Assembly (NCBI GenBank): GCA_040754335.1
Contig: JBFMCV010000002.1
Location: 248,001 to 312,000, forward strand
Length of the DNA: 64,000 nucleotides
Direction: 5' to 3'
From: Thermodesulfobacteriota bacterium
GTDB lineage: Bacteria > Desulfobacterota_D > UBA1144 > Nemesobacterales > UBA2774
In this document: one piece after another, positions 1 to 64,000 of the stretch
How positions within the stretch are numbered: position 1 is the first letter of the stretch
Layout of the letters: each line of letters opens with the position of its first letter
The notes under the pieces: model-generated
Database searches by the model: none
Seen by the model: the letters and a program-made list of their open reading frames with translations, nothing else
What the model was told of the DNA's origin: nothing
Translations under genes and position numbers: made by a program

Positions 1-217
1 ACGAGTCCTCTTCGGCGACGATCGGTATATCGGGGAACGATTTCATGAGTTCGTGGCATATCACGGCCTGCGCCCCGAAGTCGGCGACGGTGACGGGAGA
101 GTCGTCCTTCTTTTTCACCGTCTCTTCCGACACGAGCGAGGACTGCACGCTCATGCAGAGCCCGCAGGCCTTTCTCACGGCCTCGACCGCGGCTTTCAGC
201 TCGGATTCATAATTCAT
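1..217 (-). CDS. 3'(2'),5'-bisphosphate nucleotidase (inositol monophosphatase superfamily), N-terminal fragment
   Basis: The gene runs off the left edge; the first 72 residues are visible. They contain KKDDSPVTVADFGAQAV and, at the edge, PIVAEEDS, which match the conserved N-terminal blocks of HAL2/CysQ-type 3'-phosphoadenosine 5'-phosphate phosphatases; the final EED is part of the metal site in this superfamily. Family enzymes remove the by-product of sulfate assimilation and sulfotransfer. The start is the ATG at 217, preceded by AGGAG eight bases upstream. A true inositol monophosphatase is the alternative, but the KKDDSPVTVAD block favours the nucleotidase branch. Catalytic C-terminal blocks lie outside the window. 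Confidence 0.8.
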   Translation of the reverse strand, partial: MNYESELKAAVEAVRKACGLCMSVQSSLVSEETVKKKDDSPVTVADFGAQAVICHELMKSFPDIPIVAEEDS

Positions 218-274
218 CTGTTGCTCCTGTTGTTTTAGTTTACGAGCGGAAAATTCTACCATGTATCTCGTTGT

Positions 275-883
275 TCAAAACCCCGGGTGCTTTATCAGGA
301 CGAGGAACCCCCTCCTCCTCTGCAGTGAAAAGAGAGCGAACCCCGCTATGTCGTGCGCTGCGTGCGCTGCCATCACGACCGGAAGCGATCCGGTGTAGAG
401 GTATATCGCTCCCAATATCACGCCTTCCAAAAACGCCCAGAGCGAGAAGAGGGCGAGGCGCTTTTTCCGTATTACGTGGAATATTGCGAACACTGCTGCG
501 GATAATGTTACAGCGGAGAAATTCCCGAAATCGAGAGTCTCTACCATGTACTGAAGGAGTATGCCCCGGAAGAACATCTCCTCGCCCGCGGCGAGGAGGC
601 CTCCGGCTAATATCGTGTGGAGGCGCTGCACGCTGAAATATCCGGCCATCTCCATCCAGAGCCTGACGAATGAGGTGTGGAATACTGTCACGAGCAAGAG
701 GCAGACCGCGAGGTCTGACGCCAGTATAAAACCTAGTGCGAGAATGAATTGCCAGAGTGTTGCTTCACTTGTATATAGATTCCAATCTATTCCGATGAGA
801 TATTTGAGGAGGAGGGAGAGAGACGCGAATACGAGCGTCGCCGCGATAGAAAGCACCGTACTTTTTTTTATCGAGAACAGCAT
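275..883 (-). CDS. CPBP-family intramembrane glutamic endopeptidase (CAAX protease/Abi)
   Basis: 202 residues with several hydrophobic segments. The three family motifs are present in order: GEEMFFRG (residues 100-107, the EExxxR motif), FAIFH (132-136) and HAAHD (174-178). CPBP (Rce1-like) proteins are inner-membrane proteases; in bacteria they process peptides or tails of unknown identity. The gene lies between the nucleotidase and the MBOAT acyltransferase on the same strand, but with spacers of about 60 bases, so co-transcription is possible rather than certain. The substrate cannot be told from sequence. Confidence 0.88.
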   Translation of the reverse strand: MLFSIKKSTVLSIAATLVFASLSLLLKYLIGIDWNLYTSEATLWQFILALGFILASDLAVCLLLVTVFHTSFVRLWMEMAGYFSVQRLHTILAGGLLAAGEEMFFRGILLQYMVETLDFGNFSAVTLSAAVFAIFHVIRKKRLALFSLWAFLEGVILGAIYLYTGSLPVVMAAHAAHDIAGFALFSLQRRRGFLVLIKHPGF

Positions 884-942
884 CGCTCTCCCGCCCCGTA
901 ACCCGGTTCAGTTTAACGGCGTGGGAGCGGCAAGTCCAACCG

Positions 943-1821
943 TTACGGGAGAGCGCCCGCGGCCTTCATGAACGGGATCATGCAGCTTTCTATCGACGGA
1001 GGGTGAAAGAGGAGCACGACCGGGGCTAGAATGAAAAGGGCGGCGAAGAGCCGTCCCCTCAGTCCGCGGTTGATTCCGTATCTAATGCCGGGTCCGGATT
1101 TCTCCATGAAAATCCCGCCCGCCTGGATGAGAAAGAAGAGCGTAGGCAGGCCGTACCAGGCGTCCGCCGGGAGCGATATGAGGAGCTCGTGGAGGATACC
1201 GGAGAATACGAAAGCGGCCACGACGGCGTATACAATGCCACACTTTCTCAAGACAGGCCTGAAGACGAATATGCGGGCCAGGTCGCGGAAGGCGAGGTTC
1301 CACCTGCTGCTCCAGAATTCCGGGAGCGACGATGCGAGGAGCGGAGAGTTCATCATCGGGACGGCGTGAACGCCGCGGCTCCTCCAGTAGAGTGAGAGCA
1401 TGTGGAATGTGCCGAAGAAGGAGAAGAGGAGAAAGCCTGTGAGCCCGATATATCCTGCCGTCAAGGTATGCCGCGGATAAAACATACGCGCTACTAGAAA
1501 GAAAAGAACGAGGCCCAGCGCGGTCTTTAGGAAAGCGAGAAGCCATTCCGTTCCTGCGGGCCTGGGGACTTTGATCCTCCTGTCGAAAAACGCGACGGCG
1601 TCCATTCCTACCCAGCAGAAGAGATACCCAATAGCGCACTTCAACCCCGGCCTCGCGCCCATGCGCACGGCCCTCCTGTACGTGAGCCATTTGAACCCGT
1701 AGAAGATCGAAAAGGCGACCGCGAAGAGAGTCCCCCACGCCGGCAGCGTGTGGCGCGACGCCGGTATCGCGAGCGCAGGGATCAGAAAGAGCGGTATCCA
1801 GTCCGTGGGGGATTTCTTCAT
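943..1821 (-). CDS. Membrane-bound O-acyltransferase, wax-synthase-like (MBOAT_2 type)
   Basis: 292 residues, strongly hydrophobic, with about seven or eight probable membrane spans. The mid-C-terminal part holds FWSSRWNLAFRDL followed by an invariant-looking histidine in FVFSGILHELLISLP. That FW..RWN plus SG..HE arrangement is typical of plant-type wax synthases and related bacterial MBOAT_2 proteins, in which the histidine is the presumed catalytic residue. Family members move an acyl group onto an alcohol or sugar hydroxyl; the acceptor here is unknown. The start ATG at 1821 begins MKKSPTDWIPLF, leading directly into the first membrane span. Confidence 0.8.
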   Translation of the reverse strand: MKKSPTDWIPLFLIPALAIPASRHTLPAWGTLFAVAFSIFYGFKWLTYRRAVRMGARPGLKCAIGYLFCWVGMDAVAFFDRRIKVPRPAGTEWLLAFLKTALGLVLFFLVARMFYPRHTLTAGYIGLTGFLLFSFFGTFHMLSLYWRSRGVHAVPMMNSPLLASSLPEFWSSRWNLAFRDLARIFVFRPVLRKCGIVYAVVAAFVFSGILHELLISLPADAWYGLPTLFFLIQAGGIFMEKSGPGIRYGINRGLRGRLFAALFILAPVVLLFHPPSIESCMIPFMKAAGALP

Positions 1822-1906
1822 TTGCCTGATTAATACGGATATTCCCCGGATTCGGATTGGTTATTTTTTCGCAGCGGATGCGGGATGCATTTCCTGCAAG
1901 TGTGAG

Positions 1907-4900
1907 CTACTTCGGCTGGAGAGTTCCGGAGATGCCGCTCCTTACTCTGGAGAGGAAGTGCAAGAAGCTCTCCCGCCACTCAAGCACGAGGCTGAACACG
2001 GCGGGGACGAGTATGAGCGTGAAGACCGTCGAAACGCTGAGGCCGCCCACGACGACGCTCCCGAGGCCTCTATAAAACTCCGACCCCGAGCCGGGGGAGA
2101 CGACGAGCGGGAACATGCCGACGACACTCGTGAGGGTGCTTATGAAAATAGGCCTGATGCGGGTCTTCACCGAATCGACGATCGCTTCTGTAGGGTTCAT
2201 TCCCTCTTCCCGCATGTTGTTGAGCGCCTGATGGACCACGAGTATGGCGTTATTGACGACCGAGCCTATTAGTATGATGAACCCGAGCATCGTGAGTATG
2301 TTGAGAGGCTCGTAGACGAAAAGGTTCAATATGAAGAGACCAAGGAACCCGCCGAACGATGCGAGAGGCACGCTGAACATGATTACGAAGGGATAGACGA
2401 AGCTTTCGTATAGGGACGACAGGAGAAGAAAGCAGATGACTGCCGCGAGAAGGAAATTCCACTGGAACGTTTTTCTCGCGAGCGTGAGGTCGTCCGCCGT
2501 GCCCGTGAGTATCGCGTTATACGAGCCGCTCAATTGCCCGCTTTCTCTTAGCGGGTTTAGTATCTCCGTGTTTATTACCTCTATCGCCGTCTCGAGCGGC
2601 ATCGAGGCGGGGGGGATTACCGAAATGGCGATCGACCTCTGACGCTCGTAATGGTTGATCTGCTCGGGCCCGGTCGTGAGCCTGACGTCCGCTATCGATC
2701 CGAGAGTGACCATCTTGCCGTCCCCCGTATTCACCATCAGGTCTTCGACAGCCTGCGTCCTGCTCGCGTACTCGTCCTTCCCCCTGAGCGCAAGGTCTAT
2801 CTCGTCGCCGTTCATCTGGTACTCGCTTACGACGGCCCCGTCGACGAGCGCGTTCAGCATGAAACCGAGCTCCTCGTTCGAGATGCCGGCGTCCGAGGCG
2901 CGCTCCCTGTCGAGCGTGAGCTGGAGCTCCGGGTTCCCGAGGTCGAGGCTCGGTATCGGGCGCACCTGGGCCTCGGGGAGCTTCTGCATGGAGGCGAGGA
3001 ATACGTTCATTCCCAGGCCGACCAGCTTCTCCATGTCGGGCCCCGTGAGCTGGATATTTACCGAGCGCCCCTCGCCTATGCCCCTCTCGAAGATGCTCGC
3101 CTGCGCGACTATCGCTATCATGCCCGGTATCTTGTTAAGCGAGGCCTGGAGTACGGGTATTATCTCCTTTATCTTTTCCTTTTCCGATTCCTTGACGGCC
3201 GCTCCCATAAAGACCTGCCGCCCGGCAGCGACGTAGAAGAAATTCTCGATCGGCGGGCCCGCCAGCTTCTCCGCTTCGGGCGAGCCGGGTTTTGCGTCCC
3301 AGTACGGACGGAGGTCGCTCTCTATCTGCTTCCCTATGTCCGTGAATTCCGCGATGTTGTATCCGGGGGGAGGGATGAGTATGCCGAATACGAGGTTCTG
3401 GTTCCCCTCGGGCAGGTATTCCGCATTCGGCGTCATTATCCAGCTGAGGAAAATGGACCCGATCGTGAATCCCAGTATCACCGCGAGCCTCGTCTTCCTG
3501 TGTGTAATGATCCGTTTTACGAGACCGGCCGTCCAGTCGGCGAATCCCGTCGTCTTCTCCGCGTATCCCCAGAGGTTAGAGAAATTCCGGCCTTCCTTCT
3601 CCTTCGCCAGGCTGAGAGTCCTCGCGGTGAGAGCCGGTATCAGCGTTATCGAGATCACGAGGCTCAGGAACGACGTGACCGTGATCGCTATGGCTATGTC
3701 CTTGAACAGCTGGCCCGCCTGGTCTTCGACGAATATTATCGGGATGAATACGGAGGTCGTGGTGAGCGTGTTCGCGACGAGAGCGCCCCAGACCTCGACC
3801 GTCCCGTCGAATGACGCGCGGATGCGCGACTTGCCCATCTCCATGTGCCTGTAGATGTTCTCGAGCACTACGATCGAGTTGTCTATTATGAGGCCCACGG
3901 CGAAAGCCATGCCCGCCAGGCTGATGACGTTTATCGTCCTCCCCATGAACATCATGACCACGAACGTGCCTACGACGCTCAGCGGCGTGGCCACTGCTAT
4001 GATCAGCGTGCTGCTCACGCTCCTTAGCGAGAGAAAGAGCACGAGGATCGCCAGAAGCCCGCCGACGATTATGTTTTCCTTTACCAGGCCTATCGCGTCA
4101 ATGATGTAGCCCGTTTCTTCGTAGACGTTCCGGAGCTCGAGGCCCATCTTTGCGAGCTCGCCTTCGTTGAGCTCCTTTACGGCCTCCCTGAGCCCTTCCA
4201 TCACCTCTATGGAATTCGCTCCGGCTTCCTTTACGGCGTTTATCGCTATCCCGGGCTCTCCGTTCTGGCGCACTGCGAACTGAGCGTCCTTGAAACCGAG
4301 CTTCACCTCCGCTACGTCCTTTACGTAAACGGGTGCGCCGTTCTTCCTGGTTATTATTACGTTCCCTATATCCTCGGGAGACTTGTATTCGCCGACCGTC
4401 CTGACGATATATCTCCTCTTGCCCTCGTCGAAGTCGCCCGCGCTGTAGTTGTCGTTCTCTCTTCTTAACGCCTGCGCCATGTCGAGGAGCGTTATCCCCC
4501 TTACGGCGAGCGCGTTCGGGTCGACTATCACCTGCATCTCGCGCTCGTATCCGCCGAACACGTTCGAAGAGCCGACGCCGGTGACCCTTTCGAAAGCGGG
4601 CTTGATGTAGTCGTCCGCGAAATCGTAATACGCGTAAATGTCGGCGTCGTTCCCCTTGACGGGCTTGAGCATGAACCACGCGAGCGCGGTCGAGGTCACG
4701 TCGGTCGTGCTGATGACGGGCTGCTCCACTTCGTCGGGATAATCCGGGACCTGGTTGAGCTTGTTCGAGACGTCAACGACGGCGGATTCGATGTCGGTGC
4801 CGATCTCGAATTCGAGCACTATTGTGCCCTGCGAGTCCTGGCTCTCGCTCGTCATCTCGACGAGCCCGTCCACGGCCTTGAGCTCGTCTTCCTGCTCCCT

Positions 4901-5092
4901 TATAACCTCGCTCTCGATCTCGTAAGGGCTCGCCCCCTCCCAGAAAGTGCTCACGGTAATGCGGGGCTTCTCCACGTCGGGCGTGAGCTGCACCGGAATC
5001 CTGTAAAGCGAGATGATCCCGAACAGTATCACGAAGATGACGCCCACGGCAACGCTTACGGGCTTGTTTATCGATGTCTCTACGAGCTTCAT
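1907..5092 (-). CDS. RND-family multidrug efflux permease (AcrB/HAE1 type)
   Basis: 1061 residues, the normal size for an inner-membrane proton-driven RND pump. It starts MKLVETSINKPVSVAVGVIF, the usual first transmembrane helix, and shows two periplasmic porter domains separated by membrane blocks. Helix 4 reads GLIIDNSIVVLENIYRH; AcrB has two aspartates in the IDN region, whereas here the second is asparagine, a change I recognise from other HAE1 pumps. It lies downstream of its adaptor (5176-6276) with an 83-base gap that contains a hairpin. It should form a tripartite pump with the adaptor and the divergent TolC-type channel. Substrate is unknown. Confidence 0.95.
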   Translation of the reverse strand: MKLVETSINKPVSVAVGVIFVILFGIISLYRIPVQLTPDVEKPRITVSTFWEGASPYEIESEVIREQEDELKAVDGLVEMTSESQDSQGTIVLEFEIGTDIESAVVDVSNKLNQVPDYPDEVEQPVISTTDVTSTALAWFMLKPVKGNDADIYAYYDFADDYIKPAFERVTGVGSSNVFGGYEREMQVIVDPNALAVRGITLLDMAQALRRENDNYSAGDFDEGKRRYIVRTVGEYKSPEDIGNVIITRKNGAPVYVKDVAEVKLGFKDAQFAVRQNGEPGIAINAVKEAGANSIEVMEGLREAVKELNEGELAKMGLELRNVYEETGYIIDAIGLVKENIIVGGLLAILVLFLSLRSVSSTLIIAVATPLSVVGTFVVMMFMGRTINVISLAGMAFAVGLIIDNSIVVLENIYRHMEMGKSRIRASFDGTVEVWGALVANTLTTTSVFIPIIFVEDQAGQLFKDIAIAITVTSFLSLVISITLIPALTARTLSLAKEKEGRNFSNLWGYAEKTTGFADWTAGLVKRIITHRKTRLAVILGFTIGSIFLSWIMTPNAEYLPEGNQNLVFGILIPPPGYNIAEFTDIGKQIESDLRPYWDAKPGSPEAEKLAGPPIENFFYVAAGRQVFMGAAVKESEKEKIKEIIPVLQASLNKIPGMIAIVAQASIFERGIGEGRSVNIQLTGPDMEKLVGLGMNVFLASMQKLPEAQVRPIPSLDLGNPELQLTLDRERASDAGISNEELGFMLNALVDGAVVSEYQMNGDEIDLALRGKDEYASRTQAVEDLMVNTGDGKMVTLGSIADVRLTTGPEQINHYERQRSIAISVIPPASMPLETAIEVINTEILNPLRESGQLSGSYNAILTGTADDLTLARKTFQWNFLLAAVICFLLLSSLYESFVYPFVIMFSVPLASFGGFLGLFILNLFVYEPLNILTMLGFIILIGSVVNNAILVVHQALNNMREEGMNPTEAIVDSVKTRIRPIFISTLTSVVGMFPLVVSPGSGSEFYRGLGSVVVGGLSVSTVFTLILVPAVFSLVLEWRESFLHFLSRVRSGISGTLQPK

Positions 5093-5116
5093 TACGGTTA
5101 AGTCCCTGAGGATTGA

Positions 5117-5149
5117 TTAAAAAGCCTTCCCGTGTTTCCGGGACGGCTT
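5117..5149 (-). terminator. Terminator-like hairpin inside the efflux operon (possible attenuator)
   Basis: Read on the minus strand, AAGCC-GT-CCCG, a six-base loop, CGGG-AA-GGCTT and then a short T run form a stem with one internal 2x2 mismatch. It sits between the adaptor stop codon (5176) and the permease start (5092), so it could end part of the transcription and lower permease relative to adaptor. The T run is short, so termination strength is uncertain. Confidence 0.55.
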
Positions 5150-5175
5150 GATGCGGCGCTTACCGCGGTGAACGG

Positions 5176-6276
5176 TCAGTTAATTTTTCCGTCTTGTTTC
5201 TCTTTCCCGTTTATTATCTGCACGGGCTGGTTGGGCATGAGCCTTTCGTTCCCCTTGACGACTATCCTCATGCCTTTCTCGACAGGCCCAATGACCTCTA
5301 TGCGGTCCTCATAAGCCATCCCAGTGCTTACGGGCAGGGGCTGCGCGGCTCCCTCGTTCACCACGTACACGAACTGGGCGTTGTTCTGGGACACTATGGC
5401 GTCCTTGGGCACGAGCTTTACTGTCGAAGGGTCGCCTATCGGGAACGATACGCGCGAGACCATCCCGCTCTTGATAAGCCCTTCCTTGTTGTCGACCGTG
5501 ACTTTAACCGGGAACGTCCTCGTCTGGCTGTCCGCCTGCGGGACGACCGACGTTATCACTCCCCCTATTTTCATTCCGGGGAGCGCGTCGAAATCGACCG
5601 ATACGCTCTCTCCCTCCTTAACCTTGCTCACGTAGCGCTCTGGCATGTCGATGTTTATGTCTATCGTCCCCGTATCTATCATTTCGACGACGGGCCCTCC
5701 CTTTTCCACCCACTGCCCGACCTCGGTGTGCTCCTCGATGACGTATCCGCCGAAGGGAGCGGTGATCCTCGACTTCGCGAGGCTGTATTCGTTCGAGTCT
5801 ATCTGCGCCTGGAGCTGTCCGATGCGGGCGCCCCACGCCTCTTTCTCCGTGAGCGCGTCCTGATACTGCTGGACTGAGGCGACACCTTTTTTCTCGAGCT
5901 CCTCGAACCTGGCGAGGTTCTTCCGGGCCATATCGTACCGGGCCTCCGCTTCCCTCTTTCCGGCCCTCGCCTGATCGAGCGCGATCTCTATCGTGCGCGT
6001 GTTGAACTCCGCCAGCACGTCGCCTTTCCGTACGTACATGCCCTCCTTCGCAGGGAAGCTCTCGACTATGCCCTCCACCTCGCTCGCTACGACGCTCCTC
6101 TTGTCGGGCTCGACCCATCCTACGAGGCTCACGGGCTTCTGGAGGGTCTCCACCTCGACCTCGTCGACCTCGACGGGCGCGGGCGGAGGGGCCTGGGCCG
6201 GGGTCTCGTGCGCCGAAAATATGAAAACCGAAGCGCATATTACCGCGATAAATGTTCCGGCTTTGATCGGTCTCAT
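5176..6276 (-). CDS. RND efflux periplasmic adaptor (membrane fusion protein)
   Basis: 366 residues. The N-terminus MRPIKAGTFIAVICASVFIFSA is a signal sequence. The order that follows is that of HlyD/AcrA adaptors: a first lipoyl half (VASEVEGIVESFPAKEGMYV), a coiled-coil hairpin around residues 95-170, the second lipoyl half (SRITAPFGGYVIEEHTEVG) and a beta-barrel domain (SVSVDFDALPG). Adaptors bridge the inner-membrane pump and the outer-membrane channel. The gene lies between tetR and the permease on the same strand and is probably transcribed from the tetR side under control of the 7018-7039 operator. Confidence 0.94.
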   Translation of the reverse strand: MRPIKAGTFIAVICASVFIFSAHETPAQAPPPAPVEVDEVEVETLQKPVSLVGWVEPDKRSVVASEVEGIVESFPAKEGMYVRKGDVLAEFNTRTIEIALDQARAGKREAEARYDMARKNLARFEELEKKGVASVQQYQDALTEKEAWGARIGQLQAQIDSNEYSLAKSRITAPFGGYVIEEHTEVGQWVEKGGPVVEMIDTGTIDINIDMPERYVSKVKEGESVSVDFDALPGMKIGGVITSVVPQADSQTRTFPVKVTVDNKEGLIKSGMVSRVSFPIGDPSTVKLVPKDAIVSQNNAQFVYVVNEGAAQPLPVSTGMAYEDRIEVIGPVEKGMRIVVKGNERLMPNQPVQIINGKEKQDGKIN

Positions 6277-6340
6277 TTCACTCTCTTGCGGTTCTGATTC
6301 GTTCAGCCGCGCTTTCGGTCCGAATGATCTTTAAGGGGTG

Positions 6341-6997
6341 TTACGATTTTTCCGATTTAATGCCTTCGAGGAAAATTTCGACGAACGTATCTGTAAGCTC
6401 TTTATAGTCCGTTTTATTCTTCTTCTTCTCCCCGAAGAGCTCCTGCACGATTATCTGGTTCACGACCATGCCGATGAAGGCTTTGGAGGAGTAGAGCGGG
6501 TTCAGCTTCTTGAACGCGCCGTCCTTTATCCTGGTGTCTATGTAATCGGATATCAGCATGTTTATATATTCGACGTACGTATCGAAGAACATATCCGAGA
6601 GGTCGTGCCCTTCGAGGGCGCTGAAATGAAGGAGTCTCATGAACGAAGGGTCCCTCCCGCATTTCTCGAACATGCGCGCGGCTATCGCGGTGAATACGAG
6701 ACGGTCGTCCTTCGAGTCCTTGTGGGTCTCGAGCGGGAGCTCTATTCCCGGCTCCTCGCTTATCTTCCGCTCGATGATGGCCCCGTAGAGGTCCCTCTTC
6801 GTCGAGAAGTGCCTGAAGATGAGCGCCTCGTTCACGTCGGCCGCCTCCGCTATCTCTTTCGTCGTCGTGCCGTTGAACCCCTTTTCGGAGAAGAGCCTGA
6901 TCGCGGCCTCGATTATCCTGTCGTGCGTGTTGACCTTCTCTTTCGCCGCTTCCTTCGCGGCTATTTCTGTTTTCTCAAGCGCTTTATCTGTTGACAT
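6341..6997 (-). CDS. TetR/AcrR-family transcriptional repressor of the efflux operon
   Basis: 218 residues. Residues about 24-70 carry the TetR DNA-binding domain: THDRIIEAAIRLFSEKGFNG, TTTKEIAEAADVNEALIFRHF and STKRDLYGAIIE. The C-terminal domain is variable, as is usual for ligand sensing. The N-terminal tail is rich in Lys, Glu and Ala and looks helical and charged. The gene heads the minus-strand efflux cluster, and a perfect 9-bp inverted repeat lies 21-42 bases upstream of its start. The simplest reading is that it represses itself with the adaptor-permease genes and perhaps the divergent channel gene; the inducer is unknown. Confidence 0.92.
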   Translation of the reverse strand: MSTDKALEKTEIAAKEAAKEKVNTHDRIIEAAIRLFSEKGFNGTTTKEIAEAADVNEALIFRHFSTKRDLYGAIIERKISEEPGIELPLETHKDSKDDRLVFTAIAARMFEKCGRDPSFMRLLHFSALEGHDLSDMFFDTYVEYINMLISDYIDTRIKDGAFKKLNPLYSSKAFIGMVVNQIIVQELFGEKKKNKTDYKELTDTFVEIFLEGIKSEKS

Positions 6998-7017
6998 TTA
7001 ATTTTATCCCTGTAGGC

Positions 7018-7039
7018 TGTAAGTAAGTGATTACTTACA
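7018..7039. promoter_or_regulatory. Palindromic operator, probable TetR-family binding site
   Basis: TGTAAGTAA-GTGA-TTACTTACA is a perfect 9-bp inverted repeat with a 4-base spacer. It sits in the 187-base gap between the divergent tetR (start 6997) and TolC-type (start 7185) genes, much closer to tetR. Position, length and symmetry fit a TetR-family operator. That this repressor binds it is inferred from adjacency. Confidence 0.8.
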
Positions 7040-7184
7040 AATTACCAGCGATGGCATGCAGTGTCAAGAAATCCGGTTGAACGAGTAAAAGACCGATTGA
7101 AATCCTGATTTTTTCAATTATATATTGTTGCCGATGTCGAGTATTGCCCGCACCCGATAGCGCGCGCCTTTAGAGGAGATAACG

Positions 7185-8729
7185 ATGACCAAAACGCTTC
7201 TCTTGATTTTGATCTCGGTGACCGGCACGGGGGGCGTTCTCGACCTTACTCTGAACGACGCCGTAAAGATAGCGCTCGAGAACAACAGGGACATACAGAT
7301 AGAGGAGAAGAACGTCGAGGTCTCTCAGGGCGAGATCAAGACCCAGGAGGGCGTGTTCGACCCCTTCCTCAACATGCTGTCCTTCTATAACGACGGGGAT
7401 GAACCCACGCTCAACACCTTCGTGCCGTCGGGCACGATCTCGCAGAAGCAATTCAACGCCGAGGCGGGCGTCGAAGGATTGCTCCCGACCGGCACGTTTT
7501 ATAACCTGATTAATTTCTCGACGACGTGGACAGAGACTAACAGCCCTCTCGAGGACCTGAGCCCGAGCTGGTTCAACAACGTGAGCTTCAGCCTGGGGCA
7601 GGAGCTCTTGAGGAATTTCGGCGTCGACGTGAACAGGACGTTCATAATCACCGCCACGAGGACGAGCGAGATATCGGAGAAGGAGCTCGAGAAGAGGATA
7701 TCCGAGGTGCTCCTCGAAGTGGAAAGGCGCTACTGGCTCGTAGTCGCCGCGAGGAAGAACCTCGATCTCGAACGCACCGCGCTCGAGCTCGCCATAGACC
7801 TCAAGGAGAGGAACCAGATCCAGGTGGACGTGGGCGTGCTGCCTCCGGTCTCGGTGACGCAGGCCGAGTCCGAAGTCGCCGCGAGGGAGGTGAGCGTGAT
7901 CCGGGCCGAGAACGACCTCCAGGCCGCGCACGACGACCTGAAAAACATACTCGCGATGGACCTTTCCCAGGAGATAGCGGCCGTCGACGAGCCCACTACG
8001 GAGGTCTACACCTTCAGCGAGGAGGACTCGCTCGCCCAGGCGTACGAGCGCCGGCCGGAGATGGAGCAGGTGGAGCTCGACATAGAGAACAAGAAGACGC
8101 TCAAGAACTATTACTCGAACCAGAGGCTCCCGAGGCTCGCCGTGGAAGGGAGCCTCCAGCTCCAGGGCCTGGGCGGCGACGAGAACCCGGACAGGCTCAG
8201 CTTCGACGAGGAGCCCGAGCCCATACCGCCCCAGTTCGACAGCCCGGGCGACGCGTTCAGACAGCTCTGGGGCGCGGACTTCGCCACATGGCAGGTGCTG
8301 GGCATATTCAGCTTCCCGCTCTTCAACAGGACGGCGAGGGGAAATTACATAAAGGCCACCGCGGAGCTCGACAGGAGCGCGATAGTGCTCAGCAGGACGA
8401 AGGACGACGTCGCGCTCGACGTTAAGAGCGCGATTAGGCTGATAGAGAACAGCCTCCGTGCGATCGACGCCGCGAGGGTGTCCGTAAAGCTCGCCGAGGA
8501 GGTTGTGAGCAACGAGCAGGAGAGGCTGAACGTGGGTATAGGCACGACGCGAGACGTGCTCGAGGCGCAGAGGGACCTGATAGACGCGGGCACGAGGGAG
8601 ATCACCGCGATAACGAGCTATAACATCGCCCTCGCCGAGCTCGAATACGCGACCGGCACCATACTCGAGAAAAATAACGTCCGCATAGAGAACTACGGCC
8701 CGGCTCCCGACAAGCCCGGAAGCAAATAA
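7185..8729 (+). CDS. TolC-family outer-membrane efflux channel
   Basis: 514 residues, starting at an ATG with AGGAG just upstream. Two outer-membrane-efflux repeats can be followed: LTLNDAVKIALENNRDIQIE near the N-terminus, and a second half with long helical stretches rich in A, E and R (EEVVSNEQERLNVGIGTT, DVLEAQRDLIDAGTREI, YNIALAELEYATGTI). These are the helix signatures of TolC/OprM proteins. The hydrophobic N-terminus (TLLLILISV) is short and I cannot place a clean signal-peptidase site. It is divergent from the tetR-adaptor-permease genes and should supply the outer-membrane exit duct. Confidence 0.93.
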   Translation: MTKTLLLILISVTGTGGVLDLTLNDAVKIALENNRDIQIEEKNVEVSQGEIKTQEGVFDPFLNMLSFYNDGDEPTLNTFVPSGTISQKQFNAEAGVEGLLPTGTFYNLINFSTTWTETNSPLEDLSPSWFNNVSFSLGQELLRNFGVDVNRTFIITATRTSEISEKELEKRISEVLLEVERRYWLVVAARKNLDLERTALELAIDLKERNQIQVDVGVLPPVSVTQAESEVAAREVSVIRAENDLQAAHDDLKNILAMDLSQEIAAVDEPTTEVYTFSEEDSLAQAYERRPEMEQVELDIENKKTLKNYYSNQRLPRLAVEGSLQLQGLGGDENPDRLSFDEEPEPIPPQFDSPGDAFRQLWGADFATWQVLGIFSFPLFNRTARGNYIKATAELDRSAIVLSRTKDDVALDVKSAIRLIENSLRAIDAARVSVKLAEEVVSNEQERLNVGIGTTRDVLEAQRDLIDAGTREITAITSYNIALAELEYATGTILEKNNVRIENYGPAPDKPGSK

Positions 8730-9135
8730 CGGGCGGGTGAGCACCCGCGGGCATACGGTCCTATTCACCGACTCTGCTCAACCATACCCATTCGCCCTGC
8801 CACTCGAAGGGTGTCTTTGCGAGGCTCCGAAGCCTTGCGCGAAGGAGCCGCGGCAATCTCTTGAAAAAGCGAGATCGCCACGGTCGCGTACAGCGTGATT
8901 TGGTTTGTGTGTCACTTTTGCATTAATGAATGAGCATACTTGCAATCAGCCGGAAGCGACCGGTTCTTACGCTCGCTCAGAACCGTTCTTTTCCAAAGGA
9001 GGGAATAAAAACCACATCCTTCGACAGGCACATGGCAATCTTGAAGAGACGCATCGCGCCCGCCGCTGCCGGATGTGACACGGCGGAGTTTTCTGATATA
9101 CTATGATTCAGCTTATACGAAAGGAGATTTCTTTT
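8730..9135. repeat. Intergenic stretch with dispersed repeats (no gene seen)
   Basis: Just after the channel gene, 8733-8748 forms a tight GCGGGTG/CACCCGC hairpin without a T run. 8814-8905 carries the 'gcgaggctccgaag...gcggcaatctc' repeat seen in many other gaps of this window, in two opposed halves. 8940-9008 carries the 'accggttcttacgctcgctcagaaccgttc' repeat adjoining 'aaaggagggaat'. Short open frames here lie inside repeats and have no gene-like features. Confidence 0.7.
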
Positions 9136-9465
9136 ATGGCTGCCAACGGAATAATCGAATTGAGCGACTCTAACTTCGACGCCGAGGTTCTGAGGAGCGA
9201 CGTGCCGGTGCTGGTCGATTTCTGGGCGCCCTGGTGCGGCCCCTGCCGGGCGATAGCCCCCGCCGTCGAGGAGATTTCGTCTTCATATCAGGGGAAGCTC
9301 AAAGTCGGCAAGCTCAACGTCGACGAGAGCCCGCAGACCACAATGAAGTTCGGGATCCGGAGCATCCCGACGCTCATCGTCTTCAAAGGCGGGATGGCCG
9401 TCGAGCAGATAATAGGCGCCGTGCCTAAAGGGGAAATAGAGAGGGCGGTCGGAAAAGCCCTCTGA
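9136..9465 (+). CDS. trxA: Thioredoxin
   Basis: 109 residues, the usual size. The active site WCGPC is at residues 33-37 in DFWAPWCGPCRAIAP, and the cis-proline region GIRSIPTLIVFKGG is present. It reduces protein disulfides in the cytoplasm using thioredoxin reductase. I start at the ATG at 9136 because AAAGGAG lies ten bases upstream and the product then begins MAANGIIELSD, as family members do; an ATG 33 bases earlier lacks a ribosome site. It stands alone between a repeat-rich gap and a convergent gene. Confidence 0.95.
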   Translation: MAANGIIELSDSNFDAEVLRSDVPVLVDFWAPWCGPCRAIAPAVEEISSSYQGKLKVGKLNVDESPQTTMKFGIRSIPTLIVFKGGMAVEQIIGAVPKGEIERAVGKAL

Positions 9466-9492
9466 TGAAGTCAGATAAAAAAGGGTTATACG

Positions 9493-10197
9493 TCAGTCCT
9501 TTTCACCGATTTTCTTCATCTGTTTCTTAAGCTTTTCAATCTTCGAATCTATCTCAGAGATCTTGCCGCAAACGGCGAGCATGGACTGAGTCCCGGGTGC
9601 GCCGCCTGCGTCTTTTCCGGGTTTTGCGGATCTCACGCCGCTCTCCCCGGCCTTCTTCACGCTTTCAAGCGCCGCGCGGGTTTTCTCTTTATCGAACACG
9701 TATACGGTCTCCCGCTCGCCGTCTATCCTCTTGGACACCTTCTTCGCTGCGAGCCTGAATTTGCCGAGAACGCGCCCCAGCCACTGGAGGTTCTGCCCCT
9801 TTTTCTCGGAGGCGGGGATGAGCTTCTCGACCTCTTCGTAAAGCGTCTTGGCGGTTACTTTGAACTGCTTCGGTGTATCCTCGAAAAGTATCCGCTTGAG
9901 CTCCCCCGCGGAAATCCTGCCGAGGACGTCGAGGACGGACTCTTCCCACTTGTCTAGGCCCGGCGAAACCGCCCCGCCCGCGGCCTGCCCTCCCGTGAGA
10001 TCGGGCGCGCCCCCCGTGAGCTGATACTGGCCGTACGCGAGCTTGCCCAGGTCCTGGAGCACCATCTTCCTCTCGGCCCCGAGCTCCGACAGGTGGAGCC
10101 TTATCTTCTGCTTCTCGATTATTTCCTTGGATTTTACGTTGACCGTCTCAAGACCCTTGTCTATCCTGACCTTGAGCTTATCGAGGAACTCTGCCAT
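9493..10197 (-). CDS. Unrecognised helical cytoplasmic protein
   Basis: 234 residues from the ATG at 10197, chosen because GGAGG lies eight bases upstream; ATGs further upstream lack such a site. The N-terminal about 70 residues (MAEFLDKLKVRIDKGLETVN...) are amphipathic and repeat-like, resembling small coiled-coil proteins of unknown function. A Gly/Ala/Pro-rich linker follows, then a charged middle domain (EEVEKLIPASEKKGQNLQWL) and a C-terminal Lys/Glu/Ile helix (ISEIDSKIEKLKKQMKKIGE) that looks like a coiled coil. No signal peptide, membrane span or catalytic motif is visible. It converges on the thioredoxin gene. Confidence 0.7.
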   Translation of the reverse strand: MAEFLDKLKVRIDKGLETVNVKSKEIIEKQKIRLHLSELGAERKMVLQDLGKLAYGQYQLTGGAPDLTGGQAAGGAVSPGLDKWEESVLDVLGRISAGELKRILFEDTPKQFKVTAKTLYEEVEKLIPASEKKGQNLQWLGRVLGKFRLAAKKVSKRIDGERETVYVFDKEKTRAALESVKKAGESGVRSAKPGKDAGGAPGTQSMLAVCGKISEIDSKIEKLKKQMKKIGEKD

Positions 10198-10817
10198 CGG
10201 CGTCACCTCCGCCATCACATTATATATCGATTGGGGAATCGATGTAAAGGACGATCGGATTTTGCATTTCATTCCCTCTGCTGGTACTGAAACTGGCTCA
10301 GGTGACTTGTAAAATCCCGTTCGTCCTGAGCTTGTCGAAGGATTGAACGGGATTTGGGATTCCCGGTGTATGGAATCTCACTTTTTATTCTGTCATCGCG
10401 AGGCTCGAAGCCTTGTGCGAAGAAGCCGTGGCGATCTCGCTTTTTCCGTCATGCTGAACTACGGTTCTGAACAACGGTTCTGAGCAGGCGAAGAACTGGT
10501 CGCTAACGGTTGAGTGCACAAGCCTTATTTGCTCTCCGCACTATTGAATCAGAAGCCAAATTAGCAAGAACCGGACGCCGTAGGCTGAATGCAACAATGC
10601 ACCTGTTCCACAGTCAGTCCTTGAAAAATCAAAATATTCAGCATCTCATCTTTTTCATGAGATTGCCGCGCTGAGCCTGTCCTGAGCGAAGTCGCTCGTC
10701 TCGGCGTAGGCCGAGCCGTAGCCGGGAAGGACTCGCAATGATATATCGTGGATTTGCAAATCCTACGCCGATTTTATATATTCTCATTCGATTATTTTTA
10801 TAAGCCGGAGGTGCGGG
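10198..10817. repeat. Long intergenic stretch of dispersed repeats
   Basis: 620 bases without a convincing gene. It holds 'cccgttcgtcctgagcttgtcgaagg' with its mirror half (10315-10350), the 'tcatcgcgaggctcgaagcc...tggcgatctcg' element (10395-10440), a 'ggttctgaacaacggttctgagc' segment with a distant partner 'agaaccggacgccg' (10462-10580), and a 'cctgtcctgagcgaagtcg' segment (10675-10730). The same units recur in other gaps of this window, some in opposite orientation. Confidence 0.7.
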
Positions 10818-11018
10818 ATGTTCAGGAAAGGGCTGCAGGTGATGCTTAATCAGCCGATAGAGGGTAAAAAGGACAGGTTCGAGCAGGGGCTAAAGGGGAA
10901 GATAGTCGAGGAGTTCGACCTGCCGCACGGGAAATCCTACCGAGTCCAGTTCGTCGACGGCAGGGTCGCTAGGTTCCCCGAAGCGCTCATGAAGCAGGCC
11001 GTGGACGTGATCGGCTAA
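10818..11018 (+). CDS. Small conserved-looking protein of unknown function
   Basis: 66 residues, starting MFRKGLQVMLNQPIEG, with GGAGG ten bases upstream. It is basic at the N-terminus and contains GKSYRVQFVDGRVARFPE, which looks like a small beta-barrel or KOW/Tudor-like fold; that is only an impression. Codon use matches the neighbours and the ribosome site is good, so I think it is real despite its size. It is flanked on both sides by repeat-rich DNA, and a repeat begins on the first base after its stop codon. Confidence 0.6.
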   Translation: MFRKGLQVMLNQPIEGKKDRFEQGLKGKIVEEFDLPHGKSYRVQFVDGRVARFPEALMKQAVDVIG

Positions 11019-11435
11019 CGCAGAACCTGCGCTCGTGTACGATTCTCCTGGAACTCTTCTGCTAAACCCGCATCGAAGCCCAAGCCGTTCGTCCTGCTTG
11101 CTGCACGTCGCCCGAAGGATATGAGCCGTAGGGGGATGAGCCGTAGGGTGATCCGGCGTAGCCTTGGCGAAGACGGAAGCCTATCGAAGGATGTAGTTAA
11201 TTCCCTCCTTTGGAAAAGAACGGTTCTGAGCGAGCGTAAGAACCGGACACCATACAACAAAGGCAGAGAAGTAAATTAACTTTGGTTAGACATTGGCAAA
11301 GTTCAAATAGGTTAGGGAGGATTTTTCTTATTTTAAATCCCCCTGAATCCCCCTTTTTCAAAGGGGGAAAAAACATTGATGTTCTTAGACACGCTCAGGA
11401 CGAACGGGTTATACTTCCTCACTCCGCGGGAATCC
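11019..11435. repeat. Repeat cluster, including a terminal-hairpin element abutting the upstream stop codon
   Basis: The stretch opens at 11019 with the hairpin CGCAG-AAC-CTGCG directly after a TAA stop; it continues with 'tcgtgtacgattc' and a degraded 'ccgttcgtcctg...cgaagga' segment. 11210-11335 is a composite: a 'ccctcctttgg...gttagggaggattt' repeat interrupted by about 90 bases that begin 'gaacggttctgagcgagcg'. 11335-11370 holds 'aatccccctgaatccccctttttcaaaggggga'. The equivalent composite occurs, reversed, at 36295-36440. Confidence 0.7.
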
Positions 11436-11933
11436 CTAAACGCCCGTCTTTCCCCGCCGCCGCGCCGTCCCGTTCCCCCTGACCTCTATGGCCTTCTTCT
11501 TCCGGGACAGGTCGAACCTGGAGACGTCGACCACGAACTTGTCCTGAATGAATTTCCTCCCGAGCAGTATCGGGTGCTCCATCCCGGACCTGTCGCAGAG
11601 AGAGAGCTCTATCTCGTGCGTCCTTCCGAAGATCTCTACGAGTGTTTTTATAATGTACCTGTACTCCGTCTGGCCGAAGGAGCTCTTGACCTTCTTTCTC
11701 CCGAGGAGCGGCTTCCTTATCTCCCTCCCGTCGTATGCGGGGTGCGAGGGGTCGAGCAGCCTGAACCTCACGAACCTCGCGCCGCCCTTCCTCACTGCCC
11801 TTATACTGTCGCAGTGAATGGCCGAGGTGTACGCCCCCGTGTCCACCTTGGCGTCGATCCCGTAGAGCCTGAGCTTGGGGAAATCGACCTTTTCCTTCCT
11901 TCCGATGAGCAGCTTGACTCTTCCCTTTGCCAT
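11436..11933 (-). CDS. RimK/LysX-associated retropepsin-like protease domain protein (putative ATP-dependent zinc protease family)
   Basis: 165 residues. It begins MAKGRVKLLIGRKEKVDFPKL, then AKVDTGAYTSAIHC, where DTG at residues 31-33 matches the aspartyl-protease-like site of this family. The C-terminal part holds RSGMEHPILLGRKFIQDKFVVDVS, the second conserved block. Members often accompany RimK-type glutamate ligases; none is present here. It lies 10 bases downstream of mgtE on the same strand and is probably co-transcribed. Older databases call the family ATP-dependent zinc protease, but the motif fits a retropepsin fold better. The substrate is unknown. Confidence 0.85.
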   Translation of the reverse strand: MAKGRVKLLIGRKEKVDFPKLRLYGIDAKVDTGAYTSAIHCDSIRAVRKGGARFVRFRLLDPSHPAYDGREIRKPLLGRKKVKSSFGQTEYRYIIKTLVEIFGRTHEIELSLCDRSGMEHPILLGRKFIQDKFVVDVSRFDLSRKKKAIEVRGNGTARRRGKTGV

Positions 11934-11943
11934 CCGGTCCCTC

Positions 11944-13257
11944 TTACAGAGTTACGCCGAAGAAGATTGTAGCCAAACCCAGCAGCGCCGCAAGCCCCAG
12001 TATGTCGGTCACGGTCGTGAGTATTATCATGGAGGACTGCGCGGGGTCGAGGCCCAGGGCCTTGAGCCCTATGGGAATGACGGCTCCCGAGAGGCCCGCT
12101 ATGAGCAGGCTTATTATCATCGCGAGCCCGACCACATAACCGAGCGTCGCGTCTCCGAGCCATATGTACGCGATAACCGCCGTGATGAGCCCCGTGATTA
12201 CGCCGTTTATGAGGCCCAGCTTGAGCTCCTTCCAGAGGAGCTTCGGGAAATCGCTTTTCGATATCTCGCGCATGACGAGCCCCCTCATGACGACGGCTAA
12301 GGACTGCGCGCCGCCGTTCCCTCCCTGGCTAGCCACTATGGGGATGAATACCGCGAGCACCGTGACCTTCGCTATAGTGCTGTCGAAAAGGGCGACGACC
12401 GCGCCCGCGAGGAACGCCGTGGCGAGGTTTATGTTGAGCCACGGGAGCCTCTTTTTGAGCGAGAAGACGGTATCCGAGAAAGGCCTCTCGTCGCTGTGGA
12501 CGCCGAATATCGTCTGTATGTCGGCCGAGTATTCCTCCTGCATGTCGCTAAGGAGCTGGCTCGTGTTAACGATGCCTACCAACTTCTGGTTGTTGTCGAC
12601 TACAGGGACGGCGAAGAACTTCTGCTTCGATACGATGCTGGCCGCGTCTTCCACGTCCATGAAGGCGTTTAAGTAAAACACGTTCTTTATCATAACGTCA
12701 GAGAGCTTCATGTGAGGGTCCCTTATGAGCAGGTCCCTCATGCTGAGCACACCTGCCAACTTGAAGTCCGCGTCGACCACGTAGACGTATGAGAGCGGCA
12801 TGTTCTCCTGCCCGGCCATCTGCTTTATCTTCGCCACGGCGTCTGATATGCGGAGGTCGTCCCTTAACGCGAGGAATATGGGGCTCATCATGTAGCCCAC
12901 GCTGTCCCTCGGGTATTCCAGCAGCTCCCCTATCTCGCGCTTCTGCTTTTCGGTAAGGTTATTCGCTATCTTGTCCTTGAGCGCCATGGGGCAGACGCTC
13001 ACTATGAGCGACACCTTGAGCGGCTCCATGCTCCGTATGATCTCACCCGCCATATCGTCGGGAAGACGGCCGAGGAGCATGGCCGCGTACTCGTTCTGGA
13101 GGTTTTCGAATATCGTCTTCGATACGTGCGGCGGCAGGGACTTGAACACCTCCGCGCTCTCCTCCACGTCCATCGTCTCAATCACGTGCGCCGATATGAC
13201 GGGGTCGTATTCGGAGAATTTCTTTATGTAGTATTCGAGCGGCGAGCCTTGGAACAT
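11944..13257 (-). CDS. mgtE: Magnesium transporter MgtE
   Basis: 437 residues in standard MgtE order: a helical N domain (VIETMDVEESAEVFKSLPPH), two CBS domains (YVYVDADFKLAGVLSMRDLL and FFAVPVVDNNQKLVGIV), a plug helix and five membrane spans containing FIPIVASQGGNGGAQSLAVVMRGL. MgtE is a Mg2+-gated inner-membrane channel. I start at the ATG at 13257 because GGAGG lies six bases upstream and MFQGSPLEYYIKKF is a plausible N-terminus; an upstream in-frame ATG lacks a ribosome site. The protease-domain gene follows after 10 bases. A CorA-type gene lies about 6 kb further along. Confidence 0.95.
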   Translation of the reverse strand: MFQGSPLEYYIKKFSEYDPVISAHVIETMDVEESAEVFKSLPPHVSKTIFENLQNEYAAMLLGRLPDDMAGEIIRSMEPLKVSLIVSVCPMALKDKIANNLTEKQKREIGELLEYPRDSVGYMMSPIFLALRDDLRISDAVAKIKQMAGQENMPLSYVYVVDADFKLAGVLSMRDLLIRDPHMKLSDVMIKNVFYLNAFMDVEDAASIVSKQKFFAVPVVDNNQKLVGIVNTSQLLSDMQEEYSADIQTIFGVHSDERPFSDTVFSLKKRLPWLNINLATAFLAGAVVALFDSTIAKVTVLAVFIPIVASQGGNGGAQSLAVVMRGLVMREISKSDFPKLLWKELKLGLINGVITGLITAVIAYIWLGDATLGYVVGLAMIISLLIAGLSGAVIPIGLKALGLDPAQSSMIILTTVTDILGLAALLGLATIFFGVTL

Positions 13258-13558
13258 TTTGGACCTCCGGATATTGAACCGGCCTTGATGCCGGGATATA
13301 CAAGAATACATAATGAACGTGGGATGTGGTACCGGGGGTCGGCTTTTTTTCTTTCATTGCGAGGCCGTATTTTGGCCGTGGCGATCTCGTTTTATTGTCA
13401 TGCTGAACTTGTTTCAGCATCTCGTCTTTAAAGAAGACAAAGAATTAAGGATGAGACCCTGAAACGAGTTCAGGGTGACAACAAATGGATTTCTCACATA
13501 TGTTCAAATGACGGATAATGAATCGCGGCTGGGAGCCGCTCCTACGATACTCGATTCT
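13258..13558. repeat. Repeat-filled gap between mgtE and the cyclase gene
   Basis: 13355-13398 holds 'cattgcgaggccgtattttggccgtggcgatctcg'. 13398-13480 holds 'gtcatgctgaacttgtttcagcatctcgtc' and, 30 bases on, its mirror 'gagaccctgaaacgagttcagggtgacaac', a pair repeated almost unchanged at 14452-14565. 13520-13545 holds 'aatcgcggctgggagccgctcctac', which recurs at 25490, 36090 and 40570. No gene is visible. Confidence 0.7.
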
Positions 13559-14245
13559 TCAAACCGGCCGCAGCAATGCGCGGGCGGGGGCGCCCTCGCA
13601 GTCCTCTATCTTTATAGGGAGGCATATGAGCTCGTAGTCCCCGGGCTCCACCTGCGAGAGGTCGAGGCCCTCTATGACCCATATGCGCGCGTTCAGTATT
13701 ATGTGATGCACCTCTGTGACGTTCCCCTCGTATCCGCCTATGGAGAGGTAATCGACGCCGATCGTCTGCACCTGCCGCTCGACGAGATACTTCGCGGCGT
13801 CCGTCGAGAGGTGGACGAAATTTTCGGCGAAGGGCTTTTTGTCCCACCTCCGCCTTGAATTCCGCGTCTTGAACAGTATGCGCTCGCCCTTCTTTATGCG
13901 GTGCGGGCGGAGCTCTTCGGGCTTTATCAGCTCCCTGTCCTCTATCTCTATCACGCGCGCCCTGCCTACGACGGCCGAGAGCGGCATCTTGTCGATCCCT
14001 GTCTTGAGCTTCGTGAAATGAGAAGGGGCGTCGAGATGCGTCGCCGTATGGACGGACATAGAGAGCGCGGTCATGTTGAAGTCGTCCCCCTTCCCCATGT
14101 CGCGGACGCGGAACACCTTGACCGGAGGGTCGCCCGGCCAGTGCACCATGCCGTCCGATAGAGGCACGGTTATGTCTATCCAGTCCTCCGAGCCGAGGGT
14201 GTAGTTCTTTTTACCGCCTGACTGTCTTGGGGAGCGCGTCTGCAT
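13559..14245 (-). CDS. Cyclase-family metal-dependent hydrolase (kynurenine-formamidase-like)
   Basis: 228 residues. WIDITVPLSDGMVHWPGDPP at residues 22-41 and HTATHLDAPSHF at 66-77 are the two signature blocks of the family; the second is HxxxHxDxxxH, the zinc site. Family members hydrolyse N-formylkynurenine, isatin and related amides. No other kynurenine-pathway gene is in the window, so the substrate is open. The start ATG at 14245 lacks a strong ribosome site, so the first 15-20 residues (MQTRSPRQSGGKK) may be over-called. It stands alone between two repeat-filled gaps. Confidence 0.85.
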   Translation of the reverse strand: MQTRSPRQSGGKKNYTLGSEDWIDITVPLSDGMVHWPGDPPVKVFRVRDMGKGDDFNMTALSMSVHTATHLDAPSHFTKLKTGIDKMPLSAVVGRARVIEIEDRELIKPEELRPHRIKKGERILFKTRNSRRRWDKKPFAENFVHLSTDAAKYLVERQVQTIGVDYLSIGGYEGNVTEVHHIILNARIWVIEGLDLSQVEPGDYELICLPIKIEDCEGAPARALLRPV

Positions 14246-14608
14246 GGCGAGATTATCTTAATCGATATTTGCGTGAAGGACAAACGGCGCACAATGCTGT
14301 CATCGCGAGGAGCGAACTTTCTTTTATTTGTCATTCCCGCAACAATTGCGAACGAGTGAGCAATTGGACGCCCAGGCTTAGACGTAGGACAGTTACATGT
14401 CTTTACTGAGCCGATGAAATAAATTCTAAAAGCGGGAATCTAATAGTATTGTCATGCTGAACTTGTTTCAGCATCTCGTCTTTGATTTTATTATTTCAGG
14501 AACAAGAGATAATGATGAGACCCTGAAACGAGCCTGCCCTGAACTTGATTCAGGGTGACAACAAATAGATTTCTCGCGTACGCTCGCAATGACAGTATGT
14601 CCCCCCTC
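14246..14608. repeat. Repeat-filled gap between the cyclase gene and aroK
   Basis: 14330-14400 carries 'cattcccgcaacaattgcgaacgagtgagcaattgg'. 14452-14565 carries the 'tcatgctgaacttgtttcagcatctcgtc' unit with its mirror, nearly identical to 13398-13480, including the 'acaaatagatttctcgcgtacgctcgcaatgac' tail. No gene is seen. Confidence 0.7.
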
Positions 14609-15133
14609 TCAAACCCCGAGCCTCTTCATTATTTCCTCAGCCGCCTCTTCCGGCGTGAGGCCCTCAGTGTCCACGGTTATATCCGCCGCTTCATAAAAAG
14701 GGATGCGCTTTGCGAGGAGACCTGTCGCGGCTTCGAGCGGGTTCTCGACGTTGAGCAGCGGGCGCGTCCTGCTGTGCTTTATCCTCTCCCAGATGACGCT
14801 CATCGGCGCTTTAAGGTAGACGGTGACGCCGCCCCTTTTCATCGCCAGCATGTTCTCCTCCCTCATTACAGCCCCGCCGCCCGTGGCTACGACCTGCCTT
14901 TCCTTCCCTGCGAGCGACAGGAGCGTCTCCGATTCGGCCTGCCTGAAATGTTCCTCGCCCGGGCCCGAAAAGATTTCGGAGACCGTCTTCCCGGCCTTCG
15001 TCTCTATCACCTTGTCGGCGTCGCAGTACCTCCACCCGAGCCTCCGCGCGAGCACCCTGCCGACGGTGGACTTGCCCGCCCCCATGAAGCCCACGAGGAA
15101 TATGTTTTTCGGTTTTTTCCGTTCGGGGCTCAT
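14609..15133 (-). CDS. aroK: Shikimate kinase
   Basis: 174 residues. The P-loop GFMGAGKST is at 15-23, followed by the shikimate-binding D in RYCDADKVIE, the GGG motif in VVATGGGAVM and the lid with RTRPLL. It phosphorylates shikimate at the 3-hydroxyl in aromatic amino acid synthesis. It is the last gene of a tightly packed minus-strand operon, seven bases after the riboflavin synthase gene. No other aro gene is nearby. The length is normal. Confidence 0.95.
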   Translation of the reverse strand: MSPERKKPKNIFLVGFMGAGKSTVGRVLARRLGWRYCDADKVIETKAGKTVSEIFSGPGEEHFRQAESETLLSLAGKERQVVATGGGAVMREENMLAMKRGGVTVYLKAPMSVIWERIKHSRTRPLLNVENPLEAATGLLAKRIPFYEAADITVDTEGLTPEEAAEEIMKRLGV

Positions 15134-15140
15134 CTCGGGA

Positions 15141-15755
15141 TCAATAGACCGTGTACTCGTCTCTTTTGGCGGTCATGAACTTTTCCACGTACTTTCCGAT
15201 TATATCGCACTCTATGTTTACGGGGCTCCCTGCCCTGAGCGAGCCGAACGTCGTTTCCGCGAGCGTGTAGGGGATAATGTTCACCGTGAATTCGCCGCTC
15301 TCGACGGTATTTACCGTGAGGCTCACGCCGTCTATGGCGACCGAGCCCTTCTCGACGATATATTTCATGACGTGGCCTGCGGCCGCGAACCTGAACTCCA
15401 CGGACGACCCCCGCTTCTTTTTCGATTTGACCTTCCCTACGCCGTCCACGTGCCCGCTCACGATGTGCCCGCCCATCCTGTCCCCGGCCCTGAGCGAGCG
15501 CTCGAGGTTGACCGGGCTCCCTGCCCTGAGCTTCCCGAGGCTCGTCCTCGAAAGCGTCTCGCGCGACGCGTCGACCGTGAACGTATCCCCTTCGACCGAG
15601 GTCACCGTGAGGCACGCGCCGTTCACGGATATGCTCTCGCCCTTGGCGATCTCCCCGGCGCCTATCTTCTTCACCCGGAACGTAATGGACGATTCCTTCG
15701 CGCGGCGCTTGATACCGGCGACTGTCCCTATGTCCTCTACTATCCCCGTGAACAT
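15141..15755 (-). CDS. ribE: Riboflavin synthase alpha subunit
   Basis: 204 residues starting MFTGIVEDIGTVAGI, the invariant N-terminus of the enzyme. Two lumazine-binding halves are seen, each with a GESISVNGACLTV-like block (residues about 39-52 and GSVAIDGVSLTVNTV about 137-151). It dismutates two 6,7-dimethyl-8-ribityllumazine molecules to riboflavin. It lies two bases after lspA and seven before aroK. No FMN riboswitch is visible, as expected for an internal operon gene. Confidence 0.96.
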   Translation of the reverse strand: MFTGIVEDIGTVAGIKRRAKESSITFRVKKIGAGEIAKGESISVNGACLTVTSVEGDTFTVDASRETLSRTSLGKLRAGSPVNLERSLRAGDRMGGHIVSGHVDGVGKVKSKKKRGSSVEFRFAAAGHVMKYIVEKGSVAIDGVSLTVNTVESGEFTVNIIPYTLAETTFGSLRAGSPVNIECDIIGKYVEKFMTAKRDEYTVY

Positions 15756-15757
15756 GA

Positions 15758-16243
15758 CTACCTGCCCCGTTTAAGTATGAACGTGTCGAACAGTATTAGT
15801 ATAACGCCTATGGTTATGGCCGAGTCCGAGAGGTTGAAAGGCGGCCAGTGGAGCGCCGGGTTCCCGAACCAGTGGAAGTCGATGAAGTCCGTTACATAGC
15901 GGAGCCTGAACCTGTCTATGGAATTGCCTATCGCCCCGCCCAGTATCAGGGAGAGGGAGTAGACGAGGAGCCTGTCGTTCTTCCCGGTCTTGGAGAGGAA
16001 GTACACTATAACGACTACGGCCGCGATGAGCACCACTATGAATAACGGGAGCCTGAGAGACTCCGGCAATTCCCGGAATATGCCGAACGCCGCCCCGGGG
16101 TTCCTGATGTGGGTGACGTCGAGGAACGGGAGGAGGTTTATCTTCCCGTAAAGCGGCACTCTCTCGACCACGAGCCACTTCGAGACCTGGTCGATAACGA
16201 CTACTATCGCTGTGATGATAGCGGCTGTCCTGTATCTCTCCAT
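15758..16243 (-). CDS. lspA: Lipoprotein signal peptidase (signal peptidase II)
   Basis: 161 residues with four membrane spans. The catalytic aspartate blocks are both present: GNSIDRFRLRYVTDFIDFH and FNLSDSAI. DQVSKWLV near the N-terminus and NPGAAFGIF are also family signatures. It cleaves signal peptides of diacylglyceryl-modified prolipoproteins in the inner membrane. Substrates in this window may include the thaumatin lipoprotein and the M16 peptidase. It lies 33 bases downstream of the gluzincin-TPR gene. Confidence 0.96.
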   Translation of the reverse strand: MERYRTAAIITAIVVVIDQVSKWLVVERVPLYGKINLLPFLDVTHIRNPGAAFGIFRELPESLRLPLFIVVLIAAVVVIVYFLSKTGKNDRLLVYSLSLILGGAIGNSIDRFRLRYVTDFIDFHWFGNPALHWPPFNLSDSAITIGVILILFDTFILKRGR

Positions 16244-16276
16244 TTTAGGAAGCTAAGATTATATAGGATTAAAAGA

Positions 16277-18511
16277 TTACTTCAACAGGTTTTTCCTGCC
16301 CCATGCGGACCTTTTCAGGAAATCGAGAGCGTACGCCCTCGATTCATTGTCCCCGCCCGACGCGACGCGGCTCCATATCATGTCCGATTCATCGTACCTG
16401 CCCGTCGCGAAGAGGGATATGCCGAGCAGGCGGAGGTTCTCCCTCGTGAGCTCTTCTGTCGGAAGGCCCAGGTATTCGGCCATGGAGAGGTAAGGCACCG
16501 CCCTCTCGTACTCCCCCGTATTATAGAGGAGTCTGCCGAGGAGATAGTAGGACGGCGCGTAGTCGGGGGAATTCAGTATCGACTCCGAGAGCGAGACCGA
16601 CTGCAGCGTCCTGTCCCTCGTCGAGAAGAAATCCCTCACGCTTTCCCCGGGAGTGCCGCCCGCATCTATGGCGGTGAGCTTTATGTCTATCTCGCGCTTG
16701 AGGTCGTCGGGCAGCGGGCCCGCGCGGAGAGAGCTGAATATACGGCCTGCCGCCTGCGTATCGCCCTTCTGCCAGAGGGCGTTCGCTCTCAGGTTCTCGA
16801 GGGCCGCCCTGTCCACCTGGGTGAGGCCGTCCGTCTCCCCGGCAATTCTACCGGCCTCGTCGTAGTCGCCCTCGTAGTAGCACGAGTACGCAAGCCCGTT
16901 GAGAAGGACCGGGTCGCTCCCGTCGTACTGTAAAGCCTCCGCGAAGGATTCCCGCGCCTTTCCGAAATTGTCGCTCCCGTAATATTCGAACCCCTCCGCC
17001 TTGAGCTCGGCCACCCTCCTCGGGCACGAGGCGGTGAAGATGCCGGGCGCTCCGAACCTGGCCTTCGCGAGCTTGTTTATTTCCGCTGACGCGGGCACGC
17101 CCTTAAGGAAATTCTTCCACTCGGTCTCGAGCTCGGTGAGTGTCTTGCCGTAGACGGAAAAATTCCCCGTCCTGTAAACGGTCTTGAACTTGTCCATGCC
17201 GTACGTGTCTATGAGATATCTCGAAAAAGAGCCCATTAGCGTGTAGGCGATCGCGGGTGGCGCGTACCAGAACCCGAACCCCGTTATGTCCTCTATATCG
17301 GGGGCCATGCCGTTCTCCGTTATCGCCTTCGACCACTGGTGGGGGTCGTAGCCGTCCCCGCTCCAGTCGGCCGCCACGGCGAGCCCTTCGAGGAGACCGA
17401 CCTTGGGGCTCATGCGGAGATACTCGGTACCGAAATCCCCGGCCATCACGTGAGTGAGCTCGTGCTTGAGTATCGGGTCGGGGAACGCGTCATAGACCAG
17501 ATGAATCTCCTTGTGTATAGGGTTCGCTATAGTGGTGTCGCCCGCTCCGACGACCCTTTTCCGCGTCTCCGCATCGGGATAGACGTAGGAGCGTATCTTC
17601 TCCCGGGTGTCGAGTTCGAGGAATTCGCTGAGCTCCCTGTACCTCCATTCGTGGTCGCCCGCGATGAGGTCTATGCGCCTCGCCGCTTTTGACGCGGGGT
17701 CGTAGTAAATGATGAAGTCGTCCGTCTCGTAGGACGCCGGGAGGATTTCCCCCGTTATGTATTCCCTGTCGTAGCTTATCCCGAGCTCGTGCTCGTACGA
17801 GTAAGCCGTGACGAGGGTGACGCCGACTGCGACGAGCTTAAGCATGTCCCACGCGCCCACGCGCCTGTAGCTGAACCCGTTCGCGATATAGAGCAGTATG
17901 AGGAAGAGGAGCCCCCAGAGGACGGTGATAAGCCTGTACGCAATGAGAGTGTCCGTGACCGGTATCGCTTCGTCGTATATGGGGCCGGGGAAGAACCCGA
18001 AGAGCGGATTGTAGACGAAGAGCGATGGCTCGTTGTAGAGCTCGAGGAGGGCGTATGCGAATATGCAGACGAGAGAGAGCGCCCCCGCGATGAACCCCCT
18101 CCTTCTCAGAACGAAGCCCGAGAGCAGCCCGAGCGCGGACGAGAAGAAAACGCTCACGACAGTGATGAGGAGGAAGAACACTGTCCCTTCCTTTATGAAG
18201 CAGTCCCCCTTGAAGACCGAGCCCAGGAGGCCTATCAGGTAGACGACCGCGAGGATGAGGAAGTTAACGAGGAGAATGGACGATACCCTGTCAGAGATGC
18301 GCTTCCCCGCCGAGTGGGATCTGTTGTCGCCCGTTATAAGCTCCGCCGATATGAATACGGCTATGAACGAGAGCAGGAAGCCCGTGACCGCCGCGTACTC
18401 GAAGCCGAGCGCGCCCACGAGGGGAAAGAACAGGAGCGCAACGGATATGACCACGGCGAGAGCGAGGGGGATAAGCACCGTCGTGGAGAAGAACATCCGC
18501 TCGAAATTCAT
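16277..18511 (-). CDS. Polytopic membrane protein with gluzincin (peptidase-MA-like) and TPR domains
   Basis: 744 residues in three parts. Residues 1-240 contain about seven membrane spans. Residues 250-470 form a zinc-peptidase domain: HELTH at 350-354 and a downstream glutamate in VGLLEGLAVAADW (E375), the HExxH...E pattern of peptidase MA. From about residue 500 there are tetratricopeptide-like helical repeats (ALQYDGSDPVLLNGLAYSCY, SPDYAPSYYLLGRLLYNTGE). The active site probably faces the periplasm, but that depends on the span count. It is the first gene of the operon with lspA, ribE and aroK. Substrate unknown. Confidence 0.8.
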   Translation of the reverse strand: MNFERMFFSTTVLIPLALAVVISVALLFFPLVGALGFEYAAVTGFLLSFIAVFISAELITGDNRSHSAGKRISDRVSSILLVNFLILAVVYLIGLLGSVFKGDCFIKEGTVFFLLITVVSVFFSSALGLLSGFVLRRRGFIAGALSLVCIFAYALLELYNEPSLFVYNPLFGFFPGPIYDEAIPVTDTLIAYRLITVLWGLLFLILLYIANGFSYRRVGAWDMLKLVAVGVTLVTAYSYEHELGISYDREYITGEILPASYETDDFIIYYDPASKAARRIDLIAGDHEWRYRELSEFLELDTREKIRSYVYPDAETRKRVVGAGDTTIANPIHKEIHLVYDAFPDPILKHELTHVMAGDFGTEYLRMSPKVGLLEGLAVAADWSGDGYDPHQWSKAITENGMAPDIEDITGFGFWYAPPAIAYTLMGSFSRYLIDTYGMDKFKTVYRTGNFSVYGKTLTELETEWKNFLKGVPASAEINKLAKARFGAPGIFTASCPRRVAELKAEGFEYYGSDNFGKARESFAEALQYDGSDPVLLNGLAYSCYYEGDYDEAGRIAGETDGLTQVDRAALENLRANALWQKGDTQAAGRIFSSLRAGPLPDDLKREIDIKLTAIDAGGTPGESVRDFFSTRDRTLQSVSLSESILNSPDYAPSYYLLGRLLYNTGEYERAVPYLSMAEYLGLPTEELTRENLRLLGISLFATGRYDESDMIWSRVASGGDNESRAYALDFLKRSAWGRKNLLK

Positions 18512-19100
18512 TTTGCTCCCTTGAGGCTCTCTTTAAAGAATTCTTATCCTGGCTGACTATATTTTACACCACGTTCAATGGATGGGGGGTATTAATGTTC
18601 CGGATGGGCTGATTCGAATGCGGGGGAAACATTACTCTTTTCCGTCATTCCCGAATGTTTTAATCGGGAATCTAAAACCCGTTCGTGCTGAGCGTGTCGA
18701 AGTATGAACGGGTTTTCACTGGCTGTAAGCCTTGAGCGAAGGAGCTACGGCAATCTCATCTTTTCTTTCATTCCCTCCTTTGGAAAAAGGAGGGGTAGGG
18801 AGGATTTTTTGTCATCTTGAGCGAAGTGAGAAATCTAAATTTACAACAGAAAACGGATTTCTCGGCTTTGCCTCGAAATGACAAATCATTAAAAAACCGT
18901 TCGTACTGAGGCGCAGAACCTGCGCTCGTATATGATCCCTCTGTCACTTCTCAGTATTGGCCAAATAATGGAGTTAAATCTGAACTGCGCGCCTGTCCTG
19001 AGCGAAGTCGAAGGGTCGAAGTATGAACGGTTTAGCTTTGCTGCAGGTTTAAACAGAAGAGGTACGGAAGAATCAATTATGAGTACACATTGCAGCCTCC
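18512..19100. repeat. Long intergenic stretch of dispersed repeats
   Basis: 589 bases without a gene. From left to right: 'gtcattcccgaatgttttaatcgggaatc' (18645-18675), 'cccgttcgtgctgagcgtgtcgaagtatgaacggg' (18679-18713), 'ttgagcgaaggagctacggcaatctcatc' (18732-18760), 'attccctcctttggaaaaaggagggg' with 'tagggaggatttt' (18769-18810), and 'cttgagcgaagtgagaaatc' (18815-18835). From 18911 comes a terminal-hairpin element starting GCGCAG-AAC-CTGCGC and ending near 19030 with 'cgaagtatgaacggttt'. Confidence 0.7.
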
Positions 19101-20066
19101 TCACTTGAACCAGCCGTGGCGGTAGAAGTAATAGACCATCGCCACGGCGACTATTATCATGAGCGCTATTGCGGTGTGATATCCGAACGCCCAATCGAGG
19201 GTGGGTATATACTCGAAGTTCATTCCGTAAATTCCGGCTACGAGGTTAAGGGGCAGGAATATCGCAGCCACGATGGTCAGCACCTTGAGCCTGTTGTTGG
19301 TCTTTTCCTGGAGCATCAGCTCGTAGTGCTTGTGTATGTCCTCGAGCCTGTTCTCGTACCTGCTGAGGAACCTGAAACCGTTGCGGACTTCGTCCTCGAG
19401 GTTGTTGAAGTTCCTCCGCTGCTTGCCTATATCGAAAGCCACCCCTTCGTAAATCTGTATGGTGTTGATGCAGTAGAGCTGGTCCTCGATCATTATGTTT
19501 ATGCGTCCTATATTCTTCTTCAGATGGAGGATGGTCCTGACGTCTATCGAGTTCTGTCCCTTTATCACCTTGTTGCTGAGCTTCGTGATCTTCTCCCTCT
19601 GGTCCCTGTAGAGGAAGTAGTTCTTCTCCACGAGCTCGGCCATGAGGTTGAACAGGAGCGACGCTATCGTGGCCCTCTGGAGATGGAGGTGCTTGCACAG
19701 GTCCTGTGACAGCTTGTTGAGCGACTCGATCTCGTTGTCGTGGATCGTTATCAGGAGATGAGGCATGCAGAGGAAGGATATGTTCTCGAGGTCGAACGTG
19801 ACCATGTCCCTTATGATGGGGAATTCGAAATAGAGCTCTTTTTCCGAATGCGCCACGGGCAGGTTGCGATCCATCAATATGAAATTCTCTACTATGGAGT
19901 CGTCGTGGACGAGGGGCGAAAGTATTGTCCTCAGCTCATCGTCGAGAGGGCTTACTATGTCGATCCACCTGGGCCTGCCGTCACTGATCCTATCCGAAAA
20001 AGTAGCGACGGACGTTTCTTCCTCGAGGTGCAGGTCTTCGCCTATTATATAAGATGTTATCCTCAA
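19101..20066 (-). CDS. corA: CorA-family magnesium/divalent-cation channel
   Basis: 321 residues from a TTG start at 20066, chosen because GGAGG lies seven bases upstream and the resulting length matches CorA; a longer reading from an ATG at 20183 would add 39 basic residues with no family counterpart. The C-terminus carries the GMN motif in GIYGMNFEYIP (about 278-288), flanked by two membrane spans, and ends in a short basic tail. The long central helices are typical of the CorA funnel. It transports Mg2+, possibly Co2+ or Ni2+. Transcribed divergently from the DUF3147 gene. Confidence 0.92.
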   Translation of the reverse strand: MRITSYIIGEDLHLEEETSVATFSDRISDGRPRWIDIVSPLDDELRTILSPLVHDDSIVENFILMDRNLPVAHSEKELYFEFPIIRDMVTFDLENISFLCMPHLLITIHDNEIESLNKLSQDLCKHLHLQRATIASLLFNLMAELVEKNYFLYRDQREKITKLSNKVIKGQNSIDVRTILHLKKNIGRINIMIEDQLYCINTIQIYEGVAFDIGKQRRNFNNLEDEVRNGFRFLSRYENRLEDIHKHYELMLQEKTNNRLKVLTIVAAIFLPLNLVAGIYGMNFEYIPTLDWAFGYHTAIALMIIVAVAMVYYFYRHGWFK

Positions 20067-20209
20067 ATCCCGGCCTCCATGCCTCGCGTTCCCGATCCTG
20101 CGTGTTCGCCGGATCGCGGTATTCCCAAACCCGGCTGTTCCGATTATTCTAACCTTCACGGACTGGGAGTATTTTAATATCAATTACATGAACAGGGAAG
20201 GTGCGGGCG

Positions 20210-20560
20210 ATGCTATATATCATTATTAAGACTGTGTTAACGGCTGCCGTGATCGTCGGCGTATCGGAGATCGGGAAGAGGCATACGGCGTTCGCCGCCA
20301 TGCTCGCTGCGCTTCCGCTCACATCGCTCCTCGCTATGCTGTGGCTCTATGCCGATACGAAGGACGCGGGGAGGATCGCCGACCTGTCCATAAGCATATT
20401 CTGGCTGGTCCTTCCGACCCTCCTCTTCTTCCTGATCCTGCCCTGGATGCTGAGGCATAGTTTCAATTTCTGGGTGTCTATGGCGGCGTCGTCAGGGGTT
20501 ATGATAGCGTTTTATCTCGCGTACGCCGCTCTCGGGAGGAAGCTCGGGCTCCCGCTCTAG
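20210..20560 (+). CDS. DUF3147-like small inner-membrane protein
   Basis: 116 residues with four probable membrane spans. The pattern VSEIGKRHTAFAAMLAALPL, then LLAMLWLYADTKD and WLVLPTLLFFLILP, matches my recollection of the DUF3147 family. I start at the ATG at 20210 because AGGGAAGG precedes it by about eight bases; a GTG nine bases upstream overlaps that ribosome site. Function unknown. It converges on the sigma factor gene and is divergent from corA. Confidence 0.75.
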   Translation: MLYIIIKTVLTAAVIVGVSEIGKRHTAFAAMLAALPLTSLLAMLWLYADTKDAGRIADLSISIFWLVLPTLLFFLILPWMLRHSFNFWVSMAASSGVMIAFYLAYAALGRKLGLPL

Positions 20561-20574
20561 GGGCGCCGGGCGCG

Positions 20575-21153
20575 TCAGTATCCGGTCCCGATTATATCTC
20601 TCAGCCTCATCATCCCGGCGCGCATCCAGCTCTTCACCGTGCCGAGCGGCTCGTTCATCCGGGCCGATATCTCCGTCTGCGTGAGCCCGTGGAAATAGGC
20701 GAGCTCTATCGACTCCCTCTGCTTGGGGGTGAGCTCCGCGAGCGCCCTCTCGATGAGCGCGCGCTTCTCCCTCGTTTCAGTTGTCTCATCCGGAGGGTCC
20801 GCCTGTGAGGGTAAATCGTCGTGGAGCGGGTCGTGGAGGCTTTTCCTTTTACTCTCCGACCTCAGCTTGTCTATCGCGCGGCTCCTCGTGAGCGTGATAA
20901 GCCACGCGGACGGCGTGCCGCGGTCTGGCGCATAGTCGCGGGCCTTGTCCCATATCTGCTTGAATACGTCGGCGGATACCTCGTCGGCCTCCGCAGTGCT
21001 GCGGAGGATCTTGAGCGCGAGCCCGTAGACCTGGGATATCATCCTGTCGTAGAGCCTTCCGAGAGCCGATTCGCAGCCGCGCGAGATCTTGTTTATGAGC
21101 TCCCTCAGCTCCCTCTCGATCTCGGATATTCCGGCACTATCAGCCGCAGGCAT
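20575..21153 (-). CDS. ECF RNA polymerase sigma factor (SigK-like)
   Basis: 192 residues. Region 2 is visible as LYDRMISQVYGLALKILRST, AEADEVSADVFKQIWDKA and SAWLITLTRSRAIDKLRSES. Region 4 follows as LTPKQRESIELAYFHGLTQTEISARM and GTVKSWMRAGMMRLRD. These are the two DNA-contacting parts of group 4 sigma factors, and the match is closest to the SigK/ECF19 type, which pairs with RskA anti-sigma factors. The divergent gene at 21435 is such a partner. The 281-base gap between them probably holds both promoters, perhaps including a self-recognised one I cannot define. Confidence 0.93.
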   Translation of the reverse strand: MPAADSAGISEIERELRELINKISRGCESALGRLYDRMISQVYGLALKILRSTAEADEVSADVFKQIWDKARDYAPDRGTPSAWLITLTRSRAIDKLRSESKRKSLHDPLHDDLPSQADPPDETTETREKRALIERALAELTPKQRESIELAYFHGLTQTEISARMNEPLGTVKSWMRAGMMRLRDIIGTGY

Positions 21154-21434
21154 CGTCGTCCGTCCGCACCGTCGTTGGTTTAATAAGGATAATTCCGATT
21201 CGTATGATCCGGTCCCATCACTATAACATATTTCAGCCCCCGGTTTTACAATGTAATTTTCCTCTCTCCGGGACTCCCGCGGGTAATGGCGCCTGCGTGT
21301 CTTATGCGGTTATAATATTTAGACGGCGGATAAACCGAAACTCGACCGCCTGCGTATATTTATTTGTGCGGCTTAATAATTTATAGTGTTCTTGCGGCAA
21401 ATTGCCGGATTCCGGCATCTCGACCGATTCTGCT

Positions 21435-22304
21435 ATGACCGAAGACCCAAGACTCGAAGAATTGATCCCGCTTTACGCGCTCGGCGTGCTCGAGGGCGAT
21501 GAGCTCAGGGAGGCGGAGCGCCTGATAGGGGAGGGCTCGCCCCGCGCGGTCGAGCTGCTCAAGCAGTACGAGGGGGTGACGTCTCTCCTGCCGTATTCGG
21601 CGGGTGCGGCCTCGCCCGGCCCCGGCGTCAGGCGCGAGATAATGGAGTACGCGAGGAAGAGCGCACGCAGGCGGAGGGCCGCGGGAGAAGCACGCGAGGG
21701 CGGCCTTGCGGAAAGGCTCAGGCCCTTCTTCTTCGGCCTCGGCGGGGCTCTGGCCGCCGCTGTAATCGTTTTCCTTTTCGTGAACAACCTATCGCTCCGG
21801 GGGACACTCCGCGAGGAGAAAGCGGTCGTCGGGGATCTCCGGGCAAAGGTTTCGGGCCAGGAAGAGGAGATAAAATCGCTCAAGAACCTGCTCGCGGAAA
21901 AGGAGGGCATGGTGGGAGGGCTCGAAGCCAAGCTCGCGAGCCTGGAGGAAATAACGGAGTTTATGGAAGACCAGGAGATAGTGCTCATCAGGATGGAGAG
22001 GTCTGACCCCGGGATACGCGCCGCGGGAAGGGTGCTCTGGGATACGGAAGAGAGCGACGCGCTCCTTTACTGCCTCGACCTGCCCAAGGCGCCTCCGGGA
22101 AAGACCTACCAGTGGTGGGTCTTGGTGGGCGGTGTGCCCAAGAGCGTCGGAGTGTTCGACGTGGACGAGGAAGGGGACAGCGTAATTCTGATAGACTCGC
22201 TGAAGAAATATGGAAGGATAGAGAAGTTCATTGTCACCGTCGAGCCCGACGGCGGCGCGAGAAAGCCTACAGGCAAAGAGCTCCTGAGGGGGCAGTCGAT
22301 ATAA
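21435..22304 (+). CDS. Membrane-anchored anti-sigma factor, RskA-like
   Basis: 289 residues from the ATG at 21435. The N-terminal part (LEELIPLYALGVLEGDELREAERLI) is the cytoplasmic anti-sigma domain. A single span follows at about residues 98-117 (FFFGLGGALAAAVIVFLFVN), then a coiled-coil stretch (LRAKVSGQEEEIKSLKNLLA) and a C-terminal RskA domain with KTYQWWVLVGGVPKSVGVF. It should hold the divergent ECF sigma factor at the inner membrane until proteolysis releases it. A weak TTG start 33 bases upstream is possible. The coiled coil between span and outer domain is longer than in the RskA proteins I know. Confidence 0.85.
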   Translation: MTEDPRLEELIPLYALGVLEGDELREAERLIGEGSPRAVELLKQYEGVTSLLPYSAGAASPGPGVRREIMEYARKSARRRRAAGEAREGGLAERLRPFFFGLGGALAAAVIVFLFVNNLSLRGTLREEKAVVGDLRAKVSGQEEEIKSLKNLLAEKEGMVGGLEAKLASLEEITEFMEDQEIVLIRMERSDPGIRAAGRVLWDTEESDALLYCLDLPKAPPGKTYQWWVLVGGVPKSVGVFDVDEEGDSVILIDSLKKYGRIEKFIVTVEPDGGARKPTGKELLRGQSI

Positions 22305-22712
22305 GCTGCCTCGTACCCGATCCCTTACACGGCTCCGTGGCTGTCATCAGGGCGGACTCGACACTACTTTTTCTGTCTTCGCGAGGGAGCGCCTGTCCTG
22401 AACCATGTCCTGAACTCGTTTCAGGATTGTTTCAGGATCGCGACCGTGGCGATCTCTCGTTTTTCATCAGATTTCCGGTTCTTCGACTCCCCGCTCACGC
22501 GGCTGCTGGCTCTTTGCATGAACATAGTCCTCATAGTCGTCTCCCAGTGGATTCGAACTTCTCGACTTCACCCTCCCCACGAGCGCTTGCCCTTACGTCC
22601 GGCCCCGGCGCGTCCCCCCGGTTCCTTGCTTTTTCCGCCGACTTATTTTAAATTCTCTTGTTGGGGGGGATGATTCTTTCGATATTTTTGATATTTTGCT
22701 GGGAGGTCTGTT
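22305..22712. repeat. Gap with a composite dispersed repeat and a T-loop-like segment
   Basis: 22374-22460 carries 'gtcttcgcgagggagcgcctgtcctgaaccatgtcctgaac' closed by 'atcgcgaccgtggcgatctc', nearly the same as 28149-28260. 22540-22640 contains 'cagtggattcgaacttctcgac', whose reverse complement resembles a tRNA T-loop, but no acceptor or anticodon arm can be built. The ribosome site of the next gene, GGGAGG, is at about 22699. No gene is seen. Confidence 0.6.
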
Positions 22713-24131
22713 ATGGCTAAAGGCGTCAACAATAAGGGCAATAACGGCAAAGGGAACGGTAAATTCGTTCTCGGCGAAAGGTACGAGCGGGCGCTCAATT
22801 ACCCCCTTTTCGATTCCATATTCAACAGGCGCTCCCGCCGCTTCGGCCTGGGCATGAAGCTCGAGGACGCCACGCTCGGGTTCGAATCGCGCTACGATCC
22901 GATCCCGCTCGAGGAGATGGAAGAGGCGCTCCTCGTGTGGGCCGGCACCGGCCTCACCGGTCTCTGCCTCGCCGACCTGCCGCCGGAGACGGGAATCGAC
23001 CTCCTCTGCCAGTGGACGGGCCGCACGTGGCCGTCCGCGTGCAACAACCACGGGACAGAGCTTTTCTTTACGAACGACAAGGGCCTCTACCACGTGAACG
23101 TGAAGAACATGCTCCCCAAAAACAACGAGCTCGACATGTTCTTCCGCATGAGCCGCGAGGAGAAGATGGAGCGGATTCTCGAGCTATACAGGGAGAGCCT
23201 CGTCAAGCTCGAGGACGGGAGGGCGCAGCTCCCCGACCGCATGCCCGGACTCTTCGAATTCAACCAGTGGAACACCAACAAGCCGGGGACTTCGGTATTC
23301 ATCCCCGTTACGGACGTTACCGAGGAATACATCAACCTGCTTCACCTTTACTGCAGCTACACCTACGGGTTCAGCATAATAGACGACCTCACGGGCAAGC
23401 CCGCGGGGGTGCAGAAGTGGATAGACAAGGGGAGGCTCAAGGGCGAGGTAAAGCTCTCGCTATTCGACCTCGAGGTGAGGATACTCACCGGACTCAACGT
23501 CGAGCAGGCGTTCATATGCCAGAACATGAGCCTCGCGCTCCAGGCGCTCGGACTCGCCGGCTGGACGTTCAGCGGTTTCATACCGAGGTTCGCCATGGGG
23601 GCCGCCCCGCATCTCTTCAAGGGGCTGGGTTTCAGGTTCATTCAGCCGAAGAAGGGAGTCATAGACCCGCCCGCCACTGTCCCGGTAGGAAGGGACGGGG
23701 TCTTCGAGTCCTATTGTCCGCCTTATTACAAGAACATGGACGAGGCCATTGACGCGTTTCATCACCACAAGGAAGCGGCGTGGAAACCGGAGAAGCCCTT
23801 CCCATACGCCGAGCCTGACAAGCATCTCATGCGGGCTCCCAAACCGACCGAGAACACTATACAAATCGTGAAAGACGTGGCGAACTATATTTACGACACG
23901 TACGGCCGGTTCCCGGCTTTCGTCGACCCGATGTACATGAGGCTCGTATTTCAGGCGATGAACATAGACGTCGAGTTCTACGACAAGTACTATCCCAAGG
24001 GCTCTTATTCGGAAATGCACCTGCAGAAGTTCCTGAGCGACCACCCCGAGGCGCGCCCGCGCGCGGGGGAAAAACCGGGCGGCAGGGAGGCGAGGGCCGC
24101 GGGCGGGACTAAAAAGAAGATAAAGGCTTGA
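22713..24131 (+). CDS. Unrecognised protein with nitroreductase-like features
   Basis: 472 residues with GGGAGG upstream of the ATG. The N-terminal part reads FNRRSRRFGLGMKLEDATLGFESRY then PIPLEEMEEALLVWAGTGLTGL, which recalls the flavin-binding start of nitroreductase-fold proteins (RRSxRxF...L..LLWA). A later block, AFICQNMSLALQALGLAGWTFSGF, recalls their QN..LAA.ALGLG segment. The middle and C-terminal parts (DPMYMRLVFQAMNIDVEFYDKYY) are unfamiliar, and the last 30 residues are a basic, low-complexity tail. No signal peptide. A flavin-dependent oxidoreductase is a hypothesis only. It stands alone, with an IHF-type gene about 200 bases downstream under its own promoter. Confidence 0.7.
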   Translation: MAKGVNNKGNNGKGNGKFVLGERYERALNYPLFDSIFNRRSRRFGLGMKLEDATLGFESRYDPIPLEEMEEALLVWAGTGLTGLCLADLPPETGIDLLCQWTGRTWPSACNNHGTELFFTNDKGLYHVNVKNMLPKNNELDMFFRMSREEKMERILELYRESLVKLEDGRAQLPDRMPGLFEFNQWNTNKPGTSVFIPVTDVTEEYINLLHLYCSYTYGFSIIDDLTGKPAGVQKWIDKGRLKGEVKLSLFDLEVRILTGLNVEQAFICQNMSLALQALGLAGWTFSGFIPRFAMGAAPHLFKGLGFRFIQPKKGVIDPPATVPVGRDGVFESYCPPYYKNMDEAIDAFHHHKEAAWKPEKPFPYAEPDKHLMRAPKPTENTIQIVKDVANYIYDTYGRFPAFVDPMYMRLVFQAMNIDVEFYDKYYPKGSYSEMHLQKFLSDHPEARPRAGEKPGGREARAAGGTKKKIKA

Positions 24132-24217
24132 TTCGTCCATAGGGCGGGCGTTCCCGCGCCTGTAATTCCGTCCTTTGCCGGGCGCAGAAAATATTTTCAT
24201 TCTGGTCAATCTAACAC

Positions 24218-24246
24218 TTGACAAACACTTGAGAATTATCTACATT
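24218..24246 (+). promoter_or_regulatory. Sigma-70-type promoter for the IHF/HU gene
   Basis: TTGACA at 24218-24223, a 17-base spacer and TACATT at 24241-24246. The -35 box is a full consensus match and the -10 box matches at four of six positions. The start codon of the downstream gene is at 24327, leaving a leader of about 75 bases. It is the clearest vegetative promoter I found in the window. Confidence 0.75.
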
Positions 24247-24326
24247 GGAAGTGTAGGCCGGGGGCGGACGTGATAAGAGTTAGAGGGCGGGAATAATGGT
24301 GGACTAAAAAGGTTGGGAGCTTAACC

Positions 24327-24611
24327 ATGAAGCGTTCAGATATAGAAAAGGAATTGGCCGATAAATTTAACCTTCAACCTTCGCAATCCGAGCAGATACT
24401 CGATACCATAATCGAGCATATGACGGAAGTGCTCGAAGGAGGCGGCAGGATCGAGATCAGGGGCTTCGGAAGCTTCTTCACGAAGAGCTACGGTTCTTAC
24501 GAGGGCAGGAATCCCAGGACCGGCGCCAAGGTTATGGTATCGTCGAAGAAGCTCCCTCATTTCAGGCCGAGCAGAGAGCTTATAACGAAGCTGAACGGCG
24601 GGAACGAGTAG
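24327..24611 (+). CDS. Integration host factor/HU-family DNA-bending protein (IHF-beta-like)
   Basis: 94 residues. It starts MKRSDIEKELADKFNLQPSQ and contains the family signature GGRIEIRGFGSFFTKSY...GRNPRTGAKVMV and the beta-arm with conserved NP (NPRTG). The C-terminus HFRPSRELITKLN resembles IHF-beta. Such proteins bend DNA as dimers and organise the nucleoid. IHF-beta is my best reading; HU or IHF-alpha cannot be excluded from one subunit. It has its own promoter at 24218-24246 and lies 128 bases before def. Confidence 0.9.
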   Translation: MKRSDIEKELADKFNLQPSQSEQILDTIIEHMTEVLEGGGRIEIRGFGSFFTKSYGSYEGRNPRTGAKVMVSSKKLPHFRPSRELITKLNGGNE

Positions 24612-24739
24612 AGCGGACCCGGCCCGGCAGCAGGAGGCCCTGACATTTATCCAGTCGTGACGGGACGTATGTTCCGTGACCCGCGGCTGCGCTTACCTGA
24701 TACATTGACAATCCGGTCGTATGCGATAGCCTCTTTTTT

Positions 24740-25324
24740 ATGGCGCTCCGTAAAATACTTACATATCCTGACCCGTTTCTGAGAAAGAAATGCGCCCCTG
24801 TCGAAGAGATCGACGGCGAGGTGCTGAGGCTGCTTGACGACATGGCTGAGACCATGTACGAGGCGCGCGGGGTCGGGCTCGCCGCTTCCCAGATAGGGGT
24901 CGATAAAAGGGTGGTGGTCATTGATATAAGCCCGAGGTATCTGGACACGGACGAGGAAGAGGAAGAGGATGCGGAAGACGGGCGGAAGGCCGAGTACGAG
25001 GGGCCCGGACTTATCGAGCTCATAAATCCCGAGATAATCTCCTCCGATGGCGAAATCATCGCGGAGGAGGCGTGCCTCAGCATCCCCGGTTTCACGAGCG
25101 ATGTGAAGAGGAAGCAGAAGGTCAGGATCGAGGCTTACAACAGGGAAGGGGAGATGGTGGAGATCGAGGCCGAAGACCTCCTCGCGCGCGTATTCCAGCA
25201 CGAGATCGACCACCTGAACGGAGTGCTCTTCATCGACAGGCTCTCCCGCCTCAAACGCGAACTCATAAAGCGCAAGATCGAGAAAGAGCTCGGGAAAGAG
25301 GAAAAGAGATACGCGGTGCTGTGA
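24740..25324 (+). CDS. def: Peptide deformylase
   Basis: 194 residues. The three active-site motifs are present: GVGLAASQIG (44-53), EEACLSIP (109-116, metal ligand C112) and HEIDH (154-158). It removes the formyl group from new N-terminal methionines. Two oddities: the second motif has Ala where EGCLS is usual, and residues 69-85 form a very acidic insertion (TDEEEEEDAEDGRKAE) between the second and third strands, longer than in E. coli Def. The ATG has no strong ribosome site. No fmt gene follows, which is the usual partner. Confidence 0.95.
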   Translation: MALRKILTYPDPFLRKKCAPVEEIDGEVLRLLDDMAETMYEARGVGLAASQIGVDKRVVVIDISPRYLDTDEEEEEDAEDGRKAEYEGPGLIELINPEIISSDGEIIAEEACLSIPGFTSDVKRKQKVRIEAYNREGEMVEIEAEDLLARVFQHEIDHLNGVLFIDRLSRLKRELIKRKIEKELGKEEKRYAVL

Positions 25325-25702
25325 TTTCCCGTTAAATTCGGTTTACTCAATCAGTAAGCTTACACCCCCCATTTGATTATATTCCTATACGGCGTTCCTT
25401 TGCTTTCATCGCGAGACCTTATTTTGGTCATCCAAATGTTTTTGTAATTCCCGAGACCGATCGGGAATCCAGTCTTTTCATTCGAATCAATCGCGGCTGG
25501 AAGCCGCTCCTACGGGGTTCAAGGCTAATCTTTGTAGGAGCTAGTTCCCGGGTCGAGCCCGGGACAGGCCTGGCGCGATTCTGTAGTATCGGTAAAAGAC
25601 GGAACACAAATGACGGATTTCTCGCACTGCTTGAAATGAGAAATTATAAAAGAAAGTTCGTACTGAGTGGGACAGACCGCTCCCTCACAATGACAGAAAA
25701 AC
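25325..25702. repeat. Repeat-filled gap after def
   Basis: 25405-25470 carries 'catcgcgagaccttattttggtc' and 'attcccgagaccgatcgggaatcc'. 25490-25515 and 25533-25580 carry 'aatcgcggctggaagccgctcctac' and the related 'tgtaggagctagttcccgggtcgagcccggg' with a strong internal palindrome. 25615-25700 carries 'ggatttctcgcactgcttgaaatgagaa' and 'gctccctcacaatgacag'. No gene is seen. Confidence 0.65.
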
Positions 25703-26140
25703 CTACCCCCTCCTGTATTTCCCCATCAGCTCCGCTTTGGCTATGATGTAAGGGTCCATCGCCTCCTTGAGCGCCTGCTTCTTCGAGCCCTCCCTGAGGC
25801 TGAGCGCTTCACTCAGCGCAAAGAGCCTGAAGAAGTACCTGTGTGTTCCCGAGGGAGGGGAGGGCCCTCGGTATCCTCTCCCCCCGAAGCCGTTTACGCC
25901 AAGAATCCCCTTTGGCTCTTTCCCGCGCTCTATCTTTTTGGTATCGGGAGGAATATTCCACACGAGCCAGTGTACGAACGTGCCGCCCGGGGCGTCAGGG
26001 TCGTCGCATATCAGCGCGAGCGATTTCGTCCCCTCCGGGACTCCCGATATGTGAAGCTCAGGGGACTCGTCCCTGCCCTCGCAGGTTGTCTCCCTCGGCA
26101 TCATCCCACCCTCTTCGAAATCGGGGCTCGTTATCTTCAT
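25703..26140 (-). CDS. PEBP-family protein (YbhB/YbcL, Raf-kinase-inhibitor-like)
   Basis: 145 residues. The family blocks are clear: SPELHISGVPEGTKSLALICDDPDAPGGTFVHWLVWNIP near the N-terminus, with the DPDAP and FVHW anion-pocket residues, and GYRGPSPPSGTHRYFFRLFAL. Bacterial members are small cytoplasmic or periplasmic proteins of unclear role; this one has no signal peptide. It stands alone between a repeat-filled gap and the divergent thaumatin-like gene. Confidence 0.92.
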   Translation of the reverse strand: MKITSPDFEEGGMMPRETTCEGRDESPELHISGVPEGTKSLALICDDPDAPGGTFVHWLVWNIPPDTKKIERGKEPKGILGVNGFGGRGYRGPSPPSGTHRYFFRLFALSEALSLREGSKKQALKEAMDPYIIAKAELMGKYRRG

Positions 26141-26404
26141 AGTCCGCCTCCTGAAATGTTTTCCTCTAATTAAAATTATCTCACGGTTTACATATCTTTG
26201 ACAAGCAGTTATGCGTATCCCTCCTTATTGCCGGGGCCGGAGTGGCACGGGCGTCAGCCGAGTCAGCCAATATCACGTTCTGCGGAATTTAATATTTTAT
26301 CTATTGTGCTAAATCCCTAACGGCCGTATTTTTAGGTAAAAGTTGAGGTTCAAGCTATAAGAATCCAGACGGTCTTAAAATTCATGCGCTTAGAAGGGGA
26401 TAAA

Positions 26405-28135
26405 ATGACCAAATACACTCGCGTTCGGTTTCTTCTCGTTTACGCTCTTTTCATAATGATCGGTCTCGCAAATATCGGCGGGTGCGAAACGTCCGGTGAA
26501 AGCTCCGGCGGGGATGACGACGATCCGGAATTGAGGACGTGCGACCTTACGGGCTCTGATTCGGCCTGCGAAGTATGCGAACAGCTGGGCCTAGCGGCTT
26601 GCTGCACGCTGACCACACCGGCCGGCTGCGGGACCGTCGAACAGATAACCACGTTTACTAAGTGCAACGACGATCTAAGTGCCGCGTGTGTCATAGGAGC
26701 GCAGCCTACTCCGGTACCGACCCCCGTTCCTACACCGGAGCCAACGCCCGAGCCTACTCCGGTACCGACCCCCGTTCCTACACCGGAGCCTACGCCTGTC
26801 CCTACACCCGCACCAACGCCTGTTCCAACGCCCGCGCCGACTCCCACTCCCACCCCACTGCCGTGCCCAACGCCCGGACCGGCCGGGACACACACTATAA
26901 GCATTATTAATCAATGCTCACAGTCCGTATGGATTGGCGCGCAAAGCATAGGCTTCACCTCTCTCCTCTGCGAGGCGGGTACCGGCAGCTCTCCCGGGGT
27001 AGGCAACTGCGGCCCCGAGGGCGGCCAGGGCACCACTATTCCCAACAATACAAACTGGGTAGGGCCTCCGCCCTGGGATACCGACGGCGGCGCCACCTGG
27101 GAGATACCGCCCAGCGACAACGATCCGGCTGGGCTCGGCGGCGTAAGGCAGCTGACGATCCCCGACTGCTGGGATTCGGGAATCCTCGTAGCCCGCACCG
27201 GCTGCCAGGTGCTGCCGTCACCTGCCCCCTCGACGAACCTCACGTGCGAGACGGGGAACTGCGGCGGAACATACGGAGTAGAGAACTGCGGCGGGATCAA
27301 CGGGCCCAAGCCCGTCTCCATCGCGGAGTTCACGTTCGACGGCGGTATTCCCGCCAACTGCACCGGCGCCGATAACTACGACGTCTCTTTCGTCGCCGGC
27401 TTCAACGTGCTGATCGAAACCGCACCCTGTCAGAACGGCTGCGGGAGCGCAGGCTCAGGGTGTACGATGCTGCCCGTGTGCCCGTGGGACACCTACGTTT
27501 TCCAGCCGGATACACAGCCGAACACAGGCGGCTTCGTCGAGACCCCCGCGGGAGACATAGGGACTTGCCTCTCGCCGTTCAACATGGCCTCTATAGGGCT
27601 TCCGCCCCTCGATTCGATGACCACTGACGAGATGAACAGGCTCGGCTGCGTAGGCGGTTACAATGAAACCCCCTGGACGAACCAGGACGCGTGGGGCGTC
27701 TGCATGACGAGCTTCGGCGACAACACTAACAGCTGCGCGATGACATCATCTACCACCTGCGGAACTAATACGAACATTCCGCCCACCGGCAACTCGACCC
27801 CGCCGTGCTGCGAATTCCCCGCGACCATGTGCGACCCCTACGGACAGTGCGATTCCGTCATGGGAAGGACGGCCGCTTGGCCGACCTACGACGGCGGTGG
27901 GAATACGACGGAATACATAGAGAACGTGCACGAAGCGTGCGGGGATAATACCGGCGGGGGACAGGCGGGCGCGTACGCCTGGTCGTTCGACGACGGGGAC
28001 CAGGTGCTGGGGCTCGCGAACGCGCTCTTTACCTGTCAGGGGGACGACATAAATTACGTCGTCACGCTCTGCCCGGACAACGTTCCGCAGCCGTCGCCGC
28101 AGCCCACGTTCGAGCCCGCGGCGACCGGGGAGTGA
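26405..28135 (+). CDS. Lipoprotein with Pro/Thr-repeat stalk and thaumatin-like domain
   Basis: 576 residues from the ATG at 26405 (AAGGGG upstream). A lipoprotein signal ends in the lipobox IGGC (C27). A cysteine-rich segment follows (28-98), then a proline-rich stalk of [11 protein letters not shown]-type repeats (101-160), coded by near-repeats at 26703-26880. From about residue 162 to the end there is a thaumatin-like domain: [19 protein letters not shown] at the start, TCETGNCGG, a [11 protein letters not shown]...[13 protein letters not shown] block, and [10 protein letters not shown]...C...YVVTLCP at the end, with many paired cysteines. Thaumatin-like proteins are mainly plant and fungal, with glucan-binding or defence roles. 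It is probably displayed outside the cell; the ligand is unknown. Confidence 0.85.
26703..26880 (+). repeat. Tandem coding repeats of the Pro/Thr stalk
   Basis: Short units such as 'cctactccggtaccgacccccgttcctacaccggagcc' recur in tandem within the lipoprotein gene and encode PTP-x triplets. Two long units near 26703 and 26754 are almost identical, so slippage or recombination could alter stalk length between strains. Confidence 0.8.
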
Positions 28136-28396
28136 ATATTCTTTTTTTTGTCTTCGCGAGGGAGCGCCTGTCCTGAACCATGTCCTGAACCACGTCCCGG
28201 ACCACGATCCGGGATCATTTCGGGATCTTTCAGGATCGCGACCGCGGCGATCCCGCTCTATTCATGAGATTGCCACGTTCCGCTTCGCTCCACTCGCAAT
28301 GACAGGGTAGGTTGGCTTTAGGATCTGTATGTAGTCATAATTCACACTTGTGCGCCGCCTAGACAACCCCGCCCTTTGCACATAGAATAAATCCCC

Positions 28397-29551
28397 ATGC
28401 CGTCGAGGTTGTCCGAAGAAATTTCCCCGTTCTACGTAATGGAAGTGCTCGAAAGGGCGAAGGAGATAGAGGCCTCGGGCGGGAGCGTCGTGCACTTCGA
28501 GGTCGGGATGCCCGACTTCTCGACCCCCTCCGTTATTTGCGACGCCGCGGTCGAAGCGATAAGGGAAGGAGACACGAGGTATACTCACAGCCTCGGCATA
28601 AGCGGACTCAGGGAAGCCGTTTCGGAGGATTACGAAAATACTTACGGCGTAAAGGTCCCTCCCGGCCGCGTCATAATCACGCTCGGCAGCTCGCCCGCGC
28701 TCTTCCTTTCCATGCTCGCGCTCCTCGACCCCGGGGACGAAGTGATAATCACCGACCCCCACTACGCCTGCTACCCCCAGCTTATTAAGATAGCAGGCGG
28801 CGTGCCTGTGCCGGTGAGGGTATACGAGGAAGAGGGGTATCAGATCGACGCCGGAAGGTTAAGGAAGGCTGTCACCCCCCGGACGAAAGCCATACTCATC
28901 AACTCGCCCGCAAACCCGACGGGGACGGTGCTTACGCCCGGGGTAATGAGCGATGTAGCCTCTTTGGGCGTGCCTGTCATCTCGGACGAGATCTACCACG
29001 GGCTCGTTTACGGCCCCGAGGCGAGGACCATACTCGAATTCGCGGAGAGCGCCATAGCCGTGAACGGTTTCTCGAAGCTCTACTCGATGCCCGGCTGGAG
29101 ATTGGGCTACCTCATCGTACCGGAAGAACTCGTAAGACCCGTGCAGAAGCTCCAGCAGAACCTCTTCATATCCCCGAACCCGTTCGTCCAGAGGGCGGGC
29201 ATTGCCGCGATAAGACAGGGGAAGGCGGAGGCGCTCGGCATGGTCGGCGAATTCGACAGGAGGCGGAGGGCGATGCTGGAGGGTCTGAAAGAGCTCGGTT
29301 TCGTCCTCGGCGCGGAGCCCTTGGGCGCCTTCTACGTTTTCGTGAACGCGTCCGGCATAAGCCCGGACTCTCACGCGCTCGCGTTCGACATCCTCGAGAA
29401 GGCGCGCGTCGCGGTTACGCCCGGCATAGATTTCGGGCAGGGCGGAGAAGGTTATCTCAGGTTCTCGTATGCGGCCTCTCTGGCGGACATTGAGGAAGGG
29501 ATGAGGAGGCTAGGGGTGTATCTGAACGAAAGGAAAAGCGGCCCACAATGA
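28397..29551 (+). CDS. PLP-dependent class I/II aminotransferase
   Basis: 384 residues. The fold-type I signatures are present: GMPDFSTP, RYTHSLGISGLREAV, NSPANPTGTVL (substrate Asn), SDEIYHGLVYG (PLP Asp and Tyr) and GFSKLYSMPGWRLGY with the Schiff-base lysine. The C-terminal arginine block is RFSYAASLADIEEG. Aspartate/tyrosine/aromatic aminotransferases and alanine aminotransferases share these features and I cannot pick the substrate. It overlaps the pgk start by four bases (ATGA), so it is translationally coupled to pgk-tpiA-secG, where gapA is often found instead. Confidence 0.9.
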   Translation: MPSRLSEEISPFYVMEVLERAKEIEASGGSVVHFEVGMPDFSTPSVICDAAVEAIREGDTRYTHSLGISGLREAVSEDYENTYGVKVPPGRVIITLGSSPALFLSMLALLDPGDEVIITDPHYACYPQLIKIAGGVPVPVRVYEEEGYQIDAGRLRKAVTPRTKAILINSPANPTGTVLTPGVMSDVASLGVPVISDEIYHGLVYGPEARTILEFAESAIAVNGFSKLYSMPGWRLGYLIVPEELVRPVQKLQQNLFISPNPFVQRAGIAAIRQGKAEALGMVGEFDRRRRAMLEGLKELGFVLGAEPLGAFYVFVNASGISPDSHALAFDILEKARVAVTPGIDFGQGGEGYLRFSYAASLADIEEGMRRLGVYLNERKSGPQ

Positions 29552-30741
29552 CTCTGCCGTCGATCGCTGAAATAGACATAAGGGACAAAAAGCTCCTAAT
29601 AAGGGTCGATTTCGACGTGGCCGTCACGCGCTCCGGAGAAATACCGGATACGCGGAAATTAACACACGCGCTGCCGACGATAAGATACGCGGCCGGGCAG
29701 AAAGCGAGGGTGATAATAGCCTCCCACATGAGCGGTGCCGGGGGGAAGGTGAGCCGCAGACACTCGCTCGAGCCTCTCGGGAGCAAGTTGTCCGAGCTCC
29801 TCGACTGCGAGATATATTTCCCGGAGAATTCGATCGGGGACGCTGTAAGAAAAATATCGGGAGAGATGCTTCCGGGCTCCGTCATGCTGCTTGAGAACCT
29901 GGAGTTCCACAAGGGCGAGCTCCTGAACAGCCCGGACTTCGCGAAGAAGCTCTCTGAGGTGGCGGAGGTCTACGTGAACGAGGCGTTCTCCGTCTCTCAT
30001 CAGCAGAGGGCGTCCCTCCTCTCTATCGCCGATTACTTCGATACAGTGTGCATAGGGTTAAAGTTCAAGGAAGAAACGGAGAACCTCGGCCGCATCACGA
30101 ACCCGGAGCGCCCCTTCGCGGCCGTCATAGGCGGGAGCTGCTCTCCGGGCAAGATCGGGCTCATCGAGAGCCTCATGGACAGGGTCGATACTATTTTGAT
30201 CGGGGGGGCTGTCGCCCACACGTTCCTCCGTGCGCTCGGCAGGGACATAGGGCGCTCCGAGATCGACGAGGGGACTATTTACAGCGCCAAGAGGCTAATT
30301 TCCTCCTCCATGTCGAGGAATATAAGACTCGTCATCCCGGAGGATTTCGTAGCGGTCAGAGGGGATTTGAAGAACGACTCCCATTCCTATATAATTTCGG
30401 GCGGCCGTATCCCGAAAGATTCCATGGCTGTAGATATAGGGCCGGAAACGATCAGGCAATTCGCGAAGCATATAGCGAGGGCGCGGACCGTGCTCTGGAA
30501 CGGGCCCCTGGGTATGTGCGAGCGGGCCGGTTTCGGCGAGGGAACCCGGGCCGTGGCGAAGGCGCTTTCGGAGTCGGAAGCCTGGAGCGCGGCCGTAGGG
30601 GACAGCACTATCGACGCGCTCGAAGGCGGCGGGTGTGAGACCGGAAAGTGCTTTTTGTCGCGCGGGGGGGACGCGTCGGTCGAATTCATTATGAACGGGA
30701 CGCTGCCCGCGATCCGGGCGCTCGAAAGGCGGGCAAGATGA
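29548..30741 (+). CDS. pgk: Phosphoglycerate kinase homologue with substituted active-site residues
   Basis: 397 residues, full length, colinear with PGK from LLIRVDFDV to PAIRALERRA. WNGP (317-320) and one P-loop lysine (GKIGL) are retained. Several residues conserved in active PGKs differ: SHLGRP is SHMSGAG (59-65), ENVRF is ENLEF (Arg to Glu, 116-120), AHRAxAS is SHQQRAS (150-156), GGxKVSxK is GGSCSPGK (195-202), GGGDT is AVGDST and STGGGA is SRGGDA (371-376). The frame is intact. It lies between the aminotransferase and tpiA with 4-base overlaps on both sides. It may be a pseudoenzyme or have a changed substrate; a divergent but working PGK is the alternative. Confidence 0.85.
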   Translation: MTLPSIAEIDIRDKKLLIRVDFDVAVTRSGEIPDTRKLTHALPTIRYAAGQKARVIIASHMSGAGGKVSRRHSLEPLGSKLSELLDCEIYFPENSIGDAVRKISGEMLPGSVMLLENLEFHKGELLNSPDFAKKLSEVAEVYVNEAFSVSHQQRASLLSIADYFDTVCIGLKFKEETENLGRITNPERPFAAVIGGSCSPGKIGLIESLMDRVDTILIGGAVAHTFLRALGRDIGRSEIDEGTIYSAKRLISSSMSRNIRLVIPEDFVAVRGDLKNDSHSYIISGGRIPKDSMAVDIGPETIRQFAKHIARARTVLWNGPLGMCERAGFGEGTRAVAKALSESEAWSAAVGDSTIDALEGGGCETGKCFLSRGGDASVEFIMNGTLPAIRALERRAR

Positions 30742-31499
30742 GAAAGAGGCTCATAGCGGGCAACTGGAAGATGAACATGCTGAGGGGGGAAGCGGCCGGG
30801 CTCGCGCGCGGGGTCGTGGAAAGGACGAAGGGAATGGCGGAGAAAGTCGACATAATACTCGCCCCGCCGTTTACCGACCTTGAAACCGTGGGGAAGGAGC
30901 TGCGGGGGACGGGCATCACGATCGCCGCCCAGAACGTATTCTGGGAGGAGAAGGGGGCGTTTACAGGCGAGGTTTCGCCCGGTATGCTTGCCGATGCCGG
31001 CTGCACGTGGGTGATAATAGGCCACTCCGAAAGGAGGCGCATACTCCGCGAGACGGACGAAATGGTGAGGATGAAGATAGGCGCATCGCTTAAGGCCGGC
31101 CTCAAGGTGATCGTCTGCGTAGGCGAGACGCTCGAGGAGAGAGAGCGGGGGCAGACGGTAAAGGTGGTCGACGGGCAGGTTGTCAAGGCGCTCACCGGGG
31201 TCGGTCTGGACGACCCGTCCGGACTCGTAATCGCGTACGAGCCCGTATGGGCCATAGGGACCGGCCATCACGCGACCCCTGCCGAGGCGGAGATCGTGCA
31301 GGCTGCAATCCGCGAAATAGCGGGTAATATATTGGGGGACCCGGCCTCCCGTATGAGGATAATCTACGGGGGGAGCGTTAACGAAGAAAATATAGGAGAC
31401 CTGCTTGCCGAGCCCGATATAGACGGCGCTCTCGTCGGAGGCGCGAGCCTCAAAGCGGAATCGATGGCAAGCATAGTCGAGACAGCAGGAGAGAAATAG
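30738..31499 (+). CDS. tpiA: Triosephosphate isomerase
   Basis: 253 residues beginning MRKRLIAGNWKMNM. Catalytic residues are in place: Lys in NWKMN, His in IIGHSERR and Glu in AYEPVWAIGTG, with the phosphate loop IYGGSVN. It interconverts dihydroxyacetone phosphate and glyceraldehyde 3-phosphate. The ATG overlaps the pgk stop by four bases; an upstream reading into pgk has no ribosome site. Unlike the preceding gene, it shows no degeneration, so glycolytic function of the operon is at least partly intact. Confidence 0.96.
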   Translation: MRKRLIAGNWKMNMLRGEAAGLARGVVERTKGMAEKVDIILAPPFTDLETVGKELRGTGITIAAQNVFWEEKGAFTGEVSPGMLADAGCTWVIIGHSERRRILRETDEMVRMKIGASLKAGLKVIVCVGETLEERERGQTVKVVDGQVVKALTGVGLDDPSGLVIAYEPVWAIGTGHHATPAEAEIVQAAIREIAGNILGDPASRMRIIYGGSVNEENIGDLLAEPDIDGALVGGASLKAESMASIVETAGEK

Positions 31500-31945
31500 T
31501 GGAGCTTATAATATTTTCGGTCAAGATAATTCATATAATAGTGAGCATACTGCTCATTATAGTCGTGCTGCTCCAGCCCGGAAAGAGCGGCGACCTGGGG
31601 TCGATATTCGGGGGAGGAACGAGCGAGTCCATATTCGGATCGAGCGGCGCAGTCCCGTTCCTGGTCAAGGTGACGAGGGGACTCGCGATACTGTTCCTGC
31701 TTACTTCCCTTTCGCTGGGATACTTCGCTGCGAGCACGGGGGGCAAGTCGGTTGTTACCGACGTGCCCGGGGCCGCGGTCGAGGAGACGGTGCCTGCGGA
31801 GGAAGCCCCTGCAAGCGTAACGGAGCCCGCGGACGAGGCGGCTTCGCCTGAAACCCCCGCCTCGAACGAATCCGCCACTCAGCCCGGAGACACTGCGGGG
31901 GACGAGAGCGGGAATACGGGCGACGGGGCGCAGGACAAGAACTAA
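31499..31945 (+). CDS. secG: Preprotein translocase subunit SecG
   Basis: 148 residues from a GTG that overlaps the tpiA stop by one base. The first about 75 residues are typical SecG: two membrane spans around VVLLQPGKSGDLGSIFGGGTSESIFGSSG. The remainder is an unusually long, acidic, Ala/Pro/Thr/Glu-rich tail (EETVPAEEAPASVTEPADEA and on) with no predicted structure. SecG assists SecYE in export. The tpiA-secG order is widely conserved. Confidence 0.93.
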   Translation: MELIIFSVKIIHIIVSILLIIVVLLQPGKSGDLGSIFGGGTSESIFGSSGAVPFLVKVTRGLAILFLLTSLSLGYFAASTGGKSVVTDVPGAAVEETVPAEEAPASVTEPADEAASPETPASNESATQPGDTAGDESGNTGDGAQDKN

Positions 31946-32079
31946 CTACACCAGCAGGATTCGCATCACGCGGATTCGCGGATTCAAGGTTTTAACAGCA
32001 GGCGGAAGCCGGACGCTGTCTTGCGGCTGAGTAGCGCATTAAGTATATTAAACTTTACATATATTCGGAGGTATTCAGA

Positions 32080-32346
32080 ATGGCGTACATTATTGCGGAG
32101 CCCTGCATCGGAGTTAAGGACAAGGCCTGCGTCGAAGCGTGCCCTGTAGACTGCATTTACGAGGGCGAAAACCAGCTTTTCATACATCCTGAGGAGTGCA
32201 TAGACTGCGGCGCTTGCGTTGACCCATGTCCTGTAGATGCGATCTTCCACGAAGACGAGCTCCCCGAGAAATGGCACGACTACATTGACAAGAACAAGGA
32301 TTTCTTCGAAGGCAAGGAAGGTCTCGAGCCCGCGAGGAAGGACTGA
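32080..32346 (+). CDS. Ferredoxin with 3Fe-4S and 4Fe-4S clusters (FdxA-like)
   Basis: 88 residues with GGAGG upstream. Cysteine pattern: [17 protein letters not shown] near the N-terminus and [16 protein letters not shown] further on, the layout of seven-iron ferredoxins of the FdxA group, followed by a C-terminal helical extension ([14 protein letters not shown]). It carries electrons in the cytoplasm. It is a single-gene unit ended by the strong terminator at 32387-32422. Confidence 0.92.
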
Positions 32347-32386
32347 GCCGGGCGGACCGGGAACTGATTAACTGAAAATGAAAGCG

Positions 32387-32422
32387 AAAGGGGACGTGCC
32401 TCGGGCATGTCCCCTTTTTTTT
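32387..32422 (+). terminator. Rho-independent terminator after the ferredoxin gene
   Basis: AAAGGGGACGTGCC, a TCG loop, GGCATGTCCCCTTT and then a T run. The stem is 14 pairs with one G-T wobble. It separates the ferredoxin from nth and also argues against an nth start upstream of 32423. Confidence 0.93.
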
Positions 32423-32431
32423 ATTCCGAAG

Positions 32432-33118
32432 ATGGCCGAAAAAGGGAAAAGTCGGAAAGGAGCCGTGAAGGACGGCGAGAGCCGGGCGGAGAAGAAAAAG
32501 AGGGCGCTCGCAATACTCAAGATACTGAGAGATGAGTACCCCAAGGCGAGGTGCCACCTCAACTACACGAACGCGCTCGAGCTTCTGATAGGGTGCATAC
32601 TGTCGGCCCAGTGCACGGACAAACGCGTGAACGAAGTGACGAAGAGCCTCTTCAGGAAATACCCGGATGCCGCACATTTCGCCCGGGCCGAAAGTGCCGC
32701 GCTCGAGGATGAGATACACTCCTGCGGGTTCTATAAGGCCAAGGCGAAATCTATACTCGCGTGCACGAAGGCGCTCGTCGGGGAATACGGGGGAGAGGTG
32801 CCGGCTTCGATGGAGAAGCTCACGAAGCTCGCGGGCGTCGGCAGGAAGACCGCGAACGTAGTGCTCGGGAACTGGTTCGGCATACCGGGGATAATCGTAG
32901 ACACGCACATCATGCGGTTATCAAAGAGGCTCAGGCTCACTTCGAACACGGACGCTACGAAGATCGAATTCGACCTCCGGGAACTCATACCCGAGAAAGA
33001 CTGGACGTTCTTCTCGAACTCGCTCGGCGACCACGGGCGTACGGTCTGTTTCGCGCGTAAACCCCGCTGCGGCGAATGCGTCATAAGCCACCTCTGCCCC
33101 TCGGCAGGAAAAGTCTAG
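32432..33118 (+). CDS. nth: Endonuclease III (DNA glycosylase/AP lyase)
   Basis: 228 residues. The helix-hairpin-helix is LAGVGRKTANVVLG; the catalytic lysine is in LSAQCTDKRVN and the aspartate in IIVDTHIMRL. The C-terminal 4Fe-4S cluster cysteines are CFARKPRCGECVISHLC (spacing 6, 2, 5). It excises oxidised pyrimidines. I start at the ATG at 32432 because an in-frame ATG at 32378 would lie ahead of the terminator stem and add residues coded by the hairpin. The ribosome site is weak; a GTG about 30 bases downstream is also possible. A dispersed repeat begins on the first base after its stop. Confidence 0.94.
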   Translation: MAEKGKSRKGAVKDGESRAEKKKRALAILKILRDEYPKARCHLNYTNALELLIGCILSAQCTDKRVNEVTKSLFRKYPDAAHFARAESAALEDEIHSCGFYKAKAKSILACTKALVGEYGGEVPASMEKLTKLAGVGRKTANVVLGNWFGIPGIIVDTHIMRLSKRLRLTSNTDATKIEFDLRELIPEKDWTFFSNSLGDHGRTVCFARKPRCGECVISHLCPSAGKV

Positions 33119-33568
33119 CGCACACACATAGTGTGTTTTTACGATCCTACTCTACCTCTTACGCTTAAACCTGCAATGAAGCCAAACCCGTTCGCCCTGA
33201 GCGTGTCGAAGGGTTGAACGGGTTTCATTCCCGTATGTCCGCGGCAATCTTGGGCCCTCCTGTCTTTGCGAGGAGCGAAGCGACGCGGCAATCTCGCCAC
33301 TCCTGTCTTTGCGAGCGGAGTTGACGAAAGTCAGCGCAGCGCGGCAATCTCATGAAAAAAGCGAGATCGCCACGGTTCCTTCGCGTAAGGCCTCGGAGCC
33401 TCGCGAAGACAAAAAAGAGCTGTCATTCCCGACCCTGAATCAAGTCCAGGGCAGGCTCCGATCGGGAATCCAGCCTATCCAATTCAAATAACCGCTCAAA
33501 TAACCGCGCCAGGGATGGCGTTCCTACAAAAATTAACTCCGCACCCTGTATAATATCCCGTATAAATC
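33119..33568. repeat. Repeat cluster after nth, starting with a terminal-palindrome element
   Basis: 33119-33225 is one element: palindrome CACACATAGTGTG at its left end, then 'tttttacgatcctac', then 'aaacccgttcgccctgagcgtgtcgaagggttgaacgggttt' whose two ends are mirror images. 33245-33412 holds three copies of 'tctttgcgagg.gcgaa...cggcaatctc' in both orientations. 33420-33470 holds 'gtcattcccgaccctgaatcaagtccagggcaggctccgatcgggaatcc'. No gene is seen. Confidence 0.75.
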
Positions 33569-34534
33569 ATGAAGAGGCGCTACAACTCCTACCACGATTA
33601 CCTGAAAGAGAGGTTCGGATGCAGGGTGAACAAAGTCTCCCTCGACATGGGGTTCACCTGCCCTAACAGGGACGGGTCGCTTGCCCGCGGGGGCTGCGTA
33701 TACTGCAACAACGACAGCTTCGTCCCCCCATACGCCCGCGCCCGCTATTCCATGCACGACCAGCTCACGGGGGGAATGGAATATCTAAAAAAGAGATTCA
33801 AGGCAGAGAAGTTCATAGTCTACTTCCAGGCGTACACGAACACGTACGGCGGCGTCTCGGAGCTCGAAAGCATGTACAGGGAGGCGCTCAAATACGAGGG
33901 CGTCGTCGGCATCGCCGTCGGCACGAGGTCAGACTGCGTCGACGAGGAGAAGCTGGATATGTTCGAGAGGCTCGCTAAAGAGTGCTACGTCTCGCTCGAA
34001 TACGGGATCGAGTCCGTTTACGACAAGTCGCTCGAGTTCATGAACAGGGGCCACGATTACCGCTCGGTCGTGGAGGCGCTGGAGTTATCGAAGGGGAGAG
34101 GGTTCGAGCTCGGCGCGCATATCATACTCGGCCTGCCCACGGAGACGCGGGAAGAGATGCTCGCCATGGCGGACGAGGTGTCGTCGCTCCCCATAGACTG
34201 CATCAAAATTCACAACCTGCACATAGTCAAAGGCACGCCCCTGGCGAGGATGTACAGGGACGAGCCTTTCGAGCTCTTCGGGTACGAGGAATACGTAGAC
34301 TTCATCGTGAGGTTTGTCGAGAGACTCTCGCCCGATATTATCGTCGAGCGCTTCTTCACGGACACCCCGAGGAGCCTCCTCATCGCCCCCGGCTGGAACA
34401 GGTCGCACATAGAGGTGATAAGGGGCATAGAAAACGAGCTCGAGAGGCGCGGTACGTACCAGGGCAGGCTCTATGCCGGGGACGCTCCCGGACATGTCCC
34501 GTCTATCTCGAGAGCGCCGGGAGTTACCCGGTGA
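33569..34534 (+). CDS. Radical SAM protein, YhcC/TIGR01212 type
   Basis: 321 residues. GFTCPNRDGSLARGGCVYCNN holds the cluster cysteines in the YhcC-type arrangement, followed by the Y/F-rich AYTNTYGGVSELE block, SLEYGIESVYDKSLEFMNRGHDY and LGLPTETREEM. The family has no assigned reaction that I know of; it resembles the ELP3/MiaB-like radical SAM group and is suspected in RNA modification. It is a single-gene unit between a repeat cluster and the Bax-inhibitor gene. Confidence 0.9.
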   Translation: MKRRYNSYHDYLKERFGCRVNKVSLDMGFTCPNRDGSLARGGCVYCNNDSFVPPYARARYSMHDQLTGGMEYLKKRFKAEKFIVYFQAYTNTYGGVSELESMYREALKYEGVVGIAVGTRSDCVDEEKLDMFERLAKECYVSLEYGIESVYDKSLEFMNRGHDYRSVVEALELSKGRGFELGAHIILGLPTETREEMLAMADEVSSLPIDCIKIHNLHIVKGTPLARMYRDEPFELFGYEEYVDFIVRFVERLSPDIIVERFFTDTPRSLLIAPGWNRSHIEVIRGIENELERRGTYQGRLYAGDAPGHVPSISRAPGVTR

Positions 34535-34693
34535 ACCTGTATAAGGGTTACGGATCGTTGTATTTAATTGATACTGCGGCGGCTCGCCCGAACACCCTGC
34601 GGCTCATTTTCAGGTACCAAGTTCTCTTTCGGATGATATACTTTCTCCAAAGTTAGGTTAATATTGATACTTCATACCGGAGGCAAATTCTAA

Positions 34694-35434
34694 ATGATAA
34701 AAAGCTCTAACCCCGCTCTCGGAGAAAAGACTTTCCAGAGGCTCGCGCCCGGCTATACGGGCGTAGGGCAGATGACGATAAACGGCACCATAAACAAGAC
34801 CCTCATACTCCTCGTGCTCGTCACCGTCCCGGCCCTCTGGGTCTGGGACATGTTCGCCAAATCGGGCGTCGCGGCCGTGAGCCCCTGGCTCTACGGAGGG
34901 CTCATAGGCGGGCTCGTAGTCGCAATGGTCACGATATTCAAGAAGGAGTGGGCGCCTTACTCGGCCCCCGTGTACGCGCTGCTCGAAGGGCTCGTCATAG
35001 GCGGCATATCCGCTTACGCCGAGGCCCAGTTCAAGGGGATAGTGTTCCAGGCCGTCGCTCTCACTTTCGGCACGCTCTTCTCGCTTCTCATCGCATACAG
35101 GTCGGGCGTCATAAAGGTGACGGAGAAGTTCAGGCTCGGGGTCGTGGCTGCCACGGGGGCGATATTCCTCGTATACCTGGTGTCCATAGTTATCGGGTTT
35201 TTCGGCGTTAACGTGCCTCTGATCTACTCGGGCGGCACGATCGGAATACTGTTCAGCCTGTTCGTCGTTGTGATAGCCGCTCTCAACCTCGTCCTCGATT
35301 TCGATTTCATAGAGCAGGGGGCCGCTCAGGGCGCGCCAAAGTACATGGAATGGTACGGGGCGTTCGGGCTCATGGTCACTCTGATATGGCTCTACATCGA
35401 ATTCCTGAGGCTCCTCACGAAGCTGAGACAGTGA
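34694..35434 (+). CDS. Bax inhibitor-1/YccA-family membrane protein
   Basis: 246 residues with seven membrane spans, GGAGG upstream. N-terminal SSNPALGEKTFQRL and the MTINGTINKTLILL block are typical of the bacterial YccA-like subgroup; the C-terminal NLVLDFDFIEQGAAQGAPKYMEWYGAFGL carries the acidic pair assigned to the Ca2+-leak pore in TMBIM homologues. Bacterial members are proposed ion channels or FtsH interactors. It is followed after 59 bases by a secreted unknown on the same strand. Confidence 0.92.
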   Translation: MIKSSNPALGEKTFQRLAPGYTGVGQMTINGTINKTLILLVLVTVPALWVWDMFAKSGVAAVSPWLYGGLIGGLVVAMVTIFKKEWAPYSAPVYALLEGLVIGGISAYAEAQFKGIVFQAVALTFGTLFSLLIAYRSGVIKVTEKFRLGVVAATGAIFLVYLVSIVIGFFGVNVPLIYSGGTIGILFSLFVVVIAALNLVLDFDFIEQGAAQGAPKYMEWYGAFGLMVTLIWLYIEFLRLLTKLRQ

Positions 35435-35493
35435 CAGCATTGTCGCAGCGGTGCGGATCTAACCTTGAAAAATAATTCTCTAGGAGGAAGAAT

Positions 35494-36057
35494 TTGAAGA
35501 CCAAATTTATTTGCGCGGCTGCTCGCTTTATCGTCGCGGTTGCCGTTCTTATTGCTCCCGTCGCCTCGGTAAAGGCGGAGAGCGGAGCCGATACGCCGGA
35601 GGCCCTCGGAAACAAGGTGCTCGAAGCAATCAAAACACAGAACAAGGAAGGGCTCAAGTCCCTCATCCATCCCGAGGTCGTATCTTATCTGCAGGAAAAG
35701 AGCCCGGGGGAGCTGGATAAGGTGCTGGATAATTTTCTCACTCTGCCGGTGCCTGATAACGGTGAATTCGTAGTCCAACCCATTGAAGAAGTGTCCGAAT
35801 ACGATAAAGCTACGCAGACACTTGTGTTCAGGGAAAATACGCTTTACTTCCCAGTCCCACCGATGGATTTACTTGTACTCGTAACGGAGACGGAGATTCC
35901 GAAGAAAGACGAGAAAGGTAAAGAGACGAAGGTGAAGGTCAAAGTCGGCGCAATGGTGTATACAATCACCCAAAATAATAACAAGTGGTTTATAGTCTTG
36001 CCCGTGAAAAAGGTCGCCGAGAAGCGAGAAGAGAAACAGGAGCAAATACAGCAGTAG
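35494..36057 (+). CDS. Secreted protein of unknown function
   Basis: 187 residues from a TTG start with AGGAGG upstream. The N-terminus KTKFICAAARFIVAVAVLIAPVASVKA is a clear signal peptide with an AKA-like cleavage region. The mature part begins ESGADTPEALGNKVLEAIKTQNKEGLKSLIHPEV, which resembles a small NTF2-like/SnoaL-like accumulation domain, and ends in a Lys/Glu/Gln-rich tail. No enzyme motif is visible. Its base composition is slightly lower in GC than its neighbours. Confidence 0.75.
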   Translation: MKTKFICAAARFIVAVAVLIAPVASVKAESGADTPEALGNKVLEAIKTQNKEGLKSLIHPEVVSYLQEKSPGELDKVLDNFLTLPVPDNGEFVVQPIEEVSEYDKATQTLVFRENTLYFPVPPMDLLVLVTETEIPKKDEKGKETKVKVKVGAMVYTITQNNNKWFIVLPVKKVAEKREEKQEQIQQ

Positions 36058-36548
36058 GTCTTGTGCGCATCCTTTATCCTGCATCATGTCTGTAGGAGCG
36101 GCTTCCAGCCGCGATTCCTTTAAATGAAAAGACGAGATTTACGATCGGTCTCGGGAATGACAGAATCATTTTCCCCCTTAGAAAAAGGGGAACAATTCCG
36201 AAGAATCTGAGGAATTGGTCACTATAGATAAACGGCAAAGAAATGCCTTGATCGAAGCAATGCAGGTATTGAATCCAAATTAAAGGGGGATTTAAAAATA
36301 GAAAAAAAGCAAATCCTCCCTAGCCTATTTTGGCTTAGGCAACGGCGACGCGGAAGATAATTTACTCATCCGCCTTTGTTGGTATGGCGTCCGGTTCTTG
36401 CACGCGTTCAGAACCGTTCTTTTTCTAAGGAGGGAATTCATGAAACATCCTTCGACAGGCTCAGAGCGAACGGGTTTGGCTTCTACGATTCCTGAAGCGG
36501 AAGAGGCAATAAGAATTCCGGGTACAATAATTACCCGGAGAGACTTAT
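36058..36548. repeat. Repeat cluster with a composite element and a hairpin at the next gene's ribosome site
   Basis: 36088-36115 carries 'tgtaggagcggcttccagccgcgatt'. 36165-36300 and 36295-36440 hold 'ttccccctt...aaaaggggaa' and the reverse of the composite seen at 11210-11335 (a 'ggagggaatt...aatcctccctagcc' repeat interrupted by 'ggttctt...cagaaccgttc'). 36445-36475 carries 'ccttcgacaggctcagagcgaacggg'. 36518-36538 is a CCGGGTA/TACCCGG hairpin whose 3' arm contains half of the ribosome site of the next gene. Confidence 0.7.
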
Positions 36549-36962
36549 ATGAGCGGCAATGATTCCGGCCATCCTCTTGTAATCTTCGACGGGGTATGCA
36601 ACTACTGCTGCGGCGTGGTCAATTTCATCATAGAGAGGGACCCGCGCGGGGTGTTCAGGTTCGCGCCCTTCCAGTCCGGCGCCGCGAAAAGAATCCTGGA
36701 GAGATACAACTACCCAACCGACAGCCTCGATTCCTTCGTATTGATAGAGGACGGGAAGCTCTATACCAAATCCGAAGCGGGGCTCAGGGTGCAGAAACTG
36801 CTCGGCGGTATCCACAGGCTCCTCTACGCGTTCATCATAGTGCCCGCCCCCATAAGGGACGCCGTCTACGACTACATAGCCCGGCACAGATATGAATGGT
36901 ACGGCAAGAAAGATGAGTGCATGATACCCACGCCCGAAATTAAGGACAGGTTCCTCGAATGA
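36549..36962 (+). CDS. DCC-family thiol-disulfide oxidoreductase-like protein (DUF393)
   Basis: 137 residues. LVIFDGVCNYCCGVVNFIIERD is the N-terminal DxxCxxC block of the DCC (YuxK/DUF393) family, and FRFAPFQSGAAKRILE and LIEDGKLYTKSEAGLRV follow as expected. The family has a thioredoxin-like CxxC but no settled function. The ribosome site GGAG at 36537-36540 partly lies in a hairpin. It is 45 bases upstream of the GNAT-aminotransferase fusion on the same strand. Confidence 0.9.
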   Translation: MSGNDSGHPLVIFDGVCNYCCGVVNFIIERDPRGVFRFAPFQSGAAKRILERYNYPTDSLDSFVLIEDGKLYTKSEAGLRVQKLLGGIHRLLYAFIIVPAPIRDAVYDYIARHRYEWYGKKDECMIPTPEIKDRFLE

Positions 36963-37007
36963 GCGCCCGCTGTCATATATAATCTTATTCCTGTCAGAGC
37001 GCACTTT

Positions 37008-38645
37008 ATGAACCGCGAAAGAAGACCGGACGGACTCCTCTACAAGATAGCGACGCTCGAAAGCGAGTTCGAGCAGATTCACAGGCTCAACTACGAGACG
37101 TTCGTCGAAGAGATACCCCAGCACGGTAAGAACGCATCGAGAAGGCTCGTAGATAAATTCCACGACGAGAATACCTACATCATATGCCTCGACGGGGACG
37201 AGCTCGCCGGCATGCTTGCCGTCAGGGACAAGCGGCCCTTCTCTCTCGACCGGAAGCTCCCCGGCCTCGATTCATACCTCCCACAATCGCGTTCATTATG
37301 CGAGCTCAGGCTCCTCTCCGTGAAGAAAGAGCGCCGCTACAGGAAAGTGCTGCTCGGCCTGTTCGTGAGCCTCGCCGCCTACTGCGAGGAGAAAAAATAC
37401 GACCTCGCCCTGATATCCGCCAATATTGCGCAGGAGAAGCTCTACACGAACCTCGGGTTCGTGCCTTTCGGCCCCGAAGTCGGCACGGAAGGGGCGAGGT
37501 ATCAGCCCATGTACCTCACTCCCGAATCCTATTACAGGATGAAGGGGCGGACGAAGCTCCTCTCCAGGATGGATGAATCCAGGCCGTCCTCGATACTCCC
37601 CCTTAACCTTCTGCCGGGGCCCGTCGACGTTTGCGCCGGGGCCGAAAGGGCTATGTCCGAAGCACCCGTTTCTCACAGGGCGGATGAGCTTACGGATGAC
37701 CTGCTCCTTGTGAAGCGCATGCTTTCGGGCATCACGGGAGCCAAACACGCGGCTGTGCTGATGGGATCGGGCACTCTCGCCAACGACGCCCTGGCCGCCC
37801 AGCTTTCTCTTGAGGAAGGGAAGGGCCTCGTCCTCTCGAACGGGGAGTTCGGGGAGCGCCTCATAGACCATGCCCGGAGGTGGGGGCTTTCCTTCAATGC
37901 CCTGGAAAATGGATGGGGCGAGTGCTTCGACAGGGAAGAGATCGAAGAAACACTCGCCCTGCATACCGATACGTCATGGCTCTGGGCCGTGCATTCGGAG
38001 ACTTCGACGGGGGTATTGAACGACGCTCGGATGCTCGGGGAGATATGTGCGGCCAGGGGAGTTGCCCTATGCCTCGACTGCATAAGCTCGCTCGGGACGG
38101 TGCCTATCGACCTCTCCGGCGTCGATATGGCGACGGGCGTGAGCGGCAAGGGGCTCAGGTCCTATCCGGGGCTCTCGTTCGTTTTCTATAATCGCGCGGT
38201 CGCGTCCCGGCCGGGCAGGCTGCCCCGCTATCTCGACCTCGGATTATACGCGGAGTCTGTGGGGACGCCGTTTACGCTCTCGTCTAACCTGCTGCGCGCG
38301 TTAAAGGCTTCGCTCGGCAATTTCTCCGCACAGGAAAGGTACGCCCGCATCCTCTCGCTCTCCGGCTGGCTGAGGGGCAGGCTTTCGGACGCCGGGCTCG
38401 ATATCGTCGCCGGGAAGGGTCACGAGTCGCCCGCCATAGTTACTATCAGGCTCCCGGAGAGGGTCAGCTCCGTGGCGCTCGGGAACAAGCTCGAACGCTC
38501 CGGCTATTATCTCAACTGGAGGAGCGACTACCTCCTCGACAGGAACTGGATACAGATCGCCCTCATGGGCGAATGCAGCGAGGACAGCCTGTCTCCACTG
38601 GTAGATCTGCTTCGCCGGGAAATGATGTCCCGCCGACGTGCATAA
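37008..38645 (+). CDS. Fusion of GNAT/LuxI-like acyltransferase and class V aminotransferase
   Basis: 545 residues in two domains. Residues 1-185 look like an acyltransferase of the GNAT superfamily: IHRLNYETFVEEIPQH, ELRLLSVKKERRYRKVLLGLFVSLA and NIAQEKLYTNLGFVPFG. Residues 195-540 are a class V PLP aminotransferase: NLLPGPVDV, MGSGTLANDALAAQL, VHSETSTGVLND, CLDCISSLGTVPIDL (PLP Asp357) and SGKGLRSYPGLSF with the probable Schiff-base Lys381. Relatives of the second half include serine-glyoxylate and 2-aminoethylphosphonate aminotransferases. A fused enzyme could make an amino compound and acylate it; substrates are unknown. It probably forms an operon with the DCC gene. Confidence 0.85.
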   Translation: MNRERRPDGLLYKIATLESEFEQIHRLNYETFVEEIPQHGKNASRRLVDKFHDENTYIICLDGDELAGMLAVRDKRPFSLDRKLPGLDSYLPQSRSLCELRLLSVKKERRYRKVLLGLFVSLAAYCEEKKYDLALISANIAQEKLYTNLGFVPFGPEVGTEGARYQPMYLTPESYYRMKGRTKLLSRMDESRPSSILPLNLLPGPVDVCAGAERAMSEAPVSHRADELTDDLLLVKRMLSGITGAKHAAVLMGSGTLANDALAAQLSLEEGKGLVLSNGEFGERLIDHARRWGLSFNALENGWGECFDREEIEETLALHTDTSWLWAVHSETSTGVLNDARMLGEICAARGVALCLDCISSLGTVPIDLSGVDMATGVSGKGLRSYPGLSFVFYNRAVASRPGRLPRYLDLGLYAESVGTPFTLSSNLLRALKASLGNFSAQERYARILSLSGWLRGRLSDAGLDIVAGKGHESPAIVTIRLPERVSSVALGNKLERSGYYLNWRSDYLLDRNWIQIALMGECSEDSLSPLVDLLRREMMSRRRA

Positions 38646-38725
38646 GACTTTCACCCCCTCTTTGACGAATCCTCCCTAAAGATTTATTATGTGCTTATTT
38701 CTAAATTCATAAAGGAGGAACCAAG

Positions 38726-39268
38726 ATGGCTAGCTTAATCGATCGGATGATCAGGGCTTCAAAGCTCGACGTGAGCGTCTATGAGGAAGTCGAGGCCGAC
38801 AAGGGGGCAATGGGACAGGCGGCTGCGGTTGTGGTGCTTTCGAGCGTCGCGGCGGGCATCGGCTCATTAGGCGTGTTCGGCATAGAGGGGTTGATATTCA
38901 CTACCATCGGCGCCCTCATCGGATGGCTCATATGGGCGTTTCTGACCTTCATCATAGGCACGAAGCTCCTGCCCGAGCCCGAGACCAAGACCGACATGGG
39001 CGAGATGCTCAGGACTATCGGATTTTCGAGCTCTCCCGGGGTGCTCCGCATCCTGGGTATTATTCCGGTGGCCGGCCCCATCATATCTTTCGTGGTGGGA
39101 ATATGGATGCTCGTGGCAATGATCATCGCGGTGAGGCAGGCGCTCGACTACAAGAGCACGTGGCGAGCGGTAGGCGTGGCTATTATCGGCTTCATCATAT
39201 ATTTCGTGATCATGTATTTCATTCTTACGATTATCGGCGTGAATCCGGCGGGGGAGCCGACCGCCTGA
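38726..39268 (+). CDS. YIP1-family membrane protein (first of three tandem paralogues)
   Basis: 180 residues with five probable spans and AAAGGAGG upstream of the ATG. It begins MASLIDRMIRASKLDVSVYEEVEADKGAMGQAAAVVV; the same N-terminal plan (RxxxLDxxxYEEVExDKxxMxQAxxVVV) and LPEPETKTDMGEMLRTIGF are shared with the two following genes. YIP1-family proteins in bacteria have unknown roles. This is the most divergent of the three copies. Confidence 0.85.
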   Translation: MASLIDRMIRASKLDVSVYEEVEADKGAMGQAAAVVVLSSVAAGIGSLGVFGIEGLIFTTIGALIGWLIWAFLTFIIGTKLLPEPETKTDMGEMLRTIGFSSSPGVLRILGIIPVAGPIISFVVGIWMLVAMIIAVRQALDYKSTWRAVGVAIIGFIIYFVIMYFILTIIGVNPAGEPTA

Positions 39269-39381
39269 AGTGCTTGCGATCGAGCCGGTTCCTGAGAGAG
39301 GCAATTCCTTTTTTGTTTTGACTTTCGGTTGCCGGGCGTTGATTTTACTCCTCCATTCCGATCGAGAGGTGAACGGCATCC

Positions 39382-39906
39382 GTGTTTATTAAAAGAGTCA
39401 TAAGGGCGCTCAGGCTCGACCCGGAGCTGTATGAAGAGGTCGAGGCCGATAAGGGCTCGATGTGGCAGGCGATGCTTGTGGTCGTAGTGGTAAGCATCGC
39501 GGCGGGTATAGGCTCGATCGGGATTCTGGGCATAGAGGGGATTATCGTCGGGACGGTGCTGGACCTGATCGGGTGGTTTCTCTGGGCTCTGCTGACTTAT
39601 GTAATAGGCACGAAGCTCCTGCCCGAGCCGGGGACCAAATCCGATCTCGGGGAATTGCTCAGGGTAATAGGGTTCGCCAGGTCGCCCGGGATCTTTCTTA
39701 TTCTCATGCTGATAACGGTGCTGACCAAGTTTATCGTTCTCGTTATAACGGTCTGGATGTTCGCGGCGATGGTAATCGGAGTGAGACAGGCGCTCGACTA
39801 CAAGAGCACATGGCGCGCCGTGGGCGTATGCGTATTGGGAGCAGTAATTTATTTTATTATTAACGTCGCTGTAAATACGCTCCTGGTGAACCGGGGCGGC
39901 GCATAA
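39382..39906 (+). CDS. YIP1-family membrane protein (second paralogue)
   Basis: 174 residues from a GTG start with GAGGTGA upstream. It begins MFIKRVIRALRLDPELYEEVEADKGSMWQAM and shares the LLPEPGTKSDLGELLRVIGFARSPG and RQALDYKSTWRAVGVCV blocks with its neighbours. Five spans are likely. The 5' end and leader are nearly identical at the DNA level to the third copy, so these two arose by a later duplication than the first. Confidence 0.85.
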   Translation: MFIKRVIRALRLDPELYEEVEADKGSMWQAMLVVVVVSIAAGIGSIGILGIEGIIVGTVLDLIGWFLWALLTYVIGTKLLPEPGTKSDLGELLRVIGFARSPGIFLILMLITVLTKFIVLVITVWMFAAMVIGVRQALDYKSTWRAVGVCVLGAVIYFIINVAVNTLLVNRGGA

Positions 39907-40024
39907 CCTGCGCGCCGGGTAATGCTTTAATTTGCCGGCCGATTGTCTACTTATTTTGACTTATGGATTCGTTAGATTTATCTTCTAATCCCTATATTTA
40001 TTAATGCTGAGGTGAAAGGCATCC

Positions 40025-40555
40025 GTGTTTATCAAGAGAGTCATAAGGGCGCTCACGCTCGACCCCGAGCTCTACGAGGAGGTCGAGCACGACAAGAGCG
40101 CCATGTGGCAGGCGGTGGTCGTGGTCTTCCTCGCGAGCCTCTCGAGGGGCGTCTACAGCTACCAGACGGGCGACTATAAAGGCCTCATACTGGGCACAAT
40201 CACGAGCTTCGTCCTCTGGATACTGCTCGCCTTCCTCATATACATAATCGGCACGAAGCTCTTCCCCGAATCCGAGACCAGGAGCGACCAGTGGGAGGTC
40301 ATGCGCGTGCTCGGGTTCGCTAGCGCTCCGGGTATCTTCAGGGTCTTCGCGGTCGTGCACCACCTTACAGCCGCCGTCCTGCTCGTCGTGTGGGTGTGGA
40401 CTCTCGTCGCGATGATAATCGGCGTGAGGCAGGCGCTCGACTTCAAGAACACGTGGAACGCGATCTGGGTCTGCGTCGTCGGGCTCATCACGTACTGGCT
40501 CGTGTATATAATATTCTACTTCGCCTACGGCTTGCCCAAGCCCATATGGTCGTGA
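40025..40555 (+). CDS. YIP1-family membrane protein (third paralogue)
   Basis: 176 residues from a GTG start with the same leader as the second copy (GAGGTGAAAGGCATCC). It begins MFIKRVIRALTLDPELYEEVEHDKSAMWQAV. The region corresponding to the second span is changed (SLSRGVYSYQTGDYKGL), and the loop reads LFPESETRSDQWEVMRVLGFASAPG. RQALDFKNTWNAIWVCVVG is the conserved C-terminal block. Function unknown. Confidence 0.85.
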   Translation: MFIKRVIRALTLDPELYEEVEHDKSAMWQAVVVVFLASLSRGVYSYQTGDYKGLILGTITSFVLWILLAFLIYIIGTKLFPESETRSDQWEVMRVLGFASAPGIFRVFAVVHHLTAAVLLVVWVWTLVAMIIGVRQALDFKNTWNAIWVCVVGLITYWLVYIIFYFAYGLPKPIWS

Positions 40556-40779
40556 TGCGCATCTTAGGTTCGCGGCTGGAAGCCGCTCCTACATGAAAGG
40601 ATGGATGTTTATTTATTTGTAGGAGCACCATCCTGGTGCGATAGATTCTTCGGGGTTTTGCGGGTGCCAATTCGCGGCAAGATGCCGCTCCTACGGATGT
40701 TTTAATTCCCTCCTTTGTAAAGGAGGGGTAGGGTGGATTTAATTTTTCTGTAAACGGAAAAGTAAAATCGGCTTCCCGC

Positions 40780-42381
40780 TTACCCCCGCGCTTTCGCCAT
40801 GCGCTTGGCTTCGTCCTTGAGTATCTTGTAGTCGATGCTGTCTACAAGCGCTTTCCAGCTCGCCTCGACTATGTTGTGGGAAACCCCGACGGTGCTCCAG
40901 TCGCTCTCCCCGTCGCCGGATTCTATGAGCACCCTGACCACGGCGTCCGTTCCGTGCTCTCTCGCAAGCACCCTCACCCTGTAGTCCTTGAGCGTGACTT
41001 CCTTAAGCGACGGGTAGAACTTCTCGAGCGCCTTCCTCAAGCCCTGGTCGAGCGCATGAACGGGGCCGTTCCCCATGGCGACCGTGTGCTCGGTGACGCC
41101 GTCCACCTGGACTATCAGCGTCGCCTCCGTGATGGACTCCTCGTCCTCGCTCCTCTTCTCGGTTATGGTTCGCACGCTCTTTAGCTCGAACGCCTTTCTG
41201 TATTCCCCGAGCGCTTTCCTGACGAGGAGCTCGAACGACGCGTCGGCCCCTTCGAACTCGTACCCCTCGTTCTCGAGCTTCTTGAGCTCGTTAAGGATGG
41301 CGTTCACGCGCTTGTCCTGCGGGTCGAGCTCGATGCCGAGCTCTTTCGCCTTGTAGAGTATGTTGCTCCGTCCCGAGAGGTCGGATATGAGCACCCGCCT
41401 GTGGTTGCCCACGACGTCCGGGTTTATGTGCTCGTAGGTCTCGGATTTCTTCATCACCGCGCTCACGTGGAGCCCGCCCTTGTGCGCGAACGCGCTCTCC
41501 CCTACGAATGGCCTGTGCTTGAGCGGGGGCAAATTCGTGAGCTCGTGTATGAAGTGCGATACGTCGTAGAGCCTCTTCAGATGTTCTTCGTCTATGCAGT
41601 CTATGCCGAGCTTCAATTTAAGATTGGGCACGATCGAGCAGAGGTTCGCGTTACCGCACCTCTCGCCGTAGCCGTTCATCGTCCCCTGCACCTGCCTCAC
41701 GCCTTCCCTGACCGCGTAAAGGGTGTTCGCGACGCCCACTTCTCCGTCGTTGTGCGTGTGAATTCCCAAGTGCGGGTTGTCGAGCTTTAGGTTCACGTCC
41801 CTGACTATCTCCTCGATCTCCCAGGGGAGCGTGCCGCCGTTCGTGTCGCAGAGCACGAGCACGTCCGCCCCCGCGTCGTGAGCGGCCTTTATCGCTTCGA
41901 TCGTGTACTTCGGGTTGTGCTTGTATCCGTCGAAGAAGTGCTCTGCGTCGAAGAATACTTCGTCCACGTATTTTTTCAGGTACGTGACGGAGTCGTGGAT
42001 TATTTCTAGGTTTTCCTTGAGCGGTATCCTGAGCGCTTCCTTCACGTGGAAGTCCCAGCTCTTGCCGACGATAGTTACGGCGGGGGTCTCGGCCTTGAGC
42101 AGCGCCTGTACGCTCCCGTCCTCGTCGCACGTTTTTCCGGCGCGCCTCGTGCTGCCGAACGCCGCGACCTTCGATTTTCTCAACCTCAGCTTCTTCGCTT
42201 CCTCGAAGAACCCCTCGTCCCTTTCGTTCGAGCCCGGCCATCCGCCCTCGATGTAGTGTACGCCGAGCTCGTCCAGCTTCTGGGCGATCCTCAGCTTGTC
42301 GTGGATGGAGAAGGATATGCTCTCCCCCTGTGTCCCGTCCCGGAGCGTTACGTCGTAGACTTTTACCGAATCCCGGCTCAT
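40780..42381 (-). CDS. cimA: Citramalate synthase
   Basis: 533 residues from the ATG at 42381, overlapping the lysC stop by four bases. [22 protein letters not shown] is the DxTLRDGxQ signature of the isopropylmalate/citramalate synthase family, with [16 protein letters not shown] as the metal site. The C-terminal LeuA-type regulatory domain is present (residues about 390-520). It condenses pyruvate with acetyl-CoA to citramalate for isoleucine synthesis, which fits the ilvBNC genes at 57.8-61.2 kb. Length and the IHDK block favour the bacterial/archaeal CimA clade over isopropylmalate synthase. Confidence 0.92.
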
Positions 42382-43610
42382 TTCGATTCCCCCAGCTCGA
42401 ACGCGTCGTGGAGCGCCCTCACCGCGAGCTCCGTGTATTTCTCCTCGACGACACACGAGATCTTTATCTCGGACGTGCTTATCATCAAAATATTTATGCC
42501 CTCTTTCGCGAGCGCCGAAAACATGCGGCTCGCCACGCCCGAGTGTGTCTTCATCCCGACGCCGACGAGCGAGACCTTCGCTATCCTGTCGTCCGAGATG
42601 ATGTCCCTGGCGCCTAACTTCTTCGCCACCTTCTCAGTTAGTATAATCGATTTTTTAAAATCTGTCCTCGGCACCGTGAACGTCATGTCGGTGTGCCCTT
42701 CTATGCTCACGTTCTGGACTATCATGTCCACAATTATCCCGCTCTCGCTCAAGGGCGTGAATATCTTTGCCGCGATCCCGGGGCTGTCTGGCACCTGCGT
42801 GATCGTGATCTTCGCCTGGTTCTTGTCGGACGAAACGCCCGATATGAGAATATTTTCCATGTGAGTCATTTTTTCCTCCTCTAATACCCATGTTCCTTCC
42901 GTGTCGGGCTTCGCCGTGGGACGGACGTGGAGCGTGACGCCGAACTTCATCGCGAACTCCACCGCCCTCGCCTGGAGCACCTTCGAGCCGAGGCTCGCCA
43001 ACTCGAGCATCTCCTCGTACGATATCTGGCTCAGCTTCCTCGCCGTCGGCACTATGCCGGGGTCGGAAGTGTATATGCCGTCCACGTCGTCTTTATATAG
43101 CTCGCAAGAGTCGGCGCCTAACGCCGCCGCGAGCGCTACGGCAGTCAAGTCCGAGCCGCCCCTGCCTAACGTGGTGACGTTCCCTTCCTCGTCGACCCCC
43201 TGGAACCCGGCCACGACGACTATCTTCCCCTTTCCGAGCGCTTCTTTTATCCTCTCGGCGTCTATCCTCACGATCTTCGCCTTCGAATACGCGTTGTCCG
43301 TAACAATCCTTACCTGATGACCCTGGAGCGACAGAGCATCATGCCCGAGGGCTTTTATCGACATCGCCAGCAGGCCCGAAGAGACCTGCTCCCCGCTCGA
43401 GGTCACGACGTCGAGCTCCCTCTCGTCGGGAGGGTCCATTATCTGGAGCGATAATTTTACGAGCCTGTCCGTCTCGCCCGCCATCGCCGAGACTACGACC
43501 AGGACGCCGTTCCCCTTTTCCTTCGTTCTTATTACGTGCCCCGCCACCCACTTTATCTTGTCGAGGCTGGAAACGCTTGTACCGCCGTACTTCTGAACGA
43601 TGAGAGCCAT
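42378..43610 (-). CDS. lysC: Aspartate kinase
   Basis: 410 residues. It starts [19 protein letters not shown]; the [16 protein letters not shown] and [19 protein letters not shown] blocks form the kinase site, and two ACT domains follow ([20 protein letters not shown] and [22 protein letters not shown]). It makes aspartyl phosphate, the entry to Lys, Thr and Met synthesis, and the ACT domains imply feedback control. It overlaps tsaE upstream by 58 bases and cimA downstream by four. Confidence 0.96.
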
Positions 43611-44059
43611 TCTTTTTTTCCTTCTATTTTAATTTCCCTTATGTTCTCCGGGCCGTTGTCAGGCTCGGGAATCCGTATATCGATATATATAGTATATTCG
43701 GGCAATATTTCTTCGACCCTCTCCGCCCATTCCACCGCTGAAACCCCTTCGCCGAAGAGGAACTCGTCAGCCCCTATCCCCATAAGCTCGTCCGCGCCCG
43801 AGATCCTGTAGAGGTCGAAGTGGTAGAGCGGGAGCCTCCCTTCGTACGCGTTCATTATCACGAAAGTGGGGCTCACGGGCTCGTCTTCGAGGCCAAGCCC
43901 CTTCGCTATGCCCTTTACGAGGACGGTCTTGCCCGCGCCGAGATCCCCCCTGAGGGCAATAATACTACCGGGCGTGAGCGTTTTGCCAATAATCTCGCCC
44001 AGTTTTATTGTCTCCTCAGCGTCCGTCACCTGTATTTCCATGCTGTCTCTTTCCGTCAT
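43553..44059 (-). CDS. tsaE: tRNA threonylcarbamoyladenosine biosynthesis ATPase TsaE
   Basis: 168 residues. Walker A is [32 protein letters not shown] and [15 protein letters not shown] are family signatures. TsaE works with TsaB and TsaD in t6A37 formation; tsaB is at 56.9 kb. The C-terminal 20 residues are coded in the stretch that overlaps the start of lysC, an unusually long overlap that suggests coupling. The gene follows nnr by 35 bases. Confidence 0.94.
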
Positions 44060-44094
44060 ATAGGTTTTTTAGTGGATTCAAAAATTGAGTGATA

Positions 44095-45648
44095 TCAGCG
44101 GATTCGGAAGAAAGGCTCCTCGTCCGAACCGGGAAGACCGGCGAGCGTCCGTGGGAGGACGTCCGCGAGGTCGCCCGCTATTATTCCCGCCTGTCCCCTC
44201 TCCAGGGCAGCCGCGTCGCCTGCGAGACCGTGCACGAATACGCCTAATCTTGCCGCGTCTTCGGGCGGGATACGCTGCGCGAGGAACCCGCCTATTATGC
44301 CCGTAAGCACGTCCCCCATGCCCCCCGAAGCCATGCCGGGATTGCCAGACGTGTTCACGTATACACGCCCTCCGGGTGTCGTGACGAGAGACCTCGCTCC
44401 CTTGAGCACTAGAATGACTTTGTATTTCCTCGCGAACTCGAGTGAGACGCCTATCCTGTCGCGCTCTATGTCATCTGTCGGGATTCCCGTGAGCCTCGAC
44501 ATCTCGCCCGGATGGGGTGTGAGCACAAGGGGCGCTTTTGCTCTCAGGAGTATCCCGGGCTCCTCGGCTATGAGTGTGAGGGCGTCGGCGTCAATCACCG
44601 CCGGTATCTCGGACGACCTTATCATCTCGTAGAGGAACCCGTGCGTTTCTTCCGTCGTGGAAATGCCGGGCCCGATTGCGAGCGCAGTTTTTTTGTTGGC
44701 GATAATTTCTTTCGCCCGCTTCACTGACATCATGCCCAGCGTGCGGAGGTCCGTTTCGGGGAGAGGCTCCGTCATCGCCTCCGTCGTCTTCACTTCCATT
44801 ATGTCGTTCAGGCTCGCGGGTATGCCGACAGTTACGAGCCCCGTTCCCGCTCTTAACGCGCCCAATGACGCGAGCGTCGCCGCCCCTGTCTTCCCGGGGG
44901 AACCCGCTAGGATGAAAAGATGGCCGTAGGTTCCTTTGTGCGAGTCTGGACGCCTGGGCTTGAGTATTCCCTGCACTGACGAATGGGTAAGCAGCTCGTA
45001 CGGTATGTCTTCTTCGAGCGATTTCGGCGTCGTGATGTCGGCTACGTATATCCTGCCCGCGTATTCGAGTCCGGGGTATATGGAGATGCCGATCTTGGGG
45101 ACGACGAAGGTCACAGTCACGTCCGCCCTGACTGCGGCCCCGAGCGGAAAGCCGGTGTTGGCGTCGATACCCGAGGGCAGATCTACTGCCAGACGCGGGA
45201 CTGGCTGAGCGTTCATGAAGTCTATTATCTTTTTGCTGAACCCCTCGACTTCCCTGTCGAGCCCCGTGCCGAAAAGGGCGTCTACGATGAGGCCGGCTTG
45301 TTTGTATTTCCTGAAGCTCCCGCCTAACTCGACTATCTCGCCGCCCGATTTCTTTAGCGCTTTCAGGTTGGCGAGCGCGTCGCCTTTGTATTTCGCCGGG
45401 CTCGCGGCGAGATAAGTCGTCACCTTCACGCCCTGGCCCGCGAGGTGGCGTGCGATGACGAAACCGTCCCCACCGTTGTTCCCGCCGCCCGCGAAGACGG
45501 CTGCGCTGTCCGCCTGGGGGAACTCTTCAAGGACGACGTCGGCCGCCATGCGCCCGGCGTTTTCCATGAGCACCAGGCCCGGTATGCCGTGCTTCTCTAT
45601 CGATTTGGCGTCGATGTCCCTTACGATCTCGCGAGTCGCTATTTTCAT
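44095..45648 (-). CDS. nnr: Bifunctional NAD(P)H-hydrate epimerase / ADP-dependent dehydratase
   Basis: 517 residues. The N-terminal YjeF epimerase domain (about 1-215) shows FAGGGNNGGDGFVIARHL and ALFGTGLDREVEGFSKK. The C-terminal dehydratase domain (about 225-510) shows GTYGHLFILAGSPGKTGAATL, VLTPHPGEMSRLTG and NTSGNPGMASGGMGDVLTGIIGG, a typical kinase-like anion site. It repairs hydrated NAD(P)H. It is the first gene of the nnr-tsaE-lysC-cimA operon, preceded by a repeat-filled gap. Confidence 0.95.
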   Translation of the reverse strand: MKIATREIVRDIDAKSIEKHGIPGLVLMENAGRMAADVVLEEFPQADSAAVFAGGGNNGGDGFVIARHLAGQGVKVTTYLAASPAKYKGDALANLKALKKSGGEIVELGGSFRKYKQAGLIVDALFGTGLDREVEGFSKKIIDFMNAQPVPRLAVDLPSGIDANTGFPLGAAVRADVTVTFVVPKIGISIYPGLEYAGRIYVADITTPKSLEEDIPYELLTHSSVQGILKPRRPDSHKGTYGHLFILAGSPGKTGAATLASLGALRAGTGLVTVGIPASLNDIMEVKTTEAMTEPLPETDLRTLGMMSVKRAKEIIANKKTALAIGPGISTTEETHGFLYEMIRSSEIPAVIDADALTLIAEEPGILLRAKAPLVLTPHPGEMSRLTGIPTDDIERDRIGVSLEFARKYKVILVLKGARSLVTTPGGRVYVNTSGNPGMASGGMGDVLTGIIGGFLAQRIPPEDAARLGVFVHGLAGDAAALERGQAGIIAGDLADVLPRTLAGLPGSDEEPFFRIR

Positions 45649-46238
45649 GTGCGTGCATAAAAAATAACGTAAATCCGGGGGAATGTATAGGTGGAACGTG
45701 GTGATTTTAAAGTAATGGTTTAATTAAGAGCCGGCGTCTCCTTTGGAGGAAACTGGGGTGTTAGACAGGCTAAGGAGTACGTGCAGACAGTTTTTATTCC
45801 CTCCTTTGGAAAAGGAGGGCTAGTGAGGATTTAATTTTTTCTCATTCCCTCAACGATTGAGCACAAGTAAGCAATCGGTCGTTCCCAGCTGATTGCAACT
45901 AGTCCACATTGTCATGGCACCTTAGCGACACAAGCCAAATGAGCGGGAATCCATGTCTTTAAAATACAAAGAAAGAACTGGATTCCCGATCGAGTCGGGA
46001 ATGACAGCTCTTTCTTGTCATGCTGAACCCTGAATCAAGTTCAGGGCAGGCTTGTTTCAGCATCTTATCTTTTTGTCATTGTCCGTCCTTCGACAGGCTT
46101 CCGGCTTCCCGGCTACGGCTCGGGCCTACGCCGAGACGAGCGCCAAGGCTGCGCCGGACAAGCAGGACGAACGGACTTGATGACTTCGCTGGTTTAAGCG
46201 GGAGATATTGGGAAGGATCATAGAACACACAATGTGTG
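45649..46238. repeat. Long repeat cluster between nnr and the zinc-protein gene
   Basis: 590 bases without a gene. 45795-45832 carries 'attccctcctttggaaaaggagggctagtgaggattt'. 45850-45950 carries the 'ccctcaacgattgagcac...gcaatcggtcg' segment. 45965-46005 carries 'ggattcccgatcgagtcgggaatgac'. 46017-46065 carries 'tcatgctgaaccctgaatcaagttcagggcaggc...gcatc'. 46081-46240 is a terminal-palindrome element ending 'aggatcatagaacacacaatgtgtgtc', which runs into the stop codon of the next gene. Confidence 0.7.
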
Positions 46239-46523
46239 TCACTTCGCCATGCCGGCGTAGGAGACGGGCCGCGTATCCCCGAAGGTGTTTATGAGCGTGT
46301 CCATGAACTCCTGCGTGTGCTCGTCGCAGAAATGGTACGTGAGCGATTCCCTCCCGCCGCGGCTCGATACCGTAATCTGCTCGTAGTGCCTGCTGCAGAG
46401 GTCCTTGTGGCAGAGCGCGCAGGTCTTTATCGTAATCCTCTCCCCCTCGCTCGCGCAGCGCTCGCCGTCGTCGTTTACGTGGTCGCACTGGAATATTTCA
46501 ACGGATATGGTCTTGCTGGACAT
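46239..46523 (-). CDS. Small AN1-finger-like zinc protein (paralogue A)
   Basis: 94 residues. Probable metal ligands are C13, H15, C23, C35, C38, C43, H46, C66 and H69. The central C-x2-C-x4-C-x2-H in CALCHKDLCSRH resembles half of an AN1-type zinc finger, and FCDEH gives a further pair. It ends FGDTRPVSYAGMAK. No family is recognised. The neighbouring gene at 46648-46953 has all nine ligands at identical positions. The stop codon adjoins a dispersed repeat. It is probably cytoplasmic; whether it binds DNA, RNA or protein is unknown. Confidence 0.8.
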   Translation of the reverse strand: MSSKTISVEIFQCDHVNDDGERCASEGERITIKTCALCHKDLCSRHYEQITVSSRGGRESLTYHFCDEHTQEFMDTLINTFGDTRPVSYAGMAK

Positions 46524-46647
46524 ATGAAAATCTCCTTTTGATCAGTACCTTATGTTGCCGGACGCCCTCGAGCCGCCCCCCCATCTTCTCATTTAACTAA
46601 ATCCGGCCGGTTATGTCAATATGGTTTTATAACGAATCCGCTCCCGG

Positions 46648-46953
46648 TCAGTGCCTGAGCCTCGGCAGCGTGACGCCGTACCCGGTCTGGGGTATGGGCC
46701 TCGTGTCGCCGTATTTTTTAGCGAGGGTGTCCATGAACTCGTCCGTATGGTCGGGGCAGAAATAATATGTGAAATGGTCGCGCGTACCCTGGAGCGTCAC
46801 CGTTACGAGCTCGTAATGCGTGATGCATATGTCCCTGCCGCACACGCCGCAGGATTTGATGGCGTCCCTGTTTCCCTCCCTCTCGCACCTCTCCCCGTTC
46901 TCGTCCGCATGGTCGCACTGGAAAAGTTCTCTCGTTATCAGCTTAATGGACAT
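46648..46953 (-). CDS. Small AN1-finger-like zinc protein (paralogue B)
   Basis: 101 residues. Ligands C13, H15, C23, C35, C38, C43, H46, C66 and H69 have exactly the spacing of paralogue A, with shared blocks FQCDHxxxxGERC, SLTYxFC/FTYYFC and EFMDTLxxxxGDTRP. It differs by a longer, basic C-terminus (GVTLPRLRH). The two genes are 124 bases apart on the same strand with no repeat between, so they look like a tandem duplication that has since diverged. Function unknown. Confidence 0.8.
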   Translation of the reverse strand: MSIKLITRELFQCDHADENGERCEREGNRDAIKSCGVCGRDICITHYELVTVTLQGTRDHFTYYFCPDHTDEFMDTLAKKYGDTRPIPQTGYGVTLPRLRH

Positions 46954-47101
46954 CGGTCACCCCGGTCGCTTCTTGTATATGCAAGTCAGGAAACCCGACC
47001 ACATCCATCTATTAAAGTAAATCTCGGGAGATAAGTCAATACGTTTTATGTCGTGTTAAGGCCGCTTGAAAACTCACGGCCGGTTATGTATAAATTCTAT
47101 A

Positions 47102-48070
47102 ATGATTACACCACAGGAAAGTCTCCTCGGGGCTATCAAATACTTCCAGACCCGGTTCACCGGGCGCCCGAAGCTCGTAAACCTAGAAATCACGAAGCTA
47201 TGCAACGCGAAGTGCGACTTCTGCGACTACTGGCAGACGAGGCACGAGGAGCGCATATACGATTACAGGCCCGTCATCAAGCTGATAAACCCCCTCGTCG
47301 TGGTAATAACTGGCGGCGAGCCCATGCTCAGAAAAGACCTCCCCGACATAGTGAGGCAGGTGAAGGAAAGCTCGTTCTTCGTCTTCACGTCTATGGTGAC
47401 TAAGGGCGACCTGCTTACTGTCGATAAGGCGAAGGAGCTCTTCGACGCGGGCATTAACCAGATAGCGGTGTCGCTCGACTTCCCGGGGAAGAAGCACGAC
47501 GCGTATAGAGGCGTGCCCGGGTTGTGGGATCACCTCTCGGAGCTCCTCCCCGAGCTGGGAAGGAGGTTCCCGAAGCAGCAGGTGACCCTCAACACGATAA
47601 TCATGGAAGACAACATCGACTACATCCCCGAGCTCGCGGCTAAGGCAAAGGAATGGGGCGTAGGCATCTCGTTCAGCTCGTATTCAGTGATGAAGACGAA
47701 CAACGAAACCCACTTCGTACACGCGAAGGAGCTCGAAAGGGTCAGGAACCTCGTTGACGAGCTCATACGTCTCAGGAGAAATTGGAAGGGGACGATACTT
47801 TCGACGGAATATTATCTCAAGGAAATACCGAAATATTTCGCGACTGGCGGCATACCGGGATGCACGGCGGGGATCAGCCACATACAGGTGACGCCCTCTG
47901 GGCATCTCAAGCGCTGCTCCGAAATGCCGGTCACGGCGCATTATTCCGAATACACTCCCAAGCTCTACGACAAGACGGGCTGCACCGCGTGCTGGTACGC
48001 CTGCCGCGGCGAGACGCAGACCCCCGCCAACATCAAACGCGCGCTCGAGTACATGGGCGTGTGGGTTTAA
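47102..48070 (+). CDS. Radical SAM protein with SPASM-like C-terminus
   Basis: 322 residues from the ATG at 47102. LEITKLCNAKCDFCDYW holds the CxxxCxxC cluster ligands (34, 38, 41); ITGGEPMLRKDLPDIV and VSLDFPGKKHDAYRGVPG are typical SAM-binding blocks. The C-terminus has cysteines in IPGCTAGISHIQ, LKRCSEM and GCTACWYACRG, an auxiliary-cluster (SPASM/twitch-like) pattern. Such enzymes modify peptides or cofactors; no precursor peptide is visible nearby. A TTG 36 bases upstream is an alternative start. The nearest downstream feature is the inverted-repeat element. Confidence 0.85.
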   Translation: MITPQESLLGAIKYFQTRFTGRPKLVNLEITKLCNAKCDFCDYWQTRHEERIYDYRPVIKLINPLVVVITGGEPMLRKDLPDIVRQVKESSFFVFTSMVTKGDLLTVDKAKELFDAGINQIAVSLDFPGKKHDAYRGVPGLWDHLSELLPELGRRFPKQQVTLNTIIMEDNIDYIPELAAKAKEWGVGISFSSYSVMKTNNETHFVHAKELERVRNLVDELIRLRRNWKGTILSTEYYLKEIPKYFATGGIPGCTAGISHIQVTPSGHLKRCSEMPVTAHYSEYTPKLYDKTGCTACWYACRGETQTPANIKRALEYMGVWV

Positions 48071-48193
48071 GGCTCACCTTTTCTTTTTACTCCGCAATAA
48101 AAGTGGGGCAATGGGGCATGTGATCCTGCTAATTACCCCGTTCGTCCTGAGCCTGTCGAAGGACGTTAGAGTGCTTCCCCTGGAAGCTCAATG

Positions 48194-48260
48194 CGACAGA
48201 TGCGACAAACGCGCGGAGTATATACCCTGCGGATGTGTCGCATCTGTCGGATGAGGGGGG
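48194..48260. repeat. Left copy of a long inverted repeat flanking an AT-rich gene
   Basis: 48194-48234 (41 bases, starting CGACAGATGCGACAAACG) is identical in reverse complement to 49230-49270. The remaining inner part (48235-48260) matches imperfectly, with about five differences over 24 bases. This copy also has its own mirror arms, CGACAGATGCGACA and TGTCGCATCTGTCG, around a loop containing GGAGTATATACCC, so it could form a cruciform. Confidence 0.9.
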
Positions 48261-48287
48261 AGACTTAAATCATTGATATATAGGTCT

Positions 48288-49190
48288 CTACAAGGCTTTT
48301 ACAAAATTTGTGCCAGCGAGTTTTTCTTTAAATTCGTCTGTGTAATCAGGATCGTTTTCGTTAGTAAAAACAATGCCTGCTATAGACTCTAAATGGATTA
48401 AATTTCTTTCTTTGAGTATTTGATATGGTCTGATTATGGATTCCCTGTATTCTTCGTCACGCGTACCCGTATCTACGTTAGCTAGATTATTCATAGCACT
48501 ATAGACCGAATGCACTATCCAATCAATCAAAACCATTCCAGGATGTGACCTAGCATCTTTTCTCACGCTATCATTATCTACATAACTCTTTTGATTGGCA
48601 ATCATAATGGTTACTCCATATTTCTCTTCTATTCTTTTCGATGCCTCTAACATATGTGGATATTGACTAATAATTTTCAGGAATTGCATTGATCCTTTAG
48701 GATCGCCTGGGAATCGATCTAGACTAAACAGCATATTTCTTTGATTCAACTTATTAGCTATTTGGCTGAATTGATAGCACATTAAGAATAGAGACAAGCT
48801 ATACCATGGAATAAAAAATGCAGAATTATGGTTCAAGTTTCGCTTTAGTACTTTGAAGATATTGGCTTTCTTTTTTATTACATCATCTGGTAATGAATCT
48901 TGGGCTTTGGATATAAATTTTTCACCTATAGTTTTAATTGCAGAGAGCTTGGCATAGGTTCCATAACAATAAATATAATCACAGGCATTCAGATCCTTCG
49001 CTATTTCTTCGGCTACTAACGGTCTATCCAATGATGGTACGTTTTTATACTGCTCATACTTATCAAATATTTCTGGTTGGAGACAACATAAGCCAATTAA
49101 ACATGCAGTAATATCATTTAATTGATCATTTATCTGTTCGGACGGTTGACAGTCTACATAAATAACTAGTCCATGGTCTTTATGTAACAT
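48288..49190 (-). CDS. AT-rich orphan gene inside inverted repeats, possibly RNase H-like (DUF3800-like)
   Basis: 300 residues, no family recognised with confidence. It is far more AT-rich than any other gene here (roughly 35-40% GC by eye) and uses AT-ending codons, so it was probably acquired. N-terminal LVIYVDCQPSEQ, middle MLFSLDRFPGDPKG and later GMVLIDWIVHSVYSAMNNLA give three spaced aspartates that loosely recall DUF3800 RNase H-fold proteins; this is a weak resemblance. No signal peptide; one possible hydrophobic helix (FFIPWYSLSLFLMCYQF). TATAAT lies six bases upstream of the ATG, so the mRNA may be leaderless. Inverted repeats bound it on both sides. Confidence 0.7.
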   Translation of the reverse strand: MLHKDHGLVIYVDCQPSEQINDQLNDITACLIGLCCLQPEIFDKYEQYKNVPSLDRPLVAEEIAKDLNACDYIYCYGTYAKLSAIKTIGEKFISKAQDSLPDDVIKKKANIFKVLKRNLNHNSAFFIPWYSLSLFLMCYQFSQIANKLNQRNMLFSLDRFPGDPKGSMQFLKIISQYPHMLEASKRIEEKYGVTIMIANQKSYVDNDSVRKDARSHPGMVLIDWIVHSVYSAMNNLANVDTGTRDEEYRESIIRPYQILKERNLIHLESIAGIVFTNENDPDYTDEFKEKLAGTNFVKAL

Positions 49191-49196
49191 CAGAAG

Positions 49197-49202
49197 ATTA
49201 TA
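49197..49202 (-). promoter_or_regulatory. Probable -10 box of the orphan gene
   Basis: On the minus strand TATAAT occupies 49202-49197, six bases before the ATG at 49190. Transcription would start at or next to the start codon, giving a leaderless message. I see no convincing -35 hexamer; the upstream DNA is the inverted repeat itself. Confidence 0.5.
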
Positions 49203-49270
49203 TCACCCCCAATCCGACACATCCGACAGATCCGCAGGGTATATACTCCGCGCGTTTGTCGCATCTGTCG
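49203..49270. repeat. Right copy of the long inverted repeat
   Basis: 49230-49270 is the exact reverse complement of 48194-48234. The inner part (49203-49229) contains two tandem ATCCGACA-type units (AATCCGACACATCCGACAG) where the left copy has one reversed, so the two copies have diverged only on the inner side. The outer flanks beyond 48193 and 49271 do not match each other and I find no clear target duplication. Confidence 0.9.
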
Positions 49271-49368
49271 TATCCGTGTAACAACCTGCCATTGCTTGAA
49301 TTATTGATTGTTAAATTGCGTCAAGCAAAGATTGCGGATGAGGGTTGTCGGATGATCAGGACTGCTGC

Positions 49369-50805
49369 TCACCCCTTAACCCGCCAGATTGTGCCTTCGG
49401 CCTTGTCTTCGAGGAGTATGCCGCGGGAGCTGAGCTCATCCCTTATTTCGTCCGCGCGCTTCCAGTTCTTTTCCTTCCTCGCGTAGTTCCTCTCCTTGAT
49501 CAGCTCCTCGATCTCCTCTTCCGTGATGCCGGCCGATTTTTTCTCGAGCTTCAGGCTCTGGAGGTATTCGTCGGGGTCGTATTCGAGTATTCCGAGCGTA
49601 CTGCCGAAATGGCCGATCTCTTTGACGGCCCCTTCGAGGGCGGGCGTCCATCCCCGGGCGTCTATAGACCTGTTCACGGCGCGCGTTAGCTCGAACAGGT
49701 TCCCTATGGCGTCAGCCGTGTTGAAGTCTTCACTCATGGTCTCGACCCATTTCCTGCCGAACGAGGCCGCGGCAGCCGCAAGCTCGCGGTCGTCCTCGGT
49801 CCCGTTCTTGCGCTGGTCCTTAGCGCGCTTGAGCGTGATGTAGAGCCTTTCGAGCGCGGCTTCTGACTCCGCCATTGTCGCGTCCGAAAAGTCCGCGGGG
49901 TTGAGGTAGTGATGCGAGAGGAAGAAGAGCCTTATCGCCTCCCTGTTCCACATCGTGACGGCGTCCCTCACGTTCAAAATGTTCCCGACGGATTTCGACA
50001 TCTTCTCCCGGTTTATCTGTATGAGGCCGTTGTGCACCCAGTATTTTGCGAACTCTTTTCCGGTGGCGGCTTCCGACTGCGCGATCTCGTTCTCGTGGTG
50101 GGGGAAAATGAGGTCCTTCCCGCCGCCGTGTATGTCGAAGCTCGGGCCCAGATATTTCATGCTCATGGTCGAGCACTCGATGTGCCATCCGGGGCGTCCC
50201 TTGCCCCACGGGCTTTCCCAGAAGGGCTCTCCCGGCTTGGCCCCTTTCCAGAGCGCGAAGTCGAGCGGGTCTTCCTTCTTCTCGTTTATGTCTATCCTCG
50301 TCCCGGCGAGCATGTCGTCGGGGTCTCTTTTCGAGAGCCTGCCGTATCCCTTGAACTTCTTCACTGAAAAGAAAACGTCGTCCCCCGACTGATAGGCGTA
50401 GCCGTTGTCGATTATCCTCTCTATGAGGTCTATGATTTCGGGTACGTGCTCCGTGACCTTGGGCTCGACTGTCGGCCTCTTCACTCCTATCGAGGCCATG
50501 TCTTCCCTGTATTCCTGTATGTATCTCTCTGAGATCTCGTGCGCCGGGATGCCCGTCTCGTTAGCCCTGTTGATTATCTTGTCGTCGATGTCGGTGAAGT
50601 TCCTCACGTACGTGACCTCGTACCCCACGTGGGAGAGGAACCTCTCTATGACGTCGAACGTGACGGCAGCACGCGCGTGTCCGAGGTGGGCTGAGTCGTA
50701 CACCGTCGGGCCGCAGACGTACATCTTTATCTTGTTCTTCTCGTGCGGGACGAGCTCTTCGCTTTTCTGCGTGAGCGTGTTGTAGAGGGTTACTTTCTTT
50801 TCCAT
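49369..50805 (-). CDS. cysS: Cysteinyl-tRNA synthetase
   Basis: 478 residues. CGPTVYDSAHLGHARAAVTFD contains the zinc cysteine and the HIGH-equivalent HLGH; KMSKSVGNILNVRD is the KMSKS loop; GGGKDLIFPHHENEIAQSEAA carries further zinc ligands (His, His, Glu region), and the upstream GRPGWHIECSTMSMKYLG gives Cys. It charges tRNA-Cys. The length is normal and the gene is alone, ending 99 bases from the inverted-repeat element. Confidence 0.97.
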   Translation of the reverse strand: MEKKVTLYNTLTQKSEELVPHEKNKIKMYVCGPTVYDSAHLGHARAAVTFDVIERFLSHVGYEVTYVRNFTDIDDKIINRANETGIPAHEISERYIQEYREDMASIGVKRPTVEPKVTEHVPEIIDLIERIIDNGYAYQSGDDVFFSVKKFKGYGRLSKRDPDDMLAGTRIDINEKKEDPLDFALWKGAKPGEPFWESPWGKGRPGWHIECSTMSMKYLGPSFDIHGGGKDLIFPHHENEIAQSEAATGKEFAKYWVHNGLIQINREKMSKSVGNILNVRDAVTMWNREAIRLFFLSHHYLNPADFSDATMAESEAALERLYITLKRAKDQRKNGTEDDRELAAAAASFGRKWVETMSEDFNTADAIGNLFELTRAVNRSIDARGWTPALEGAVKEIGHFGSTLGILEYDPDEYLQSLKLEKKSAGITEEEIEELIKERNYARKEKNWKRADEIRDELSSRGILLEDKAEGTIWRVKG

Positions 50806-51037
50806 TATTCTTGCCTTTTATCAGATTGGGGAGGCCTGGCGAGGGTTTGTTCCAATGTCCTAAATTATAAATCCCCCTGAATCCCTCCTTCGACAAGCTC
50901 AGGACAGGCTCTTTTCCAAAGGGGGAAATTAGTTTTTAATTCCCTCCTTAGAAAAAGGAGGGTTAGGGAGGATTTTAATGAATCAGATTCCCGATAAAAG
51001 CTTCGAGGAATGACATAAAATAAAATCTTCTCCAACT

Positions 51038-51841
51038 TCAAATCAGGTCCTCCCCTCCGTCGACCTTGATCACGTTTCCCGTGAGCCAGTGCGTGCCCGC
51101 GACGGAGAGGGCCGCGATCGCCTGTGCGACGTCGGCCGTAGTAGTCAGCCTGCCCGCAGGGTTCGCGGCCATCGCGTGTTTAATAATCTCCTCGTTGCCC
51201 GGTATCTTGCTGAGCGCAGGCGTTTCCGTGACTCCCGCCTGAATCGCGTTCGCGGTGATCCCGTGCCTGGCGAGCTCGACCGAGAGCTGCCGTATGTGCG
51301 ATTCGAGGGCCGCTTTGGATGCCGAGACGGGGCCGTACGTGGGCCACACCCTGTGGCTCCCTGCGCTCGTCATGGCGAATATCCTGCCGCCCTCGACCAT
51401 CATCTTCCTCGCGACTATCTCCTGCGCCCAGTAGACGAGCGAGTGCGCCATCACGTCGAGGGTCATGTCCATGTTCTTGTTCGACACCCTGTCCTTCTCC
51501 GATTCCGCTATGTAAGGCTTGAGGGTCCCGAAGGCGAGGGAGTGTATGAGCACCTTAATACCCGAAGGGTTCTTGTGCTCGTCGAGTATCTGCTCTATCT
51601 CGCCTAATGTTTCCGACCTCTGCTCCGGGTCGGCCGCGTTTATGTTGAAGAACGCCGCCTCTCTCCCCTTTGCCTTTATCTTTTCCTTTATCTCCTCGAC
51701 CTTCGGCATGGTGGATTTCCTGTCGAGGTGGACGCCGAAGACGTTCATTCCGTGCGACGCGAGCTCGAGCGCGGCCGCCTCGCCGAACCCGCTCGACGCC
51801 CCGAGAATAAGTGCCCAGCTGTTCTCAAGACCGTGTCCCAT
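51038..51841 (-). CDS. SDR-family enoyl-[acyl-carrier-protein] reductase, FabL/FabI-like
   Basis: 267 residues. The nucleotide site is LILGASSGFGEAAALELA; the catalytic pair is spaced Tyr-x6-Lys (YGPVSASK), the spacing of FabI and FabL rather than the Tyr-x3-Lys of other SDRs. NAIQAGVTETPALSKIPG and LTGNVIKVDGGEDLI are further family blocks. It probably reduces enoyl-ACP in fatty acid elongation. No fab gene is adjacent. The call as FabL-like rests on spacing and the GASSGFG loop and should be taken as tentative at subfamily level. Confidence 0.82.
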   Translation of the reverse strand: MGHGLENSWALILGASSGFGEAAALELASHGMNVFGVHLDRKSTMPKVEEIKEKIKAKGREAAFFNINAADPEQRSETLGEIEQILDEHKNPSGIKVLIHSLAFGTLKPYIAESEKDRVSNKNMDMTLDVMAHSLVYWAQEIVARKMMVEGGRIFAMTSAGSHRVWPTYGPVSASKAALESHIRQLSVELARHGITANAIQAGVTETPALSKIPGNEEIIKHAMAANPAGRLTTTADVAQAIAALSVAGTHWLTGNVIKVDGGEDLI

Positions 51842-52172
51842 GCCCTGTAAATCCCCCTTGTCGGTTATTTAATCCATTAAAATTGCAGTAGAGATATTAC
51901 GTACTTTGGGCGGAATTTCAAGGCGGGCGGGGCGTCCACTCTCGTCTTTTATTTCCCTCCCCCTAGAGGGGGGAGGGTTCGGGTGGGGGTGTCACCTTTC
52001 ACTCATTAGTTTAACCTCAACCCGTTCAATCCTTCGACGGGCTCAGGACGAACGGGTTTTGGATTGTTACTGGCTATGCAGATGAGTTCCGAAAGAATCA
52101 TAAAACACACTATGTGTGTGCGCCTTGACAAGAATTCTCCGCGCGTGGAAACTGATTCGGCAGGGGGCAGGT
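51842..52172. repeat. Repeat-filled gap before ogt
   Basis: 51955-51995 carries 'ttccctccccctagaggggggagggttcgggtggggg'. 52017-52121 is a terminal-palindrome element: 'aacccgttcaatccttcgacgggctcaggacgaacgggttt' at one end, 'gaatcataaaacacactatgtgtgtgcg' at the other. The ribosome site of ogt (AGGGGGCAGG) is at about 52159-52170. Confidence 0.7.
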
Positions 52173-52664
52173 ATGAGTCAAATCAACTATTCATCTCTGG
52201 TTACGCGGGTCGGCCAGGTCTTCGTGCTTTCGGGTCCGAAGGGGGTCTCGAGGATTATATTCGGCGAAAAGGAGTTCAGGAATTATCTCGACGGGCTTGG
52301 CGGGGTGCGTGTCATCGAAGGGGGAGCCGCAGCCGATATGGCTCACGAGATCGAGCTCTACTTCGACGGCCGGCTCACCGAGTTCAAGACGCCGATAGAC
52401 GTGTCCGAAGGCACACCGTTTCAGAAGTCGGTCTGGAAGAAACTCCTCGACATACCCTACGGGGAGACCGCCACATACGGGGATATAGCTGAGCGGGTCG
52501 GAAAACCCGGTGCGGCGAGGGCCGTCGGGAATGCGGTCGGGGTTAATCCGATACCTATAGTTATCCCATGCCACAGGGTTCTCGCGTCGAACGGCCTCGG
52601 CGGTTATTCATGCGGCATCGACATTAAAAAGGACCTCCTCAGGGTGGAGGGGACCATCTCTTAG
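52173..52664 (+). CDS. ogt: Methylated-DNA-[protein]-cysteine S-methyltransferase
   Basis: 163 residues. IPIVIPCHRVLASNGLGGYSCG holds the PCHRV acceptor site; GTPFQKSVWKKLLDIPYGETATYGDIAERVGKPGAARAVGNAVG is the DNA-binding helix-turn-helix part. It directly reverses O6-alkylguanine and is used up in the process. I start at the ATG at 52173 with AGGGGGCAGG upstream, because the earlier in-frame GTG lies inside the repeat palindrome. Its stop is followed at once by the pgpA start. Confidence 0.93.
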   Translation: MSQINYSSLVTRVGQVFVLSGPKGVSRIIFGEKEFRNYLDGLGGVRVIEGGAAADMAHEIELYFDGRLTEFKTPIDVSEGTPFQKSVWKKLLDIPYGETATYGDIAERVGKPGAARAVGNAVGVNPIPIVIPCHRVLASNGLGGYSCGIDIKKDLLRVEGTIS

Positions 52665-53117
52665 GTGAAAAAGGGGATCGCCAGGCTCATCGCAACCTTT
52701 TTCTACGTCGGGTACTTCCCCTACGCGCCCGGAACGCTCGGCACTCTCGCAGCCGTGCCTCTCTACTATATCGTTTCGTTCCTTCCTTATTATCTTTACA
52801 TCCCGTTCGCCGTACTTTTCATAATCCTTTCAGTGTGGGCTTCGAGTATAGCCGAGGGAATATTCGGGGAGAAAGACCCGGGCTACATCGTGGCCGACGA
52901 GGTCTCCGGTTTCCTCGTGACCATGACGCTCGTGCCGCTTACGCTCACGAACGTAGTGATAGGGTTTTTCCTGTTCAGGTTTTTCGACATAGTGAAGCCC
53001 CCTCCGTCGAGGCAGTCGGAGAGGCTCAAAGGCGGGCTCGGCGTCGTCATGGACGACGTCGTCGCTGGAGTGTACGCCAACATCCTCCTTCAGATTATTT
53101 CGCGGGTGCTGTTGTAG
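52665..53117 (+). CDS. pgpA: Phosphatidylglycerophosphatase A
   Basis: 150 residues from a GTG that follows the ogt stop without a gap. GYFPYAPGTLGTLAAVPLYY, DPGYIVADEVSGFLVTM and RFFDIVKPPPSRQSERLKGGLGVVMDDVVAGVYAN match the PgpA family in order. It dephosphorylates phosphatidylglycerophosphate in the inner membrane to make phosphatidylglycerol. Four spans are expected. The tight coupling to a DNA repair gene looks like chance rather than shared function. Confidence 0.94.
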   Translation: MKKGIARLIATFFYVGYFPYAPGTLGTLAAVPLYYIVSFLPYYLYIPFAVLFIILSVWASSIAEGIFGEKDPGYIVADEVSGFLVTMTLVPLTLTNVVIGFFLFRFFDIVKPPPSRQSERLKGGLGVVMDDVVAGVYANILLQIISRVLL

Positions 53118-53218
53118 TCGATTTTCCCCGATAGTTGAATTCGGTTTCTTTGCTGGTTTATTATCATAATTATCGCGGTTGATGCTGTGATCGACGTATA
53201 CCGTGGACATACTTGTGT

Positions 53219-53321
53219 CCAACCCGTTCGTCCTGAGCCTGTCGAAGGATGAATGGGTTGGGTTGCGTTGCTGCTTTGATCTGATGAATTGGAAGGAATC
53301 GTAAGAACACACAATGTGTGT
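53219..53321. repeat. Terminal-palindrome element reaching the cinA start codon
   Basis: From 53219 'ccaacccgttcgtcctgagcctgtcgaaggatgaatgggttgg', whose ends are mirrored, to 53303-53321 'aagaacacacaatgtgtgtg'. The right-hand palindrome contains the ATG assigned to cinA at 53314. It is the same family as 33119-33225, 46081-46240 and 52017-52121. Confidence 0.75.
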
Positions 53322-54561
53322 GAGAATCGAAATCATAACAACAGGCGACGAGCTCATGAGCGGACTCACGCAGGACGGCAATTTCTCCTGGGCGGGTGAC
53401 ACGCTCGCGTCGAGGGGGCTCGCGGCGGAGTTCCACACGACCGTGGGCGACGACAGGGAGAGCATTACTGCAGCCCTCGGTATCGCGTCGGGCAGGGCCG
53501 ATGCCGTGATCGTATCGGGCGGTCTCGGGCCAACTCCCGACGACCTCACGGCCGAAGTCGCGGCTGCCTTCTTCGGATCGCCGCTTGAGCTCAGCGATGA
53601 AGCGCTCCGGTCGATCGAGGAGAGGATGAAACAGAGGGGCAGGGTGCTCACCGACATGAACAGGAAACAGGCCTATCTGCCGCACGGCGCCGAGGTGCTG
53701 CTCAACCACTGGGGCACTGCGCCCGGGTTCAGCATGAAGAAGGAGGGAACCGTGTTCTATTTCCTCCCCGGCGTGCCCAGGGAGTTCCGCGCCATGATGG
53801 AGGAATACGTGCTCCCAGGCCTCGAAAGAATGGCGGCCGGCAGGAAAAGGGTAAGATCGAGGCTCGTCAAGACGTTCGGGCTGCCCGAATCCGAGGTCGC
53901 GATAAGGCTCCAAGGCATCGAGAGGGAGGGGATAAGGCTCGGTTACAGGGCGCATTTCCCCGAGGTGCACCTGCGCGTGACTGCATTCGGAAATACCGAC
54001 GGGGAAGCGGAAGAGCTAATGAAAGGTTTCGTCAGAGACGTGAAGTCGAGGCTCGGCTCTTACGTGTTCTCGACGGAAGGGGAGACCATGGAGGAGGTTG
54101 TCGGCATCTTCCTTAGGCGGCACGGAATGAAGTTAGCAACGGCGGAGTCGTGCACGGGCGGCCTGATATCGAACAGGATAACGAACGTCCCGGGGAGCTC
54201 CGATTATTTCCTCGAAGGCGTCGTCTCGTACAGTAACGAGGCTAAGCGGATGCTGCTCGGCGTCCCTGAAGATTTGCTCGACACACACGGCGCGGTGAGC
54301 GCGCCGGTAGTCGAGGCGATGGCGCGGGGCGTGAGGAAGCTCGCCGGCTCCGATATAGGCGTCGGCGTATCGGGCATAGCGGGGCCCGGAGGGGGCACCC
54401 CCGAGAAGCCCGTAGGCACGGTTTTCATAGGCATTGATTCTGAGAAGGGCGGGACGCGCTCGGAGAAATTCCTCTTTCACGGGACGAGGGAGGAGATAAA
54501 GTTAATAACCTCATCTCACGCGCTCCGTCTTATTATGCAAACTTTTTTAAATAACGTATAA
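53314..54561 (+). CDS. cinA: CinA-family protein (NMN amidohydrolase / ADP-ribose pyrophosphatase)
   Basis: 415 residues. The N-terminal MoaB/Mog-like domain (VRIEIITTGDELMSGLTQDGNFSWAGDTLA; VIVSGGLGPTPDDLTAE) covers about 1-170. The C-terminal CinA domain starts near 255: LATAESCTGGLISNRITNVPGSSDYFLEGVVSYSNEAK and GVGVSGIAGPGGGTPEKPVGTVFIG. It is implicated in NAD repair and competence. The ATG lies inside a repeat palindrome; a GTG at 53320, giving MRIEIITTGDEL, is an equally good start. It is 12 bases upstream of recA, an arrangement common in bacteria. Confidence 0.95.
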   Translation: MCVRIEIITTGDELMSGLTQDGNFSWAGDTLASRGLAAEFHTTVGDDRESITAALGIASGRADAVIVSGGLGPTPDDLTAEVAAAFFGSPLELSDEALRSIEERMKQRGRVLTDMNRKQAYLPHGAEVLLNHWGTAPGFSMKKEGTVFYFLPGVPREFRAMMEEYVLPGLERMAAGRKRVRSRLVKTFGLPESEVAIRLQGIEREGIRLGYRAHFPEVHLRVTAFGNTDGEAEELMKGFVRDVKSRLGSYVFSTEGETMEEVVGIFLRRHGMKLATAESCTGGLISNRITNVPGSSDYFLEGVVSYSNEAKRMLLGVPEDLLDTHGAVSAPVVEAMARGVRKLAGSDIGVGVSGIAGPGGGTPEKPVGTVFIGIDSEKGGTRSEKFLFHGTREEIKLITSSHALRLIMQTFLNNV

Positions 54562-54573
54562 TTGAGGGCTACT

Positions 54574-55617
54574 ATGGCAAAACAACAACTCTCACCGGAA
54601 TCACAGGAAAAAGAAAAGACGATAGAGCTCGCGATCTCTTCCATTGAGAAGCAGTTCGGCAAGGGCTCTATTATGAGGCTGGGGGCGGAAGCGCCCATAC
54701 CCCAGCTCTCCGTAATATCCTCGGGCTCTCTCGGCCTGGATATCGCGCTCGGAGTGGGCGGATACCCGCGCGGCAGGATAGTCGAGATATTCGGTCCCGA
54801 GTCCTCTGGCAAAACGACCCTCGCGCTCCACGTTATAGCCGAGGCCCACAAGAAGGGCGGCATCGCGGCGTTCGTCGACGCAGAGCACGCGCTCGACCCG
54901 AATTACGCGAAGAACCTGGGGGTGAAGATAGACGACCTCCTGATATCGCAGCCCGACTTCGGCGAGCAGGCTCTCGAGATCGTCGACACCCTCGTAAGGA
55001 GCGGCGCGGTAGACGTCATCGTTCTCGACTCGGTCGCGGCCCTAGTGCCGAGGGCGGAGATTGAGGGCGAGATGGGGGACGCGCACGTGGGGCTACAGGC
55101 GAGGCTCATGTCGCAGGCGCTCAGGAAGATCACGGCAACCGTCGGCAGGTCGAAGACGCTCGTGATTTTCGTCAACCAGACGAGGATGAAGATAGGGACC
55201 CTCCCCTACATGAACCCCGAGACGACGAGCGGCGGGACGGCGCTCAGGTTCTATTCGTCGGTAAGGATAGACGTGAGGCGCATCGGCTCCATCAAGGAAG
55301 GGGAAGAGGTTTCGGGGAACAGGGTCAGGGCCAAGGTCGTAAAGAATAAAGTGTCGCCCCCCTTCAGGGACGCCGAGTTCGACATAATGTTCGGGAGCGG
55401 CATATCCCAGACGGGCGAGCTCATAGACATGGGCTCCAAGCTCAACATAGTCGAGAAGAGCGGCACCTGGTTCTCGTACGGCGGGGAGAGGCTCGGACAG
55501 GGGAGGGAGAACGCGAGGGCTTTCTTGAAGGACAACCCGGATATAGCGGAAAAACTAAAGAGCGATATACTTACCAGGGTAGGGGTCATAAAGGCGGAGA
55601 AACCCGGGGAGAAGTAG
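54574..55617 (+). CDS. recA: Recombinase RecA
   Basis: 347 residues. Walker A is [67 protein letters not shown] (loop 2) and the C-terminal acidic-basic part are all standard. It drives homologous recombination and SOS induction. I start at the ATG at 54574 with GAGGG upstream; a TTG 12 bases earlier is less likely. No LexA-type box is seen in the short cinA-recA spacer, so expression may come from upstream of cinA. Confidence 0.97.
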
Positions 55618-56751
55618 ATGGGCTCGGTGAACATAGACGATATCCTGCGCGCCGCGGTAAGGGTTGGGGCGTCCGACATACATATAGGCACGGGGAGGCA
55701 CCCGATACTGCGGGTCGAGGGGAAGCTCACCCCGGTCAAAAACGCGCCTCAGCTCACTGCGGACGACGTGAGAGATATGGCCCTCCAGATGATGAACCCC
55801 GCCCAGCGAGAAAAGTTCGAGACCCTCTACGAAATGGACCTCGCATACAGCATAAGCGGCCTCTCCCGCTTCAGGGTGAACGTATTCCACCAGAGGGGGA
55901 CGATCTCCATAGCCATCAGGTCGATCCCTTACAACATACTGAGCTTCAGCTCTTTGAACCTGCCTCCCGTTATGGAGAAGATAGCGGGCGAGGAGAGGGG
56001 GCTCGTGATCGTCACGGGGACGACCGGGAGCGGTAAGTCGACCACGCTCGCGGCTATAGTCGATTACATCAACAGGACCAAGGCGAGGCACATAATAACG
56101 GTGGAGGACCCGCTCGAGTACATGCACGAGGACCATACGAGCTACATCAACCAGAGGGAGATAAGCATAGACACGCTCACTTTCGCTAACGCCATGAGGG
56201 CGGCCCTCAGGGAAGACCCGGACGTGATTCTGGTGGGCGAGATGAGGGACCTCGAAACTATGGAGATATGCCTGTCCGCGGCGGAGACCGGGCACCTCGT
56301 GCTGACGACGCTCCATACCCTCGACGCACAGGAATCGATAAACCGGATGCTAACGATATTCCCCCCGCACCAGCACAACCAGGTGAGGTATCAGCTCGCC
56401 CAGGTGCTTAAGGCGATCATATCGCAGAGGCTGGTACCTACAGCCGACGGGAAGGCGCGCGTGCCGGCCGCGGAGATACTCATTGCGACCGAGAGGATAA
56501 AAGACCTTATATCCGACCCTCAGAAGACTTGGGAGATAAGGCAGGCCATACACGAGGGCAGCCTACATTACGGGATGCAGACGTTCGACCAGTGCCTCTA
56601 CGGGCTTTTCAAGGACGGCAAGATAACGTACGACGAGGCCATGAGACAGGCGACTAACAGGAACGACCTAGCGATGAGGATAGAAGGCATTACCTCGGGC
56701 TCGGGCTCTCTCATAAGGGAAGAGTCGTACGGCCGCCAGACATCGAGATAA
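55618..56751 (+). CDS. pilT: Type IV pilus retraction ATPase PilT
   Basis: 377 residues, starting immediately after the recA stop. GTTGSGKSTTLAAIVDYIN is Walker A; ITVEDPLEYMHEDHTSYINQREISIDT and LREDPDVILVGEMRDLETMEICLSAAETGHLVLTTLHT give the Asp and His boxes. AIHEGSLHYGMQTFDQCL matches the C-terminal AIRNLI-like region. It disassembles type IV pili for twitching. No other pil gene is in the window, so it is detached from the main pilus locus. Confidence 0.95.
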   Translation: MGSVNIDDILRAAVRVGASDIHIGTGRHPILRVEGKLTPVKNAPQLTADDVRDMALQMMNPAQREKFETLYEMDLAYSISGLSRFRVNVFHQRGTISIAIRSIPYNILSFSSLNLPPVMEKIAGEERGLVIVTGTTGSGKSTTLAAIVDYINRTKARHIITVEDPLEYMHEDHTSYINQREISIDTLTFANAMRAALREDPDVILVGEMRDLETMEICLSAAETGHLVLTTLHTLDAQESINRMLTIFPPHQHNQVRYQLAQVLKAIISQRLVPTADGKARVPAAEILIATERIKDLISDPQKTWEIRQAIHEGSLHYGMQTFDQCLYGLFKDGKITYDEAMRQATNRNDLAMRIEGITSGSGSLIREESYGRQTSR

Positions 56752-56854
56752 TCCACGTATTTTAAGCTCAAATACACGCCGGGGCGCCCGCGCCTGCTGC
56801 TTTCCGTTCCCCAAGCAATCCGTTATAATTTGATATAGATTAATATTATTGGTG

Positions 56855-57574
56855 ATGAAAGTTCTCGCGATCGAAACATCGACGTATTCGGGCAGTGTCG
56901 CGCTTGCGGAAGGCGAACGTATTATTGGGGAATATTATATAAACATGGGCCCTTCCCACTCGGAGAGGCTCGTACCCGCCATAGACAGGCTTCTGGGCGA
57001 GCTCGGGACGGAGAGGAAAGAGCTCGGCGGGGTCGCGGTATCCCTCGGGCCGGGTTCGTTCACGGCTCTCAGGGTCGGCATCTCGACGGCCAAGGGGCTC
57101 GCGTATTCACTGGGAATTCCTGTCACAGGGGCGTCCTCCCTCGAGATTCTCGCCATGAATCTGCCCTTTGCGCCGTTTCAGGTCTGCGCCTCACTCGACG
57201 CCAGGAAAGGGGAGCTTTTCGCGGCCCTCTTCAGGACTGAGCGCGGCAGGGTTTCGAGGATTACGCGGGACGAGATCGTATCGCCCGCGGGGCTTATGGA
57301 AATAATAAAGGAAAAAACTATATTTATAGGGGAAGGCGCTTTACTTTATAGGGATTTTCTGGAAGATAATGAGATAGGGGGGGAAGCTATGCTCTTCTGT
57401 CCTCCTTATTTGAACTACCCGAGGGCTTCGTCCCTCGCTATTTATGGTATTGAGAAGTTCACGGAAGGGCACGCGGACGAGGTTCTGGGACTCGCGCCCG
57501 TCTATTTAAGAAAACCGGACGCAGAATTAACAGCAAAGGGGAGAAGCCGACATGACGGAAACGGACATAATTGA
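56855..57574 (+). CDS. tsaB: tRNA threonylcarbamoyladenosine biosynthesis protein TsaB
   Basis: 239 residues. VLAIETSTYSGSVALAEGERII, MGPSHSERLVPAIDRLL and VAVSLGPGSFTALRVGISTAKGLAYSLGIPV are TsaB signatures. It acts as the scaffold partner of TsaD for t6A37. The tsaE gene is in a separate operon at 43.6 kb. The start is uncertain: ATG at 56855 is preceded in frame by TTG and GTG; I prefer the ATG. Its end overlaps the DUF465 gene by 23 bases. Confidence 0.94.
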   Translation: MKVLAIETSTYSGSVALAEGERIIGEYYINMGPSHSERLVPAIDRLLGELGTERKELGGVAVSLGPGSFTALRVGISTAKGLAYSLGIPVTGASSLEILAMNLPFAPFQVCASLDARKGELFAALFRTERGRVSRITRDEIVSPAGLMEIIKEKTIFIGEGALLYRDFLEDNEIGGEAMLFCPPYLNYPRASSLAIYGIEKFTEGHADEVLGLAPVYLRKPDAELTAKGRSRHDGNGHN

Positions 57575-57770
57575 AAAGCTGCTCGAAGGGGACGAGGAGT
57601 TCAAACGCATATACTTCGAGCACAGGGAGCTCGACGACGTCGTAAGGAGCCTCGAGAGCAAAGGCACCCTTTCTCTCGACGACGAAATGGAAGTCAGGAA
57701 GCTCAAGAAGGTGAAGCTTTCGCTCAAGGACAGGATGGAAGCGAAGATCGCCGAGTGGAAGCATAGATAA
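57552..57770 (+). CDS. Small DUF465/YdcH-like coiled-coil protein
   Basis: 72 residues. EEFKRIYFEHRELDDVVRSLESKGTLSLDDEMEVRKLKKVKLSLKDRM is the typical DUF465 helical hairpin with a conserved Leu/Lys-rich second helix. Function in bacteria is unknown. The start lies in the tsaB gene (23-base overlap) with AAAGGGGAGAAG upstream, so it is translationally coupled to tsaB. It precedes ilvB by 60 bases. Confidence 0.82.
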   Translation: MTETDIIEKLLEGDEEFKRIYFEHRELDDVVRSLESKGTLSLDDEMEVRKLKKVKLSLKDRMEAKIAEWKHR

Positions 57771-57830
57771 AAACTGCACGCCGAGACGTGACGACAAACG
57801 GCGGGCATAAAATACGGGGGTAATTTTAAA

Positions 57831-59564
57831 ATGGCAAGAATGATCGGTGCCGAGATGTTTTTCGAGACGCTCATACACGAGGGCATAGACGTGGTGTTCG
57901 GGCTTCCTGGGGGATACGTGCTCAAGGTGTATGACGTAATGCCCAAGTACTCGGACAGGATAAGACACGTTCTTGCCAGGCACGAACAGGGCGCAACACA
58001 CATGGCGGACGGCTATGCGAGGGCGTCGGGCAAGCCGGGAGTCGTGCTCTGCACGTCGGGTCCCGCCGCGACCAATACCGTTACCGGCATAGCCACGGCC
58101 CAGATGGACTCTTCCCCCGTAGTAGTGTTCACGGGACAGGTGCCTCTGCCCTACCTCGGGAGCGACGCTTTCCAGGAGGCCGATCACATAGGCATAACGC
58201 GCCCCTGCACGAAGCACAACTACCTCGTAAGACGCACGAAAGACCTGCCGCTCGCGATAAAAGAGGCGTTCTACATCGCAGGCACGGGGAGGCCGAGCCC
58301 TGTGCTCGTCGATATGCCCAAGGACGTCCTCATCGGCGAGGACGAGTTCGTTATACCCGGCGAAATAAGCCTGAGGGGTTATAAACCGCCCAAGAAAGGA
58401 CATCCGGGGCAAATAAAGCGAGCTGTCGAGATGATCCTCGCCGCCAAGAGGCCCCTCATATTCGGCGGGGGCGGGCTTATATGGTCGGGAGCCACGGAGG
58501 AGCTTAAGGAGCTCACGCACAGGCTCCAGATACCGGTAACGTTGACGCTAATGGGTCTGGGCGCTTATCCTGCCGACGACCCGCTCTTCATAAGCATGCT
58601 CGGCATGCACGGCTCTTACGCCGCCAACATGGCGGTTCACGAATGCGACCTTGTTATATCAATTGGGGCGCGTTTCGACGACAGGGCGACAGGCGGCAAT
58701 TTCGCCAAGTTCGCGCCAAACGCGAAGATAATCCACATAGACATAGACCCCGCCACAATAGACAAGAATATAGTCGTGCACTGCCCGATAGTCGGTGACG
58801 CTAAGGAAGTCCTGAAACAGATGCTCGAGATGCTTCCCGCCAAGGTGAAGACCAGCCGGAAGGAGTGGATGGGACAGATAAAGGACTGGCAGAAGCAGCA
58901 CCCGCTCACCTATAACCAGAACGGGGACAAGATACTCACCTCTTACGTCATAGACACCCTAAGCAAGATAACGGACGGCGAAGCTGTCGTCGTATCGGAC
59001 GTAGGACAGCACCAGATGTGGGTCGCCCAGTGGTACAAGTTCAAATACCCGAGGACGCACATCACGTCGGGCGGTCTCGGTACGATGGGGTTCGGATTCC
59101 CGGCTGCCATGGGCGCCAAGTTCGCCCGGCCCGACAAGATGGTCATAAGCGTCTGCGGGGACGGGAGCTTCCAGATGAACATGCAGGAGCTGGCCACGGC
59201 CGTCGAGAACAACATGGACATTAAGATCGTCCTGCTCAATAACGGCCACCACGGCATGGTTAGACAGTGGCAGACCATGTTCTTTAACGGGAACTACTCC
59301 GCTTCAAAATTCGACGTCCTGCCCGACTTCGTCAAGCTCGCGGAGTCCTTCGGAGCAAAGGGGCTCAAGGCTAAAAGGCCCGAAGACCTCGAAGCGACCC
59401 TTAAAGAGGGTCTCTCGACCGAAGGCGTCGTCCTCATGGAGATATTCGTCGACTGCGAGGAGCTCGTTTACCCGATGATCGCACCCGGGGGAGCGATGAA
59501 CGAAATGATACTCGGCCCCGGAACTCAACTGGAAAATATGGCCGACGTGGCCGATATGGCTTAA
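57831..59564 (+). CDS. ilvB: Acetolactate synthase, large (catalytic) subunit
   Basis: 577 residues. Thiamine-diphosphate enzyme layout: [15 protein letters not shown] and [21 protein letters not shown] at the N-terminus, an FAD/central domain, and [19 protein letters not shown]...[14 protein letters not shown] as the diphosphate-magnesium motif. It makes acetolactate and acetohydroxybutyrate for Val, Leu and Ile. A GGGGGT ribosome site precedes the ATG. It begins the ilvB-ilvN-ilvC-psd-pssA run. Confidence 0.96.
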
Positions 59565-59678
59565 CATGAAGGATCGGGTATAATGAGGGAGCTTTCTTTA
59601 TAAAGTAGGGTACTCGTTTGTCTTTTTCCCCTATCGAAAGTAAAGTTTCAGTCGATCATAACCGGAGGTTTATTACAA

Positions 59679-61194
<1,516 letters not shown>

Positions 61195-61195
<1 letters not shown>

Positions 61196-61878
61196 TGGAA
61201 CGAAAGCGGTCTCCCATAGCCACCGAGGGTTTTACGTACCTCGGCATACTAGCAATACTCGCCTGGGCCGCCGCTATATTCAATTTCACGATACTGTCCA
61301 TTATTTTCGCGGTCCTCGCGGTGATCACCCTCTTTTTCTTCCGCGACCCGGAGCGCGAGGTCCCGGACGATCCCGACTCCATAGTTTCGCCCGCAGACGG
61401 GAGTGTGGTCGGGGTGGAGGAGATATACGAGAGGGATTTCCTGGGCGCCCCGATGACCAGGATAAGCATATCGCTCGCCCTCTACGACTGCCACATAAAC
61501 AGGATGCCGGTAAGAGGAAAAGTCGTTGGGACGAAATACTCGCCCGGCAGCTTTAACATAGCGCACATGCCGGACTGGCTCTTCTCGGACGGGATGAAGC
61601 GGAAATCGGACGACAACGAAAGGCTTTCGACCCTTATCGAGACGCCCGAGGGGGAAAAGATAGTAGTGTCCCAGATTGCGGGGTTCCTCGCCCGGAGGAT
61701 AGTCTCGTATGCCGACATAGACATGAAATTTAAAAAAGGGGAGAGGTTCGGCATGATAAAGTTCGGCTCCAGGGTTGACGTCTATCTGCCCGAGGGGTGT
61801 ATAATAGAAGTGAACGTCGGCAACAAGGTAAAAGCCGGGGAGAGCATAGTAGCATGGCTAGACGGGAACAGGGCCTGA
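61195..61878 (+). CDS. psd: Phosphatidylserine decarboxylase
   Basis: 227 residues, the short archaeal-type form. Two N-terminal membrane spans precede RDPEREVPDDPDSIVSPADGSVVGVEE (start of the catalytic part), and IKFGSRVDVYLPEG holds the Gly-Ser self-cleavage site that forms the pyruvoyl group. It decarboxylates phosphatidylserine to phosphatidylethanolamine. It overlaps pssA by 25 bases, and both act in the same pathway. Confidence 0.95.
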
Positions 61879-62684
61879 GAAGGAAGAAATCGAAGCGGCA
61901 GAAGGTGATGCCCGTGCTGCCGAATATATTCACCACGGGGAACCTCTGTTTCGGGCTCCTCTCCATATTGACGTCGATAGAGATTGTCTCGGCCCTGGGC
62001 GCGGGGAACGCTTCCGACGCCTGGGCGTTCAGGAAGTTCTGGTGGGCCGGGGCCTTCATCGTCATATCCTTTTTCTTCGACACCCTCGACGGGAGGCTCG
62101 CGAGGTTTATACGGCACGAGAGCAATTTCGGACTTTCCTATGACTCCATATCGGACGTCGTGTCGTTCGGCGTCGCCCCCGCCGTGCTGGTTTATGTCTG
62201 GACGCTCATGGACAAGGGGAAGCTCGGTCTCATGGCGGTCATAGTCTACGTAATCTGCGCCGCGCTCAGGCTCGCCCGGTTCAACGTGCAGTCGGATACG
62301 GTCGAGAGGTTCAGCTTCACGGGGCTCCCGAGCCCGATGGCCGCCGGGCTCATGGTTTCCCCGCTCATGCTGCTCTCGTCCCTCAAAACCTGGCCTGACG
62401 AAAGGGTGCTCTGGTATTACCTTGTGGCCGCCCCCGTCATAGGGCTCCTGATGGTTAGCAACGTCAAATATACTAAGCAGCCCATGCTCAGGCTCGGGGG
62501 GCCCTTCAACGCCCTCGTCGTGGCTGCTATAATCATCGCCGCTGCCATAACAAACCCTGAGATAATGTTCATTTTCCTCGTCTATCTCTACGCGGTCGCG
62601 GGGCTCGTGCTCCACGCGCTCGGCTACCTGACCGGGAAGCCCGGCGTGCGGGAAGAATCGGCGCCCGGGAAGCCGACTGATTAG
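61854..62684 (+). CDS. pssA: CDP-diacylglycerol-serine O-phosphatidyltransferase
   Basis: 276 residues with six or seven spans. The CDP-alcohol phosphotransferase motif is DTLDGRLARFIRHESNFGLS followed by YDSISDVVSFG (DGxxAR, x8, G, x3, D, x3, D). It makes phosphatidylserine from CDP-diacylglycerol and serine, the substrate of Psd. I start at the ATG at 61854, where GGGGAGAG sits about ten bases upstream, giving MARREQGLRRKKSKRQ. A basic N-terminus is normal for the family. Confidence 0.94.
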   Translation: MARREQGLRRKKSKRQKVMPVLPNIFTTGNLCFGLLSILTSIEIVSALGAGNASDAWAFRKFWWAGAFIVISFFFDTLDGRLARFIRHESNFGLSYDSISDVVSFGVAPAVLVYVWTLMDKGKLGLMAVIVYVICAALRLARFNVQSDTVERFSFTGLPSPMAAGLMVSPLMLLSSLKTWPDERVLWYYLVAAPVIGLLMVSNVKYTKQPMLRLGGPFNALVVAAIIIAAAITNPEIMFIFLVYLYAVAGLVLHALGYLTGKPGVREESAPGKPTD

Positions 62685-62829
62685 ATTAATCCCGTAACTA
62701 TCCTTCATTACACAATATATCGATCGAGGCATTTTCTGCCTTTGCTAGGGGGATAATTCCCGTTATCCTATTGCGGGTACAAAATCCTACAAATCGACTT
62801 CCAGATACGAATTCAGAGCGGAGCCGCCG

Positions 62830-64000
62830 ATGACAGCAGGTGTTAATGAGAGGCTTGTCTTAAAGGGAAATTGCCATAGAGTAAGGAGACGCGCGCGGAT
62901 TTCGGTCATGTCGGCGTTCCTTGCCGTCGTTCTGGGTATTATGGTAGTTTCATGCCAGAGAGAGGAGAACAAAATGGATAACGAAAGGCTGAAAAAAGAG
63001 ACCTTGAACGGAATAACCAGGTACGAGCTCGACAACGGGATGACGATAATCCTCGAGGAGAACCATTCCGCGCCCGTCGTTGCGGTGAACGTATGGGTAA
63101 AAACGGGGAGCGCCTGCGAGACGGAGGGGGAATACGGTCTCGCCCACGTGCACGAGCACATGGTTTTCAAGGGGACCGACAAGAGGGCCGTGGGCGAGAT
63201 AGCGAGGGTCATAGAGGGGAGCGGCGGGGACATAAACGCCTTTACCTCGTTCGACGAAACGGTCTACTACGTGGTGATAGCGAGCAGGTTCATGGATACA
63301 GCCCTCGACGTGCTTTCGGACGCCATGGAGAACTCCGCGTTCGACCCGGACGAGCTCGAGAAGGAGCTCGAGGTCGTGGTCGAGGAGATAAGGCGGGGGG
63401 AGGACAACCCCGGGAGGAACCTGAGCGAGAAGATGTTCTCGACTGCCTTCACGGAGCACCCATACGGCAGGCCGATAATCGGGACGGAAGCCGGTGTGAA
63501 GAGCTTTGACAGGAATAAGGTCACGGACTTTTATCACAAGTGGTACGCGCCCAACAACATGGCGCTCGTCGTGGTAGGCGATTTCGATACGGCTAAGATA
63601 GAGCCAAGGCTGGAGGAGACATTCGGAAGGCTCCGCAGCAGGGAGCTGCCCGAGTGCAATATAGCGGAAGAGCCCGGACAGAAGGGGATGAAGGCTTTCG
63701 TGATCGACAAGCCGCTCCAGGAAGGGTATTTCTCCCTCGCCTTCCACATACCTAACGCGAAAGGCGAGGACACCCCGGCCGTGGACGTGCTCGCCAACAT
63801 ACTGGGCGGCGGTGAGAGCTCGAGGCTCTACAGGAACATAAAAGAGGATAAGGGCCTTACTAGCAACATATACGCCTACGCATACACCCCGATGAGGGAG
63901 GGCATCTTCGCCGTGGGCGGGACACTCGACCCTTCTCAATCTAAGGAAGCGCTCAGGGAAATTATGAAAGAGGTTATGAGGCTCAAGTACGAGCCCGTCG
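62830..64000 (+). CDS. M16-family zinc peptidase lipoprotein, partial at right edge
   Basis: At least 390 residues; the stop lies beyond the window. HVHEHMVFKG is the inverted HxxEH zinc motif of M16 (pitrilysin) peptidases, and the third ligand lies in ELEKELEVVVEEI. RYELDNGMTIILEENHSAPVVAVNVWV is the usual start of the domain. The N-terminus is a lipoprotein signal ending in MVVSC (C42). I start at the ATG at 62830 with GGAG upstream; the ATG at 62908, 26 codons further on, would shorten the signal. Probably anchored in the outer membrane, facing the periplasm. Many bacteria carry tandem M16 lipoproteins. Confidence 0.9.
   Translation, partial: MTAGVNERLVLKGNCHRVRRRARISVMSAFLAVVLGIMVVSCQREENKMDNERLKKETLNGITRYELDNGMTIILEENHSAPVVAVNVWVKTGSACETEGEYGLAHVHEHMVFKGTDKRAVGEIARVIEGSGGDINAFTSFDETVYYVVIASRFMDTALDVLSDAMENSAFDPDELEKELEVVVEEIRRGEDNPGRNLSEKMFSTAFTEHPYGRPIIGTEAGVKSFDRNKVTDFYHKWYAPNNMALVVVGDFDTAKIEPRLEETFGRLRSRELPECNIAEEPGQKGMKAFVIDKPLQEGYFSLAFHIPNAKGEDTPAVDVLANILGGGESSRLYRNIKEDKGLTSNIYAYAYTPMREGIFAVGGTLDPSQSKEALREIMKEVMRLKYEPV

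Follow-up and report, generated by a model that had tools for sequence, protein, structure and literature searches.

A putative gene cassette between copies of a genus-specific hairpin repeat at the radical SAM-cysS interval of a Thermodesulfobacteriota bacterium

A single AT-rich gene lies between two inverted copies of a repeat in the 64-kb stretch of DNA analysed here (the window), raising the question of how the gene arrived and whether the repeat took part. The genome holding the window is designated G000, and the other three species of the genus G001, G002 and G003. The inverted repeat pair (48191-48261 and 49203-49273; 71 nt, 90% complementary) has in common an identical stretch of 41 nt, CGACAGATGCGACAAACGCGCGGAGTATATACCCTGCGGAT. 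It contains two copies of a hairpin-forming palindrome of about 63 bp, here called P. The left copy (48191..48253, plus strand) has the arms TGCGACAGATGCGACA and TGTCGCATCTGTCGG with a TATATA core between them, and the right copy (49210..49273, minus strand) is inverted relative to it. Both copies are self-palindromic, with DNA folding z values of -6.5 and -3.8. The gene between them (48288..49190, minus strand) encodes an orphan protein of 300 aa and has a GC content of 0.34, against about 0.55-0.60 in the surroundings and about 0.56 in the genome. Its distance to P is 34 bp on the left and 20 bp on the right, and TATAAT is located 6 nt upstream of its ATG. The unit is flanked by a radical SAM gene (47102..48070, plus strand; 322 aa, PF04055), which is conserved in nine relatives, and by the convergent cysS gene for cysteinyl-tRNA synthetase (49369..50805, minus strand), named by similarity read from its translation. 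The first-pass annotation had described the AT-rich gene between inverted repeats with 41 identical bases, the palindromic left copy, a -10 box six bases from the ATG and the same two neighbours, and all of these are borne out.

The interval between the radical SAM gene and cysS was then compared among relatives. In nine relatives the two genes lie next to each other, separated by 21-333 bp (match coordinates) versus 1,298 bp in the window, and the cargo gene is absent from the interval in all nine. Because these relatives have a short gap and no gene, we read the cargo gene, by sequence comparison, as a lineage-specific insertion. The first-pass annotation had looked to an empty site and a lone repeat copy in relatives as support for mobility, and to vertical conservation of the gene with its flanks as evidence against it; both of the former were found and the latter was not. 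The lone copy is in G003, where the interval is 333 bp long and carries one P. The cysS-side flank of this P aligns with the flank of the right copy of the window, making the two orthologous, and the flank on its opposite side is similar to that lying outside the left copy (6/2000 shuffles reach the score). Neither P nor the gene is present in the interval of G001 and G002. The simplest history would be that P was present first between the radical SAM gene and cysS, and that the gene and a second P came later. Judged against the single-P site of G003, the segment gained would consist of the left P and the gene (48191..49209). Loss in G003, not gain in G000, may also be considered, but the gene is missing from all nine relatives.

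P was next examined as a repeat family. The first-pass annotation had reported no other copy of the repeat in the window, where the two copies around the cargo gene are indeed the only ones; genome-wide, about 17 further places were found by repeat search and covariance model, so that the repeat is not unique to this gene. The covariance model (R1), built from 16 P copies, was run on G000, the three congeners and 22 genomes of other related genera. In G000 it gave 40 matches, most places being matched on both strands, which correspond to about 19 places and one weak one. About a dozen P places were found in each of the three congeners, and these counts are lower bounds because many copies sit at contig ends of the drafts (86-96% complete). 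None was found in the 22 genomes of other related genera. P is a genus-specific, dispersed, hairpin-forming repeat. The two arms covary: among 47 copies, the mean score within a copy was 11.2 versus 5.8 between copies, and 0/5000 permutations reached it, a figure that is not a probability because related sequences were unweighted. Read by eye, the arms fall into the subtypes CCGACA, GCGACA, GGGACA, GTGACA, CTGACA and CCGCCA around a TATATA-like core. In some copies, one side shows a C-tract and the opposite side GTYYAA.

P is not confined to pairs around genes. Solitary copies occur in unrelated gaps, gene-free clusters are present at three loci (L011, L013 and L101), and several copies are located in repeat-rich intergenic hot spots amid other dispersed repeat families. 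The first-pass annotation had taken a common intergenic REP in unrelated gaps as evidence against mobility, and this is found in part, P being dispersed, intergenic and also solitary in unrelated gaps. The orientation of paired copies differs from unit to unit, and a strict P+...P- arrangement of units was dropped for this variation. In one gene-free cluster (L011 2918-3347), a 102-nt direct repeat with a GTGACA-subtype P flanks another P, an arrangement resembling the tandem REPIN clusters described elsewhere (PMC3116915). In two species, genes with DnaB_N and AAA_25 domains (L093 14751-16163 and L096 5115-6569) are overlapped by P at the 3' end; in G003 another homologue, the third, is located close to P (L123).

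Different cargo is found between P copies elsewhere in the genus, as the first-pass annotation had predicted for a mobile unit. In G001, P copies bracket a PIN_10 gene and a DUF433/HTH_66 gene (GC 0.36 and 0.40), likely a toxin-antitoxin pair. The same species carries an array of the form P-gene-P-gene-P (L097) with a Ser/Thr kinase gene (GC 0.38) and a gene for a 204-aa orphan (GC 0.31 excluding N). In G000, G002 and G003, P copies bracket IPTL-CTERM genes and small ORFs. Of about 40 IPTL-CTERM matches in G000, many form runs on C2:567-590 kb and only three or four are beside P. The cargo was listed, the units were defined and the arm subtypes were read manually. The mean GC of 11 bracketed ORFs was 0.42 versus 0.58 for 33 others at the same loci (Mann-Whitney p = 9e-7), and four P-unit pairs 0.4-2 kb apart were observed versus 0.11 expected under random placement; both figures overstate, because the bracketed ORFs were hand-picked at loci selected for P, and uniform placement over the genome is assumed in the clustering expectation. 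P copies within a unit are mildly more alike than copies at different loci (0.75 vs 0.65, p = 0.025). Near-identical P pairs surround several inserts (0.93, 0.95, 1.0 and 0.93), some of the outer pairs having been picked post hoc from maps. In the units, AT-rich sequence extends, on one side at least, up to a few tens of bases from P.

Orthologous P sites, identified by flank searches and comparison of regions, were then compared. At one site (F5/F12), G000 and G001 carry P alone, G002 has an IPTL gene of 172 aa and G003 one of 282 aa; the site is split over two contigs in both of the latter, and the contig ends in G003 share 47 identical bases. A second site (F2) is occupied by an IPTL gene in G000 and by the PIN pair in G001, and both P and cargo are missing from it in G002 and G003. 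In G000, the kinase site lacks P as well as cargo. At the F33/F18 site, about 2.3 kb is extra in G000 versus G003, starting from the edge of the orthologous P; its other end is not a clean junction because it lies inside a common dispersed repeat. Some orthologous P sites differ in content among species, carrying different cargo, a solitary P or neither.

From these comparisons we tentatively propose, with slightly less than even confidence, that the window unit is a cassette added at a pre-existing P. A P would already have stood between the radical SAM gene and cysS, and a molecule carrying the cargo gene and one P would have been joined to it, giving P-gene-P; cargo at P sites would be gained or lost by recombination between P copies. 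Such recombination could take either of two routes. The first, which the host could possibly carry out, would be homologous recombination of near-identical hairpins, one of them carried by incoming or excised DNA. The second would be recombination at P catalysed in trans by an enzyme encoded elsewhere. The first-pass annotation had suggested, among other options, a cassette mobilised in trans through its repeat ends. Different cargo, the empty site and the single P agree with it and keep it a sound interpretation, while mobility by P itself is an inference, because the searches revealed no transposase for P and several P copies lie in hot spots rich in repeats. The wider proposition, that P sites form an undescribed genus-level cassette system of covarying hairpins with several arm subtypes, serving for the insertion, exchange and loss of genes, most of them AT-rich, by means of an enzyme encoded at another locus, is doubtful at present.

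The strongest competing explanation is that P is an inert or self-spreading repeat accumulating in permissive gaps, at which foreign genes arrive by other routes. The P clusters without cargo, the other dispersed repeats in P gaps and the mixed orientation of P all fit such a coincidence. It accounts less well for the snug fit of the foreign segment between P copies in the window, PIN and kinase units, and for the matched, near-identical pairs at several inserts. We regard this explanation as possible but, on balance, unlikely.

Composite transposition in trans would make P a MITE-like element, two copies of which move together with the DNA between them by a transposase encoded elsewhere. Same-subtype pairs around cargo and dispersed solo copies are as expected for it, and TIME-COMPs provide a precedent (PMC13367494). 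The search for candidate enzymes covered Y1 transposases and tyrosine recombinases of G000-G003, and no transposase or autonomous element matching P was found among them. Genes for XerC/D-like recombinases are present in all four P-bearing species and also in genera lacking P, and the tyrosine recombinase places listed for G000-G003 all differ from the P places. The gene for a third tyrosine recombinase (L155 2178-3056) is conserved and neighbours an rpoD-like gene in G000, G002 and G003; nothing ties it to P, because P-lacking genera also have tyrosine recombinases. At the window unit, no target duplication was evident by eye, the naive sites failing to align base by base because the intergenic sequence has diverged, and G003 already carries one P at the site. 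We consider composite transposition rather improbable.

P could also be a transcribed regulatory or terminator hairpin that functions beside genes, its bracketing of cargo being incidental. Arm covariation and the position of P near gene ends would suit this role, but P is also solitary in gaps, on either side of genes and in either orientation, and cargo differs at orthologous sites. A search of Rfam with P gave no family above the gathering score, and P was rejected as a known structured RNA on this result, which likewise speaks against a regulatory hairpin. We consider such a role very improbable.

That P is a REP/REPIN mobilised by a RAYT (Y1) transposase is hardly credible: a Y1_Tnp (PF01797) gene does lie near three P copies in G000, but it sits between GTAG-type REPs, no match was obtained in the P-bearing G001-G003 (drafts, 86-96% complete), and the ends of 55 P copies carry GTAG in 1/55 and CGTC in 4/55 against a background of 4 and 4. 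Because it is absent from the congeners and flanked by GTAG-REPs, this Y1/RAYT is unlikely to move P. The gene (L009 2351-2977 on G000:C8, GC 0.41) forms a cluster with the three P copies and an IPTL-CTERM gene. GTAG-tagged REP palindromes of the type flanking this only Y1/RAYT gene of G000 are present in the window as well (GTAGGAGCGGCTTCCAGCCGCGA, up to 3 mismatches), at 36092 on the plus strand and at 13523, 25491, 40570 and 40672 on the minus strand. Another dispersed repeat, CCTTCGACAGGCTCAGGACGAACGG (up to 4 mismatches), is located at 10753, 11383, 15839, 30789, 36449, 45298, 52031 and 53660; those on the minus strand were counted on the reverse complement and serve as approximate labels only.

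The nature of the cargo itself was also examined. The first-pass annotation had noted three spaced aspartates loosely like those of DUF3800/RNase H-fold proteins, an idea that gained no support: searches of the 300-aa protein against Pfam, PADLOC, PHROGs and NCBIfam profiles and PDB sequences gave nothing of note, and DUF3800/RNase H homology was set aside as no profile similarity was found. The AlphaFold2 model is unusable because its mean pLDDT is 38. Pattern scans, which reach close relatives only, detected no homologue in phages, plasmids, viral contigs or genome contigs. Within the phylum set of 58 genomes, the only relative found was a fragment (55% over 75 aa) that lies at the end of a contig in G028. 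ORFs of 614 aa and 420 aa precede this fragment (L065 6572-10878), with a HEPN-like ORF between them as judged by eye; the two look by eye like parts of a restriction-modification-like system. A profile search on part of the 420-aa ORF gave no family, and no P was found on the G028 contig carrying the fragment. A defence role for the orphan protein is a guess.

Among known systems, TIME-COMPs and dif modules are the nearest analogues of the P units by architecture, and REPs the nearest by repeat type. A dif site is a 28-bp XerC/XerD site with a 6-bp spacer. The dif (pdif) modules of Acinetobacter are moved by XerC/XerD, and their sites consist of inverted arms around a central spacer (PMC6449649). 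The P units are likewise small modules bounded by inverted-arm sites, genus-restricted, and one of them carries a likely toxin-antitoxin pair, but P is about 63 bp long and chromosomal, with a core unlike dif by eye. TIME-COMPs, or mobile insertion cassettes, are MITE-bounded composites in which two copies of a short element, direct or inverted, surround unrelated cargo, and solo copies exist (PMC13367494). P is also paired around unrelated cargo with solo copies elsewhere; it differs in that it matched no transposon family, is chromosomal and genus-restricted, and is present as a single copy at the insertion site in G003. REPs and REPINs are dispersed, intergenic, hairpin-forming palindromes, clustered and with covarying arms (PMC3733652, PMC3116915). 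P shares each of these properties but brackets cargo, and it fails two defining REP features, the GTAG/CGTC end tag and a RAYT in the P-bearing genomes, the latter being missing in three of the four species. Integron cassettes are compact, mostly AT-rich, unrelated genes with imperfect palindromes (attC) between them and are served by an integron integrase. The P-gene-P-gene-P array of G001, with AT-rich unrelated genes and palindromes between, may be likened to them, but no integron integrase was seen near P, P sites are spread over many loci and the orientation of P is not fixed.

If P copies are true recombination sites, the genus would possess a cassette-like system with neither an integrase nor a transposase next to it. 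Any gene between two P copies would then be a candidate accessory, possibly defence, gene, giving a simple means of finding them, and the recruitment of foreign genes by lone hairpin repeats could be followed in the genus as a natural test. If P merely marks permissive gaps, it would still flag lineage-specific gene gain.
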